Source of the DNA: a virus
Virus record (IMG/VR): IMGVR_UViG_3300026097_000036
Coordinates: 1 to 46,644 of that record
Strand: one strand, 5' to 3'
Length of the DNA stretch: 46,644 nt
A program made the translations under genes and the position numbers. Positions 1 through 46,644 of the stretch are shown here, in pieces. How positions within the stretch are numbered: position 1 is the first letter of the stretch; each line of letters begins with the position of its first letter. The notes beneath the pieces were generated by a model. That model was not told where the DNA came from. It searched no databases and saw nothing but the letters and a program-made list of their open reading frames with translations.

Positions 1-3000
1 CTTTTGGTGTGCCAGTTACACCTGGTGTAACTTCATCATAACCTAAAAATATTCCATTATTATCATATCCAGGAGAACCACCTTGTCCTATTGTAATATA
101 GGGATTAGCAGAATCATTTCCTGGACTTGGATCGTTGTCCGCATAAAGTTGAATAGCAGCCGAAGTTCCTTGTGTTCCGATATTAATAGTTCTGTTTGCA
201 TATACATCTTGTGCAAATAAGATATCCGTTGCTACCGAACTAAATGTTGCTCCAAAAGAATCCCAATAATCTTCATAATCTACACCGGTGATAGGTGCTT
301 TATCAGCAGAACCTGCGTGTCCAAGTTTACATAAATAATATTGCCCATCACTCCCTTCAACAACATCTCTTCTGGTTGTAGATGCAAAATATGTGGTAGC
401 ACCTGTTGTATCATATTCTCCTCTAAACACTACACCAGGACCTGGAGCACCATCATCACCATCTACACCATTATCACCTTGAATAGATTTAGCAAACGAT
501 TGTATTTTTGTTATAGATGCTACATTTTCCGCATTGATTGTAAATTCAATACTTGCGTTATCCGCCGTCATATTAGAAGCATCACCAAATACAATAGGGT
601 TACCTGTGGATGTTTGTGAACCTGCGGTTATATTTGTTGCTGAAACAGTTGCACTGAATTGACCTGTGGTAGGTGTACCTGATGTTATTCCGTTTAATTC
701 TGTTGTTCCTTTGTATACAATAACTGATGTTCCACTACCTGTATATGTAACAGTACCTGTATTAGTTGTCGGAAGTGTATGTGCTTCATTTGTTAAAATA
801 ACAGTATATGCATCTGACCCATCTTGTATACCGAATATAGTTACTTGGTCTCTTGCTAATATACCACTACTTGGACTTCCTTCTCTAATTTGTACCTCTA
901 CTTTTTGAGGCATATTATCAATACTAGATTCAGGTGTTAGTGAAAATGTATTTGATGTGGTATTTTGTTGTGATACATCATTAAGAAAGAATTGATAGTA
1001 TACAGTACCTGTCGTATTTATCGCATTTGCAGTAATAGTAACGGATGATGGGTCAGGATTTCCTCCATTTTCATCATATTCAATTGATTGGTCGGATGAA
1101 ATTAAATTAACTGCTCGTGAATCAACACCATCCGCCCCATCCGCACCATCGGCACCATCAGCACCACCCGATGCAAATACTGCCCAATTATTTGATGTAT
1201 CAGGTTCAGGTGGCCCGTTTGGGTCGGATGCAGAAGATGTATGTGCTGTTTCTGCAATATATGTTTGAGTAATGTCATTAAACTCATACTGAACTAAGTC
1301 GTTGACTAGATAAATATTTCCGGCACTCCATGTTCCACGATTTCTAAAATCAGTTAACTCCACTCCATTACTATCCTGTCTGATTGCACCTCGTATAATA
1401 AGTAAATCATTTTTAGGGTCAAGATGAAAGTTAGATGCTGATATTTCTATATTACTATTAGAACCACTTATAAATTGTGTATCTGCGTTTCCAAAAAAGA
1501 ATACATCGGACTTCACCTCAAATAATGAAGGTTCTGTTCTAAATCGTAAGTAGTTATCTTCATCTTTAACAATCTCCACACCAAGTGAACCACTATATTC
1601 ATCTTCTACCGATGAAGTTACTGAACCACTATAAAGTAAGAATCCTGATTGACCACCTGTGGTTGCATCAATAAACCCATCGTAAGGAACACTTTTGATA
1701 AACGCACCACCCGCGTCACTTAACCCTAATCCAATACCTGATGAAGTAGCTTCACCAACAAATAATGAACCTGATAAGAAGTTATCAAATCCTTCGATAA
1801 CAAGATTAGGTCTATCAAAAATAACATTATCTATTTGTAATCCAATAGATGCTTTGTTATCATCTGCATCCAAAAACTCTACTCTAAAATCAATATCTTG
1901 TTTATCTTTCTTTACATCAACAGGTACATCAACTTTATATTCCGCAGGTGAAAATCCTTTTTGTAGTTCCGAACTGATTTCTATATCACTTAATATCCAC
2001 CGACCTGCTGTATTTACAAACGCAATCTTACCATCAATGATATCACTTTCATTTGTTAATATCATTTCCACACCTTCTTCCCAAACATCATTACTGTTTG
2101 TTCGAATGGAACCTATAAGTTTTCCAATACTATTGTTTTCACCACTTAAATAATCACTAACAATATACACATCTAATCGTGTATCAGGTTCAGGAACTTC
2201 TAATACCGCTGCTTTAAATCGTATAAAGTATTCGGTATCTTTACGAAGTATTAAGTTAGTATCACTTTGAAATTTGTATCTTGGTGTTTGTAGTTCTGTT
2301 CCATTTACTTCTTTCTTTTCAGGAAAGTTGTATACACCGTTGATAACTGCACCAGCAGATAATATAGATTCATCCCTTGCAATCGTTGGTGTTAAAACTG
2401 AACTTGTGGTGACTGTTGATACATTCCAATTTGATAACTTATCATCAGTATCAAATATCCCAATGTTTCCAATATCTTCTAATACTAATGAGTTTTGACC
2501 TAATAGTTCATACTCATTAATTAAGTTATAGTCCGTTTGGAGTGTATCACTTTTTCCGTAGATTCTTATTTTCTCTACATCACCACTGACTGTGGTTAAG
2601 TTTCTAAAATCAAAAGTTGCAAACGCTGCTTCTTGTAATTTAACAAGATTGTATTGTGCTAATCTATTGTAATCAATGGTAAATGAAAGTTTTGCATTTT
2701 CTTCTTCACCAATCGCATCTGGTAATAAACTAATAAGTTCATTACCTGTATATTCACTTACATCAGGATTTGGTATTCTAAAAAGTGCGGTGTTTTTTCT
2801 ACCAGCAGTAAAAATCTTTGTACCAGGTAAATCAATATCAGCGTTTGTGATTGTAACTTCTTTTCCATCCATTTCTCGTTCGAACTTTGTACCTGTTTCA
2901 TCAAAAACAGTAACTTGTAGTTCTCTTCGACTTGGGTTATAAAATGTTCTTACTATTTCAGCTTCTGTTACAGTTTCACTAATATCAGGTTTGGTAATCG

Positions 3001-3502
3001 TCCGAACTTTCTTTATCTTTGGTGTAACAACTGCAACAGGCGGTCGTTTAAAGATGATTTCATCGTTGTTATTCTTTTCTTTATCGATATCAAACCTAAA
3101 TGTAAATAATAGGTTTTCATCACCTGAAAATTGTTGTGGGACTGATTCTACTAATCCTTGATCAGTTAAGTAATCTTCTAAAACTGCTGCAACATATATG
3201 GTTGCTTCACCATCTTCTATCGTATCATCTATGGTAAAACTAACAACGCGAGAGTTTCCTTTCAGTATGTTTCTTACACCTGCAATTGATATTTGATTCC
3301 CACGACTATCAATTGCTTCAAATCTTACTTCACTATCTTGCAGTAAAAAAGATGAACCGTGTATAATGAATGAATATACACCACTTCCAACAACATCATC
3401 TAATCCTGTTATTAGAAGATATGGATTCTGTCTGTTGTTTGTCCGTATAAAATATTGTTGGACATTTAAGTTTTTTGGAGTGATTTTTTCTCGTATTCCC
3501 AC
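1..3502 (-). CDS. Large tail-fibre-like structural protein (C-terminus cut by window edge)
   Basis: An uninterrupted reading frame begins at a GTG at 3502 (an in-frame TAG lies four codons upstream, so no earlier start is possible) and stays open to the left edge, giving at least 1167 residues. The protein begins VGIREKITPKNLNV. The first half is beta-rich and Ser/Gly/Thr-rich, as in phage fibre and baseplate-attached proteins. Around residue 780 there is a collagen-like GADGADGADGADG stretch, followed by Ig-like segments (for example QDGSDAYTVILTN) and a second Gly-rich patch, GDDGAPGPG, near residue 1020. Short Gly-X-Y tracts of this kind are common as trimerising linkers in phage fibres. 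It lies downstream of the homing endonuclease gene, separated by a small GAAAC/GTTTC hairpin, with no obvious Shine-Dalgarno before the GTG. The role as a fibre or receptor-contact protein is inferred from composition and from the structural genes elsewhere in the window; no specific family was recognised. Confidence 0.8.
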   Translation of the reverse strand, partial: MGIREKITPKNLNVQQYFIRTNNRQNPYLLITGLDDVVGSGVYSFIIHGSSFLLQDSEVRFEAIDSRGNQISIAGVRNILKGNSRVVSFTIDDTIEDGEATIYVAAVLEDYLTDQGLVESVPQQFSGDENLLFTFRFDIDKEKNNNDEIIFKRPPVAVVTPKIKKVRTITKPDISETVTEAEIVRTFYNPSRRELQVTVFDETGTKFEREMDGKEVTITNADIDLPGTKIFTAGRKNTALFRIPNPDVSEYTGNELISLLPDAIGEEENAKLSFTIDYNRLAQYNLVKLQEAAFATFDFRNLTTVSGDVEKIRIYGKSDTLQTDYNLINEYELLGQNSLVLEDIGNIGIFDTDDKLSNWNVSTVTTSSVLTPTIARDESILSAGAVINGVYNFPEKKEVNGTELQTPRYKFQSDTNLILRKDTEYFIRFKAAVLEVPEPDTRLDVYIVSDYLSGENNSIGKLIGSIRTNSNDVWEEGVEMILTNESDIIDGKIAFVNTAGRWILSDIEISSELQKGFSPAEYKVDVPVDVKKDKQDIDFRVEFLDADDNKASIGLQIDNVIFDRPNLVIEGFDNFLSGSLFVGEATSSGIGLGLSDAGGAFIKSVPYDGFIDATTGGQSGFLLYSGSVTSSVEDEYSGSLGVEIVKDEDNYLRFRTEPSLFEVKSDVFFFGNADTQFISGSNSNIEISASNFHLDPKNDLLIIRGAIRQDSNGVELTDFRNRGTWSAGNIYLVNDLVQYEFNDITQTYIAETAHTSSASDPNGPPEPDTSNNWAVFASGGADGADGADGADGVDSRAVNLISSDQSIEYDENGGNPDPSSVTITANAINTTGTVYYQFFLNDVSQQNTTSNTFSLTPESSIDNMPQKVEVQIREGSPSSGILARDQVTIFGIQDGSDAYTVILTNEAHTLPTTNTGTVTYTGSGTSVIVYKGTTELNGITSGTPTTGQFSATVSATNITAGSQTSTGNPIVFGDASNMTADNASIEFTINAENVASITKIQSFAKSIQGDNGVDGDDGAPGPGVVFRGEYDTTGATTYFASTTRRDVVEGSDGQYYLCKLGHAGSADKAPITGVDYEDYWDSFGATFSSVATDILFAQDVYANRTINIGTQGTSAAIQLYADNDPSPGNDSANPYITIGQGGSPGYDNNGIFLGYDEVTPGVTGTPK

Positions 3503-3533
3503 TGAAAGAAACTATTTGGTTTCTCTATAAATA

Positions 3534-4313
3534 TCAATGGTGGGTTATTTTGGAAAACCCATTTCTCTTCTCGATTTCTATAAAGTCATTCACAATATCA
3601 ACTATTTTTTCAATATCTGTATTTTCTACTATTCTTATGAACTTACATTTCAAGAACTGTTTTATTTCACCTTCTCGTATTAAATCCTTATCTCTTAACT
3701 TCCCGTTACGATCAAAGTGGTGTTGCTCATCAAATTCATAAACAATATTGTTTTCTTTATCATAACCATCTACCCAATAATAAAGATTTTCTATAAAATA
3801 CTCACCACCATTTTCTCCATGAATAATATTAGTATTTGTTTTAGATGAAATATAGTCAAATATTTTACACGCATTTTTATTATACATTGGAATAAACGAT
3901 GATAAGCCCAATGATTTTCTCCTTTCAATAATACTTTTTCTTATACTACGAAGACCGGCAGGTGTTTTGGGTGCTGGTTTATTACCTGGCCCAAAAATAT
4001 GTGGATTATTATTATTTTTCTTTTGTCTTTCACTTACTTTTTTTCTATATTCCATATCCCTTACAGCTTTTAACTGATTTTCTTTCATCTTTTTAAGATG
4101 TTTAGGATTTTTCATTGGACTTAAACTACCCACCTTATATTTTTTATTAGTTTCTCTTATCTTTTGACTATGTTTTTCAGTTCTTATTTTAGCATTTGGG
4201 TATTTATTTTTGTATTCTTGAACAGAAAGTGAAGAACATTTATTGAGGTGAGTTTGTGTAATTTGAAAAAGTTTTTTACCACAAACCTCACATTTTATTA
4301 TTTCTTTGTTCAT
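3534..4313 (-). CDS. Probable homing endonuclease (zinc-finger N-terminus, EDxHD/Vsr-like nuclease C-terminus)
   Basis: 259 aa. The N-terminus has a zinc-finger-like CEVCGKKL...THLNKC pattern (residues about 8-26) followed by SVQEYKNKYPNA, an arrangement seen in MucR/Ros-like finger regions of phage homing nucleases. A basic middle region contains LSPMKNPKHLKK, resembling a NUMOD3 DNA-binding motif. The C-terminal third holds VYEFDEQHHFD and then KDLIREGEIKQFLKCKFIRI, which matches the layout of the Vsr-like, EDxHD-type nucleases (conserved acidic residues and His, then a Lys/Arg-rich helix and a hydrophobic strand). Homing endonucleases of this type are free-standing selfish genes that cut related phage DNA and copy themselves in. 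It sits between the recombination nuclease gene and a fibre-like gene. A TATAAATA box in the coding direction lies at 4335-4342, about 22 nt before the ATG. The nuclease class is inferred from motifs and no activity is shown. Confidence 0.6.
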   Translation of the reverse strand: MNKEIIKCEVCGKKLFQITQTHLNKCSSLSVQEYKNKYPNAKIRTEKHSQKIRETNKKYKVGSLSPMKNPKHLKKMKENQLKAVRDMEYRKKVSERQKKNNNNPHIFGPGNKPAPKTPAGLRSIRKSIIERRKSLGLSSFIPMYNKNACKIFDYISSKTNTNIIHGENGGEYFIENLYYWVDGYDKENNIVYEFDEQHHFDRNGKLRDKDLIREGEIKQFLKCKFIRIVENTDIEKIVDIVNDFIEIEKRNGFSKITHH

Positions 4314-4434
4314 AGTATTTTTCCATTCTTTTTTTATTTATATCTTTTTTATGTCTATTATAATAACTCATTGACCATTTTTTTTGAGCCTCTTTTTTTT
4401 CTTCTATGGTATGATATTTTTTCTTTCGACCCAT
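4288..4434 (-). CDS. Small basic protein, unknown
   Basis: 48 aa, starting MGRKKKYHTIEEKKEAQ and ending in a Lys/Arg-rich tail. It overlaps the start of the endonuclease gene by 26 nt in another frame. About a third of the residues are Lys or Arg, with Tyr and His, and no hydrophobic segment. Short proteins with this HTxEEKKEA...NRHKKDINKK pattern accompany homing-type genes in some large DNA viruses, where they may be DNA-binding remnants. The ATG is preceded by an A/T-only stretch with no Shine-Dalgarno. I do not recognise a function, and the reading frame could be a chance product of the A-rich sequence. Confidence 0.45.
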   Translation of the reverse strand: MGRKKKYHTIEEKKEAQKKWSMSYYNRHKKDINKKRMEKYYEQRNNKM

Positions 4435-4483
4435 ACAATTATAAATATAAAACTAATACAAAAAAACTAATACAAAAATAATA

Positions 4484-7400
4484 TTAAGAATAGTTGAGTT
4501 TACTGTATCCGTTAATTTTATCTATTTCTATTGTTTTCGTTACCATATCTCTCATTGTATCTAAATGAGAAATTACTATGATAAAATCTAAATTATATGC
4601 TAAATATGAAAACAATATACCAAGTTGCGCAAGAGTATCACTATCCAAAGCACCCATTCCCTCATCCAAAACCATAAAATTAGGCCGTGGTAGGTTAGAT
4701 ATGTTCATCAATGCAACTCGTATTGCCACCCCACTTATGAACCTCTCCATACCACTTCCCATTTCTAATGGCCATTCTCTATCTTCATATACCAATCGTG
4801 CATTGATATTCTTTCCATCTACTTGTATATTCATATTAAAGTCAACAATCTGTTGTAAGATGTTATTAACTTCATCTTGTATCATTGGAATGGTTTTTGC
4901 AATCAACTCATATGGCACACCATCTCGTTTAACTGAATCTAAATAGTATTGGTATGCTTCAAGCTTTTCTTCCAACTCTTTTGCTTCATCAATCTTTCCT
5001 TGTAACTCTTTTGTTTTGTTATCAATAGAACCGATTTCATTGTAGAGTTTTTTGATTTGATTTTGTGAATCTTCGTATTGACTTTTTGTAGTTTTTTTCG
5101 TATCTTTTAGTTCATCTATAACTTTTCGTATAGAAAGGTTTTCTTTGATTTTGTTTTCGTTGGAATAGTATTCATCAACCTTTTCATGCAATACTTGTAA
5201 CTCACCTTCAAGTTTATCAATATTAGTATTAGATTTATCAACTTCATTTTCTAACTTTTGTTTCTGTAAATCTAAACTACTACTTTCCGTTGTAAGTTCT
5301 GTGTAATCTTCGTATCTTTCTTCTAAATACGATTTTGATTCTACATCAGTGTATTCTTCTTTTCGTCCAACAAGTTTATCAGCAAGTTGTTTTTGTTCGT
5401 TGAGTTCTGTGAGAATGTTATTATATTCTTCATTGAACTTTTTGACATTATTTAGACAGGATTGGCATTCATCATTTACCTCAAAGTGTAAGTTGTTTTT
5501 TGCACTTTCTAGTCGTTTGAGTGTTTGTTGAACTTGGATTTTGTGTCTATCGATTTCACCAACAATCTCATCTCTTTCAGTTTTACGAGTCACCCACTCC
5601 TCGTAATCTTCTTCAATGTTTTTGTATTTTACAATCTTTGTATTAAGTTCAACTAATCTTTTTTTGTGGTCTTTGAGTTTTTCTTCATCATCTCGTTTAT
5701 CAATCTGCCATTGAACTTTCTGGTCTTCCTTATCTTTTATGTTGTGATTGATTTGTTCTATGTCTAAACTTTCATCAACACTATGTAGTTTTTCATATTC
5801 TTTTTCAAGTAAATCATCTAACTCATCAAGTTGTTGTTTAAGTGTGAGTTCAGTTTCTTCACTTTCTTTTACAACCTTTTCTAAATCACTTTTTGTGATT
5901 TCAAGATTAGCTAACTCTTCAGTAAAGTCCTCTCGTTTGAACTTTCGTAGTAATGCGTTTGTTTCTCGTATTTCATCATTTCCAACTTGATAGAGTTTAT
6001 CAAAGATGTTTAATCCCATTAGTTGAGCAAGTAAATCTTTTCGTTCACTCTGTGATTTATCAATAAAGACAGAGTTATTGCCTTGTAATGATAAACAAGT
6101 AAAGATGAAATCTTCATATGATCCTAAATACTGACGGATAACAGATGATGTGTCCCTTCGTTGTTCTCCATTTAATGATGTCTTCACTCCATCTTCTTCT
6201 TTCCAAAACTCAATATCAACTTTGATGTTCCCTCGTTTTTGTCGTCTGCCTGATTTCTCAATAAAGTAATCAATATTATCAATGCGGAAATGGAACTTGG
6301 AATGAAAGTCATTTTTTCTGTTATTAACAATATGGTCTGCTTTAAATGCTCGACTACACTTATCAAATATACAATATGATAGTGCATCAAAGACAGATGA
6401 TTTACCACTTGTATTAGGTGCAAATAATCCAAGTATTCCGTTCATATCCGTAAAGTCAATCACATTATCTTCACCATATGAAAACATATTACTGAACTCA
6501 AACTTTATGGGAGTCCAACGAATATTACGGACAACTTCTTCATCAGGTATTTTGGTATTGAGTTCTCTGTTGATATCTTGGATTTGTCCTATGATATCTT
6601 CATCAAGATGTGGGTAGTTTCGTTCTACATAATCTTTGATAAGCCCGTTTTGATGTTCGGGATTTTGGATGTTTTCATAATGAATACTATTTTCTCTATC
6701 ACCTGTTTTTTGTTTGGAAAGTGTATCCGTTCGAATGATCGTAAACTCATCTACTTTATACTTCTTCCGTATATCTTTCAGTGCTTTTTTAAGGTCAGCA
6801 CTATCAGTATTAGTAATCTTTACTCGTAGTCGTGGTTTTTTAGGCATATCATCCACAACAGGAACTTTACCATCAATAACATCTAATGTGTAATACCCAT
6901 ACTCATTTTCTATCTCAACAAACTCACTCTGTTTTGTTTCTACATCCCATACCAACATACCATGTCCGTTGAGATTTTCCCCATGATTCTGCTGTATGAG
7001 TGATGCGGGATATGCAATCGTTTCTTCATCATTTAGATACTGAAAGGAGTGGATATCTCCTAATAAGAACATATCATATCCTTCCATCATATCTACGGTC
7101 ACTTTGTTATTGTAGATAGAGAATCCTGCATCAGTTCTTGCACTATTTACAGGCCCGTGATATAAACCAATCTTTTTATTGTTTGTCTTTACATCTTTTG
7201 CTCTAATATAACTTTCTTCTTCATCGTAAATACTCCATACTACAAAATCAACATCACCAAAGTTATACACACCACTATCTTTAAGGTAATGTAGTTTCTT
7301 GTTGTTTAGTGAGTTTACAATAGGTGATAATACATCAAGTCGGTAGGTATTGTTGAGGTTGCAGTCGTGGTTACCTGTAATAATGATGGTCGGACAGAGT

Positions 7401-7624
7401 TTTGTTAGTTCGGTGAAAAAGTCCTTCGTCATATCCACTAACTCGGGGGACATATCAGTTTTGGAGTGTGCTATATCTCCTGCAACTACAATAAGTGAGT
7501 TTTGTGTTTTTCTACTTTTGATTTCTTTGTAAAGGTTGGAAAATACTTTACGATATTCATTATGTCTTTTCAAGTTACGGATGTGAATATCCGCAATGTG
7601 AAAAATCTTATCTACTTTGGTCAT
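4484..7624 (-). CDS. Fused Mre11-Rad50 (SbcD-SbcC; T4 gp47-gp46-like) recombination nuclease/ATPase
   Basis: 1046 aa in one continuous frame. Residues 1 to about 330 are a calcineurin-like metallophosphoesterase of the Mre11/SbcD/gp47 type: D12 and H14 in HIADIHIRN, then VVAGDIAHSK, IITGNHDCN, LYHGPV and LLGDIHSF supply the metal ligands. From about residue 370 the protein becomes a Rad50/SbcC/gp46 ATPase: Walker A APNTSGKSS (residues 402-410), a long Glu/Lys-rich coiled coil broken by a zinc hook C720-Q-S-C723, an ABC signature-like SGMERFISG, and Walker B/D-loop VLDEGMGALDSD near the C-terminus. In T4 and bacteria these are two proteins forming a complex that processes DNA ends for recombination-dependent replication. 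Here they are one chain with a linker around residues 340-370. The start codon overlaps the primase stop as ATGA, so the two are translationally coupled. All key motifs of both halves look intact. Confidence 0.93.
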   Translation of the reverse strand: MTKVDKIFHIADIHIRNLKRHNEYRKVFSNLYKEIKSRKTQNSLIVVAGDIAHSKTDMSPELVDMTKDFFTELTKLCPTIIITGNHDCNLNNTYRLDVLSPIVNSLNNKKLHYLKDSGVYNFGDVDFVVWSIYDEEESYIRAKDVKTNNKKIGLYHGPVNSARTDAGFSIYNNKVTVDMMEGYDMFLLGDIHSFQYLNDEETIAYPASLIQQNHGENLNGHGMLVWDVETKQSEFVEIENEYGYYTLDVIDGKVPVVDDMPKKPRLRVKITNTDSADLKKALKDIRKKYKVDEFTIIRTDTLSKQKTGDRENSIHYENIQNPEHQNGLIKDYVERNYPHLDEDIIGQIQDINRELNTKIPDEEVVRNIRWTPIKFEFSNMFSYGEDNVIDFTDMNGILGLFAPNTSGKSSVFDALSYCIFDKCSRAFKADHIVNNRKNDFHSKFHFRIDNIDYFIEKSGRRQKRGNIKVDIEFWKEEDGVKTSLNGEQRRDTSSVIRQYLGSYEDFIFTCLSLQGNNSVFIDKSQSERKDLLAQLMGLNIFDKLYQVGNDEIRETNALLRKFKREDFTEELANLEITKSDLEKVVKESEETELTLKQQLDELDDLLEKEYEKLHSVDESLDIEQINHNIKDKEDQKVQWQIDKRDDEEKLKDHKKRLVELNTKIVKYKNIEEDYEEWVTRKTERDEIVGEIDRHKIQVQQTLKRLESAKNNLHFEVNDECQSCLNNVKKFNEEYNNILTELNEQKQLADKLVGRKEEYTDVESKSYLEERYEDYTELTTESSSLDLQKQKLENEVDKSNTNIDKLEGELQVLHEKVDEYYSNENKIKENLSIRKVIDELKDTKKTTKSQYEDSQNQIKKLYNEIGSIDNKTKELQGKIDEAKELEEKLEAYQYYLDSVKRDGVPYELIAKTIPMIQDEVNNILQQIVDFNMNIQVDGKNINARLVYEDREWPLEMGSGMERFISGVAIRVALMNISNLPRPNFMVLDEGMGALDSDTLAQLGILFSYLAYNLDFIIVISHLDTMRDMVTKTIEIDKINGYSKLNYS

Positions 7625-8544
7625 ACAAATTGTAACTTAACAAGTTCAGAAAAATCTGTTTGTTTTGCGTGTGATAATAGTTTAGTGACTTCTTTAGAAC
7701 CTAAGTCATTTGGGTCTTTACTTCCTAATGAAACAACATAGGTATTGATATGTTGATCTTGTAATTTTTTAGTAATATCAAGTGCTTCTGATTTCGCATC
7801 TTTATCTAACATAATATACACATCTTTTACACCCTTTTCCAAAATCTTATCAAATAGTTTAGATGGAAGTTGTTTCCCTAATAGTGGTATAGCGTTTCGT
7901 TTCGTTGCCATCGCATCAAACATACCTTCTACTAATACCAATGGTAAATCATAACTAATGGTATTCTCAAAGATAACTTGATTCCGTGAAATTGGTGGGT
8001 TTTTATACTTCATACCTGATTGGTAGTAGTTACGAGCAACAAAGTAATTGAGTTTTCCACTTTCATCATACGATGGTATAATAATGTAGTTTTTGTATGT
8101 TCCTTCCGAACAATAACCAATGTTGTATTTGATTACATCATCACGACCAATACCTCTTGCTTTTAGATAGTTTACTACATTCTTTGTTTCATAGTTATTA
8201 GGTGCTTCCGTCAAAGGTATAAAGTGTTCGGGTAATGAAAAGTATATTTCAGTTTCTTCTTCTGTATTCTTTGGATTATACTTCTTTTCTCCGGTAATCT
8301 TTCGTAGTCGGATAAATATACTATCATCACTATTCAATGATTTGAATAATGGATAAAGTGATTTACCTTTGGAGTGACATACCCAACACTGCCACTTCTG
8401 TGTATCAAGGTTAACTGCTAACTTCTTCTTGTGGTGATGGCAGAACGGACAATGAAAAGATACTTCATCGTGTCCGTGGTTGGAATATGATCCTAATACT
8501 TCCGAAAGGAGTTGTAATAACTTTTCTTTGATATTGTTATTCAT
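7621..8544 (-). CDS. DNA primase (CHC2 zinc finger plus Toprim domain)
   Basis: 307 aa. The N-terminus has a zinc-binding primase finger, with C32-P-F-C35 followed by W-Q-C53-W-V-C56, as in DnaG/gp4-type CHC2 domains. The middle carries the RNA polymerase-type core, and the Toprim fold is recognisable from LVLVEGMFDA (catalytic Glu) and YIMLDKDAKSEA (DxD metal-binding motif). No helicase domain follows, so this is a stand-alone primase that would make RNA primers for the lagging strand, as T4 gp61 does with helicase gp41. It overlaps the next gene (fused Mre11-Rad50) by 4 nt. A short palindrome, GGAAATATTTTCC, lies about 15 nt upstream of the ATG and may be a regulatory or chance feature. Confidence 0.88.
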   Translation of the reverse strand: MNNNIKEKLLQLLSEVLGSYSNHGHDEVSFHCPFCHHHKKKLAVNLDTQKWQCWVCHSKGKSLYPLFKSLNSDDSIFIRLRKITGEKKYNPKNTEEETEIYFSLPEHFIPLTEAPNNYETKNVVNYLKARGIGRDDVIKYNIGYCSEGTYKNYIIIPSYDESGKLNYFVARNYYQSGMKYKNPPISRNQVIFENTISYDLPLVLVEGMFDAMATKRNAIPLLGKQLPSKLFDKILEKGVKDVYIMLDKDAKSEALDITKKLQDQHINTYVVSLGSKDPNDLGSKEVTKLLSHAKQTDFSELVKLQFV

Positions 8545-8580
8545 AGATGTAAAATACGGAAAATATTTCCAATATCAAAC

Positions 8581-8994
8581 TCAATCTTCAATATCTCTTG
8601 GATACCACTTACCCAATATATTAGAGTTAAAGTATTCTGATTGCTTTTCTAATACACCAAGTTGAAACTGATACTTTGTTTCTAAATAACTTAAATACTT
8701 TTTAGTTTTTGCAAAGTCAATGATTTCTCTGTGGAACTCATTTTGTTTATTTTCTTTTAATAACTCTTTTATCCCTTCATGAGAACCATAGTATGTTTTC
8801 CAATCACTTTCTACATATTCCACTCGTTTTCTTTTGTATCCTTTCAGTGGTGGTCGTGTTTTTTTGTGTTTAAGGGTTTTCTTTCCTATGTATTTTTTTC
8901 CCGTCGGAATATGTGTAATTTCATATACAAAACCAACTGCATCACTAGGCATATCATCGATTGATGATATTTCTGAATCTTTGTATTTCCACAT
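8581..8994 (-). CDS. GIY-YIG-like nuclease-domain protein
   Basis: 137 aa. Residues 21-37 show the two-strand GIY-YIG signature in degenerate form (GFVYEITH...GKKYIGKK), followed by W...YYGSH and a downstream ETKYQF segment with the Glu expected in this fold. Small stand-alone proteins of this kind are frequent in T4-like phages, where some are homing nucleases and others have unknown roles. The lack of an obvious extra DNA-binding domain suggests a non-homing function, but that is inference. The stop is 36 nt upstream of the primase ATG, and the start abuts the end of the preceding structural gene (8994), so it probably belongs to the same transcript. Confidence 0.7.
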   Translation of the reverse strand: MWKYKDSEISSIDDMPSDAVGFVYEITHIPTGKKYIGKKTLKHKKTRPPLKGYKRKRVEYVESDWKTYYGSHEGIKELLKENKQNEFHREIIDFAKTKKYLSYLETKYQFQLGVLEKQSEYFNSNILGKWYPRDIED

Positions 8995-9836
8995 TATATG
9001 TCTATCTTAGCCTTAAATGTAATAGGGAAGTCACGAGGAATGGGTGTTGCAGTAGCGAGTTTTGCTGCTGCGAGTAAATCACCGACTTCATCATACCATC
9101 CTATTGTCGTTACATAAGGAGTAAGGGATGAGGTTACTGAACCACTTGGGTCGTAACCAAAAAACTCTGGAATGATTGTGTTAAAATCTATGGATTGAGA
9201 ATATGATTGTGAAACTTCTTCTAATGTATAGGAGTATCGTGGTCTATCAAAAGTAGTTGCCCCTCGTATTCTCATTGTTGGGTTTGTAGAGTAATTAAAC
9301 TCGTTTGGTTCAACAGTAGCTTGTAAGTTAAGAGTTTTCTTTCTATGTTGTGATCGGAAAGTCAAATCAAATCCTCCTAATCCTACATCTTTATATGAAC
9401 CTGTATCTGTAATAACGATAGAACCAAACTCATAGAATACATTACCGATATGAGTTGTTGAACCACTTACTTTGAGATTTCCAACACTATCATCTATAAA
9501 GGTTGTTGATGAAGTAGTGTCCGATAAAATAACAGAACCTTCAAGTATTTTCTCATCGTAAACAGATTGAGATACGACAATGAGGTTTAGTTTTTCACCA
9601 AGTGATTGAGTTGTTTCAGGTTTATAATCTTGTTGATAAAACTGTGACTTTATAGAATGATAAAGCGGGCCTTGAAAAATATCATTTGTTGTAGTATCAG
9701 CTGATCCTGTTTCAAATGAACCTGAAAATGCGTATCCTTGTAAAGAAGTTACATAACTACTTGTATGAGATAAAACAAACTGTTTGTTTGTAATTACCTC
9801 CGATTCCGAGAAGTCCCCTGGTTTGAGTGCCTTCAT
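8994..9836 (-). CDS. Tail/baseplate-associated structural protein, paralogue of the adjacent upstream gene product
   Basis: 280 aa, rich in Ser, Thr and Gly, with no signal peptide or membrane segment. The C-terminus reads FNYSTNPTMRI ... YVTTIGWYDEVGDLLAAAKL ... ITFKAKIDI, and the neighbouring protein (9841-10905) ends in a closely similar way. This C-terminal pattern recurs in structural proteins of T4-like marine phages whose exact place in the virion is not established. The gene is 4 nt downstream of its paralogue and touches the GIY-YIG gene. A virion protein role is inferred from family resemblance, composition and context. Confidence 0.7.
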   Translation of the reverse strand: MKALKPGDFSESEVITNKQFVLSHTSSYVTSLQGYAFSGSFETGSADTTTNDIFQGPLYHSIKSQFYQQDYKPETTQSLGEKLNLIVVSQSVYDEKILEGSVILSDTTSSTTFIDDSVGNLKVSGSTTHIGNVFYEFGSIVITDTGSYKDVGLGGFDLTFRSQHRKKTLNLQATVEPNEFNYSTNPTMRIRGATTFDRPRYSYTLEEVSQSYSQSIDFNTIIPEFFGYDPSGSVTSSLTPYVTTIGWYDEVGDLLAAAKLATATPIPRDFPITFKAKIDI

Positions 9837-9840
9837 TCAT

Positions 9841-10905
9841 TTAGAAGTCGATTTTTATCTTGATCAGAGATTCTGTATCTCTTGCGTTTTCAATAGGTCG
9901 CGATGTTTTAGCTACTGCTAACAACTCATTATTATCATTATACAAACCGACTGTTGAAATGTATGTTACAGGATCATTGTATAAATCACTAATAATTTGT
10001 TTGTCACTGCCTGATGTAAATGTTGGATTATTTGAAAAGTTAAAATCTCTGTTTCTTACTCGGATAAAATAGTTTTCACTACTAACATCTTCCGCAGAGC
10101 GTGCTTTGATAAAAGAACCACCATCTAAACTATCAAATAGTGTAAAGTGTTGTAAGTCATATGTTTCAACTGCGGTGTTTGTAGTTGAACCTGTAATCTC
10201 TACTCCATTAACTGTCCCGACCGTATCTCCGATTGCAGATGGGTTAAGAACTATAATACCACTTTCAGGGTAAAACTTACCATACCCCTCACCATTTGAT
10301 GCAGTATAAGATACAATATCACTACCACTTGTAGTTAAATCAATTGTCCCACTTGCAATATTGTAAACTGCTCCACCTGGTGTGATTGTTGGGTTTGTTA
10401 CATCTGCTGAATCATCAATAAACTTAAATACACCATTTGAACCGCTTAAATGAATTTCAAAAGAATCAACATCAAGTTCTTCTTTAATTCTTGCTCTACT
10501 GAAATTGATTGCAAAAATATCATTACTATAATGTGAATCAGCAGTTGAACCTGAATAGAATGTAAACTGTGTTTCAGTTACTGGTAGTAATGTATTTGCA
10601 TATTGTTTGTAAACTGCTTGTGTTGGTCTGCGTGAACCACTATCAACAGATACCAATGGTGTTCCACTACCACTTTGATGTCCGTAAGCTAATGAAAACT
10701 GAACAGCAGCTGTTGAAAGAGTTGAACCTGTATTGAATACATCAATATGATAAAGACCTCTCCCAGTCGAACCAGTTTCACTTGCTTGTGAGCCTGTAAA
10801 GAACGATGTTAGTGTTGCTGCGTCTCCTGAAAAAACTCCTTTTGTAACTTTTTTCTTTACAGTTACAACATCATCAGGCCCAAGTGTTTTATAGATATTC
10901 GCCAT
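9841..10905 (-). CDS. Tail/baseplate-associated structural protein
   Basis: 354 aa. The N-terminus (IYKTLGPDDVVTVKKKVTK) and the C-terminal module (FNFSNNPTF ... YISTVGLYNDNNELLAVAK ... LIKIKIDF) resemble predicted virion proteins of marine T4-like phages. The middle is Ser/Gly/Thr-rich and likely beta-structured. The C-terminal module is shared with the downstream 280-aa protein, so the two are tandem paralogues that have diverged at their N-termini. It starts 3 nt after the 209-aa structural gene, in the same operon. Exact location in the particle is unknown. Confidence 0.7.
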   Translation of the reverse strand: MANIYKTLGPDDVVTVKKKVTKGVFSGDAATLTSFFTGSQASETGSTGRGLYHIDVFNTGSTLSTAAVQFSLAYGHQSGSGTPLVSVDSGSRRPTQAVYKQYANTLLPVTETQFTFYSGSTADSHYSNDIFAINFSRARIKEELDVDSFEIHLSGSNGVFKFIDDSADVTNPTITPGGAVYNIASGTIDLTTSGSDIVSYTASNGEGYGKFYPESGIIVLNPSAIGDTVGTVNGVEITGSTTNTAVETYDLQHFTLFDSLDGGSFIKARSAEDVSSENYFIRVRNRDFNFSNNPTFTSGSDKQIISDLYNDPVTYISTVGLYNDNNELLAVAKTSRPIENARDTESLIKIKIDF

Positions 10906-10908
10906 TTA

Positions 10909-11538
10909 TTATACCGTTTGTCGTGTTACTGTCACATTGATAGTGGATGTTGCTCCACTTTCATTACCTGTAACTCTAATTGTTCCGTTTCTATTTACAT
11001 TCACAACCGTTGATGGGTAGAAACGAATAGCAGTTGCTGATAGAGATTGAACGATTCTACTTGAACCTGGATCTTCAATCAACTGTGATTCTCCAAACTG
11101 AACACCCGATGGAGCTACTTCTAATCTTCCAAGACGAGTGTCGGAAAGCGTTGCTGTATATCCAAATCCTTCACCATCAAGTGCAGGTGATGTTGATACA
11201 CCTAAATCAATATAATCTTTTTCGTTTGCAACAACATTGATAGAACTTGTTCCTAATACAAGTTTAGGAATATTTTTCGTATTTGATGGTAGTGTCACCA
11301 ACTTATAACGAAGTAAAAGTGTTTCATCAGGAACTGCTTCAGTCACTGGAATGTTTTCGATTGCAGTTCCGTAAAATGCAGAACCAAGTGGATGTGAAGA
11401 ATCGTATAGTGAATAATCGATTTCATCATCTGCTAATGCAAACTTGGTTACATTAAATTGACCTTGTGCAAGAAGTTCTCGTCCTTTGTTAGTCAATACT
11501 GCATCTACAACTGTTGTTGTATTATTTAGATATGCCAT
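10909..11538 (-). CDS. Conserved virion-type structural protein
   Basis: 209 aa. The N-terminal sequence VVDAVLTNKGRELLAQGQF followed by KFALADDEIDYSLYD is a pattern I associate with a conserved structural protein in T4-like phages of marine bacteria. The C-terminal half is beta-rich and ends with an Ig-like stretch (NGTIRVTGNESGATSTINV). Upstream, 11539-11588 is a non-coding A/T-rich gap containing TATTTATA in the gene's direction (11577-11570), a possible late promoter start for the 11.5-9.0 kb group. No catalytic motif is visible. Confidence 0.7.
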   Translation of the reverse strand: MAYLNNTTTVVDAVLTNKGRELLAQGQFNVTKFALADDEIDYSLYDSSHPLGSAFYGTAIENIPVTEAVPDETLLLRYKLVTLPSNTKNIPKLVLGTSSINVVANEKDYIDLGVSTSPALDGEGFGYTATLSDTRLGRLEVAPSGVQFGESQLIEDPGSSRIVQSLSATAIRFYPSTVVNVNRNGTIRVTGNESGATSTINVTVTRQTV

Positions 11539-11588
11539 TTGTTTAACCTATTTTTAGTATATTAATAAATATAAATAATTTATTTTTT

Positions 11589-14500
11589 TTATTCAACTGT
11601 TAGTTTGATATCCCCATCAGGATCAATGGCGATGGTTCTTGATGTCTTACTGTTTTCCGTAGTTGTTGATAATTCTTCACCACTGTTCGGTATTTCGTCA
11701 ATTACATAAGTAATACCACCGATCGTTACTTTACGAGATTGATTCAATCCACCACCACTTACTCGTGATACTTCTCTAAATGCTATTGGTAAGTCCTCAA
11801 AAGTTGCAGGAACACCTGGTTTATCACCAACAAAAGTTGCGGATATTAAGAATAGTTTTCTATCTAATAGTTTTAAGAATCCGTATTCTCTTGCAAGTTC
11901 TGCATATGTTTGATTACTTTCTGTTCTATCTCCAAGTGGAATATTACCGATAAGTGATTCTATTTGTTGTAATCTACTTTCATAATCCCACTTTCTAAAT
12001 TCAAATACAAATCGTTCGTTACGATCATTACGAACAGCAACTCTCATATCTTCATCAGGTCTGTTTGCAAATATTACAGAATCTTCAAAACTATTTCTTA
12101 ACAGAATAACATCTGTATTTTGATTTAAGAATCCACCAACTTCATCTTGTGTGAGGATTACATTCGCTTCTCCGTTTTCATCTAAATCAATACTCAATAA
12201 CTGACCAACATATCTTTCTAAATCTGTAATTGATGGTTTAGTTTTTATTGGTGATTCAACATTATCAAATGTTGTATAGTCCGTTTGTTGAACTATTGTA
12301 ACTTCATCGATTTGTCTTCCTTGGTTTGCAAGATTTGCGGTCTCTGCTTTACCTAATCGTTTTGCTTTACTTCTATCAAGTAAGTGAGGTTCAATGAAAA
12401 TGGATGTGGTTAGATTGGATTTACCTGGTACAAACTTCTGTATATTGTTGAATAATGTCTTATCAAAGTTTCTAATGTAATCAATAAAGAACTTTGTTTT
12501 TCTGTTTGAAGATATGTCTGAAAAGAAGTTTTCTACTAATGTCCGCAATGAATCATACTCTGTATTGTATGTATCAAGTGGATCACCATATTCATTTACT
12601 AAGTCTGTTGAACCAAAATGTTCTAATATGATTTGATTAAGAATATCTGTTGGACTGAATCCAATAATCAAGTCGTTTGTATCAGTAACTTCTTGTATAG
12701 ATTCACTGTTTCTTCCATATGCTTCAATATTTGGTGTAAGTGTATCACCACTCAATGTTTGAGTTAATCCATATCTTACTTTGTTATTACCAAGTTTATC
12801 ATCACCAATATTAGGTGCTAAGATATAATCTTCTCTTGTTACGGAGTTAAAATCACTAACCTCAAAGTTTGATGCTGTAACTTCCGTTGGATAAAGTGGA
12901 TTAAATACAAGATTTGGTAGCTTACCATTTTGTGATAAGTTTGTGCCTGGTTGTTGTGTAATATCCACACGAACCTTTAAATCACTTGGTATTAGTAATG
13001 GATTTTCTAATCTAACACTTGTTGGGAACTTCGTATGTTGTTCAAAATCATTTTCTGAAAGTGTTGATGACCAAACACGAAGTTCATCAACAGCACCACT
13101 AAATCCTAAACCATCTGTCGAATCTTGCCCAAACTTAAATTGAGTTGAACCTGTAATTGAAACTGATGAAGTAGTCACTGTATCGGACTGTTGAACATCA
13201 AATTCACCAAATATTCTATTAAATTTATAAGTGTAGAACTCAAATGAGCCTGGTTCTGCTTCTTGAACTAAAATATTCCAATATTCACCGTCAAATAAAC
13301 TTGCAGTAGCTGATGAACTTACTTCAAGGTCTGTTGATCCTGATTTTATATTAAGAACTAACTTACCATCGTTACCTGATGTGTTTTCTATATCAAGTGT
13401 AAATGAAGCATCACCAGTTGTAGATGATGCACTAACAATAGTTGTTGAGATAGGGTCACCAATCCAACGATAATTAAGTTCAAATGCTGTAAATGGTGAA
13501 ATTGTTGTATCATCAACTTCTATGTATTCATCATCATCGTTAAACAATAGTTCATATGTATATGTTTCTTTCTTAAACTCTTGTTCTAATCCTAATGGTG
13601 ATTTAAGAGAACCAAACTCTTTGATAAACAATGTTGATTCAGGTATTCCGTAACTATTGACTAATGCACGAACTGCTCTTTCAGTTCCTTTGTGTTTTAG
13701 TAGATGAGGTAAGTTTGTAAGTAATCTTCGTATAGTTTCTTTTTGTTGATTCTCAAAACTAAAGTTGTTGGATACTGCACCAATATCTGTTTCATCAGTC
13801 GTAACACCTAAAATGTATTCCCATATATCTTTCTCACTAAACCCACTATCAAGATTATTAGCATACATATTGAGTAAGACAATGGATAAGTCGGAACTCA
13901 ATCCTTTTGTTTTATCTAAATTCCAATCATATAGATTACCAAGTTCTTTGGAGTATAACCATATCTCATCAAATAGTTGTCCGATCATATCAACAAACAG
14001 AACATACTCTTCACTATTCTCATCTTCTCTAATATGTTCAGGTGTATTATTACGGAAACTATCTCTGTTTAGATTATCATAATCTCTTGCAACTTCTTTT
14101 AAATCCTCATACCAAGTTGATACATTAGTTGAACTTTGTAAACTCTGTTTTTCTTTAACACTAAAGTTATTGAGTGTATAATCTGCATCTGTTGATGTGC
14201 TTACAACTTTGAATGTGTCCGAACCATCCCCATCTTTTGCTCTAAATGATATAGAGTGAGTGTCGTTAGAGAAGATAAATGAATTATTTAGTTGTTGTCC
14301 GTTGTAATAAATGATTAGTGGTTTGTTATTTCCACTTGTTTTTTCAAATGTAAGGTTGTATTCTAGCCCTGTGGTTAGAGAAAGTGTGTCTGATGCTGAT
14401 GTCTCACCAACCAATGATACTTCTGATGTAAATGTTCCACTTGTAATTTCTTCGGAACCAACTTGTTTTGGCCACGATGCATATATTGCGTCGGAAGATG

Positions 14501-16202
14501 AAACATAAGATGATGAATAAAATGAACCACTATCATTGTATAAGAAATATTCATAGTCATCAAAACTATTTTTTACATTTCTTATTTTTTCATCAAGTTT
14601 ATTAAGTTCAGCAGTTTTATACACTTCACTTGCTACTGATTGACTTACTACATTACTTTGTGATGTATAACTTTCTATATCTTGTATTTTGTAGTGAAAG
14701 TTAATCACTCGTTCTTCTGCAGAACTAAACTTCACAAAGTTTTTGAAGTCCGTAAAATCTGTGTTTAGTTTGACTAACTGATTATCTTTCTGTAAGAAGT
14801 GATCAAATACTTTCTTTTGTATATTTTCTTGTGAAGAAAGTGTGAGATTGTTTATACTTTGATAATCACTATATTCGTTTATCTTTCCTTCTTCAACTTC
14901 CGTTTGAAAGTTTGGAGTTAGTTGTTCAATCTTTTGAATTGCAGCTGCTTTTGATAAATCAAACTCAATAGAAAGTGGATAATATGGTGTGTTGAATATA
15001 TCAACTTTATCAAGTCGTTCAACATTCGTATTGATTGGATTAGCTAACTTAACTACAATAGAATCCAATACATCAATCTCACCATCAACTTGATTTAACT
15101 CACCACCACGAACCCAGTTAACAAGTAAGTTTCTATTACCCTTATCATCAATAATAGCATACTTTAAGAATCTATCCTTTTCAGTAATAGGAAGAGTATT
15201 TGGGTCTTCTTCTGTTGTTGTTGGGGTATATTCACCTACAATATTACTAATCAAAGATTTAAGTGAGTTTTCAATAACACTCTCAATATCGGGAGCACTA
15301 TTATCATATTCACAACTTCCATCATTTATCGTAGCTTGTGGATTATAGTTAGTTGCAATGGAATCAGTACATCCTTGTATTGGGTACTTACAAGTTCCGT
15401 CATCTTCCTCTGCTAATTCATCAAAATTAAGAGCGTTTGGATCTGTACAACCTGTTTTAACAGGGCCATACTCACAACTATCATCGTCTTTTGTTGCACT
15501 GGCGTTATAATTAGATGCGTTAGAGTCGGTACATCCCCAAATATCTTCAGTGCCTCCACCACCTCCCCCACCATTATCTTTTTCTACACCACTCCAATAT
15601 TGAGTAATATAGTAAGGTGTGTTAGTAAATAAATCAGTTACTTTGAAAGTTATGGATGCATCTGTTTCAGCGTCAGTTGGAAATGGATTCCCAAATCCAC
15701 CAAAATCAATATAGTACTTATATCCAAGGCCTTGTTCTATACCATCTGTTTTTACACTAAAACTTGGTGTGTAGTTGATATTTGAACTATCTTCAACAGA
15801 AACTGTTATTTGATCTGCTTTCAGTGTAAATGAACTAGCTTCAACTATACCACTATCAATAGCATCTTGAATACCTTTTGGTATACTAGCTTCTCTAATG
15901 AATATTCTATTTCTTCCGTAGTCACCAGTATCTGATCTTACATTTTTTGGTTGAATAACTAAACCATCAATTCTATCGTAAGCAAATGTATTGATATCTC
16001 TTTCACGAAAGTTAGATATTTCATTTGCATTATATGACCTTTTTCTTTCTATACCATTTCTACGGGCTTTTATAGTGACTTTAATACCATTATTAAAGTA
16101 TGTACCAAACTCACCCAAGTCAGCGATATTGTATATACCTTCACTTCCTTTGTAGGTAAGTACTGTGGTTAGTGTATCTTTTTTGTTTATAGAGGTTGCC
16201 AT
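11589..16202 (-). CDS. Very large baseplate/tail protein with GCTD Cys-rich repeats and a LamG-like domain
   Basis: 1537 aa. The ATG follows a strong Shine-Dalgarno, GGAGG, 9 nt upstream. After a beta-rich N-terminus and a poly-Gly linker (near residue 215) come three Cys-containing repeats (about residues 221-300) of the form GCTDxxAxNYNxxAxxDDxSCxY. A concanavalin A/LamG-like segment lies roughly at residues 900-1080 (TAFELNYRWIGD ... GFSGAVDELRVWSS). Just before it is LLTNLPHLLKHKGTERAV, a sequence style common in tail proteins of large phages. The position directly after the gp6-like block suggests a baseplate wedge or short-fibre anchoring role comparable with T4 gp7/gp10, but this is inferred from gene order only. 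The GCTD repeats are otherwise typical of secreted proteins from marine Bacteroidota-like bacteria, so they may be host-derived. Confidence 0.75.
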   Translation of the reverse strand: MATSINKKDTLTTVLTYKGSEGIYNIADLGEFGTYFNNGIKVTIKARRNGIERKRSYNANEISNFRERDINTFAYDRIDGLVIQPKNVRSDTGDYGRNRIFIREASIPKGIQDAIDSGIVEASSFTLKADQITVSVEDSSNINYTPSFSVKTDGIEQGLGYKYYIDFGGFGNPFPTDAETDASITFKVTDLFTNTPYYITQYWSGVEKDNGGGGGGGTEDIWGCTDSNASNYNASATKDDDSCEYGPVKTGCTDPNALNFDELAEEDDGTCKYPIQGCTDSIATNYNPQATINDGSCEYDNSAPDIESVIENSLKSLISNIVGEYTPTTTEEDPNTLPITEKDRFLKYAIIDDKGNRNLLVNWVRGGELNQVDGEIDVLDSIVVKLANPINTNVERLDKVDIFNTPYYPLSIEFDLSKAAAIQKIEQLTPNFQTEVEEGKINEYSDYQSINNLTLSSQENIQKKVFDHFLQKDNQLVKLNTDFTDFKNFVKFSSAEERVINFHYKIQDIESYTSQSNVVSQSVASEVYKTAELNKLDEKIRNVKNSFDDYEYFLYNDSGSFYSSSYVSSSDAIYASWPKQVGSEEITSGTFTSEVSLVGETSASDTLSLTTGLEYNLTFEKTSGNNKPLIIYYNGQQLNNSFIFSNDTHSISFRAKDGDGSDTFKVVSTSTDADYTLNNFSVKEKQSLQSSTNVSTWYEDLKEVARDYDNLNRDSFRNNTPEHIREDENSEEYVLFVDMIGQLFDEIWLYSKELGNLYDWNLDKTKGLSSDLSIVLLNMYANNLDSGFSEKDIWEYILGVTTDETDIGAVSNNFSFENQQKETIRRLLTNLPHLLKHKGTERAVRALVNSYGIPESTLFIKEFGSLKSPLGLEQEFKKETYTYELLFNDDDEYIEVDDTTISPFTAFELNYRWIGDPISTTIVSASSTTGDASFTLDIENTSGNDGKLVLNIKSGSTDLEVSSSATASLFDGEYWNILVQEAEPGSFEFYTYKFNRIFGEFDVQQSDTVTTSSVSITGSTQFKFGQDSTDGLGFSGAVDELRVWSSTLSENDFEQHTKFPTSVRLENPLLIPSDLKVRVDITQQPGTNLSQNGKLPNLVFNPLYPTEVTASNFEVSDFNSVTREDYILAPNIGDDKLGNNKVRYGLTQTLSGDTLTPNIEAYGRNSESIQEVTDTNDLIIGFSPTDILNQIILEHFGSTDLVNEYGDPLDTYNTEYDSLRTLVENFFSDISSNRKTKFFIDYIRNFDKTLFNNIQKFVPGKSNLTTSIFIEPHLLDRSKAKRLGKAETANLANQGRQIDEVTIVQQTDYTTFDNVESPIKTKPSITDLERYVGQLLSIDLDENGEANVILTQDEVGGFLNQNTDVILLRNSFEDSVIFANRPDEDMRVAVRNDRNERFVFEFRKWDYESRLQQIESLIGNIPLGDRTESNQTYAELAREYGFLKLLDRKLFLISATFVGDKPGVPATFEDLPIAFREVSRVSGGGLNQSRKVTIGGITYVIDEIPNSGEELSTTTENSKTSRTIAIDPDGDIKLTVE

Positions 16203-16204
16203 TG

Positions 16205-17503
16205 TTATAATCCTCCAAATCTGTCTGAACCTCTACTACCACCTACATCAAGATTCTCATTTGGGCCTCCCGTAATAATTCCACCACCACCCGAATCACC
16301 TTCTGTGCCTCCACCTGTATCACCATTAATAGTAGGTTTAGTAGGTAACCATACAAATCCACTCCACTGATATTCTTCACCCCTACAAATAATTCTTTCA
16401 TTGTTGGTTGGTGGGATATTGTTATCTAACTTTTCACAATCTGTTGGTTCTACATTTGATATTCCACAAGAATCAATTGGATTCTGTGCAACTCTTACAC
16501 CATTTTTACCATTACTAATATCATTGACAAACTCAAGTAAATAATACGATTCGTTCTCCCCAACTAATCTTACTATGTTAGCTTGTGTTAAACCATACGC
16601 ACTACTGATATTAAATACTCGTGGGTCAATAGGATTTAATCCATCTTCTTGGAATAGTGTTTTTCCTGAAATAGTTGATGAATCACCTTGAATATATGCA
16701 GTTATTTGTGTCCGTTGAGAAAGACCTGGTTGTGTAGTTGTTGCACCATCACAAATAGCTTCTTTTGTTCTATCTGTATTCAGTAAGTTTGGTGAAATAA
16801 ATAGTTGAACTTCTGTTACTTGTGGTCTCACAGGGCAACTATTTTGTGCTTCACTGAATTGATACCTACGACCTTCATTTGGATCATCATTAAGTCCTGG
16901 TTTAGATGCAAATATAGGATAATATTTTTTACTAAGAGATTCAAATTCAGTACTCGATGGAAATAAAACATACCTTGCTTCTTGTCCATTATTTAGTTTA
17001 CCGTCCCAAATCTGTCCCCTATCTGTTGAGTATATTGTTTCATTAAATACTTTACCTTGGTTGACTAAAAGAGATTTCTGTGTTTCATTTAAATCTGATT
17101 GTGCGACATACAAAGTTCTATATTCCAACTGATTTAGGTTGTTACAGAAATCTTCACCAGTCGCCAATGCAACATTCACTATCAAATAATCGTCATATCG
17201 TCTCTCCTCTTCTACATATCTGTAATAAAACTTAAATGTTCGTGTTGTTATTGGTATTTCATCAGTATCTAACGCGATATCAACTTCTATTTCTTCTTCA
17301 AGATAGTTTTCTTTTAAATTTCCACTATTATCAAGAGCTTCATTTGCATCAGCGACAAATATCTGATCGTTGATGTCAAGTCCAGAAAGTTCGATTAGTC
17401 GCTCAACTGGTATTTGTAAATGTCCATCGTTCGTCCATCGTAAATTCGATGCACCATTGGGGTCATTTATCTTAAACGAGCTATTTGATTTGAAGTCAGG
17501 CAT
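16205..17503 (-). CDS. Baseplate-region structural protein with C-terminal Trp-rich module
   Basis: 432 aa, no membrane segment. It starts MPDFKSNSSFKINDPNG and ends in a glycine-rich tail with GGGG runs and a final DRFGGL. Just before the Gly-rich tail, at about residues 350-385, is a module TDCEK ... NNERIICRGEEYQWSGFVWLP, which also ends the preceding protein (17524-18711) as TDCGK ... CDGFRYYWDGFTWRP. The Cys, Gly, Tyr and Trp positions line up. The gene lies 2 nt upstream of the 1537-aa gene. I do not recognise a known family for the body of the protein; a virion role is inferred from its place in the baseplate operon. Confidence 0.6.
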   Translation of the reverse strand: MPDFKSNSSFKINDPNGASNLRWTNDGHLQIPVERLIELSGLDINDQIFVADANEALDNSGNLKENYLEEEIEVDIALDTDEIPITTRTFKFYYRYVEEERRYDDYLIVNVALATGEDFCNNLNQLEYRTLYVAQSDLNETQKSLLVNQGKVFNETIYSTDRGQIWDGKLNNGQEARYVLFPSSTEFESLSKKYYPIFASKPGLNDDPNEGRRYQFSEAQNSCPVRPQVTEVQLFISPNLLNTDRTKEAICDGATTTQPGLSQRTQITAYIQGDSSTISGKTLFQEDGLNPIDPRVFNISSAYGLTQANIVRLVGENESYYLLEFVNDISNGKNGVRVAQNPIDSCGISNVEPTDCEKLDNNIPPTNNERIICRGEEYQWSGFVWLPTKPTINGDTGGGTEGDSGGGGIITGGPNENLDVGGSRGSDRFGGL

Positions 17504-17523
17504 GATACTATATCATAAATTTT

Positions 17524-18711
17524 TTAAAAATCATCTCTATCTTGTAAGTCATCTGGTCTCCATGTAAATCCATCCCAATAGTATCTAAAACCATCACATT
17601 CGACTTCATCACCTTCGTTTCCGTTTGGATTTACATTATATTCTACTTTACCACAATCTGTAAATTCTTCATCACCATCATCTGTTGAAGTAATAGGTGA
17701 ACCCCCACCTGTTGTAATTGGACTCCCACCACCTGTTTCGGGTTGATCTGTAAATCCTGCTGTTGTGGTATCGATTTCTTGAACTTCTTCTCCTTGTGTT
17801 CCCTCACCAAACTGACCATCATCAACTTTTAAATCAAGTTCTTGAATAACTAAACTTGCAAAGTTTGTTTTAAAAATATTGAATATCTGTCGTTGAATAG
17901 CTTCTGCGTTTTCTTTGTTTGATTCCGATAGAAAGTTATCCAATAATATTCTATAACTTTGAAGAGCTGCGGTTGTTGGATCACTTCCTAAAAATTGTTT
18001 GAATCTTGTTTCAACTCGTGATTTACTTGCAGTTATTCTTAACTTAATATGTTCCACAATATTTTCTACATTATTGGGATAGTAAGTTCCTAAAAATCCT
18101 TTTAAAGTTGGTTGAAACTGAAATGATGGTAATGTAATTCGAAGATTATCCACAATGTTGTCTATTTGTGTTTCAGTGTAGAACTTATTCAAAAGTGATT
18201 TAATATAACTATCTACAATTTCCGAAACAGGAACATTATAATCTTGATCGTTCGGATCAACAATTTTTCTATATTGTTTAAACTCATTAAATCGATTAAT
18301 AAAATCTGAATCGTTGTTTAATGGGTTAAGTCGAACTTCTGTTCTATCTGCTGATATTTCGGTGACTAAAAATCTATTATTAGTTTCTTCATCAGGCTTT
18401 TTTGAAATAGCTTTTAAGTCATCATTGACAAAGTAATATTCAATTGTGTATAACCCTTCACTATTTAGTTCTTCTTCATTTACAATCTGTTGTATTTGTT
18501 GAACTAATTGTGTTGGACTATCATAGAAGAATTGATATTGCTCTCCATCAAATTTCCGTTTAAATAAGAAGTTACCAAAGGTATCGTATCCAAGAAGCAC
18601 AACATCAATATTTGGGTTCTTTTGAAACTCATCTTTTGTGATAGTATCAACAACAATATCTGTTGTTTTATTATCTAAAAGGTTTATATTTTGTGCTTCA
18701 GTTATATTCAT
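17524..18711 (-). CDS. Baseplate-region structural protein, shares C-terminal module with its neighbour
   Basis: 395 aa. The N-terminal half is acidic and mixed helix/strand with no recognised fold. A low-complexity Gly/Thr/Ser linker with a repeated GGGSPIT unit follows, then a C-terminal module TDCGK ... CDGFRYYWDGFTWRP. The start overlaps the stop of the upstream 291-aa gene by one base, so translation is probably coupled. Function is unknown; operon position suggests a baseplate or tail-tip component. Confidence 0.6.
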   Translation of the reverse strand: MNITEAQNINLLDNKTTDIVVDTITKDEFQKNPNIDVVLLGYDTFGNFLFKRKFDGEQYQFFYDSPTQLVQQIQQIVNEEELNSEGLYTIEYYFVNDDLKAISKKPDEETNNRFLVTEISADRTEVRLNPLNNDSDFINRFNEFKQYRKIVDPNDQDYNVPVSEIVDSYIKSLLNKFYTETQIDNIVDNLRITLPSFQFQPTLKGFLGTYYPNNVENIVEHIKLRITASKSRVETRFKQFLGSDPTTAALQSYRILLDNFLSESNKENAEAIQRQIFNIFKTNFASLVIQELDLKVDDGQFGEGTQGEEVQEIDTTTAGFTDQPETGGGSPITTGGGSPITSTDDGDEEFTDCGKVEYNVNPNGNEGDEVECDGFRYYWDGFTWRPDDLQDRDDF

Positions 18712-19586
18712 TAATCTTTATCTCTTTCGTAATACATCTTAAATCTAGCTTCACCACCTTCGGTTAGATTTCTATAAACAAGTTCACCTGTGTGAGCTAT
18801 TGCATTTTTACCACCATCTGATCCACGTCTTAGACCCCACGCATCAAGAATACTTTTTGTTTTTTCACCTTCAACAGTTATTGAAATTGGATTATCTCCA
18901 ACCGGTACACTGAATGTATATTGTCCAGTACCACTACTAAAAGAATTATGTTTAAATGTATTTACTATAACAGGATCTGCATATGATGTATATGTGAATG
19001 GAAATTTATTTCCTGAACTGACACTAGTTGGTGGTTCTTGATAATTTTCTAATTTTTGAATTTGTATTGGGGTTTCACCTGTATTTCTTAATAATACCTG
19101 TGATGGGTTTAATGTTATTCGACTTCCCGAACCAGCTTGTTCATCATTATTATTATGTGCAAACTGATATGGTTGGAATCGTGAATCTACATTTGTATCG
19201 GTTTCTACTTTTATAAATAAGTTTCTTCCTGCTTGTTGATACCCCTGTCCACGTAAAGAAGCGGATTCTGTATCGTTTTTTGTATCATTAAGGGCATCGT
19301 TAATCAAACTATTAAGTGATCCTTCAAGATTGGTAGTAAAGTTAGCTAGATTTGTACTGATATCATCAACAGATGTTCCTTCATTTAGAAGTTCTGCAAG
19401 TCGTCTTAACAGTTCCTCAATCTGTTCATCTCTATCATCAATCTGTGATTCCAAAAACTCAAGTAATTGCTGACTTGTTAGTTGTTTAATACGTAAAGAT
19501 GTCGGAAAAATATCATATACCTTTTTGATATTAATGGTATTGTAATTCGGTTCCTCTAATTTGAATGGTTCAAAGATACTCATCAT
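18711..19586 (-). CDS. Baseplate-region protein, unknown
   Basis: 291 aa. The N-terminal part contains LTSQQLLEFLESQI followed by a helical acidic stretch (DRDEQIEELLRRLAELL), probably a short coiled coil. The C-terminal half is beta-rich and polar. Two adjacent ATG codons are possible starts (19586 and 19583), and either overlaps the stop of the preceding gene. The gene is embedded in the gp6-like to 1537-aa operon, so a structural role is likely but unproven. No family recognised. Confidence 0.6.
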   Translation of the reverse strand: MMSIFEPFKLEEPNYNTINIKKVYDIFPTSLRIKQLTSQQLLEFLESQIDDRDEQIEELLRRLAELLNEGTSVDDISTNLANFTTNLEGSLNSLINDALNDTKNDTESASLRGQGYQQAGRNLFIKVETDTNVDSRFQPYQFAHNNNDEQAGSGSRITLNPSQVLLRNTGETPIQIQKLENYQEPPTSVSSGNKFPFTYTSYADPVIVNTFKHNSFSSGTGQYTFSVPVGDNPISITVEGEKTKSILDAWGLRRGSDGGKNAIAHTGELVYRNLTEGGEARFKMYYERDKD

Positions 19587-20611
19587 TCAACTAATTTAAA
19601 GACAAATCCATTATCAACGATTTGATATAAATCTGTTCCATCATCGATTTGAAATAATATTCTGTAATATCGTTCTGCTTCCCAACCTGTAAAATCTTGG
19701 TTGAAGTAGTTTCCGTTAGAATCAACTGATAGTGTGGAGTTATCATCAAACGGAACAATAACATCTTCTGTCACATTATCAACAATAGAATAAGATGAAC
19801 CCGTCGGAAGATATGAAACTGTTGAGTATACAGAACCCGTCCCATAGGTAAGTGTTGGGAATTGTTCTCTGACGTGTAATCTAAACTTATATTTCTTATC
19901 TACTTGATATTCTTTCCGTAAAGATTTTACTGTAATAAATGAATCTTCATCATTAAGTTCTGTTAATGAACCAGTTACAATTGATGAGTCATCCCACTTT
20001 ACTGTTAGTTTTGGTCTGTATATTGTATTTGTTTCTGACGAAAAAGAATTGATTTCACCATAGTTATCCGTATCTGTTTCGTAACTTCCACTGAACTTAA
20101 CAATGAATCCATAATTAGGTATTGTTCCACTTATATGTGCATCTACAATATCAGTTACATCAAACGATATATTTTCCGTTCGAGTATTAAATGTTTGTGT
20201 TGATGAATAATCATCATTGAAGTCACCACCATTTGTATCCCATACACTCCCACTTAAGTAATCACGGTATGTGTAAGATACACCTGTTGTTGTTTTGGGG
20301 TTGTCTTGTCTTTTACCAAGACCCATATCCCAACTCTGTGAAACAGGATGAGTAACTAATACAAACTCTGATCCTAATTCCTTTAATCGTGTTGTAGATA
20401 AGTCAAGTGAAAATGTTGGATTTGTAATTGTTCCGTTGGAAAGTGAAGATGATACATTTGTATAATCAAACTCAATAAGAATACGAGAATGTTTATCTAT
20501 CTCACTTGTTTTGTATTTGAATAAATCCAATATTGCATCAATACCAGTATTCTGGTTTTGGAAGTCAGAATAAATTGATGCATCTTTTGAACTTGTTACG
20601 AAAAATCTCAT
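19583..20611 (-). CDS. Baseplate-region protein with DNRLRE/CBM-like jelly-roll fold
   Basis: 342 aa. The N-terminal two thirds follow the pattern of DNRLRE/CBM96-type jelly-roll domains: SSKDASIYSDF, then SRILIEFDYTN, later ISFDVTDIVDAHIS and YGFIVKFSGS. Such folds often mediate carbohydrate contact or act as structural adaptors. The C-terminal third reads FRLHVREQFPT and ends in a beta-rich segment. It overlaps the gp6-like gene's stop by 4 nt (ATGA), indicating coupled translation. In T4, gp6 is followed by gp7 and gp8, but I see no direct similarity to either, so only the fold and the baseplate context are claimed. Confidence 0.6.
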   Translation of the reverse strand: MRFFVTSSKDASIYSDFQNQNTGIDAILDLFKYKTSEIDKHSRILIEFDYTNVSSSLSNGTITNPTFSLDLSTTRLKELGSEFVLVTHPVSQSWDMGLGKRQDNPKTTTGVSYTYRDYLSGSVWDTNGGDFNDDYSSTQTFNTRTENISFDVTDIVDAHISGTIPNYGFIVKFSGSYETDTDNYGEINSFSSETNTIYRPKLTVKWDDSSIVTGSLTELNDEDSFITVKSLRKEYQVDKKYKFRLHVREQFPTLTYGTGSVYSTVSYLPTGSSYSIVDNVTEDVIVPFDDNSTLSVDSNGNYFNQDFTGWEAERYYRILFQIDDGTDLYQIVDNGFVFKLVE

Positions 20612-22464
20612 CTTACTTTTCCTCTAATATCTTGATTGGGGAATTTGACTTCAAATACAGAAGGTTCAACTGATGGATATATTACTTTATTACGGATTGC
20701 ACTTTGTATTGGATAATACTTGTTTGAATAGTTTCCGTTTCTATCTGTAAGATTTCTTAATACCAAATCACTAACAGTTCTAACACCATCAATATTTGCT
20801 ATCTGAAGTTCTAAGTCCGAAAGATATATTGGTTGGTTGAAATCAAGTTTTGAAATATCAAAAAACTTTTTAACTGCTTCAATTGCTTTTAATAATACAG
20901 TGTTTTTATTGTATCCTTTGTGAACGGAAATCTCAAAGTCAACTCCAATGTTTACAATATAACCATCAAGTAAGTTTACACCATCTGTTAATAACCTAAA
21001 CTCATTTAAATATGTAGATAAATTTTGTTTAGTTTGTGTATTCAGTGTTGTTAAATTTCCATTAATATCATACCCAAGTAAATACAAATCAATTGTTGAT
21101 TGTGGTTTATTATCATTTTGTTTTGGTTCATGTTTTTTAGCAAACACTTTTGTAATATTACCAAACTTACTTGGCATTGATAATACACGAGCTTTATAAT
21201 CTTGTGCAGTCACACATCTTTTTTGTGTTGAAAAGAATTGAAGTGCGTTCTGTCTTATCTGTTCACTTGATGGTATACCATCACCACCTGTTGCTTTCTC
21301 TTCATTAGTCACACTCAATGTTGTTCTTATTTGATTGAGTGTAGATATTTGACCTGTTGATAAATTAGATGTATCATTCTCTAATACAACTTCACTTATA
21401 TTTACCAAATCATTTTGTGGAACATTACTTTCAATACCACCACCTACCGTATATCGTATAGTTAATGTAGTATTAGAAGGAACTTTACCATATGTTTTAG
21501 AAGTTGAGAAAGATGCAGGATCAATAGCAAGTTCCGTTGAATTAGTATTGTTATCAATTTGAGTAAGTGCTGCTATAATTTCTTCATCGTCCGCATCAGT
21601 TGTTCCACTTCCAAACTGAATCTGTTGTTTTAAGTTTTTATTAACTCTAGTGATAAATCTTCTTGGAACTCGTTGTAGTCGTGGTTGATAAAATGGTTGT
21701 TCTGTCGCAGTTGATAGTTCAACATCCTGAATAATATTATCTTGTGCTAAATAATCAACTTCATAGTATGTGTTATTATCTGAATCGATTACCGATAAGA
21801 TTTCGATTACATTAGTATCAGGTAGTTCAATCGTTAAAAATTGTTGTGGATCACCTACTTCAAATGTAAATGTCTTTTCAGTTCCTGCTACAACAGGTAC
21901 ATCTCTGTAATATTCTAATAAATAAAATGTTGGAACTCCACCTTCTTCTTGAAATACTGATACATACTCACTTAAATCAGATAAACTTTCCATATCAGAA
22001 AAATCTATTGTTTCAAGTGTTCTAAACACAACATCTGGATTTTGTTCAGATGTTATCTTCATATTTGATGCTATTTTCAATGCAAATGTGAAATCAGGAT
22101 TGTTTGTTCCATCGTTTGGTAATAACTGATATACTTTTAATGATGTAGTTGCTCCTGAACTCAAAGGTATTTTGTATCCAAGTGCTTGTGAAAGTGAAAC
22201 AATATTTTTTGTTTCTGATGCGTGTGTTAAAATACTTTCTTTGAGGTTATAGTCAATATTATATGAAAGAACATCACCTGCATAGGATACAAGTTCAATA
22301 AACATATTACCAATACTATTATCGGTAAAGTCATTGTATGTATTTGGAAAGTAAGTTTTAGAAAAATCTATAAGTTTTTGGCGGAAAGAACTAAAATCCT
22401 TTGCCAGTAGATTTACATCTTTTCCTTTTTTACTAAAATCTTTGTTGATTGATGTAATAGCCAC
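20608..22464 (-). CDS. Baseplate wedge protein, T4 gp6-like (baseplate J family)
   Basis: 618 aa. The start is GTG with CAGGA about 10 nt upstream. The N-terminus (LAKDFSSFRQKLIDFSKTYF, then IGNMFIELVSYAGDVLSYNI) is the hallmark of gp6/baseplate J-like wedge proteins. The central region has QNALQFFSTQKRCVTAQDYK and the C-terminal region a LSDLELQIANIDGVRTV segment, again as in this family. T4 gp6 is 660 aa, so the length is normal. gp6 dimers form the ring that ties the wedges together around the hub. It follows the gp25-like gene by one base, the usual wedge gene order. Confidence 0.9.
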   Translation of the reverse strand: MAITSINKDFSKKGKDVNLLAKDFSSFRQKLIDFSKTYFPNTYNDFTDNSIGNMFIELVSYAGDVLSYNIDYNLKESILTHASETKNIVSLSQALGYKIPLSSGATTSLKVYQLLPNDGTNNPDFTFALKIASNMKITSEQNPDVVFRTLETIDFSDMESLSDLSEYVSVFQEEGGVPTFYLLEYYRDVPVVAGTEKTFTFEVGDPQQFLTIELPDTNVIEILSVIDSDNNTYYEVDYLAQDNIIQDVELSTATEQPFYQPRLQRVPRRFITRVNKNLKQQIQFGSGTTDADDEEIIAALTQIDNNTNSTELAIDPASFSTSKTYGKVPSNTTLTIRYTVGGGIESNVPQNDLVNISEVVLENDTSNLSTGQISTLNQIRTTLSVTNEEKATGGDGIPSSEQIRQNALQFFSTQKRCVTAQDYKARVLSMPSKFGNITKVFAKKHEPKQNDNKPQSTIDLYLLGYDINGNLTTLNTQTKQNLSTYLNEFRLLTDGVNLLDGYIVNIGVDFEISVHKGYNKNTVLLKAIEAVKKFFDISKLDFNQPIYLSDLELQIANIDGVRTVSDLVLRNLTDRNGNYSNKYYPIQSAIRNKVIYPSVEPSVFEVKFPNQDIRGKVR

Positions 22465-22465
22465 G

Positions 22466-22846
22466 TTATATTCCTGTATTTACCCTTAATTTTAATGTAT
22501 CAAGTGAATCAGGTATCGATGTAATACTAAATGATATACTAAGATTAATTATGTTGTCATCTCTACTTTCATCAAAATCTACACGTTCAATTGATACTGA
22601 TTCAAAGTTATTTGATACTGATTCTCTTATCGTTTCTTCTATCTCCACTCTTTTTATCTCAACATCTTGGTCAAACACAAATTGTCTTAAGTTTGCACCA
22701 TATGTTGGATTAAGTGGCCGTTCACCAAAGTTTGTTAGCAAGAAGTTTCTTAAATTGGTTTTGATTGCATTTTCAGTGGTAAAGGTTTGTTGGAAAAACC
22801 CTTGATTACCTCTCCGTAATGGTAAATCAATTCCAATCGGTTTCAT
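22466..22846 (-). CDS. Baseplate wedge protein, T4 gp25-like (GPW/gp25 family)
   Basis: 126 aa. The family signature is clear: TENAIKTNLRNFLLTNFGE, then RPLNPTYGANLRQFVFD, and a C-terminal strand INLSISFSITS. gp25 is a small core wedge subunit shared by contractile phages and type VI secretion systems. T4 gp25 is 132 aa. The ATG overlaps the last base of the preceding 145-aa gene, and the gp6-like gene follows one base later. Confidence 0.92.
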   Translation of the reverse strand: MKPIGIDLPLRRGNQGFFQQTFTTENAIKTNLRNFLLTNFGERPLNPTYGANLRQFVFDQDVEIKRVEIEETIRESVSNNFESVSIERVDFDESRDDNIINLSISFSITSIPDSLDTLKLRVNTGI

Positions 22847-23283
22847 TAGATTCTTCCGTTGCGTTGTTTACTTCGTTCATCCATAGCTTTAAACTTATCA
22901 CCCAAGTTGGGGTTCATCATAGCACCCATTACACTTTGAACTGCTGGATTGGATGTATCAACCGGTCTTCCATCTGATGTTGTCATATTCTGTGCAACAG
23001 TTGGAATACCTGTTTGAGTGTTGTATGACATAGATCTCCACTCATCCATATCACCACCAACCATTGCTCGTAAAGATTCTGTGATATTGTTCTTGTCAAG
23101 TGTTGGTTTTTGTTTTGGTTTTTCAACCCTTGTGGTTGGTTTAGTTTGTTCGGATTCTTTTAACAAACGATTAACTTCGTGTTCCACTAACATAGGAACA
23201 ATCTTGCTTACTCTTTTTTCAACAAGAGAATCTATCTTACTTTCTAATACTTTTAGTAGTTTTTCTGTTGATTTTGACTTCAT
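22846..23283 (-). CDS. Small helical protein in the baseplate operon, unknown
   Basis: 145 aa. The first 45 residues form a predicted amphipathic helix (KLLKVLESKIDSLVEKRV), followed by a Lys/Pro/Thr-rich linker and a polar C-terminal half with MDEWRSMSY and NPNLGDKFKAMDERSKQR. Similar small proteins lie next to gp25 in other marine T4-like phages, but I know of no function. The 42-nt upstream gap holds a TATTTATA box in the gene's direction (23315-23308), possibly a late promoter for gp25 and gp6. Confidence 0.6.
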   Translation of the reverse strand: MKSKSTEKLLKVLESKIDSLVEKRVSKIVPMLVEHEVNRLLKESEQTKPTTRVEKPKQKPTLDKNNITESLRAMVGGDMDEWRSMSYNTQTGIPTVAQNMTTSDGRPVDTSNPAVQSVMGAMMNPNLGDKFKAMDERSKQRNGRI

Positions 23284-23325
23284 GACTTTTATTGTTTTGT
23301 TGTATAATATAAATATCTTTTAATC

Positions 23326-24042
23326 TTATTCTTCGAATGTATAGATTTGATTGATTGAGTTAAGTAAACTTATACCTAATTGAAGTGCTAGTATAAGTGG
23401 CTGTAATATCAAGTAATCTATTGTATCGATAATAAGTTCTAATACTTTTGCAACCGGTGGGCCAATGATTGGTATTGCTGATATTTTTGTGATTTCAATA
23501 TCAATTGTATCTAATATACCATCAATAAGATCGGGTATTGGATCAAGAGTATTAAATAAATTTTGTGCAACACCTTTTTTATTTTTTGCTATATTTTTAT
23601 AAAGTCTTATCTGTGGTTGTTGGACTTTTTCTATATTAAGTTGTTCTAGTTTCAGTTCAGCTAATTTCCTTGTTAGATAAATACCTTCCTCTGCGTTTTC
23701 AACAGTCCCATCAATCACATTTTGTGTTTCTTCAAAAATTATCGTAAGTTCTTCTACTGTTTGTGTTAAAGTACTTGATTGAGTATTTTGTTGATTACTT
23801 TCAGATTCTAAATTATCTATTCGAGTTTGAACATCTTCTTTATTATATTTTTCGAAAAAGTCTTCATCCTCTCTTTCTTTAAGTCGTCGTTCAATTGATT
23901 TTACTTCATTTTCTATTTCTACAAGTCGTTCTTCTAATCGGTTTTCACTATTACGAACATTAACAATAGATTGTGCAACATTATCAAGAATAAGAACAAA
24001 CGGTGCAATAAGATTAAGTTTTTCTATTATACGATAACTCAT
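23326..24042 (-). CDS. Coiled-coil protein with hydrophobic C-terminus, unknown
   Basis: 238 aa. Residues about 25-130 are a strongly charged coiled coil (NRLEERLVEIENEVKSIERR). The C-terminal 70 residues are hydrophobic (ISAIPIIGPPVAKVLELIID, then YLILQPLILALQLGI) and could be an amphipathic or membrane-associating helix pair. It overlaps the gp5-like hub gene by 4 nt (ATGA). The combination of coiled coil and hydrophobic tail next to the hub gene could suit a tail-tip component or a membrane-interacting factor, but this is speculation; no family recognised. Confidence 0.6.
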   Translation of the reverse strand: MSYRIIEKLNLIAPFVLILDNVAQSIVNVRNSENRLEERLVEIENEVKSIERRLKEREDEDFFEKYNKEDVQTRIDNLESESNQQNTQSSTLTQTVEELTIIFEETQNVIDGTVENAEEGIYLTRKLAELKLEQLNIEKVQQPQIRLYKNIAKNKKGVAQNLFNTLDPIPDLIDGILDTIDIEITKISAIPIIGPPVAKVLELIIDTIDYLILQPLILALQLGISLLNSINQIYTFEE

Positions 24043-25124
24043 GATGTAAACACCCTTTGTGATTTAAACTTATTCGTTGATAAAGTTAAGTTATCAGATG
24101 GTGCTATCGTAGAGTTTATACCTTCTTTTAATATTTTTGCAGCTGCAAATAATCCTGGACTATTTTTTTGTGATTCTTCATCATTTATAATTGTATCTAA
24201 AAACAAATGTAAATTTCTAATCAACTCTGTCCACTGTTTGCTGAATTCATTTCCTCTTATTACAGGATCAGTTGGTTCAGTTGATAAATTAATAACAGAA
24301 TTAGAATTTAGTGTAATATCTTTTTGTGAATCAATTGTAATATATTCATCACTGACCATTCCAATATTATTTTTTGCTTCCACAAAAACTCCACTATTTA
24401 CTGATCGTAAAATAATTCTATCGGAATCTAACTTTATTGTGTTAGTATCTTTTTGATTGTATACTCTTTCACTTTCTAAATTAAAAGGTGTAGTAGTCAA
24501 TCGTTGATAATCCACCAAGTCATTATACATTTGTATAGTTGACCTGCCATTGATTATATCAACTGATGGGTTTTGGTTTGATGTATGAGATAAACTTATT
24601 ACATTAGAGTATCGTCCGTTGATATTTACATCACCGTAATTGGTGGCAAATAATGGTATGTTATCTACTGTAAATTGTTCTGATATCTTGTTTGAAGTAT
24701 CTAAATTGTTAGAATCTTTTATAACAGATTGTTGAACATTTTCATCATCAACATATTTAGTGAATCCTCTTTTACGGACATCATCAATATTATTATTGAT
24801 ATTGTTTTTAAGATTGAGTGTAGTTAAGTAGTAATCACTAATTGGTGTTCTAATAACTAATGCTAATTCACCAGGAATTGGAAACTTAGTGTGGTTGGTA
24901 TCAATAGGTCGGAACATAGAGTCCGTTAAATCGGACTTACCTGCAAACTGAAGTGGTTTTCCTAATATACACCCAACACCTAAATCATTTCTTTCGTAAT
25001 CATCGTGATTAGCATCTGAAACTAATACTACATCTAATATAGCATTCGTTTGTGCTGAATCTATGGATGAACGGATTTGTTCAATATCGAGAGAAGATAC
25101 GGTTTTAAGATCCTTGTAGCTCAT
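24039..25124 (-). CDS. Baseplate hub spike protein, gp5/VgrG-like
   Basis: 361 aa. The N-terminal part resembles the OB-fold of gp5-like hub proteins (ILDVVLVSDANHDDYERND, GVGCILGKPLQF, then FPIPGELALVIRTP). Later YSNVISLSHTSNQNPSVDI and the repeating DRIILRSVNSGVFVEAKNNI / DEYITIDSQKDITLNSN pattern are typical of the beta-helical stem of spike proteins. No lysozyme domain (present in T4 gp5) is visible between these parts, so any peptidoglycan hydrolase would have to be separate. The spike punctures the outer membrane during contraction. The start lies 20 nt inside the upstream gene. Confidence 0.75.
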   Translation of the reverse strand: MSYKDLKTVSSLDIEQIRSSIDSAQTNAILDVVLVSDANHDDYERNDLGVGCILGKPLQFAGKSDLTDSMFRPIDTNHTKFPIPGELALVIRTPISDYYLTTLNLKNNINNNIDDVRKRGFTKYVDDENVQQSVIKDSNNLDTSNKISEQFTVDNIPLFATNYGDVNINGRYSNVISLSHTSNQNPSVDIINGRSTIQMYNDLVDYQRLTTTPFNLESERVYNQKDTNTIKLDSDRIILRSVNSGVFVEAKNNIGMVSDEYITIDSQKDITLNSNSVINLSTEPTDPVIRGNEFSKQWTELIRNLHLFLDTIINDEESQKNSPGLFAAAKILKEGINSTIAPSDNLTLSTNKFKSQRVFTS

Positions 25125-25530
25125 CTTCTTCCCCCTTGTCTTTCATAATCTTTTCTAACTCTTCAACATCTTCGGAAATCTTTGTATCAACTTCTTCTGC
25201 GTTTTGTATAGTTGATAATAACTCCTCTTTCATTGAATCAGTTAAACCAAGAGCATCTTCTTCACCACCACCACTTGCAGTCATAACTCTTTGTATGATG
25301 GTAGCTACTTTGACAAGTTGTTCATCATTCTTCACACCAACATCTAATAAATCTTTGATGACAGGGCCGATATACGCAATATCCTTTCCACCTTTTAACG
25401 AAAGTAAAAAGTTTTGCATAATATCATTTATCGTAGTGTCTTTCTTTTTACTATTGTTGTAAATATCTTCTAAGACGTTGGATAAAGATTTATCACCGAA
25501 TGCTATGTCATCTTTGTCTCTGATACTCAT
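25105..25530 (-). CDS. Conserved small phage protein, unknown
   Basis: 141 aa, acidic, all helical in appearance. It starts MSIRDKDDIAFGDKSLSNVL and has a second conserved-looking block IGPVIKDLLDVGVKNDEQLV, then VATIIQRVMTASGGG and a very acidic C-terminus. It sits between the late sigma gene (17 nt upstream) and the hub spike gene (20-nt overlap). Its place suggests a structural, assembly or late-expression accessory function, but I do not recognise the family. Confidence 0.6.
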   Translation of the reverse strand: MSIRDKDDIAFGDKSLSNVLEDIYNNSKKKDTTINDIMQNFLLSLKGGKDIAYIGPVIKDLLDVGVKNDEQLVKVATIIQRVMTASGGGEEDALGLTDSMKEELLSTIQNAEEVDTKISEDVEELEKIMKDKGEEDELQGS

Positions 25531-25547
25531 ACAAATAAATATTGGTA

Positions 25548-26255
25548 TTAGTATCTTTCTTCTTTTATTGTACCTGTATTCAGAAAGTCGTTGTAAATCT
25601 TATGTTGAAGAGGTCTCATACGGTTAAGGACGGGAGTGATATGTTGACCTGTATAACCAGTCATTTCTCTGATAAACAAGTAGATTGTTTTTTTATTAAA
25701 TGAATCAATACTATCGATATACTTAAATAACTCAATAACTGCGTACGCTATTTTCAAGTCCCTTTCTTTTTCAAAAATAATAGGAATTTTGTGTTCCCAA
25801 AAGTTATACATTAGTTTAACAAACTCATCTGTAAAGTTTTGTTGTCTTTTATTTTCTGAAGCATCTTCTATTTCAAACGCTTCTTCGGATGAATCAATAT
25901 CTTGATACATCTTTTTAATTTTGAAATTTTTGTTATTGTTAAGAATCAAATAATTTTTTGCAACAATACTAAAATAAGAAAACGCTCTACCTTTTTCACC
26001 TTTGTATTTGTGAAGATTTAACATAATGAACGATAATACTTCTCGTTGAACATCTAATGGGTCATCTAAAAAATATTCAAACTTAAAAGTGTTAAAAATA
26101 TTTTCTACAAGTTTTTCAAGTGCAACCTTAATACCCTTTACATAAATTTCATTTCTTTCTTTTGGATCATCGGACTGATTGTATTTTACAATCGCATCTT
26201 CTGTCTCCTGTGTAAAGTAGTATCTACTACTACCTTTCTTCCGTGGTCTCGGCAT
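25548..26255 (-). CDS. Late-transcription sigma factor, T4 gp55-like
   Basis: 235 aa. The middle region DVQREVLSFIMLNLHKYKGE followed by GRAFSYFSIVAKNYLI matches sigma region 2 as it appears in gp55-type factors (core binding and promoter melting). The basic MPRPRKKGSSRYYF start and the TGYTGQHITPVLNRMRP helix near the end could contact DNA. T4 gp55 is 185 aa and directs RNA polymerase to TATAAATA late promoters with gp33 and the sliding clamp. The gene is directly upstream of the baseplate block it would be expected to activate. It overlaps the upstream 88-aa gene by 26 nt. Confidence 0.82.
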   Translation of the reverse strand: MPRPRKKGSSRYYFTQETEDAIVKYNQSDDPKERNEIYVKGIKVALEKLVENIFNTFKFEYFLDDPLDVQREVLSFIMLNLHKYKGEKGRAFSYFSIVAKNYLILNNNKNFKIKKMYQDIDSSEEAFEIEDASENKRQQNFTDEFVKLMYNFWEHKIPIIFEKERDLKIAYAVIELFKYIDSIDSFNKKTIYLFIREMTGYTGQHITPVLNRMRPLQHKIYNDFLNTGTIKEERY

Positions 26256-26496
26256 ATGTATATTCCCCTATTTGTTCTACAATTCCTTTAAGTTGTTGGA
26301 AAGTTGTTCCAACTTCATCATCGGCTTCAAATGATCCGTTGATATCAATTTGTTGCATTGTTTTGATAGATTCTTCAATGTTATCTTGAATATCACTGAT
26401 TCTATCTTCAAAAAATAAAACCTTTCTGTATAAATTTATTGATACAAATAGTAATCCCACTGAAAGGATTGATAAAAAACCAATTAGTATTTCCAT
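26230..26496 (-). CDS. Small single-pass membrane protein, unknown
   Basis: 88 aa. Residues about 3-23 form one hydrophobic segment (ILIGFLSILSVGLLFVSI), followed by a short basic turn (NLYRK) and an acidic, helical soluble tail. By the positive-inside rule the tail is probably cytoplasmic. It overlaps the sigma factor start and abuts the 3D-domain gene upstream, so the three are likely co-transcribed. Pairing with a membrane-anchored 3D-domain protein might suggest a role in lysis or the envelope, but no family is recognised. Confidence 0.6.
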   Translation of the reverse strand: MEILIGFLSILSVGLLFVSINLYRKVLFFEDRISDIQDNIEESIKTMQQIDINGSFEADDEVGTTFQQLKGIVEQIGEYTYAETTEER

Positions 26497-27047
26497 TAAT
26501 CTGTTTGTCTTATGTTTGTAGCGTATAATTCTACATCAACCAATTTAAATGGTGGTGTATCAGGTGAGTGTAAAAAATCTATACGACTTGTAAATCTTGC
26601 GTTCATCAAATCTTTAATAATAAAAAATCCTGTTAATTCATCTGACCTAATATAAACAATATCATCAAAGTTAAAATCACCACCATATCGTCTATGTAAA
26701 TCTCTACTTACCGCAATATAACGATAATCTGACGCATTATCAATTTCTATGACTGTACCATCAGCAGTGATGTTAGGAGTATCATCAGTTTGAGATGGAA
26801 CTGGATGATACATAGTTGCAACTACATTGGAATGAAACTGAATATCAAAGATACTTTCAATCAAATCTTCATTGTCTTCAATCTTTTGTGCAAATGTATC
26901 AAGTATTTCTCCTTGATTAGTTTGATTTAACTTTAACTGTTCAAGCTTATTATCTATAATTGCTTTTTCTTTATTTATATTAATTGAATAATTAGTTAAA
27001 ATAAATAAAGCTAATAGCAATATAATATTATAAATTTTATTAATCAT
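26496..27047 (-). CDS. Membrane-anchored 3D-domain protein (MltA/RlpA-like barrel)
   Basis: 183 aa. An N-terminal hydrophobic segment (YNIILLLALFILTNYSI) is followed by a short coiled coil and then a 3D-type beta-barrel (about residues 75-180): YHPVPSQTDDTP, TADGT, YIAVSRDLHRRYG, FFIIKDLMNARF, SRIDFLH. The three Asp positions that name the 3D domain can be matched (TADG, IKDLMN, RIDF). Such domains occur in lytic transglycosylases and other peptidoglycan-active proteins, so it may act on the cell wall at the outer face of the inner membrane. Enzymatic activity is not established. A TTGACA-N17-TAACTT promoter precedes it. Confidence 0.75.
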   Translation of the reverse strand: MINKIYNIILLLALFILTNYSININKEKAIIDNKLEQLKLNQTNQGEILDTFAQKIEDNEDLIESIFDIQFHSNVVATMYHPVPSQTDDTPNITADGTVIEIDNASDYRYIAVSRDLHRRYGGDFNFDDIVYIRSDELTGFFIIKDLMNARFTSRIDFLHSPDTPPFKLVDVELYATNIRQTD

Positions 27048-27062
27048 AGTTATTATGCTTAT

Positions 27063-27091
27063 AAGTTAGGGGTAAATTTTAGTGTTGTCAA
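27063..27091 (-). promoter_or_regulatory. Sigma70-type promoter for the 3D-domain gene
   Basis: On the minus strand TTGACA (27091-27086) is followed after exactly 17 bp by TAACTT (27068-27063). The -35 box overlaps the stop codon of the upstream membrane protein gene. The expected transcript start is about 10 nt before the 27047 ATG, so the leader would be short. Confidence 0.5.
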
Positions 27092-28053
27092 ATTTTTGAC
27101 GTGTATGTACCCTTTTTTGTATTGGGTACAGATTGTGACTTAGATGCCACACTACCTAAATCTTTTGTTTTTTGTATCAAATCACCAAGAGATACATCTT
27201 TGGGTTGTTCTTTTTCTTCTTCTTTTTCTGATATTTTCTTTTTGATAGCTTTATCAAATCTTTCCAAATCTTCTTCAGTAATTTCACCACGATATACCTT
27301 GAACTCTTTTTTTGGAATAAGTGAATTAAACGCAATTACTAACGAAACTGCAAGTGGGTCAAATACAAAAATAAGTAAGATAATAAACCATTTTACAGCA
27401 GTATCGATATCAACATTAAATGCTTGTGCAATAAACTTGAATCCACCTATTTCTCTTGCTACATCAATATTGTCTGACTGAATAGTAAATATTTCAGTAT
27501 TCAGTTGATTGAGTTCTTCTCTTTTTGTATTAATCTGTTGATTCAGTGATCGGATTTCATTGTCCGCACTTTCAATGAGTTCAAATGTTCTGCGAGCATT
27601 TACCCAGTTTTCACCAGCTACTAATGAGTCATATCTTGTTTCTTGTGAGGAACGTTGGTCACTTAATATCTGTATTCGTTCATCAAACCTCCGTAAATCA
27701 TCCGTAACACCTTCTTTTTGTGTTTCGAGTATCTGTACTTGGCTATCAACTTTTGCTACCTCTAATGCAGTTTTTTGATAAGCATTGGAAAGGTATCCAA
27801 AGATACCCATTGATGTAATAAAAATCAGTGCAATAACTGCGGTTGTAAAGTATATTCTAAACAACCACGATATCTGATCCCATTTTCTGTGTAAATAAGA
27901 TGCGGTAATCAGCTTACCGAGTTCTAACGAACCCGCCATAATAGCTACACCTAAAAGTGAACCACTAAATAATTGTGCTATACCACTTACTGAAAAGAAT
28001 GCCGCACATCCGGCAATAATAAGGGCGGTTATTCCGACTATCCACTTGAACAT
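27088..28053 (-). CDS. Multi-pass membrane protein with periplasmic/cytoplasmic coiled coil (DUF4407-like)
   Basis: 321 aa. Hydrophobic segments are at about residues 4-25, 30-50, 68-90 and 215-245 (VKWFIILLIFVFDPLAVSLV). Between the third and fourth is a roughly 110-residue coiled coil (DSQVQILETQKEGVTDDLRR, SLNQQINTKREELNQLN). The C-terminal tail is charged, basic at its end. The layout (TM segments, long coiled coil, then a FDPLAV-containing TM) resembles DUF4407-type membrane proteins found in Bacteroidota and phages. Function unknown; a role in the host envelope is inferred. Confidence 0.65.
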   Translation of the reverse strand: MFKWIVGITALIIAGCAAFFSVSGIAQLFSGSLLGVAIMAGSLELGKLITASYLHRKWDQISWLFRIYFTTAVIALIFITSMGIFGYLSNAYQKTALEVAKVDSQVQILETQKEGVTDDLRRFDERIQILSDQRSSQETRYDSLVAGENWVNARRTFELIESADNEIRSLNQQINTKREELNQLNTEIFTIQSDNIDVAREIGGFKFIAQAFNVDIDTAVKWFIILLIFVFDPLAVSLVIAFNSLIPKKEFKVYRGEITEEDLERFDKAIKKKISEKEEEKEQPKDVSLGDLIQKTKDLGSVASKSQSVPNTKKGTYTSKI

Positions 28054-28238
28054 TAGTTTTCCTCAATTATGGTTGCCTCTTGAATTTCTTCAACAAATAA
28101 TAATTTTGTTTTTGTTCTATCTCTTACAACCGTATCGGCACCAACTTTTGCTTTTGTAATATGTATATCTTCAACTCTTGATTCTTCAATTTCTTTGAGA
28201 ACAAGATATGCATTATCGTTTATATTGATAATTTTCAT
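28053..28238 (-). CDS. Small protein, unknown
   Basis: 61 aa, starting MKIININDNAYLVLKEIEES, mixed charged and hydrophobic, no membrane segment. It begins just after the Hsp20 terminator; a TATTTATA box lies only 4 nt before the ATG (28249-28242), so a transcript from it would be nearly leaderless. The stop overlaps the next gene's ATG by one base. No family recognised. Confidence 0.55.
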   Translation of the reverse strand: MKIININDNAYLVLKEIEESRVEDIHITKAKVGADTVVRDRTKTKLLFVEEIQEATIIEEN

Positions 28239-28250
28239 AGATATAAATAT

Positions 28251-28282
28251 AAAAAAAAGAGGGAAACTATCAATTTCCCTCT
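28251..28282 (-). terminator. Intrinsic terminator after hsp20
   Basis: Minus-strand RNA forms a 9-bp stem (AGAGGGAAA / TTTCCCTCT) with a 7-nt loop, followed by eight U residues. The hairpin starts about 26 nt after the Hsp20 stop. On the plus strand the same stem is followed by CTTACCCC, so it should terminate only in the minus direction. Confidence 0.85.
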
Positions 28283-28308
28283 CTTACCCCTTGTAACCTC
28301 TACTCATT

Positions 28309-28665
28309 TTAGAGTAGTTTCTTTACCTTCACCTTGTCTTTTTTAATCTTCATATCAATTGTCAGAAGACCATCTTTGACAGATGCTGTAATTTTGTCTT
28401 TATCAACATTACTAGGTAAAATATACGACTTTTCGATCTTGAAGTCAAAGTTATCTACATTTGCTTCCGCAATAACTCTCAAGTATCTATCAGTCAACTC
28501 CACATCAACATCTTTATCAGAACATCCTGGCACGTGGATATGGAAGGTTTTATCTTCTTTGAGAACTAAATCTCGTTCTGATGATTTTGTTTTGTAGGCT
28601 GATTTCTTGGGTGATAATATTTCATCGAATAAGTCATCCCAAGTTGTTGTGTATGATGTAATCAT
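28309..28665 (-). CDS. Small heat-shock protein (Hsp20/alpha-crystallin)
   Basis: 118 aa from the ATG at 28665 (a GTG at 28701 would add 12 Thr/Lys-rich residues and is less likely). The alpha-crystallin domain is clear: KTFHIHVPGCSDKDVDVEL, YLRVIAEAN, FKIEKSYILPSNVDKDKITA, SVKDGLLTIDM, matching the family's PG...VxVx...L.v.g and A.y.nGvL.i motifs. Hsp20 proteins are ATP-independent holdases, and T4-like cyanophages and other marine myoviruses commonly carry one, possibly to help virion assembly. A strong terminator follows, so it ends the transcript that starts with the VWA gene or nearer. Confidence 0.88.
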   Translation of the reverse strand: MITSYTTTWDDLFDEILSPKKSAYKTKSSERDLVLKEDKTFHIHVPGCSDKDVDVELTDRYLRVIAEANVDNFDFKIEKSYILPSNVDKDKITASVKDGLLTIDMKIKKDKVKVKKLL

Positions 28666-28724
28666 GTTGTTTTCCGTTTTAGTTGTTGTTGTTTTTCCCA
28701 CCTATATTACAAAAATAATACCTA

Positions 28725-29384
28725 TTATAACACATCTGACATTCTGTCAGTAACATTGACATCCCATTCCATACGAGATGACATTTCTTCCGACCATTTA
28801 ATAATGTATATTAGATTACTTCGTATTTCTTTGTTAGGATCAAATGTCTTGAAGTATAGTTTGTTAGAATCTTCGTATAGCCCGTCCGATGTTTTAATAG
28901 CTAACCACTCGGATTCAGTGAGTGATATACCCGCGTTTTGTAAGATATACAAACTCCTATCAGGAATACTCATATGAGTGACATTAGGGTTAGGAACAAA
29001 CATCTTCCCTTGGTTCTTACGATGCCATTCTGATTCATTCCACAAATAATATGGGTGTTTTCCATCACTTACTTTACCTAAATCGTGATTCAATGCAGTA
29101 AAGATAAGTTCTTCTTTGGTAAAGTCAATCGTTCCTTTGAGTTGTTTATATGTCTTTGCTAATAATATCGCTGCATTGCACATATTACGGACATGAATAC
29201 AATACCCACCAGTAAATGCAAGAGTGTGGTGGGACATAGCACTTGCAGGTGCCATAATCATATGTTCGGAAATACTATCATATAGTTTGAGTAGTTGTTC
29301 CTTTCTTGGTGATTCAATATTCTCTTCTATAATAGCGAGTATTGAATCGTAGTTTGTTTTTAATTGTGATGGTGATAGTTCCAT
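28725..29384 (-). CDS. HD-domain phosphohydrolase
   Basis: 219 aa. The HD signature is intact: GGYCIHVRNM gives the first His, FTALNHDLGKV gives the HD pair, and a later TSDGLYEDS segment gives the distal Asp. HD enzymes hydrolyse phosphate esters of nucleotides and related compounds. Phages carry several versions, and the nucleotide specificity here is not readable from sequence. It lies 2 nt downstream of a basic unknown gene and upstream of hsp20. Confidence 0.8.
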   Translation of the reverse strand: MELSPSQLKTNYDSILAIIEENIESPRKEQLLKLYDSISEHMIMAPASAMSHHTLAFTGGYCIHVRNMCNAAILLAKTYKQLKGTIDFTKEELIFTALNHDLGKVSDGKHPYYLWNESEWHRKNQGKMFVPNPNVTHMSIPDRSLYILQNAGISLTESEWLAIKTSDGLYEDSNKLYFKTFDPNKEIRSNLIYIIKWSEEMSSRMEWDVNVTDRMSDVL

Positions 29385-29386
29385 AA

Positions 29387-29917
29387 CTATTGGTCTTGGG
29401 GTGTGTAGTAAATTACCGATGGTAAACTAACCCCACCTTTTCCTTTTTTCCGTTTGTTCTTTCTACGAGTTACTGCTCTATTCTTATCCTTCATATCTTT
29501 ACACTTATCGTATAGTTGTTCGATAGTCATATCAGGTTCCTTACCATCTACCCATCGTTTGTATAAGTGTTCCAATGCCTGTCCAAACTCTTTACGGAAA
29601 GCGACCTTTACCTCATGGAGTATACGATCTTCATCTGCGTAAAAATCCTTCATAAGACGATTGTATCTGCGTATGTATTGGTCACCCTCATCAAAAATAC
29701 GCTGAACAATAGTATCGTGACGTAAGTCAAGTTCTCTACCCTCTTTGGTACATCTGTCGACAATCTCATTATAGGTATCGAGTTCTACTTGTGCTTCTTG
29801 TAGGTATTGTGAGGTATCGAAATCACCATGTTTGATTCTATCAAGTAATGGTGCGGACTTTTTTAGTTTACGTCGTTTTTGGTTTCTTCTCCACCAATTG
29901 AATGTTGTTCTTCCCAT
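29387..29917 (-). CDS. Highly charged protein, unknown
   Basis: 176 aa. Very basic at both ends (WWRRNQKRRKLKKS at the start; NRAVTRRKNKRKKGKGG near the end) with an acidic, helical middle. No enzyme motif seen. The basic termini suggest nucleic-acid contact. The start overlaps the preceding 68-aa gene by 55 nt. It belongs to the conserved-looking run downstream of the VWA gene. Confidence 0.55.
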   Translation of the reverse strand: MGRTTFNWWRRNQKRRKLKKSAPLLDRIKHGDFDTSQYLQEAQVELDTYNEIVDRCTKEGRELDLRHDTIVQRIFDEGDQYIRRYNRLMKDFYADEDRILHEVKVAFRKEFGQALEHLYKRWVDGKEPDMTIEQLYDKCKDMKDKNRAVTRRKNKRKKGKGGVSLPSVIYYTPQDQ

Positions 29918-30069
29918 AACCGTTGTTCTTTGAGTTGTAAAAGTAAATCCACTGATTCAGGACTACCTGTAATATACTCATGTTTTAGATAAAAGTCAAC
30001 CCATCTTTTGTTATTTATGCGTTGTAATAAATCTTTATATTCAGGTAAGTGTAATACTCTATGACCCAT
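29863..30069 (-). CDS. Small protein, unknown
   Basis: 68 aa, starting MGHRVLHLPEYKDLLQRIN and Trp/Leu/Glu-rich (LLLQLKEQRLWEEQHS). Its ATG overlaps the stop of the 40-aa gene (ATGGGTCATAG) and its end overlaps the next gene by 55 nt. Such extensive overlap in a T4-like genome suggests translational coupling. No family recognised. Confidence 0.5.
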   Translation of the reverse strand: MGHRVLHLPEYKDLLQRINNKRWVDFYLKHEYITGSPESVDLLLQLKEQRLWEEQHSIGGEETKNDVN

Positions 30070-30181
30070 GTGATAAATCCTTCAATAGTTTTGATTGTTC
30101 TTCAGTCAACCTCTTTCCCTCATTCATCAAATCTAATAAACGATTTATTATTTCCATTCTTGAAACCATATCTATTTTCAT
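30059..30181 (-). CDS. Very small helical protein, unknown
   Basis: 40 aa, MKIDMVSRMEIINRLLDLMN then EGKRLTEEQSKLLKDLSHGS. It starts 1 nt after the upstream gene's stop and its own stop overlaps the downstream ATG, which is why I consider it real. The sequence is a single amphipathic helix with a second short helix. Too short for reliable family assignment. Confidence 0.5.
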   Translation of the reverse strand: MKIDMVSRMEIINRLLDLMNEGKRLTEEQSKLLKDLSHGS

Positions 30182-30182
30182 A

Positions 30183-30761
30183 TCATTCTTCTTTTCCATT
30201 GAGAATCTGTTCCATAGTTTTTCGTTCAACAAATCGTCTATGTTTCGATAAAAAGATATCGAGGGCTTTGAGTTCGTGTTTGATGAACATTTGTAAGAAC
30301 TTAGTTTTCTCTAAACTATGTTCTGTATCATTGATATAGTTTAGCGCGGTAAACTTACGAACTCTTGTAGATAAATACTTTTTGATACGCAATAATCTAT
30401 CATTTCTTTCGGTAATATACAAATAAAAGTTTGACAATACTTTTGGTGTTTTCTCATATCGTTTTTTAAACCAGTCCATCCCCTTTCTCATATCAACTAA
30501 GAAACCTCGTTGGTCAGACGACATATCTTTATAGTAGTTCATTTGATCCTCATCGATTGCCATTTCTTGTAAGATTTTGTTGGTGACATAATCGGTAATC
30601 TCACTACGAGAATTCTTACACCATCTATTCAAATCACCCAAGTCATCCAAGTATACAACATTTGCAAGGTTGGTTTCTCTTTCAGTATGTCGATTTGAAA
30701 TAGTCGTAGAATCTCTACGAGGTGAATAGTTCTTTGAGTATCCGTTTCCTAAGTATTCCAT
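30183..30761 (-). CDS. Helical protein downstream of the VWA gene, unknown
   Basis: 192 aa. Polar and basic, mostly helical (RGFLVDMRKGMDWFKKRYEK, FLQMFIKHELKALDIFLSKH). It follows the VWA/HExxH gene by 5 nt and so is probably co-expressed with it. It could be a partner protein of the VWA protein, but this rests only on adjacency. Confidence 0.55.
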   Translation of the reverse strand: MEYLGNGYSKNYSPRRDSTTISNRHTERETNLANVVYLDDLGDLNRWCKNSRSEITDYVTNKILQEMAIDEDQMNYYKDMSSDQRGFLVDMRKGMDWFKKRYEKTPKVLSNFYLYITERNDRLLRIKKYLSTRVRKFTALNYINDTEHSLEKTKFLQMFIKHELKALDIFLSKHRRFVERKTMEQILNGKEE

Positions 30762-30766
30762 ATGTG

Positions 30767-32725
30767 TTATTTGTCGTTTTTGTTAATAAACATTTGTTGT
30801 AGTTGTTTCGCAAGACCTGTTAGTGAAGTCACATCAATAGTAGTTGCGTCACTTCCGTACATTCTTCTAAAATCATGAGTTGTATCATCTCTATTGTAAT
30901 CAGCAACAAAGAATGATAATACTTTGTATCCAAGTGATTTCATCTTCAATACTTGTTGACGAGTGTGTTCTATTGCTCGTTGTCCATCGTAATCTTGAAA
31001 CCACGGCATTCCATCGGAATAGTTGATGAAGTATGTTTCAAGTGCATCACTACCTGTTGGAAGTTCTTTTACAATAGATGCAAAACATAATCCTTCGGGT
31101 GTTGTTCCATTGGATTGTAAATAATGTGCTTTCTTCAAAAATGATTGTAGTTTATCAGTTCGTGAATCGTATACTACCCACATAATAGGAACTTCTTTAC
31201 CTGATATGTTATCAGTATAACGAATAGAGATTTGAATGTCAAGGTTTGTCATTGAACTCATTTGTGCAATAGCAACAGCAGATAACAAAGAGTTATCAAA
31301 AGGTTCCCCACCCATTGACCCACTGCCGTCAATAGATAGGTGAAGAAATGCATCATTGTATTTATCTATGTGAATCTGATTGAATACGTTGTAATCATCG
31401 GCACCAAGTGCATACAATCTACGTCTTTCAACCTTTCCTTTCTTTTGACGAGTGATTTCTGTGATTCTTTCTCTGTTTCGGATTTGTAGTTTCCGACCTA
31501 ATCGTTTCCCTAACATCACACCATCAGTCACAATTTTACGTCTTTTTTCACATTGTTCACCTGCCCAAACAGAATCTTTATTGAAATACTCAACATTATG
31601 TTGTACAGATCTAATCATATTCATATTGGAAGAAGTCATACCACGCAATACAACAACATTTTGTTTACGAGAGTTACCGTAGTAGGATTCATACTCTACT
31701 TCTTTGATTTCAGCGTTATTCTTAGCAAATACATCAACTTCTGCTTTTTGTTGTTTAGTCATCTTACCTTTTTGTACATCACCTTCTAAGAACTTACGTT
31801 GTCTTTCGATTTTCTTTGGAAGTATATCCTTTTGTCTTTCGGTAAGTTCTTCCAACCCTTCGATATCACTTGATTCTACATCACTACTTTCATCAGTATG
31901 TTGTTGTTCAACTTGGTTACTATCTTTGTTATTTGTTGAGGGAGTATTTTCACCATTACCATTACCACTCTGTTGAGATTGTTCATCTTCTCCATTATCA
32001 TCTTTTGTACCCAACACATCTAATAGAATCATCAACACTTGAACTGCAATATCCAATGTCTGTGTTGTGTTTTTGATTGTAGGGACGTTACTGAAAATAA
32101 GTTGGTAGATTTCACGCAGACGTGGAAGTGCATCTAAATCGGTATTAGGATTGGTGAAGTTAATCATGCGGAACATATACGAATCCATCGTAGGGATTCT
32201 ATATTCCGTAGAACGTAATCCCTTATCAATAACAGAATCGTTAAAGTATCTATCGTATAGTGATTGATAATATCCTTTGTAACCAGGTGAGTTTGTATAC
32301 ACATAGTAATCAATTCTTCTATCTTCAATAAGATTGACAAGTGTTTTGAGTTCAGTAAAGAAATCTCCACACACCTCTTTCATTTCAAGATCGTATCCAA
32401 GTTCCGTCAACTTAGTCATAATGTTTGGAATCACAGAAAAGTCCGTTAACTTAATATGTGATGCTTCATGAAGTGCAAGACCTACAACACTATCAAACTT
32501 CTTAGAATCAATAGATGAACCGATAACAACGGTTTTGGAATCGGTGTATGAATCACTACCTGAACGATATTCAACAGGTATGGATTGTTTGGTAAGGATA
32601 CGGACGAAGTTACTGATAACTCGTTGGTATTTTGCTAACTCAATAGTATCGAGTTTTTTGGTGGACTCTAATGTTGAGATTGAATCGTCGTCTAACCAAA
32701 AAGATGAATGAAGTGATTTTGTCAT
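30767..32725 (-). CDS. HExxH metallopeptidase-like plus von Willebrand factor A domain protein (CobT-like)
   Basis: 652 aa from the ATG at 32725. An ATG 15 nt upstream (32740) is disfavoured because it overlaps the AGGA ribosome-binding sequence, which sits 8 nt before the chosen start. Two parts are visible. The N-terminal third carries VVGLALHEASHIKLTD, a HExxH zinc-binding motif (H86, E87, H90). The C-terminal third is a VWA domain with an intact MIDAS: LSIDGSGSM (D466, S468, S470), then NGTTPEG and INYSDG. The middle is an acidic/Gln-rich linker. Similar fused proteins occur in T4-like phages and resemble CobT-type proteins that work with MoxR/BchI AAA ATPases, but no AAA gene is in this window. 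Substrate and role are unknown. A strong promoter precedes it. Confidence 0.8.
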   Translation of the reverse strand: MTKSLHSSFWLDDDSISTLESTKKLDTIELAKYQRVISNFVRILTKQSIPVEYRSGSDSYTDSKTVVIGSSIDSKKFDSVVGLALHEASHIKLTDFSVIPNIMTKLTELGYDLEMKEVCGDFFTELKTLVNLIEDRRIDYYVYTNSPGYKGYYQSLYDRYFNDSVIDKGLRSTEYRIPTMDSYMFRMINFTNPNTDLDALPRLREIYQLIFSNVPTIKNTTQTLDIAVQVLMILLDVLGTKDDNGEDEQSQQSGNGNGENTPSTNNKDSNQVEQQHTDESSDVESSDIEGLEELTERQKDILPKKIERQRKFLEGDVQKGKMTKQQKAEVDVFAKNNAEIKEVEYESYYGNSRKQNVVVLRGMTSSNMNMIRSVQHNVEYFNKDSVWAGEQCEKRRKIVTDGVMLGKRLGRKLQIRNRERITEITRQKKGKVERRRLYALGADDYNVFNQIHIDKYNDAFLHLSIDGSGSMGGEPFDNSLLSAVAIAQMSSMTNLDIQISIRYTDNISGKEVPIMWVVYDSRTDKLQSFLKKAHYLQSNGTTPEGLCFASIVKELPTGSDALETYFINYSDGMPWFQDYDGQRAIEHTRQQVLKMKSLGYKVLSFFVADYNRDDTTHDFRRMYGSDATTIDVTSLTGLAKQLQQMFINKNDK

Positions 32726-32753
32726 AGGTGGTTTCCTCATTTGATTATACTAC

Positions 32754-32782
32754 AATATAAGGAATCCCAAAATAAAAGTCAA
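32754..32782 (-). promoter_or_regulatory. Sigma70-type promoter for the VWA gene
   Basis: Minus-strand TTGACT (32782-32777), 17 bp, then TATATT (32759-32754). The predicted start is about 22 nt before the 32725 ATG, so the leader includes the AGGA site. The spacer starts with TTTATTTT, like the one at 46042-46014. Confidence 0.75.
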
Positions 32783-32789
32783 TACCTTT

Positions 32790-32924
32790 TTAAAACTTTT
32801 TTTTAAGTTTTTTTATTTCTTTGGTAAGTCGATCGACTTTTTTGTTGGTTGATGATAGTTCTATGTTTGTTCCTAACAAGGCAATGTAAAGAAGAACAAG
32901 AGGAATAATAATCCATATATCCAT
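32790..32924 (-). CDS. Small single-pass membrane protein
   Basis: 44 aa: MDIWIIIPLVLLYIALLGTN, a hydrophobic N-terminal helix, then a basic helical tail rich in Lys. The ATG lies 1 nt after the stop of the 50-aa membrane gene upstream. The two form a pair of tiny membrane proteins between the tRNA genes and the VWA gene. Such pairs can be lysis or envelope-modifying proteins, but there is no motif to decide. Confidence 0.55.
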   Translation of the reverse strand: MDIWIIIPLVLLYIALLGTNIELSSTNKKVDRLTKEIKKLKKKF

Positions 32925-32925
32925 A

Positions 32926-33078
32926 TTAATCCACCATATCTATGATTTGAACAATCAGTATGATGAAAAGAATGACTCCAATCCAAAACAATCTATCTTC
33001 CAACCTCTTTCTTGGTGCAAACTTAACAAGATTATACTTTTCAAGTTTTTTCCAACGTTTTTCGTATGATGATTTCAT
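32926..33078 (-). CDS. Small single-pass membrane protein
   Basis: 50 aa. The N-terminal half is basic and soluble (MKSSYEKRWKKLEKYNLVK), the C-terminal half a transmembrane helix (LFWIGVILFIILIVQIIDM). By charge the N-terminus should be cytoplasmic. It begins 21 nt after the tRNA-Lys and probably shares the tRNA transcript. No family recognised. Confidence 0.55.
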   Translation of the reverse strand: MKSSYEKRWKKLEKYNLVKFAPRKRLEDRLFWIGVILFIILIVQIIDMVD

Positions 33079-33098
33079 AGTAGTTTATTTAGTTATTG

Positions 33099-33171
33099 TG
33101 AACCGGGTGGGGCTCGAACCCACGACCAACTGGTTAAAAGCCAGTTGCTCTACCAGCTGAGCTACCGGTTC
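33099..33171 (-). tRNA. tRNA-Lys (anticodon UUU)
   Basis: 73 nt. The acceptor stem GAACCGG/CCGGTTC pairs fully, the anticodon stem ACTGG/CCAGT encloses loop CTTTTAA with anticodon UUU, and the T-arm GTGGG/CCCAC encloses TTCGAGC. The discriminator is A and CCA is not encoded. UUU reads AAA/AAG, the most used Lys codons in this A-rich genome. Confidence 0.95.
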
Positions 33172-33177
33172 ATTGTG

Positions 33178-33253
33178 TCGAGGTGGTAGGATTTGAACCT
33201 ACGTACTCTACATCCCAAATGTAGCGAGATAAACCTGACTCCTCTACACCTCG
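33178..33253 (-). tRNA. tRNA-Pro (anticodon UGG)
   Basis: 76 nt. Acceptor CGAGGTG/CACCTCG, anticodon stem CTACA/TGTAG with loop TTTGGGA, which places UGG as the anticodon, and T-arm GTAGG/CCTAC. C1 and a UUUGGGA loop are typical of bacterial tRNA-Pro. The D-arm is slightly long. No encoded CCA. Confidence 0.92.
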
Positions 33254-33259
33254 TATATG

Positions 33260-33333
33260 CGACTCGTAGGGGACTTGAACCCCTGACCTCGGCAGTGACA
33301 GTGCCGCGTTCTGACCAACTGAACTAACGAGCC
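33260..33333 (-). tRNA. tRNA-Asp (anticodon GUC)
   Basis: 74 nt. Acceptor GGCTCGT/ACGAGTC (one G-U pair), D-arm GTTC/GAAC, anticodon stem CGGCA/TGCCG with loop CTGTCAC (anticodon GUC), T-arm AGGGG/CCCCT. The discriminator G is the identity base expected for tRNA-Asp. No encoded CCA. Confidence 0.95.
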
Positions 33334-33338
33334 GTTTG

Positions 33339-33410
33339 TACTCGGTACGGGATTCGAACCCGTGCTACTGCCGTGAAAGGGCAGCGTCCTAACCACTAGA
33401 CGAACCGAGC
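33339..33410 (-). tRNA. tRNA-Glu (anticodon UUC)
   Basis: 72 nt and first in the array. Acceptor GCTCGGT/ACCGAGT, D-arm GTCT/GGAC, anticodon stem CTGCC/GGCAG with loop CTTTCAC (anticodon UUC), T-arm ACGGG/CCCGT. No encoded CCA. Its own promoter lies directly upstream. Confidence 0.95.
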
Positions 33411-33418
33411 ATATAGTT

Positions 33419-33447
33419 AATGTAAGAAATAAAAGTTACAATGTCAA
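33419..33447 (-). promoter_or_regulatory. Promoter of the tRNA array
   Basis: Minus-strand TTGACA (33447-33442), 17-bp spacer, TACATT (33424-33419). The predicted transcript start is within a few nt of the tRNA-Glu 5' end at 33410. The -35 box sits immediately after the stop codon of the T9SS cargo gene. Confidence 0.75.
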
Positions 33448-33448
33448 G

Positions 33449-36109
33449 TTACTTTATAAGAAACATTGTTTTTGTTTCACTAAACTCACCTGTTGTAATA
33501 CGATAAATATATGTACCTGAACTTAGATTAGTAGCATTGAATGTTATAGTATGAGTTCCCGATGATTTCACTCCATCTACCAATGTTGATATTTTTTGAC
33601 CCATCATATCATACACTTCCAACAAAACATAAGATGATTGCGGAAGTGAATAGTTAATACTTGTAGTGGGATTGAATGGATTAGGATAGTTTTGTCCTAA
33701 CTCAAAATCATTTGGTATGTCACTATTTTCATTTGATGTAGTCATTCCTACGGTAGTAAAATCAACAAATACCCAATCACTCTTTGATACAGAGTTTACT
33801 GATCGGACTCTATAACGATATTCTTTTTCGTAATCCAATCCACTTATTGTAAGAGTTGTATCCGTTGTATTTTCATTATGAACTAACTCATTTGTTTCTT
33901 TGTTATACAATTCAAAATCATAGGATGTCGCACTCTTTACGTCTTTCCAAACAAATGTAGTTGTTGTTTGTACTCCTTTTGCCATACTCTTTGGATATAC
34001 AATAGATGTTGGATCTACAAGTTGTTCTCTAATTGTAAATCTCCAACTATCACTCCACGATCCTAAACCACCCGAATTTTTACCCCTAACTTTCCAATTA
34101 TATGTTGTGTTATGGTTTAATGTTAGTTCATATGATGTTTGTGTAACCTCTTTACTAACTATGGTTGATCCATTATTTGATACTTCTACGATATACGATG
34201 TTGCATCATCTAATGAATCCCAACTTAAAACTAATGTAGGTGGTACATTCGTCGCATCATTTACAGGATTTAGAAGAGTTACTTTTGTTGGAGGATCAAT
34301 GGGTTCAGGTTCGGTGGTAAAACTCCATGTATCACTCCACTCCCCATCACCTAACTCATTAGATGCACGGACTCTCCAACTATATGATGTACTATATGTA
34401 AGTCCACTTAATGCTTTGGATGTTGATGAAAGTGATTCATTTACAATTGTTGTAGTAAATCCATCTGTTGATACTTCAATAGTATATGAAGTAGCGTTAC
34501 CATCTGTATTCCACGATAATGTTGGTGATAACCCAACACCTGTTTGATTATTGGTAGGTGAAGATAATGATACCTTACTTACAGGATATACAGGTTCATC
34601 TTCCGTTGTAAATGTCCAAACTTGACTCCAATCACCTGTAAGGTCTGGTGATGTTGCTCGGACTCTCCAACTATATGTAGTTTCATAGTTTAGGGTTGTG
34701 GTTTTATATGATGTAGATGTGGTAGATGTATTAACAATTGTAGAAGAAAAGTTATCGGTTGATATTTGAACTTCATAGTTTGTTGTATTTTCTACACTAC
34801 CCCATGATAATGTTGGTGTAAGAGAACTATTAGTAGTTCCATTTGTTGGTGATGATAGTGATACTTGGCCTAACCTACACGGACTACCCCAATCGGGTAA
34901 ATCATTAGTAGTCATTTTCGTATCTCTATAAAAGTTAGATGGTTCTGTTGATATTAACGGAACACACCATGAAGATAAATCTTGGGAATAATTCCACGCC
35001 ATATCAAACATCGCATCCATATGTGTAGCATTTTCAACATTCCAACTTGATAAATCTTGGTTGAAATCAATAGCGTATACAAACATATACATAAAGTTGG
35101 TTGAATTAGAAACATTCCAATTACTAATATCATGTGTAAAGTTGAATGCTTTGAAAAACATACTTTGAAAACTTGTTACTGACGATACATTCCATTGTGA
35201 TATATTTTGGTTAAACATATGTGCATCTCTAAACATATCTTCCATATTCGTCACATTACCAACATTCCACCCACTAATATCTTGATTAAACTGACTTCCA
35301 ACTAGTCCGTTATTTGTATAATCGTCAATACGAACTTCCTCACCCTTAAACATCCCCTCCATGTTTGTCACATTAGACACATCCCACGATCCAATAGGTT
35401 GATTGAATACTTGGTTTTCGTAAAACATATGATTCATCAATACAACTGAACTGGTGTTCCAACGACTGATATCCTGATTAAAGTTGTTACTATCAAACAT
35501 TCCTGACATATTTCGGACTTTCGACACATTCCAATCACCAATATCCTGATTGAACATAATTGCATTTTTAAACATAAGTTGCATTTTGGTAACATTGGAA
35601 ACATCCCATGAACCAATTGGTTGATTAAATGCCCTAGCGTTTTCAAATAGATACGCCATATCATATACATTTGAAACATTCCACGAACCAATTGGTTGGT
35701 TGAAAGAAACTGCTGCTTTAAACATTGAGTTCATATTAGTCAGTGATGAAACATTCCATGGTGATATATCTCGGTTGAAAGTAGAGTATGAAAACAATGC
35801 ATACATCGTCGTAACAGAACTCACATCCCAATGGCTTATATCTTTGTTAAAATCTTTTCGATAAAACCACTCTTCCATATTAGTTACACCACTTGTACAC
35901 GCTTCATCCGCTGAAACACTCCCACCGTGAACTTGTAAATCTGTTTTTTCATCAATCTTAGTATAAACCACTCCATTGATTTCACCTGTCTCCCCAACAG
36001 ATGCATTTGAACACATTACAATCCCGTCGGAATTTATTGTAAAGTTTTGTCCAAAAGACGTTATACTAAATGTAAAGGAAAGTAAAAATAATAGTAATGT
36101 TGATTTCAT
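33449..36109 (-). CDS. Secreted T9SS cargo protein: BspA-like (DUF285) repeats, four fibronectin III domains, YPNPFNP sorting domain
   Basis: 886 aa. Residues 1-20 are a signal peptide (MKSTLLLFLLSFTFSITSFG). About residues 60-390 contain roughly a dozen BspA/DUF285 repeats of the type FNQPIGSWDVSNVTKM..MF, a leucine-rich-repeat-like surface domain. About residues 410-800 hold four fibronectin type III-like domains (for example TYSWRVRATSPDLTGDWSQV). The last 80 residues are a type IX secretion C-terminal domain: FELGQNYPNPFNPTTSINYS, VYDMMGQKISTL, LSSGTYIYRI, ending KTMFLIK. In bacteria such a tail directs export by the PorSS/T9SS across the outer membrane and attachment to the cell surface. 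Here the gene lies inside a phage operon with phage genes of the same strand on both sides. Surface display on the infected host is inferred; possible roles are adhesion or blocking of receptors. Confidence 0.9.
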   Translation of the reverse strand: MKSTLLLFLLSFTFSITSFGQNFTINSDGIVMCSNASVGETGEINGVVYTKIDEKTDLQVHGGSVSADEACTSGVTNMEEWFYRKDFNKDISHWDVSSVTTMYALFSYSTFNRDISPWNVSSLTNMNSMFKAAVSFNQPIGSWNVSNVYDMAYLFENARAFNQPIGSWDVSNVTKMQLMFKNAIMFNQDIGDWNVSKVRNMSGMFDSNNFNQDISRWNTSSVVLMNHMFYENQVFNQPIGSWDVSNVTNMEGMFKGEEVRIDDYTNNGLVGSQFNQDISGWNVGNVTNMEDMFRDAHMFNQNISQWNVSSVTSFQSMFFKAFNFTHDISNWNVSNSTNFMYMFVYAIDFNQDLSSWNVENATHMDAMFDMAWNYSQDLSSWCVPLISTEPSNFYRDTKMTTNDLPDWGSPCRLGQVSLSSPTNGTTNSSLTPTLSWGSVENTTNYEVQISTDNFSSTIVNTSTTSTSYKTTTLNYETTYSWRVRATSPDLTGDWSQVWTFTTEDEPVYPVSKVSLSSPTNNQTGVGLSPTLSWNTDGNATSYTIEVSTDGFTTTIVNESLSSTSKALSGLTYSTSYSWRVRASNELGDGEWSDTWSFTTEPEPIDPPTKVTLLNPVNDATNVPPTLVLSWDSLDDATSYIVEVSNNGSTIVSKEVTQTSYELTLNHNTTYNWKVRGKNSGGLGSWSDSWRFTIREQLVDPTSIVYPKSMAKGVQTTTTFVWKDVKSATSYDFELYNKETNELVHNENTTDTTLTISGLDYEKEYRYRVRSVNSVSKSDWVFVDFTTVGMTTSNENSDIPNDFELGQNYPNPFNPTTSINYSLPQSSYVLLEVYDMMGQKISTLVDGVKSSGTHTITFNATNLSSGTYIYRITTGEFSETKTMFLIK

Positions 36110-36120
36110 TTGTAACCTCG

Positions 36121-36306
36121 TTATTTGTCATTTATCATTTTAATTTCATACCTATGTCCTGAATCAGAGTTAATCTGAAATATCTTTCTATAATCTTCCG
36201 CATCATTTATTGAACCAAAAGTAAGAACTTCATTTTGTTCATCTACCAAAAATACAGGTAATTCCTTACCCTCTATTTGAACGTGTTTCACTATCACGTA
36301 ACTCAT
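36121..36306 (-). CDS. Small protein, unknown
   Basis: 61 aa, starting MSYVIVKHVQIEGKELPVFL, soluble, with beta-strand character (PVFLVDEQNEVLTFG) and a DAEDYRKIF helix. It overlaps the upstream 57-aa gene by 41 nt and ends 11 nt before the secreted protein's start. Likely co-transcribed with it from the promoter at 36475. No family recognised. Confidence 0.5.
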   Translation of the reverse strand: MSYVIVKHVQIEGKELPVFLVDEQNEVLTFGSINDAEDYRKIFQINSDSGHRYEIKMINDK

Positions 36307-36439
36307 TATCTTTATTCTTATGTTTTTGTTTTCTGTTATACACCTTTTTTGATGGAATAACCTTAGTGGTATTCTTTATTCCAACTTGTCTGCGGACTTC
36401 TCCGTTCGACCACCCATTAAGGTTTTTTGAGTTTTCCAT
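36266..36439 (-). CDS. Small basic protein, possibly from a leaderless mRNA
   Basis: 57 aa from the ATG at 36439 (an upstream TTG at 36475 would put the start inside the -35 box, so I reject it). The sequence is polar and basic (KVIPSKKVYNRKQKHKNKDN) with no fold that I recognise. The ATG is only 7 nt after the -10 box of the promoter, which would place it at the very 5' end of the mRNA. Confidence 0.5.
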   Translation of the reverse strand: MENSKNLNGWSNGEVRRQVGIKNTTKVIPSKKVYNRKQKHKNKDNELRDSETRSNRG

Positions 36440-36446
36440 ATACATC

Positions 36447-36475
36447 AATATAAGAAGAATAGATATTGATGTCAA
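36447..36475 (-). promoter_or_regulatory. Promoter upstream of the T9SS cargo operon
   Basis: Minus-strand TTGACA (36475-36470), 17 bp, TATATT (36452-36447). The predicted start is about 36440, 1 nt before the 36439 ATG, implying a leaderless transcript for the first gene. It lies in the short gap after thyA. Confidence 0.7.
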
Positions 36476-36483
36476 GAAAAATT

Positions 36484-37407
36484 TTAATTATTGAGAGGAG
36501 CTTTTATTTGTCCGTCAGATTTATAATCAACCAATTCAACATCAAAGTCACCCATTATAAGGTCGACATTGGATAGTGTAACTGATGGTAGTTCATATTC
36601 ATTATTATTGAGTTGTTCTTTAACAGCATCAATATGGTTTTTATAGATGTGTGTATCTCCTAAACTTCCAATTAAATGGCCTGGTTTATAACCTGTTTCT
36701 TCACACAACAATAATAGTAGTAACCCATAACTTGCGATATTAAACGGAAGTCCTAAAAACACATCCACACTTCGTTGTGTCCACATTAACGATAGTTTAT
36801 CATCACTCACATAACATTGAAACCCATAATGACATGGTGGTAGTGTCATGTAAGGTAAATCTGATACATTCCACGCGTTCACCATCATCCGTCTACTATC
36901 ACGATCATTTTTTATTAATTGAATAAGGTCTCGTAGTTGATCGGTTGATGAAGTTGCCACCATACCATCATCTAACTTTTGGCTTTCTATTTCCCAGTTT
37001 CTCCATTGTTTTCCATATATTGGGCCTAAATAACCCCACATATTATTAAACTCATCATCATCCATTATCTTTTGGATAAACTCTTTTTGTGACAGTGGTG
37101 GTTCTTCTAAGTCATAGTTGTATACTCGTTCATATAGTTTGTATGCATCACCATTCCAAATGTTACAACCATTATCTATCAAATATCGTAAGTCCGTTCT
37201 TCCTCTTAGAAACCATTTGAGTTCCGTTACCATTGCCTTAAACGCCATCTTCTTTGATGTAAGAAGTGGGTATCCTTCACTCATATCATGTCGGAACATA
37301 TACCCAAAAGTAGATAGTGTCCCCGTCTGTGTTCTATCCCCTTTTTCTACACCATTATCAAGGATGAACTGACATAACTCTTTGTATTTTTTATCCAATG
37401 TATTCAT
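36484..37407 (-). CDS. thyA: Thymidylate synthase
   Basis: 307 aa. Full-length ThyA: GDRTQTGTLSTFGYMFRHDM at the N-terminus, WNGDAY, the WGYLGPIYGKQWR folate/dUMP region, SRRMMVNAWNVSDL, catalytic Cys192 in LPPCHYGFQ, RSVDVFLGLPFNIASYGLL, and GSLGDTHIYKNH. It methylates dUMP to dTMP with methylenetetrahydrofolate and suits an AT-rich genome. The ATG overlaps the stop of nrdA (TGATG), so it is coupled to the reductase genes. This is the TS-A type, not ThyX. Confidence 0.96.
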   Translation of the reverse strand: MNTLDKKYKELCQFILDNGVEKGDRTQTGTLSTFGYMFRHDMSEGYPLLTSKKMAFKAMVTELKWFLRGRTDLRYLIDNGCNIWNGDAYKLYERVYNYDLEEPPLSQKEFIQKIMDDDEFNNMWGYLGPIYGKQWRNWEIESQKLDDGMVATSSTDQLRDLIQLIKNDRDSRRMMVNAWNVSDLPYMTLPPCHYGFQCYVSDDKLSLMWTQRSVDVFLGLPFNIASYGLLLLLLCEETGYKPGHLIGSLGDTHIYKNHIDAVKEQLNNNEYELPSVTLSNVDLIMGDFDVELVDYKSDGQIKAPLNN

Positions 37408-39113
37408 CAGCCTTCACATGCAATGCATTGCAAATCATTTAGTTGTAATTTCTTCCGTGAAAACGCTTGTGCGGAATTCATAGAGTGTTGGTAGTATAAC
37501 GTCTTAACTCCAAGTTGCCATGCATCAACCAACAACTTATTTATTTCCTTCACTGATAAATCAGGTGGAATCATAATGTTAAGTGATTGTGATTGATCGA
37601 TATAATCTTGTCGGATAGCCGCTTGATTGATAATGCTACTTTGGTTGATTTCCGCAAAAGTTCTAAACACATCTTTTTGATGGTCGGTTAAAAACTCAAG
37701 ATGTTGAACTGAACCATCGTGTTTCTTTATACTATCCCATGTATCTTTATTATCTTTACCAAGTTCTTTCAGTAAAGTTTTTAAAACAGGGTTCTTTACA
37801 GTCACTTTCATTTTTGCCATATCTTTCACATAACAGTTACTCCAAATAGGTTCAATGGATTGTGATACTTGACCTAAGATAAACGCGGAACTTGTGGTAG
37901 GTGCAATAGCGTTTAGTGTAACATTTCTTCTACCATACCCCTTCAAGTATTCGGGTTCTCCAAACAGTTCACCAAGTTCTTTACTAGCTTGATATGATTT
38001 ATCCTGTATGAGTTTGAATACTTCTACATTTAGTTTAGCGGTTTCACGAGTATCAAATGGTAAATCTCTTTTCTGTAATAAAGAATGCCACCCCAATACA
38101 CCAAGACCAAGTGCTCGTTGTCTTTTTGCAAAGTTGTATGCTCTTTCCATAAAGTCAAAAGCTCTTCTACCTTCTGGTGTTCCGTTATCTCTAATAGATT
38201 CTAACTTGGTTAAAAACTCGGTGACTACACTATCTAAAAAGTAAGTAAGAACTTCTACTGCATCTGTATCCTTCCACTCATCGTAATGTAGTAAGTTCAT
38301 AGAAGATAAGACACATACAAATGATTCTTCTGTGTTGTCCGATAACGCAATTTCCGAACATAAGTTAGAGTGTGTAATCTTCACACCTCTATCTTTGTAT
38401 ACCTCTGGTGCTTTATTATTTGTAGTGTCCGTAAACATAATGTAAGGATACCCAATCTCACCTCTTCGTTGGATTACTTTTGCCCACAACGCTCGTTTTT
38501 CTTCATCACCTTCAATCATCTGATTCATAAACTCATCGGATACTGTAACTGCGTGAGTAAGATCTTGAATAGGTGCACCTTCTGTTCCAATATCTAAGAA
38601 CTCCATTGCATCAGGATGGTCTAATGGTAAGTAAGGTGAGAATCTACCCCTACGAGTTGCACCTTGTGAGATGTTATCAACCATCGCTTCAAACAGATTC
38701 ATGAAGTGAACTGCACCAGGTGCTTCACCATTATCCGTAACAGGTGCACCTCTTCCTCGCAAGTTTCCAAAGTATCCACTTGTTCCGCCACCCATCTTAC
38801 TCATCTCACCAACTTCGGATGCGGAATACAAAATACTTTCTACATTATCTTCGATATATGATCCAAAACAAGATACTGGTAATCCTCGTTTCTTTCCGTA
38901 GTTAGCCCAAACTGGTGATGAAAGTGAATACCAACCACGACTCATATAATCATAGAACTTGTCGGAAAATCCTTCAATTCCTAATAAGTTTTCTGCGTGG
39001 TCTGCAATAGTTTTAATTCTCTCTACTGGTGATTCTCCTTTACTAAGATATCCTCGTTCTAAGAATGTAATAGATTCATCAGTAATCCATTCGAATGGCT
39101 TACGGTTACTCAT
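37407..39113 (-). CDS. nrdA: Class I ribonucleotide reductase, large (alpha) subunit without ATP-cone
   Basis: 568 aa. The three active-site cysteines can be matched: C82 (LPVSCFGSY), C252 (HSNLCSEIAL) and C267 (FVCVLSSMNL), corresponding to E. coli C225, C439 and C462. GGGTSGYFGNLRGRG is the specificity-region loop. The C-terminus ends CIACEG, the flexible CxxC tail that re-reduces the active site. The protein is about 200 residues shorter than E. coli NrdA because the N-terminal ATP-cone is absent; that domain is found instead on NrdB encoded just upstream. It makes deoxyribonucleotides from ribonucleoside diphosphates. It follows nrdB by 19 nt and precedes thyA with a 1-base overlap. Confidence 0.95.
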   Translation of the reverse strand: MSNRKPFEWITDESITFLERGYLSKGESPVERIKTIADHAENLLGIEGFSDKFYDYMSRGWYSLSSPVWANYGKKRGLPVSCFGSYIEDNVESILYSASEVGEMSKMGGGTSGYFGNLRGRGAPVTDNGEAPGAVHFMNLFEAMVDNISQGATRRGRFSPYLPLDHPDAMEFLDIGTEGAPIQDLTHAVTVSDEFMNQMIEGDEEKRALWAKVIQRRGEIGYPYIMFTDTTNNKAPEVYKDRGVKITHSNLCSEIALSDNTEESFVCVLSSMNLLHYDEWKDTDAVEVLTYFLDSVVTEFLTKLESIRDNGTPEGRRAFDFMERAYNFAKRQRALGLGVLGWHSLLQKRDLPFDTRETAKLNVEVFKLIQDKSYQASKELGELFGEPEYLKGYGRRNVTLNAIAPTTSSAFILGQVSQSIEPIWSNCYVKDMAKMKVTVKNPVLKTLLKELGKDNKDTWDSIKKHDGSVQHLEFLTDHQKDVFRTFAEINQSSIINQAAIRQDYIDQSQSLNIMIPPDLSVKEINKLLVDAWQLGVKTLYYQHSMNSAQAFSRKKLQLNDLQCIACEG

Positions 39114-39132
39114 ATTTCGGTAAGTTTAGGGT

Positions 39133-40377
39133 TTAAAATAAATCGTCAGCAGTAACTGATTTCTGACGCTTGGTGTAGTTGATACTTCGTTTGTTGAAAA
39201 AGTCAGTATGCTTTGTGGCAAGAATTTCATCATCAAACCATTCTGTTTTTTCCAATAACTTTTCATCCACATCAAAGATAGATTCAATACCAATCTCATT
39301 TAGTGAACGATTAAATCGGTGTTTGATAAACTCTAATGTTTGTTCTTTTGTTAAGAACTCCATATCACCTGATTCAAACATCCAATCAACAATCTCTCTT
39401 TCTGCATCCCATGCTTCAATTGTCGCTTGTTTCAAGTCCGAAACAAGTTGGTCTGTCCACCACGATGGGTTTTCTTTCTTAATGGTGTTGATTAAATCAA
39501 ATCCAAACTTAGCGTGGATATCTTCTTCTTTGGATGTAGCTTCAACTGCGTTGGAAATACCCTTCAATGCGTTTTTGAACTTATTGAAAGACATGATAAC
39601 TAAAAACTGTGAGAATAATGAAACATTTTCAACGAACATAGAAAACAAAATAACTGATTCAAAGTAATCTTGATTCTCTGTTTCTTTCGATTGTGCTATA
39701 ACATTCTCTAAATACTTAACTCTCTTACGAATAGCAGGAACATCCATTAGTGTTTCAAACTCACTGTTAAGTCCTAAAATTTTGATAAGATTTGAATATG
39801 CATCGGCGTGTCTGACTTCTGATTCAGCAAAAGTTGCACCTACATTACCGATTTCAGGTTTTGGCATTTTCTTATAAATGTCTCCCCAAAATGTTTTGAC
39901 CGCAACCTCAACTTGTGAGATGGCTAACATGGCTCGTGTTACAACTTGTTGTTCTTCTTCTGTAAGTGTAACCTTCATATCCTGAACATCGGAGTTGTAA
40001 TTAAACTCTGTATGAACCCAGTATGAGTGTCTAATAGCATCTACATATTCTGCAAGATTTGGGTATTCATACGGTTTCAAATTTCTCCTCTTTTTAAAAA
40101 TATCTGTTCTATCTTTATCTCGTTTAATGATATACTCTCTTGCCACATCATTCAACCCATGATTCATCAATTCGTTTTCTACCATATCATGGATATCATC
40201 CACCGATGGTATTTTTGTTTCATCAATAAAAAGTGATTCGGTTACTTCTCTTGTTATTTCTTCCGCCATTTTGAAATCAATTTTTTCTGTCTTTTCCATT
40301 GCCTTCAAAACCGCTCGTAAAATTTTGGTAGATTCAAACTGATGTTTGTCACCATTTCTCTTTATCACATATTTCAT
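39133..40377 (-). CDS. nrdB: Class I ribonucleotide reductase, small (beta) subunit with N-terminal ATP-cone
   Basis: 414 aa from the ATG at 40377, which has GAGAG 7 nt upstream; an in-frame ATG at 40404 would add nine residues. Residues 1 to about 95 are an ATP-cone (MKYVIKRNGDKHQFES, then SVDDIHDMVENELM and AREYIIKRDKDR), the regulatory domain normally carried by NrdA. The remainder is a ferritin-like R2: metal ligands in QVEVAVKTFWG, E187-V-R-H190, a Glu in FVENVSLFSQF and a Glu/His pair in EEDIHAKFG. Tyr194 occupies the position of the E. coli radical Tyr122 (four residues after the His), so this is a tyrosyl-radical enzyme. In studied NrdB-linked ATP-cones, dATP drives beta tetramers and turns the enzyme off. 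A terminator lies upstream, so the operon has its own start. Confidence 0.93.
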   Translation of the reverse strand: MKYVIKRNGDKHQFESTKILRAVLKAMEKTEKIDFKMAEEITREVTESLFIDETKIPSVDDIHDMVENELMNHGLNDVAREYIIKRDKDRTDIFKKRRNLKPYEYPNLAEYVDAIRHSYWVHTEFNYNSDVQDMKVTLTEEEQQVVTRAMLAISQVEVAVKTFWGDIYKKMPKPEIGNVGATFAESEVRHADAYSNLIKILGLNSEFETLMDVPAIRKRVKYLENVIAQSKETENQDYFESVILFSMFVENVSLFSQFLVIMSFNKFKNALKGISNAVEATSKEEDIHAKFGFDLINTIKKENPSWWTDQLVSDLKQATIEAWDAEREIVDWMFESGDMEFLTKEQTLEFIKHRFNRSLNEIGIESIFDVDEKLLEKTEWFDDEILATKHTDFFNKRSINYTKRQKSVTADDLF

Positions 40378-40470
40378 AGAACTCTCAAATTTATATCTTA
40401 TCATAATATTTTAGGTGTAGATAAATACAATATATATCTTCAAATTTAAACCAAAATTTGAAAATTTAAT

Positions 40471-40501
40471 AAAAAAAAAGATGACTGTGGAAAAGTCATC
40501 T
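40471..40501 (-). terminator. Intrinsic terminator before the nrd operon
   Basis: Minus-strand RNA: 8-bp stem AGATGACT/AGTCATCT with a 6-nt loop, followed by nine U residues. It lies about 75 nt downstream of the Api92-like gene's stop and separates the early accessory region from nrdB. Confidence 0.88.
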
Positions 40502-40577
40502 CACTGGTTACTGCCTGACACAAAAATTATGTCTTCTGGTTCCGTTGAAAAGACGGGTTCGGAAAAATCGTGTAGTA

Positions 40578-41144
40578 TCATTCTTCTAAATCTTTTAAAT
40601 ATTCTTTATACATTGTTATCATATCATTTTCCAATTGAACTAACACCTCAACAATCTCATCCATATAATCAGGATCTTCTTGTAATCGTTCATAATCAAT
40701 TTCATCATCATCCAACTCTTCAACATCACTATACCCGCCTACTCCATATACAAAAGCACCACATGGATCAAAACTTTCATCTTCAAACATACCTGATAGA
40801 TATACATCTTCATTGATAGATGTTAGTTTGTTTGTAAGAGTTTGTAAAAATTGTAAAGGAACATCCCATGCAGTTTCTACTAAAAACTTAATCTGATCTT
40901 CATCTATGTAATCAATAGAAAACTCTATCCACTTTGAACCAACATTATCATTCATCCAACTTCTATTCAAATGTTCTTCTTCATTGAATTCTATATTGTA
41001 GATATCGGAAAACATACGATTCATATTAATAGATTCAACTGTATAATTATTTCTTTCTTTTACATCTATCCAACTTGAAAAAAGTTCATTGACTTTTAAA
41101 TTAGTATTTTCAATCGTAATAAAAGTTGTCATTACATTCGCCAT
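40578..41144 (-). CDS. Api92-like (DUF1281-type) ferredoxin-fold protein
   Basis: 188 aa. The core VGSKWIEFSIDYIDEDQIKF, then VETAWDVPLQFLQTLTNKL and VYLSGMFEDESFDPCGAFVYG, follows the Api92-like pattern (NWGTKW ... F.TAW.PP ... Y.EEG..F.G) seen in plasmid and phage proteins of unknown function. The C-terminus is very acidic with a DDDEIDYERLQEDPDY stretch. It is the last gene before the terminator at 40501-40471 and overlaps the DUF1599-like gene by one base. Confidence 0.6.
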   Translation of the reverse strand: MANVMTTFITIENTNLKVNELFSSWIDVKERNNYTVESINMNRMFSDIYNIEFNEEEHLNRSWMNDNVGSKWIEFSIDYIDEDQIKFLVETAWDVPLQFLQTLTNKLTSINEDVYLSGMFEDESFDPCGAFVYGVGGYSDVEELDDDEIDYERLQEDPDYMDEIVEVLVQLENDMITMYKEYLKDLEE

Positions 41145-41491
41145 TACTTACCCCACTTTTGTCGTTTAACAATTTGTCCAATGATACCATATACAGATAA
41201 ATCTTGTAATGTATCATCAATACTCTCCCCTACTTCATCAGGTTGATTATCAATAATAAGTTGTTTTAATCGTTGTATCTTATCGTTGACCCTAAACCAC
41301 AAACCTGTAAGTGATAACTTTATATCTCCTTTGGATTGTAGTGATGTTCCAACAGAAATATTACCAGGCCCATAGTTTCTTTGTTTTTTACAAAAAGTTT
41401 CATACATTTCTTGTTGAATCTTTTTGAACTCTGATGTCATCTGTGGGAACTTCTCCTCACAAAACTCAACTGCGGTTTTTTCGTCTGTCAT
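41144..41491 (-). CDS. DUF1599-like protein (nucleotide-modification-associated domain 1)
   Basis: 115 aa. The pattern FCKKQRNYGPGNISVG, LTGLWFRVNDKIQRLKQLI and ESIDDTLQDLSVYGIIGQI closely follows the DUF1599 family, an all-helical domain with acidic residues reminiscent of MazG-like nucleotide pyrophosphohydrolases and often associated with phage nucleotide metabolism. Substrate unknown. It overlaps the genes on both sides. Confidence 0.7.
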   Translation of the reverse strand: MTDEKTAVEFCEEKFPQMTSEFKKIQQEMYETFCKKQRNYGPGNISVGTSLQSKGDIKLSLTGLWFRVNDKIQRLKQLIIDNQPDEVGESIDDTLQDLSVYGIIGQIVKRQKWGK

Positions 41492-41723
41492 ATTCTTGTA
41501 ACAATTGTTTCATTTCTTTTTCTGATTCATCAAATAATGGACTATCTTTTTCTTCACCAAACGCTCGTGTGATTGAACCTTGTTGATATCCAAGTGCGTG
41601 TGCCATTCTAATACACATTATATGGAATTGGTAAATATCCATTTCATCGGACACTGTAAACTCTATCCGTTCCGCTTCTGTGAATTGTTCATCTTCGTTT
41701 CTTTCGTATATGAATTTAGCCAT
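41466..41723 (-). CDS. Small acidic protein, unknown
   Basis: 85 aa from the ATG at 41723 (MAKFIYERNEDEQFTEAERI); another ATG three codons upstream (41732) is possible. Mostly helical, with FHIMCIRMAHALGYQQGSI as the most distinctive part. It overlaps both its upstream neighbour's stop and the DUF1599-like start. No family recognised. Confidence 0.55.
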   Translation of the reverse strand: MAKFIYERNEDEQFTEAERIEFTVSDEMDIYQFHIMCIRMAHALGYQQGSITRAFGEEKDSPLFDESEKEMKQLLQEYDRRKNRS

Positions 41724-41934
41724 CGTTATCATCTTTGTTTGTTAGTTTACGGATTGTCCCTATGACCAATCCACTTAAAAAAGCAATAATATAAACAGGC
41801 CATAATAACATCGACCATATCATTGTTGCTGTTGGGTGCATTAATACATTTTCACTTTCAGAGTTATAGTATATTACCAATCCAAGACCCCAACCAATAA
41901 GAATGTAAATCATACTAATCAGTAGTACTGTCAT
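41716..41934 (-). CDS. Small two-pass membrane protein, unknown
   Basis: 72 aa with two hydrophobic segments (VLLISMIYILIGWGLGLVIY and MIWSMLLWPVYIIAFLSGLV) joined by a polar loop, and a short charged C-terminus. Located between two soluble small proteins with overlaps on both sides. An envelope role is possible, no family recognised. Confidence 0.55.
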   Translation of the reverse strand: MTVLLISMIYILIGWGLGLVIYYNSESENVLMHPTATMIWSMLLWPVYIIAFLSGLVIGTIRKLTNKDDNDG

Positions 41935-42247
41935 CTTTTATCCTCTTTAACAACTGATAACATTCTATTTGCATATCAGCATCTTCTTTTTCTCGGAAGT
42001 ACGAAAAGGATTTACTTACCACTTGTTCAAAATCTTCTTTTGGTATAATAAATCCCATATTAACTTCACCCATTTTCATTTCAAAATCCCAATTAAATCC
42101 CGCATAATCAATATCATTATCTAATGCTTCGGTAATTGAATCAATCATTTGATAGTTCAATTGTTCCTTTAATTGGTGTTGTTCTTCAAACCACTCTTCC
42201 ATACTACTTCCTTCGAATGGTTCAAAATCATCGTCAAATAAATCCAT
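41915..42247 (-). CDS. Acidic protein, unknown, predicted leaderless start
   Basis: 110 aa, strongly acidic at the N-terminus (MDLFDDDFEPFEGSSMEEWF). Mixed alpha/beta in the rest. The ATG falls about 6 nt after the -10 box at 42258-42253, where transcription should start, so the mRNA may have no leader; an internal Met (residue 16) is an alternative start. No family recognised. Confidence 0.55.
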   Translation of the reverse strand: MDLFDDDFEPFEGSSMEEWFEEQHQLKEQLNYQMIDSITEALDNDIDYAGFNWDFEMKMGEVNMGFIIPKEDFEQVVSKSFSYFREKEDADMQIECYQLLKRIKDDSTTD

Positions 42248-42252
42248 AAAAG

Positions 42253-42281
42253 AATATAAGAGTTTTATTTATCAATGTCAA
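42253..42281 (-). promoter_or_regulatory. Promoter of the 42.2-40.6 kb operon
   Basis: Minus-strand TTGACA (42281-42276), 17 bp, TATATT (42258-42253). Directly upstream is the element AAAATAAAAGTTTTTAC followed by TCCGCCCC, also found at 43.7 kb upstream of the restriction-modification promoter. Confidence 0.8.
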
Positions 42282-42332
42282 ATAAAAGAAAATCGGAGGG
42301 GCGGAGTAAAAACTTTTATTTTCTTACCTACC

Positions 42333-43109
42333 TTAAAAAAATTTATTCTGTGTTTTACTAAATTGTTTTAAGTTTTCCACACTTTCGTTGTAGTAATTAT
42401 CTTGTATTTCAAATCCAATAAAATTCCTACCATTTTTTAAAGCAGAAATACAAATATTACCTGAACCCGCATAAGTATCAAGAATAGTTTCATTTTCATA
42501 ACTATATGCTTTTACCAAATGCTCTATTAAATCAATTGGTTTTTCAAATGGGTGATTTGTATTTTTATTATATGAAGCAGTATTGTAATCAAGAACAGAA
42601 GTCATATATCGTTCTCCATTATTTTTATGTTCGTTGGTCTTAATACTCACATACTCTTTATCTACGTTATAGATACCTCTTTTAGTTGGTTTATGGCCTG
42701 TTGTTTTTGCTTCATCATAATTGTATTTATGTTTTCCTTTTGAAAATACAAATATAGTTTCGTGTTTTTGAAGTGGTCTTTTCTTTGCTGTTAAAAAAGA
42801 TACTCCTCGATTCTTGTTCCAAATAATTTCATACTTAAAGTTGAACCCATTTTCAATAATAAAATTGAAATTTTTAAACATCCAATCTAACGTAGAGAAA
42901 AATACTAAATTAGAATCATCTTTTAAAACACGATAAAGTTCTTGTGATATATTTACAAAATTACTTTGAATATCTTGGTTTGTTGCATTTGAGTTGCCGA
43001 TACCCATAGTTTCATAATATGGATCAGTTAAAACTAAATCAACAGATGAATCATCAAGTTGTTTAATTAATTCTAAGTTATCACCGTGATAGAGTTTATT
43101 TAATTCCAT
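42333..43109 (-). CDS. DNA methyltransferase, N6-adenine/N4-cytosine type (beta-class)
   Basis: 258 aa. The catalytic motif IV is DLVLTDPYYE near residue 30, and the AdoMet motif I is ILDTYAGSGNICIS near residue 215, followed by NFIGFEIQ. Motif IV before motif I is the beta-class order. The variable middle (residues about 95-180) is a likely target-recognition region, including KRPLQKHETIFVFSKGKHKY. DPYY rather than the usual DPPY is a mild variant. The gene is 1 nt downstream of a predicted nuclease gene, which suggests a restriction-modification pair; alternatively it is a solitary phage methylase that protects the genome. Confidence 0.85.
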   Translation of the reverse strand: MELNKLYHGDNLELIKQLDDSSVDLVLTDPYYETMGIGNSNATNQDIQSNFVNISQELYRVLKDDSNLVFFSTLDWMFKNFNFIIENGFNFKYEIIWNKNRGVSFLTAKKRPLQKHETIFVFSKGKHKYNYDEAKTTGHKPTKRGIYNVDKEYVSIKTNEHKNNGERYMTSVLDYNTASYNKNTNHPFEKPIDLIEHLVKAYSYENETILDTYAGSGNICISALKNGRNFIGFEIQDNYYNESVENLKQFSKTQNKFF

Positions 43110-43110
43110 C

Positions 43111-43605
43111 TTAATTAGAATAAATCAATTTACCGTTTTGTTTAACCCAAGTTTCGGTAAACCCAATATGTTTTGATGTTTTTGACATCTTTTTTATTTT
43201 TCTTTTTGCTTCTTCCAAAACAAGGTCAGTATTTACTTCCCACACATTTATACACTTTAAACCATCTTTTTCATCGAACTGATTAAAAAAGAATTTATCA
43301 TTTCTTTCGATACGGTGTAGGTTTGAATCATCTATTCTATCTAATTGAAAAGACCCTCCTTTTTTACATGATAGATATTCATAAGGTAATTTATGTTCAT
43401 CCTTTGAATAAGCATCAGGCCCGTGTTTTGTTTTGTGACATTCATGATCTAATAGTTCAGAAACCAACCACTCTTTTAAAAAGCCAGGAGTTAAAAGATC
43501 TTGTTCAAACCCATGTTGGTTTTTCAAAGTATTGAGGGTCTCTAATAAGAACGTAAGAGGATTATCAAGTGAAAGAATTGTTTTTTGGAGTTCTTTTTTA
43601 ACCAT
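43111..43605 (-). CDS. Predicted type II restriction endonuclease-like protein
   Basis: 164 aa. A possible PD-(D/E)xK-like core is GPDAYS...LPYEYLSCKKGGSFQLD: a Pro-Asp about 14 residues before a Glu, then Cys-Lys. Such PD ... E...CK variants occur in some type II enzymes. Upstream FLKEWLVSELLDHECHK supplies an additional acidic helix. The distal half, FFFNQFDEKDGLKCINVWEV, forms beta strands. Adjacent to a beta-class methyltransferase in one operon, the usual arrangement of a small R-M system. The nuclease call rests on partial motifs and gene pairing and is uncertain. Confidence 0.5.
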   Translation of the reverse strand: MVKKELQKTILSLDNPLTFLLETLNTLKNQHGFEQDLLTPGFLKEWLVSELLDHECHKTKHGPDAYSKDEHKLPYEYLSCKKGGSFQLDRIDDSNLHRIERNDKFFFNQFDEKDGLKCINVWEVNTDLVLEEAKRKIKKMSKTSKHIGFTETWVKQNGKLIYSN

Positions 43606-43643
43606 TTATTTAAATTTGATAATTAGATTCACTTTGTACTACT

Positions 43644-43672
43644 AATGTACAAAATTTAAAAACAAATGTCAA
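43644..43672 (-). promoter_or_regulatory. Promoter of the nuclease-methyltransferase pair
   Basis: Minus-strand TTGACA (43672-43667), 17 bp, TACATT (43649-43644). The upstream element AAAATAAAAGTTTTTAC plus CCCGCCCC lies immediately before it. The leader is about 32 nt. Confidence 0.75.
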
Positions 43673-43762
43673 TAAAAGGGGGGCGGGGTAAAAACTTTTA
43701 TTTTCGTGTCGGTTTTTAAAATTTTTCCACCAATCTTGTTGGGAGTTTTCACCCCCCTACTA

Positions 43763-43792
43763 GTTAAAGTGGTGAGATTCCACCACCTTAAC
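43763..43792 (-). other. 12-bp RNA hairpin with GAATCT loop
   Basis: Minus-strand GTTAAGGTGGTG pairs with CACCACTTTAAC (one G-U), loop GAATCT. It begins about 13 nt after the stop of the 93-aa gene, so it could help termination or protect the mRNA end, but only a short U stretch is built into the stem and no U-tract follows. It is followed by TAGTAGGGGGGTG, a motif also present in the hairpin cluster near 45.4 kb. Confidence 0.6.
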
Positions 43793-43804
43793 CATAATAC
43801 CTCT

Positions 43805-44086
43805 TTAACTTAGTTGTTCGTTAAACTCAAATGGTTCCCATGTCCACGGTATAAACGGCAAATCCGTACTACGAGTATTAAGTTGTGTATCTCCTAACTT
43901 TGATCGTACAAGAGTTTGGTCGGACTCACACAAATAATAGGTATCATTGTTAGGCTCCCAATACGAATGAGAAGAGAGTTGTGAGAATCCAACTCCTAAT
44001 CTATCTAATGTCGATTGATGAAGTTGGAGATAGGATTGTGAGTTCTCTTCTATATTCAGTAAGGGATAGGTAACTTTTTGTTTCAT
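43805..44086 (-). CDS. Small protein, unknown
   Basis: 93 aa, starting MKQKVTYPLLNIEENSQSYL and rich in Ser, Leu and Trp (HSYWEPNNDTYY, FIPWTWEPFEF). No signal peptide or membrane segment. No recognisable promoter box was found directly upstream, so it probably depends on upstream transcription. No family recognised. Confidence 0.5.
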   Translation of the reverse strand: MKQKVTYPLLNIEENSQSYLQLHQSTLDRLGVGFSQLSSHSYWEPNNDTYYLCESDQTLVRSKLGDTQLNTRSTDLPFIPWTWEPFEFNEQLS

Positions 44087-44124
44087 TGTAAATGTGTGTA
44101 TATGTTTAGTTTGTATTGTATAAC

Positions 44125-44571
44125 TTAGTATAGTATGATATGTAGTTTCCCTCGTCCATTAGGAACAAAGTCAGTTATAGAATCTGATGTATCTTTGGTA
44201 TCATAGTAATATCGTATAATCATTGTATCTCCTCTCATATTGTTGGTCGGAGCAACCATAGTAGAGAACTGTCCGTTGGAATCCGTATAACTTCTATCGT
44301 TGATTGTCGGTACAACTTCTCCATCATCATACCATACTAAGTTACTCATCCATTCTATCCGCTTATATTCGATGTTAGGATTGATATTCCCATCTATCCT
44401 ATGTAAGGTCTGATGTTTTGTAGTATCAATCTGTAAGTAGTAGTATCCATCATTATACTCTAAGTTAGGTTGTAGTTCTACTTCTACCTCTTTGATTGGT
44501 TGTAATGAACTCTCACATCCTATACTGAAAAGGATAAAGAGTAATCCCGCAAAGATTGTTTTACTCTCCAT
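44125..44571 (-). CDS. Predicted outer-membrane/periplasmic lipoprotein
   Basis: 148 aa from the ATG at 44571; an ATG at 44616 exists but would put a basic N-terminal extension before the signal. The N-terminus MESKTIFAGLLFILFSIGC is a lipoprotein signal with lipobox FSIG-C, so the mature protein begins at Cys19. The rest is beta-rich (IDTTKHQTLHRIDGNINPN, TMIIRYYYDTKDTSDSI). Phage lipoproteins sometimes block superinfection at the envelope; that role here is only a suggestion. Confidence 0.6.
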   Translation of the reverse strand: MESKTIFAGLLFILFSIGCESSLQPIKEVEVELQPNLEYNDGYYYLQIDTTKHQTLHRIDGNINPNIEYKRIEWMSNLVWYDDGEVVPTINDRSYTDSNGQFSTMVAPTNNMRGDTMIIRYYYDTKDTSDSITDFVPNGRGKLHIILY

Positions 44572-44605
44572 ACGATATGATTGTCGTATGTATTGAATGA
44601 TTTTA

Positions 44606-44845
44606 TCATTCTCCATAAATACTATATTTGGTTTGTGGTTTTTCTACTACTTCTTCTTCACTTTCTACACTGTATACAATTCCTAGTCCTGCGTCCACAA
44701 AAAATTGTTTACTACCGTATGTTTGAAAAATGTATTCTATTCCATCGGTTAGGGAGTCCAACACATTTCCTTCTCCTTCAATGGGGATCCATTTATCTCC
44801 TGGTGGTACTCGTTTTAATCTCTGTACTTTTTCTATTTGATTCAT
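44606..44845 (-). CDS. Small protein, unknown
   Basis: 79 aa, starting MNQIEKVQRLKRVPPGDKWI. Soluble, with mixed strands (IFQTYGSKQFFVDAGLGIVY) and an acidic EEEVVEK patch. Its end overlaps a possible upstream start of the lipoprotein gene. The start overlaps the preceding gene's stop by 4 nt (ATGA). No family recognised. Confidence 0.5.
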   Translation of the reverse strand: MNQIEKVQRLKRVPPGDKWIPIEGEGNVLDSLTDGIEYIFQTYGSKQFFVDAGLGIVYSVESEEEVVEKPQTKYSIYGE

Positions 44846-45042
44846 TGTAGTGATCGTTTTTTGTTTTCAAATTCTTCAACAATTTTTACCAACTCATTAT
44901 ATCGTTGTTGTGTTGATTTTCTCCATCCACTGATACCTGCTTGTAACTTAAGTTCGATGATTTGTTGGTTTGCACTATGATATTCTCTGATGTCTGTATC
45001 TGTCATACGATTAATGTTGTAATATACACAATTCCACTCCAT
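44842..45042 (-). CDS. Small helical protein, unknown
   Basis: 66 aa, mainly helical (REYHSANQQIIELKLQAGIS, RYNELVKIVEEFENKKRSLQ). Its ATG lies inside the end of the 45-aa membrane gene in another frame, so the two are likely coupled. No family recognised. Confidence 0.5.
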   Translation of the reverse strand: MEWNCVYYNINRMTDTDIREYHSANQQIIELKLQAGISGWRKSTQQRYNELVKIVEEFENKKRSLQ

Positions 45043-45140
45043 AGTAATGAATACCCCAATAACATCAATCCAATGAGTATTACTGATTGGTATGTTGTTG
45101 TTAAGGTCTCCAAAAGTTTATGAAAGAAGTGTTGGAACAT
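45003..45140 (-). CDS. Very small single-pass membrane protein
   Basis: 45 aa. After a short amphipathic start (MFQHFFHKLLETLTTTY) comes a transmembrane helix (SVILIGLMLLGYSLLWSGIV). It is the first gene after the promoter at 45201-45173 with a leader of about 26 nt and overlaps the next gene by 40 nt. Small hydrophobic early proteins in phages often act on the host membrane; no family recognised. Confidence 0.5.
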   Translation of the reverse strand: MFQHFFHKLLETLTTTYQSVILIGLMLLGYSLLWSGIVYITTLIV

Positions 45141-45172
45141 AGGTTGGTTGATTATTTAAGTGGTATGGTTAT

Positions 45173-45201
45173 AATATAATGATATTATATGTACTTGTCA
45201 A
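45173..45201 (-). promoter_or_regulatory. Promoter of the 45.1-43.8 kb group
   Basis: Minus-strand TTGACA (45201-45196), 17 bp, TATATT (45178-45173): both boxes match or nearly match the sigma70 consensus. It lies about 100 nt downstream of the hairpin cluster. Confidence 0.8.
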
Positions 45202-45298
45202 GTATTATATTAAAAGTTCCTTAAGGGTAAAATTTTGACCCCGATATGAAAACACCCCCCACACACCTCTAACTCATTGACCTTCATTGGATTACATG

Positions 45299-45464
45299 AA
45301 AGGGGGCTACCCTCCTATACCCCCTTTAAAGGGGTTGGATTCGACCCCTTTTCACACATACCTCTTACATATACCTTACATAACAACAGAGGGTGCCACC
45401 CCCCTACAAGATGACACCCTCTTCCCCTTACTACTTCTAATGTGTTGGGAGATTCCACCCTCCC
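45299..45464 (-). other. Cluster of G-rich hairpins in a 390-nt gene-free stretch
   Basis: Four inverted repeats within 166 nt. Coordinates: 45464-45447 (5-bp stem GGGAG/CTCCC), 45422-45388 (8-bp AGAGGGTG/CACCCTCT, 19-nt loop containing TAGGGGGGTGG), 45351-45328 (8-bp AAAGGGGT/ACCCCTTT, loop CGAATCCA), and 45327-45299 (8-bp AAAGGGGG/CCCCCTTT, loop containing TAGGAGGGTAG). The last two are directly adjacent. Several loops carry GAATC or a GGAGGG-like purine run. No terminator U-tract follows. The gap from 45142 to 45526 otherwise holds only the promoter. A structured RNA, tandem terminators or an untranslated regulatory leader are possible; none is established. Confidence 0.5.
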
Positions 45465-45526
45465 CATAGTTTACCCTCATTCGTCAAGTACGACTGTATT
45501 GGGTTATCTATTATTCTCTTACCTTC

Positions 45527-45646
45527 TTATAATACTGATTGTCCATCTACATAACTGTATAGTATAGTTAGTCCTACCATTATTATTATGTATGTCCAAT
45601 CTAACTTAGATAGTCTTATATTATTATTGTGCTGATTATTTTTCAT
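45527..45646 (-). CDS. Very small single-pass membrane protein
   Basis: 39 aa. A polar Asn-rich N-terminus (MKNNQHNNNIRLSKLDW) precedes one hydrophobic helix (TYIIIMVGLTILYSYV). It lies 20 nt downstream of the 102-aa gene and upstream of the hairpin cluster. Possibly real because of its position and membrane helix, but too short to be sure. Confidence 0.4.
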   Translation of the reverse strand: MKNNQHNNNIRLSKLDWTYIIIMVGLTILYSYVDGQSVL

Positions 45647-45666
45647 TGTCCGTTTAGTTTATTAGA

Positions 45667-45975
45667 TTAGAGATAACGATAATCAAATTGGTCTATAAGG
45701 AAATCAACCATTTCATCTACCCACTCTTGTATCGTTGACATTCCACCATATGTGAATTCAAAGTAGTCATCAACAGTATTGGTAGTAAGGTTGTAGAAGG
45801 TTGCCGATAGTCCATCTTCTGTCGGTTCTAGGTTGACTTCCATATTATCATCTCTGTATACACACACAGAGTCATCAGTCATATTACCTTCGTATAGGAA
45901 CTCTTCGTAGTGTTGTTCGTTCCAAGTGTCAATGATATCGTGGATTAGGTTTTTGTTGGTTATTGTAAGTGTCAT
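45667..45975 (-). CDS. Small acidic protein, unknown
   Basis: 102 aa, acidic (NEQHYEEFLYEGNMTDDS, EWVDEMVDFLIDQFDY), mixed alpha/beta. It has its own promoter inside one copy of the 89-bp repeat. Small acidic early proteins are common host-takeover factors in T4-like phages, but there is nothing specific to identify this one. Confidence 0.55.
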   Translation of the reverse strand: MTLTITNKNLIHDIIDTWNEQHYEEFLYEGNMTDDSVCVYRDDNMEVNLEPTEDGLSATFYNLTTNTVDDYFEFTYGGMSTIQEWVDEMVDFLIDQFDYRYL

Positions 45976-45983
45976 AGTAGTAG

Positions 45984-46072
45984 GGGTTTTGTTTATCTCT
46001 TTATTACATTACTAATATAAGAAGTCCGAAAATAAAAGTCAAGTGTTTTCTCAAACTTTTTTTAATTATTTT
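45984..46072 (-). repeat. 89-bp direct repeat, copy A (promoter plus leader cassette)
   Basis: Nearly identical to 46356-46444; the differences are concentrated in the promoter spacer. It spans the end of the 91-aa gene, an A-rich upstream element, -35, -10 and a conserved leader that includes AAAGAGATAAACAAAACCC. The repeat therefore places the same expression signals before two unrelated genes. Confidence 0.85.
46014..46042 (-). promoter_or_regulatory. Promoter of the 102-aa gene
   Basis: Minus-strand TTGACT (46042-46037), 17 bp, TATATT (46019-46014), within repeat copy A. The upstream A-rich tract AATTAAAAAAAGTTTGAGA may act as an UP-type element. Confidence 0.8.
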
Positions 46073-46346
46073 ACGCTACTTCAATCATACTCATTGGTAC
46101 ATCGAATCTTTGTGGATTACTAACATCAGTGAATGAAAGAACCGCTTTGGTTCTTTTTACTCTCTGAACTCTGAATTCTACTCCACTGTATTTTGGATGA
46201 TTCACTCGTACAGTATCACCAATACCAATAGTATCTTTCATATCTAATGCTTTTTGTTGTTTCTTAAGGTTGATGGTGCGGACAACTCTGTTGTTAAGTT
46301 GTCTTAGTTCTTCTATTGAAAGGTTATTTAATTCTTGAGTTGTCAT
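46071..46346 (-). CDS. Small basic protein with helical N-terminus, unknown
   Basis: 91 aa. The N-terminal 40 residues are helical (ELNNLSIEELRQLNNRVVRT), then a KOW/SH3-like beta part (IGDTVRVNHPKYSGVEFRVQ, KRTKAVLSFTDV). The GDTVRVxxPKxxG pattern is typical of small barrel folds that bind RNA or protein. The gene is bracketed by the two repeat copies and driven by its own promoter. No named family. Confidence 0.6.
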   Translation of the reverse strand: MTTQELNNLSIEELRQLNNRVVRTINLKKQQKALDMKDTIGIGDTVRVNHPKYSGVEFRVQRVKRTKAVLSFTDVSNPQRFDVPMSMIEVA

Positions 46347-46355
46347 ATTAAGTAA

Positions 46356-46444
46356 GGGTTTTGTTTATCTCTTTATTACATTAGTAATATAATACATCTA
46401 AAAACAAAAGTCAAGTGTTTTCTCAAACTTTTTTTAATTATTTT
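46356..46444 (-). repeat. 89-bp direct repeat, copy B (promoter plus leader cassette)
   Basis: Partner of 45984-46072. It contains the promoter of the 91-aa gene, and its upstream end reaches into the last codons of the partial gene at the right edge. Together the copies flank exactly one gene, like a duplicated early-expression cassette. Confidence 0.85.
46386..46414 (-). promoter_or_regulatory. Promoter of the 91-aa gene
   Basis: Minus-strand TTGACT (46414-46409), 17 bp, TATATT (46391-46386), inside repeat copy B, leader of about 33 nt. Confidence 0.8.
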
Positions 46445-46644
46445 TGAACGTATGGTCTATCCCAACTTCCGATAGAAAGATCGATATAGAAACTTGGAAT
46501 ATCTCCATAATCACCATCAACAAATTCACAACTATTATATTCTTTAGTCATAATAGAAAGAACATCCATTAGGAAATCTCTTTTCTGTGGTACGTTTTGG
46601 TAATGTTTGTCAACCCAAAAGTGATTGACTCGTTCGTATCCAAG
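46438..46644 (-). CDS. C-terminal part of an unknown protein (start beyond the right edge)
   Basis: The frame is open from the right edge to a TAA at 46438 and gives 68 residues, including ERVNHFWVDKHYQNVPQKRD and DYGDIPSFYIDLSIGSW, ending PYVQK. No known motif is visible in the fragment. Its stop codon lies just inside the 89-bp repeat copy B. Confidence 0.6.
   Translation of the reverse strand, partial: LGYERVNHFWVDKHYQNVPQKRDFLMDVLSIMTKEYNSCEFVDGDYGDIPSFYIDLSIGSWDRPYVQK

Follow-up and report, generated by a model that had tools for sequence, protein, structure and literature searches.

A probable single-chain Mre11-Rad50 enzyme of the Mimivirus R555 type in a large aquatic myophage

We analyzed a stretch of viral DNA of 46,644 nucleotides (IMG/VR record IMGVR_UViG_3300026097_000036, hereafter the window), in which a single gene on the minus strand (4484..7624) encodes both an Mre11 (SbcD) and a Rad50 (SbcC) half. 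From sequence comparison and structure modeling it is highly probable that a large aquatic myophage here encodes a genuine and conserved SbcCD enzyme with Mre11 and Rad50 in a single chain, which belongs to the fusion type known from Mimivirus R555. This kind of fusion is already known and adds no new class of machine: in 2011, Yoshida, Claverie and Ogata (PMC3175470) described Mre11/Rad50 fusions from Mimivirus R555, a Bacillus phage, plasmids and cells. A preliminary description of the window had implied that the fusion was novel, which does not stand, given that the domain order appears in that publication and that a single chain is the usual state in the phage family considered here.

Domain layout and catalytic motifs

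The gene begins with ATG and is one open frame of 1046 aa with no internal stops in the ORF listing. Its domain order, read from the sequence and from an AlphaFold model (mean pLDDT 82.5, pTM 0.52), is nuclease, capping domain, helix-loop-helix (HLH), short linker and Rad50. Pfam Metallophos (PF00149, residues 6-192, E 2.6e-9) and AAA_23 (378-607, E 7.5e-11) both fall in this frame, and the SbcC-like PHROG phrog_77 spans residues 276-1045 (E 4.9e-41, 142 bits). Model residues 4-298 align with the SbcD nuclease and capping structure 7dog_A (Z 25.6, rmsd 2.9, 273 residues aligned), and residues 370-1046 with the SbcC head 7yzo_D (Z 29.2, rmsd 3.8, 351 aligned). The ORF listing, family matches and structure alignments thus bear out the proposal of the preliminary description that one frame holds a complete metallophosphoesterase and a complete Rad50; the zinc hook (C720/C723), Walker A, Walker B and signature motif that it named were all found, the signature in a variant form.

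From the N-terminus, and all on the minus strand, the chain begins with the metallophosphoesterase (Mre11/SbcD) domain (residues 1-241, 6902..7624), identified by PF00149, by structure and by a motif table of 83 fused proteins, followed by the capping domain (residues ~242-298, 6731..6901), whose limit is that of the alignment with the SbcD structure. A probably flexible stretch (residues ~299-321, 6662..6730) leads from the capping domain to the HLH, and it is here, at 302-315, rather than at the fusion joint, that model confidence falls below a pLDDT of 50. The putative Rad50-binding HLH (residues 322-357, 6554..6661) is assigned by the position of two predicted helices (322-336 and 342-357) and not by a match to a solved HLH, its role being taken from PMC3175470. 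Between it and the first Rad50 strand of the model (369) lies a fusion linker of 11 residues (358-368, 6521..6553), and junction and linker residues are conserved among relatives. The Rad50 half comprises an N-terminal ATPase lobe (residues 369-538, 6011..6520; AAA_23 and structure), a predicted coiled coil (residues 539-898, 4931..6010) and a C-terminal ATPase lobe (residues 899-1046, 4487..4930; motif table and structure). The zinc-hook motif CQSC (720-723, window 5456-5467) supplies the CxxC, with predicted coiled-coil arms of similar length on either side. As a natural one-chain version of the enzyme with short coiled coils, the protein would be a convenient single construct for structural work.

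All five phosphoesterase motifs are present (ADIHI 11-15, GDIAH 49-53, GNHD 84-87, LYHG 154-157 and LGDIHS 188-193). Across the 83 fused proteins of the motif table, the metal-site motifs DxH, GD, GNHD and H are kept in all or nearly all; 82 of the proteins have GDxxH, which reads GDIAH in the window, and all 83 have GDIH. The Rad50 half carries Walker A GLFAPNTSGKSS at 399-410, the signature motif SGME at 957-960, Walker B at 982-989 and the H-loop at 1018-1022. The Rad50 signature usually takes the form SGGE or SxGE, and that of T4 gp46 is SFSEGE; Met stands in place of the usual second Gly across the fused family and also in phages pT24 and PTm1, the PAU protein has SGMQ, and the signature pattern found no match on MA9V-1. 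We also considered the motif V Asp as a hallmark of fusion and ruled it out, given that the split enzyme of phage PR1 has it and the fused PAU protein does not. On sequence grounds, the replacement of His by Asp in motif V and of Gly by Met in the signature leaves nuclease and ATPase activity unproven.

The single chain among relatives and its gene neighborhood

When viral contigs were scanned with the whole protein, relatives were found in at least 558 of 600 stretches examined, and the frame was open through the entire match in all 80 of the best relatives that were taken (~40-78% identity, 74 with the stop inside the locus). Because whole-protein ranking could favor fused genes, we also scanned with the Rad50 half and with the N-terminal part of the nuclease, each of which, being one half only, brings no bias towards the fused state. 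Over the three scans, relatives numbered at least 558 of 600, at least 567 of 600 and at least 573 of 599 stretches, with the best 80 kept from each, a selection beyond which split relatives could be missed. Among the best 80 of the Rad50-half scan, 78 loci were new, with 71 single chains, 5 broken elsewhere and 2 cut by contig ends; the best 80 of the nuclease scan gave 70 single chains (67 by pattern, and L029, L249 and L240 by frame length), 8 broken elsewhere and 2 cut by contig ends. Taken together, the 237 locus entries (overlapping sets, the best of the matches listed) comprise 220 single chains, 13 genes with a break within the nuclease domain and 4 that are cut, with none split at the Mre11/Rad50 joint; seven entries lacking one pattern are counted as single chains, their nuclease and Rad50 motifs sharing one frame. 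Reduced to 143 distinct sequences by a 90-base word, the figures are 134 single-chain, 8 broken elsewhere and 1 cut. We looked for the situation in which all close relatives carry two genes and did not find it, the single chain being usual among them, and the search for the same domain order elsewhere that the preliminary description had proposed found it in viral contigs and in cultured phages.

These counts bear directly on the possibility that an error of sequencing or assembly, or an isolated frameshift joining two neighboring genes, produced the fusion. Such an artefact does exist: Listeria phage LMTA-57 is annotated with a 1009-aa recombination exonuclease "fusion" (L004:2851-5880), where phage LMSP-25 has two genes (L008:1737-4767), and over ~3030 bases the two loci differ by no mismatch and a single one-base gap. 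The LMTA-57 fusion is likely a sequencing error or a fresh mutation, and we ruled it out as independent support on account of that one-base difference. For the window gene, however, all 80 best relatives and 134 of 143 distinct sequences have an open junction, the other nine being broken elsewhere or cut, linker and junction residues are conserved, and the coding sequence is intact in cultured phages. An artefact therefore has virtually no chance of being the explanation and is already refuted for the family; as judged from independent assemblies with an open junction, the window fusion is not an assembly error.

An exact-peptide scan of viral contigs with the window protein alone found no relative, because patterns taken from one divergent sequence are too specific; alignment-based scans gave hundreds. 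Plasmids yielded three partial matches, none over more than 80% of the query, and a scan of bacteria and archaea (84,980 species, each represented by one genome) yielded four loci (L097-L100) on metagenome-assembled (MAG) contigs of 7-20 kb, which are most likely mis-binned phage DNA. Among the matches listed, the closest relative shares 78% identity over 531 residues and the others less than 48%. In terms of these alignments, the window protein is a divergent new member of a large and well-spread family of aquatic phages.

Directly upstream lies a DNA primase (Toprim) gene (7621..8544, minus strand) whose stop overlaps the start of the fusion (ATGA), and there is no obvious ribosome site in the bases before the fusion's ATG. 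The two features together suggest that the fusion is translationally coupled with replication genes. By tblastn on 80 loci, a primase homologue is directly upstream in 76 of the 78 with at least 1000 bp of upstream sequence, and is lacking in 2. The fusion and primase pair is flanked, at 3534-4313 and 8581-8994 (both minus strand), by a 259-aa ORF that resembles a homing endonuclease, with no family match over the cut-off, and a SegE-like GIY-YIG endonuclease (PF19835, E 5e-31). Elsewhere the record carries genes for a baseplate wedge subunit, thymidylate synthase and both ribonucleotide reductase subunits, as well as four tRNA genes (20608-22464, 36484-40404, 33098-33410), which identify it as belonging to a large myophage. 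A RecA-family gene occurs in 10 of 12 large records with the fusion, and the 2 without a match may be fragments; Endonuclease VII (PF02945), considered as a partner, was found over the cut-off in none of the 12. The fusion is probably the phage's only Mre11, since the SbcD model phrog_100 matches the fused or broken gene and nothing else, save for a weak match to a 319-aa frame in one record (G013).

Relation to R555, jumbo-phage fusions and split enzymes

According to PMC3175470, R555 keeps its nuclease motifs with two exceptions, the third Asp of GDxxD being replaced by His and the His that matches His206 of P. furiosus by Asp; the same paper argued from short metagenomic reads that R555-like genes belong to aquatic phages, and reported phage primases among the neighbors of R555 homologues on ocean scaffolds. 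The window protein has both active-site substitutions as described there (GDxxH and GDxH), and is like the R555 type in its domain order, in keeping the capping domain and HLH, in its primase neighbor and in belonging to an aquatic virus. Its linker of 11 residues is within the 9-12 that the paper expects. It differs in length (1046 aa versus 1351 aa for R555) and in its source, a tailed phage that has genes for a baseplate. In a structural search of viral proteins (BFVD), the first five ranks are proteins of giant viruses (Tupanvirus, Harvfovirus, Yasminevirus, Catovirus and Terrestrivirus; 20-27% identity), the best being mimivirid, with Tupanvirus at 27% identity and E 3.6e-75; pT24 comes at rank 10 with 15% identity. 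Our assignment to the R555 type is based on the substitutions, the architecture, the structural matches and the primase.

Among named phages, Microcystis phage Mel-JY01 has a full-length single chain (WWT39521.1, annotated "AAA domain containing protein") with 39% identity over its whole length. As in the window, the primase is upstream of a full-length fusion, but a small ORF lies between the two and a DNA methylase-like gene follows downstream. The Mre11/Rad50 fusion is thereby placed in long phage contigs and in at least one cyanophage in culture, which makes it accessible to expression and assay. More distant full fusions occur in Tenacibaculum phages pT24, PTm1 and PTm5, Sphingomonas phage PAU and Chryseobacterium phages MA9V-1 and MA9V-2. 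They have the same domain order in one coding sequence of ~1300 aa (those of pT24, PAU, MA9V-1 and PTm1 were each read as a single CDS), and their PHROGs family is phrog_35725, which has 1376 positions and is annotated as a metallo-phosphoesterase; in contrast to the window protein, they belong to a separate, distant clade with a longer coiled coil, and primase does not adjoin the fusion within the stretches read. The T4 gp47/gp46 pair and its homologues in Herelleviridae, T5-like phages and Kyanoviridae share the enzyme components, the motifs and the inferred role, but are encoded by two genes where the window has one frame.

We built trees of 34 sequences for the nuclease half and the Rad50 half separately. 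The window protein, its aquatic relatives and the broken copies form one clade in both (support 91/97 for the nuclease and 99/100 for Rad50), and the jumbo-phage fusions group with LR756501 in a second (98/95 and 100/99). The split genes of T4, Kyanoviridae and Herelleviridae fall outside the window clade in both trees. In the nuclease tree PR1 stands beside the window clade with weak support (81/71), and the rows with long branches (PR1, Moorella and T4) are of unsure placement. The sequences may reflect one fusion event or two.

Proposed working, rival functions and broken variants

In canonical complexes, the HLH of Mre11 grips the root of the Rad50 coiled coil, and in T. maritima ~28 Å separate the Mre11 C-terminus from the Rad50 N-terminus, a gap that 9-12 residues span (PMC3175470). 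With the HLH on the Rad50 root and the gap bridged by a short linker, the fusion therefore joins ends that are already neighbors. By analogy with SbcCD and Mre11-Rad50, two chains would dimerize as in the canonical M2R2 complex, through their nuclease domains and Rad50 heads, and each HLH would dock on the root of the coiled coil to which it is joined; we infer this docking in cis, since the model, at a pTM of 0.52, does not position the two halves reliably against each other. ATP-driven opening and closing of the Rad50 heads would gate the nuclease, and DNA ends would be trimmed to 3' single strands for a RecA-type recombinase. As with T4 gp46/gp47, the enzyme may serve recombination-dependent replication and repair, and perhaps degradation of host DNA. 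The suggestion that covalent fusion fixes the stoichiometry loses its force here, because canonical complexes are already 2:2 and a 1:1 chain changes nothing. Nor does the fusion appear to limit repositioning of the nuclease, as had also been proposed: the HLH (322-357), already on the Rad50 root, is what the 11 residues join, and the probably flexible 302-315 stretch precedes it, so that the nuclease would keep its usual tether and move as freely as usual.

Other functions have to be weighed against this one. The PADLOC model of LmuB (PDLC03859) matches the Rad50 half (E 4.4e-30, 103 bits) and Lamassu structures are among the Foldseek PDB matches, as might be expected of a defense or counter-defense ATPase-nuclease rather than a replication or recombination enzyme. 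Some such cross-match is, however, expected because LmuB is itself Rad50-like. The match to the SbcC-like phrog_77 is the stronger of the two (142 bits), a complete nuclease of the SbcD type is present along with its capping domain, and primase adjoins the gene in nearly all relatives; we consider a defense role very unlikely. In Lamassu, the LmuB ATPase goes with an LmuA effector gene and an LmuC partner gene; the window's neighbors, as scanned with Pfam and PHROGs, showed primase, GIY-YIG and structural genes. The Asp in place of the canonical His of motif V, along with GDxxH in place of GDxxD, could instead mean that the phosphoesterase half is degenerate or re-purposed, no longer a DNA nuclease, and that the protein is mainly a DNA tether. 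We regard this as improbable as well, given the conservation of DxH, GD, GNHD and H in all or nearly all of the 83 proteins, the established ability of Asp to bind metal, the same Asp in exonuclease subunit 1 of Providencia phage PR1, a split enzyme, and the retention of the motif V His in the fused PAU protein.

In a marine clade of 11 distinct contigs (L156, L166=L180, L172=L179, L174, L176 and L181-L186), a break immediately behind motif V interrupts the Mre11 domain, and the gene reads as three overlapping ORFs (e.g., L179:5019-9241). These encode a 234-aa piece that ends after motif V with a tail of ~30 aa, an inserted ORF of ~311 aa, and an 866-aa piece with the rest of Mre11 and Rad50. 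The inserted ORF is modeled as a GT9 heptosyltransferase-like fold (3tov_A, E 2.7e-8, mean pLDDT 77.6). At the same site, the 484-kb phage LR756508 (L002:3953-8178) has a 305-aa ORF with TnsA-like and HNH-type matches, as would be expected of a homing endonuclease. Homing endonucleases are known to have split other phage genes, Aeh1 nrdA and T4 topoisomerase, with function retained (PMC2988022). As causes of the breaks, a group I intron was rejected, Rfam at the gathering threshold giving only the window's four tRNAs, and a split intein is improbable, the tails of ~30 aa on the N-terminal piece and ~20 aa on the C-terminal piece being short for one by usual intein sizes. Tentatively, and with the odds somewhat against it, the Mre11 of R555-like phages may be both fused to Rad50 and broken in its own catalytic domain, with the 234-aa and 866-aa pieces of the marine clade, re-cut after motif V around a translationally overlapping glycosyltransferase-like gene, reassembling into a working nuclease; with mimivirid proteins as the closest structural matches, giant viruses might then have acquired R555 from a reservoir in aquatic phages.

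One further copy (L177:865-5031) is a 1388-aa fusion with an in-frame insert of ~337 aa directly after GNHD. The insert matches the splicing domain of inteins (E 1.5e-7, short of the curated cut-off), and this copy thus appears to carry an intein-like insert in its active site. With the broken and intein-bearing variants, one could probe directly where in its chain Mre11 tolerates a break.

Follow-up and report, generated by a model that had tools for sequence, protein, structure and literature searches.

Cargo of the type IX secretion system (T9SS) that is encoded by phages is already known: T9SS sorting domains were noted in a crAss-like lineage in 2019 (PMC6949934), and three genes for T9SS-tailed cargo were described in Cryophage in 2020, together with the proposal that the phage hijacks host secretion, possibly for superinfection exclusion (PMC7468147). 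T9SS-displayed adhesins, for example SprB and RemA, may in turn act as phage receptors (PMC13288928), and a phage that floods the T9SS route could therefore control superinfection. Here we describe P0001, a predicted secreted surface protein of 886 aa that is encoded on the minus strand at 33449..36109 of the window, i.e. the whole linear 46.6-kb IMG/VR fragment under analysis, which derives from a contractile-tailed phage. Like the Cryophage cargo (endoglucanase, GH39 and PA14 proteins; PMC7468147), P0001 is phage-encoded and carries a T9SS type A sorting domain. Unlike that cargo, which consists of enzymes and PA14 proteins and belongs to another phage, P0001 is an adhesin-like DUF285–FN3 protein with a host that is supported by genome comparison. 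What is added here is this type of cargo and a Balneolaceae host.

Domain architecture of P0001

The reading frame of P0001 opens with an ATG at 36109, closes with a stop codon at 33449 and encodes, in order, a signal peptide, DUF285/BspA repeats, four FN3 domains and a T9SS tail. The earlier note had read a signal peptide, a dozen or so BspA/DUF285 repeats, four FN3 domains and a YPNPFNP-type tail from the letters, and profile searches and alignment bear this reading out. The predicted signal peptide occupies residues 1–20 (36050..36109, minus strand, as are all P0001 features; MKSTLLLFLLSFTFSITSFG followed by Q). It was recognized by eye in the N-terminus MKSTLLLFLLSFTFSITSFGQ-NF, which aligns with bacterial homologues that begin '...AAQ-DFYL', and a helix is predicted at residues 2–14; by sequence and homologue alignment, P0001 has the Sec signal peptide expected of T9SS cargo. 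A BspA-type N-terminal domain follows (35852..36049) with the motif GETG..NGVVYT, whose columns are common to bacterial proteins, residues G39, T41, G42, N45, G46, V47, Y49 and T50 being invariant. The solenoid (34928..35851) is built of 12 DUF285/BspA 25-residue repeats, each with a conserved Trp, spaced by 24–25 aa with one interval of 39 aa. It matches DUF285 (PF03382) with an E-value of 4.8e-104 and the PARCEL/BspA repeat model TIGR02167 with 107.5 bits (cut-off 30), which places P0001 among the BspA-like/DUF285 proteins with their tandem 25–26 aa PARCEL repeats, and in the AlphaFold2 model it is confident, with most blocks above a pLDDT of 90.

The four FN3 domains (33740..34858, residues about 418–790) are supported by Pfam (fn3, E 4.9e-19) and by a PDB fold search that returned four-domain FN3 fragments, and the same number is counted in the sequence; these beta-sandwich domains are modelled with lower confidence. 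At the extreme C-terminus lies the T9SS type A sorting domain (33452..33688, residues 808–886, QNYPNPFNP...), where cargo of this type carries it. This tail exceeds the cut-offs of both TIGR04183 (T9SS type A; 44.2 bits against 23, residues 808–885 of 886) and Por_Secre_tail (PF18962; 37.8 bits against 27), and its beta-rich portion, residues 815–884, is well predicted in the model.

Bacterial counterparts

A genome scan with the pattern of the P0001 N-terminal domain gave no match in its first version and 19 loci in a looser one, mostly in Balneolaceae and Flavobacteriaceae. Three of the Balneolaceae proteins (L169, L172 and L166) consist of a signal peptide, a GDTG..NGV.YT domain, DUF285 repeats and a YPNPFNP tail that is 50–54% identical to the tail of P0001; for Balneolaceae sorting tails overall the range is 50–57%. 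On one Balneolaceae contig, three genes of this signal peptide–DUF285–YPNPFNP type are consecutive. L169, L172 and the 503-aa L227 thus share the signal peptide, the GETG..NGV.YT domain, the DUF285 repeats and the tail with P0001, but they are chromosomal, and those compared in full are without the four FN3 domains. Where, then, do the FN3 domains come from? L227 is 46% identical to P0001 over P0001 residues 6–409, and another Balneolaceae protein, L228, which has tandem FN3 domains and a YPNPFNP tail, is 40% identical over residues 414–886. Because each half has its own close counterpart in this family, P0001 looks like a mosaic of two types of Balneolaceae cargo; no single bacterial protein with the complete domain set was found in the pattern scan or in wider searches.

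Phage context and predicted expression

The P0001 gene lies within a true phage genome, as indicated by gp6- and gp25-like baseplate wedge proteins, an SbcC-like nuclease subunit, a SegE-like endonuclease and phage promoters that flank the gene. The window also encodes a Toprim primase-like protein, a DNA methylase and, upstream of P0001 on the same minus strand, the thymidylate synthase ThyA (36484..37407), NrdA (37407..39113) and NrdB with an ATP cone (39133..40404). In other words, P0001 sits beside nrd, thyA and tRNA genes and outside the structural cluster, which lies below 28 kb. In that tail region, at 11589–16202, there is a 1537-aa protein with no PHROG match that carries repeated Cys motifs of the form GCTDxxAxNYNxxAxxDDGSCEY.

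A promoter motif, TTGAC-N17-TAYATT, occurs at 10 minus-strand sites, where 0.6 would be expected, with a spacing of 17 nt in every case (46414, 46042, 45201, 43672, 42281, 36475, 33447, 32782, 29999 and 28448, the last two inside genes). It precedes a VWA-like gene (site 32782) and several genes at 42–46 kb, and none of the ten sites falls in the structural gene cluster below 28 kb of the window. The instance upstream of P0001 (TTGACA-N17-TATATT, 36447..36475, minus strand) had been taken as a dedicated P0001 promoter. That description does not hold, since the site is common to P0001 and two small minus-strand ORFs, one of 57 aa that is first in the predicted unit (36266..36439 from its ATG start; the listed ORF extends to 36475) and one of 61 aa just ahead of P0001 (36121..36306). 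On the other side, tRNA genes do directly follow P0001, as the earlier note had said, and all four are present: tRNA-Glu (33338..33410), tRNA-Asp (33259..33333), tRNA-Pro (33177..33253) and tRNA-Lys(TTT) (33098..33171), all on the minus strand. They probably form a separate unit, however, because the motif recurs as a promoter of their own (TTGACA-N17-TACATT, 33419..33447, minus strand) ahead of the cluster, right after the P0001 stop codon. From the promoter class, P0001 would be expressed with the nrd, thyA and tRNA genes and not with the tail genes.

A predicted Balneolaceae host

Which bacterium would read the sorting tail? When a 20-kb part of the window was compared with 245 genomes from the class, the nrdA/nrdB matches among those listed came from just two genomes of 1.5 Mb, G167 and G168, at about 70% nucleotide identity; at the protein level, NrdA is 83–84% and NrdB 73% identical to the phage proteins. 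The same two genomes alone have the phage tRNA-Lys exactly (74/74 nt), the next among the matches listed being at 93%, and in both the tRNA gene is surrounded by ordinary chromosome, with malate dehydrogenase, AroQ and RibD/E as named from ORF reading. The phage has a GC content of about 33%, compared with about 48.5% for the G167 and G168 stretches, and given this gap, the sharing of nrd and tRNA genes reflects transfer, which is indirect yet specific evidence for a host. The family of G168 includes G065, a Balneolaceae metagenome-assembled genome. Taken together, a host from a small-genome, T9SS-bearing Balneolaceae lineage, similar to G167 and G168, is well supported by these sequence comparisons. 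Of the two routes to the host that the earlier note had suggested, tRNA matching led to these genomes and CRISPR spacers led to none: one 20-kb piece of the window gave only chance-level spacer matches against 92 genomes, and the matches of the other were dominated by tRNA genes, behind which weak spacer matches could hide.

The predicted hosts, themselves inferred, have a T9SS. PorV is present in both, SprA is full-length in G168 and split over three ORFs in G167, and each genome has 9–15 matches to P0001, nearly all at the sorting tail, i.e. in YPNPFNP cargo of its own. These observations are in keeping with the expectation that the phage is restricted to a T9SS-bearing lineage. Searched with P0001, G167 and G168 themselves gave no DUF285 match; proteins with DUF285 and T9SS tails are common elsewhere in their family. 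We also considered a host among the Campylobacterota, as the N-terminal domain resembles proteins of Sulfurovum and Helicobacteraceae; a Sulfurovum genome had no match to SprA or PorV, and we set this candidate aside.

T9SS-tailed proteins in other phages

The P0001 tail alone found no match in GenBank phages by tblastn, but an HMM search does find such a tail in the cultured Flavobacterium phage immuto. Scanning IMG/VR for YPNPFNP returned 73 stretches, among them several short non-genes and unrelated motifs within other proteins; because many true tails may sit on bacterial flanks, we used only those with phage neighbours. Among relatives of the window phage by gp6, T9SS tails occur in immuto and in the uncultured G025 and G053. 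The immuto protein (immuto35A_15), which is annotated only as a cohesin-domain protein, lies about 3 kb past nrdA. It resembles P0001 in being secreted and T9SS-tailed, in being encoded near nrdA and in coming from a myovirus whose baseplate wedge protein is related; it differs in having a cohesin domain rather than DUF285 and FN3. G025 and G053 share a different T9SS-tailed protein, of 521–522 aa (L163:151-1719 and L164:1492-3057) beside an RpiB-like gene (ribose-5-phosphate isomerase B-like). In another uncultured group (L030 and L067), a T9SS-tailed cohesin-type protein is encoded near an amidase-like gene and a non-specific endonuclease that has a signal peptide and is 51–52% identical to that of immuto.

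Several further observations concern these loci. In immuto (MW353176.1), L079:1936-5423 encodes, one after the other, an Endonuclease_NS and a C-type lectin protein, each with a signal peptide, then a third secreted protein and the cohesin–T9SS protein; stretches of the lectin protein and of the third protein look dockerin-like by eye but have no Pfam dockerin match. Uncultured phage contigs encode a protein in which relatives of immuto proteins 14 and 15 are fused (cohesin plus T9SS tail; L030:758-4929, L067:3470-4039 and L023:8820-10796). Ribonucleotide reductase genes have a gene for a surface-type protein, with DUF285 or a T9SS tail, as a close neighbour in three phages (window 37407-40404; L224:3214-8092; L079:1-5423), which may be chance.

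Alternative explanations

Could P0001 instead be a virion tail or decoration protein, with a C-terminus that is an ordinary Ig domain and only resembles a sorting tail? DUF285 and Ig/FN3 domains are frequent in such proteins, and the FN3 part of P0001 matches PHROG tail families. Other phages that share DUF285 repeats with P0001 are also suggestive: the DUF285 gene lies among tail or baseplate genes in LR756500, adjoins a baseplate protein in Aeromonas phage LAh10 and is near tail collar genes in Synechococcus phage ACG-2014f. However, the DUF285 proteins of LAh10, pir03, ACG-2014f and LR756500 differ from P0001 in being encoded next to tail genes, in having no signal peptide, or in both respects, and the two that were examined in full (LR756500 and pir03) have neither a signal peptide nor a T9SS tail. 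P0001 has no tail-gene neighbourhood and does have a signal peptide; it sits in the nrd/thyA/tRNA region, its promoter class was not found ahead of the structural genes, and its C-terminus scores over the cut-off in T9SS models and resembles Balneolaceae sorting tails. Since the other phage DUF285 proteins examined are near tail genes or without a signal peptide, we read P0001 as a host-type secreted protein and regard a role in the virion as quite unlikely.

It also seems unlikely to us that P0001 is a neutral or recent passenger (a moron) of no benefit to the phage, or an unexpressed gene. Such a reading would fit the abundance of P0001 homologues in the host family and a probably sporadic distribution: 42 contigs of gp6 relatives gave no DUF285 match, in a search in which most contigs were fragments and no control genome matched either. 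On the other hand, the 886-aa frame is open over its full length, its GC content (34.2%) and GC3 (23.6%) are phage-like and far from the roughly 48.5% GC of the candidate host, a phage promoter stands upstream, and T9SS-tailed genes recur in other phages. The phage-like composition and promoter motif together imply that the gene has resided in the phage for long enough to ameliorate. Much the same evidence bears on the idea of a chimeric contig in which this gene is simply bacterial. The locus is known from a single linear fragment, the best P0001 homologues are bacterial, and searches of viral contigs gave no second contig with P0001 or close relatives of it and no close relatives of its VWA-like neighbour. 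Yet phage promoters of the same motif stand on both sides of the gene (36475 and 33447), phage tRNAs begin 38 nt downstream, GC and GC3 are like those of the phage and there is no break in GC; we consider a chimera highly improbable.

Proposed role and outlook

We therefore return to the view that P0001 is a copy, carried by the phage, of a surface protein from the host family. P0001 would be made during infection from a promoter of the metabolic-gene type, exported by Sec and then directed through the host T9SS by the sorting tail at its C-terminus. The DUF285 solenoid, borne on a stalk of FN3 domains, would in this way be exposed at the surface of the infected cell or set free from it, and the benefit to the phage would be the altered surface of that cell. 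This explanation as a whole we consider likely. The export step, which the earlier note had also put forward, is well supported at the level of sequence: the architecture is that of genuine Balneolaceae cargo, and the candidate hosts have SprA, PorV and sorting tails. As P0001 has the address tag of its probable host, infected cells would probably wear a virus-made coat protein. What would such a coat do? Our tentative first guess is that it blocks the adsorption of competing phages, either by masking receptors or by occupying the T9SS in competition with receptor adhesins; our next guess, somewhat more doubtful, is that it mediates adhesion between cells or to particles. The candidates named in the earlier note, namely receptor masking, aggregation and altered gliding, are likewise conjectural.

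To the few phage proteins that apparently use the T9SS, P0001 adds a cargo of the adhesin type whose T9SS-bearing host is supported by genome comparison. More speculatively still, phages of T9SS bacteria might make up a general class whose members assemble surface modules via the host T9SS, whether P0001-like adhesins or, in immuto and several uncultured phages, cohesin–T9SS proteins linked to secreted non-specific nucleases, and so remodel the infected surface, for example to stop competitors. The finding points to T9SS-mediated changes of the host surface by phages of Bacteroidota and Balneolota, and, with immuto in culture, the question of phage T9SS surface modules becomes a testable one.
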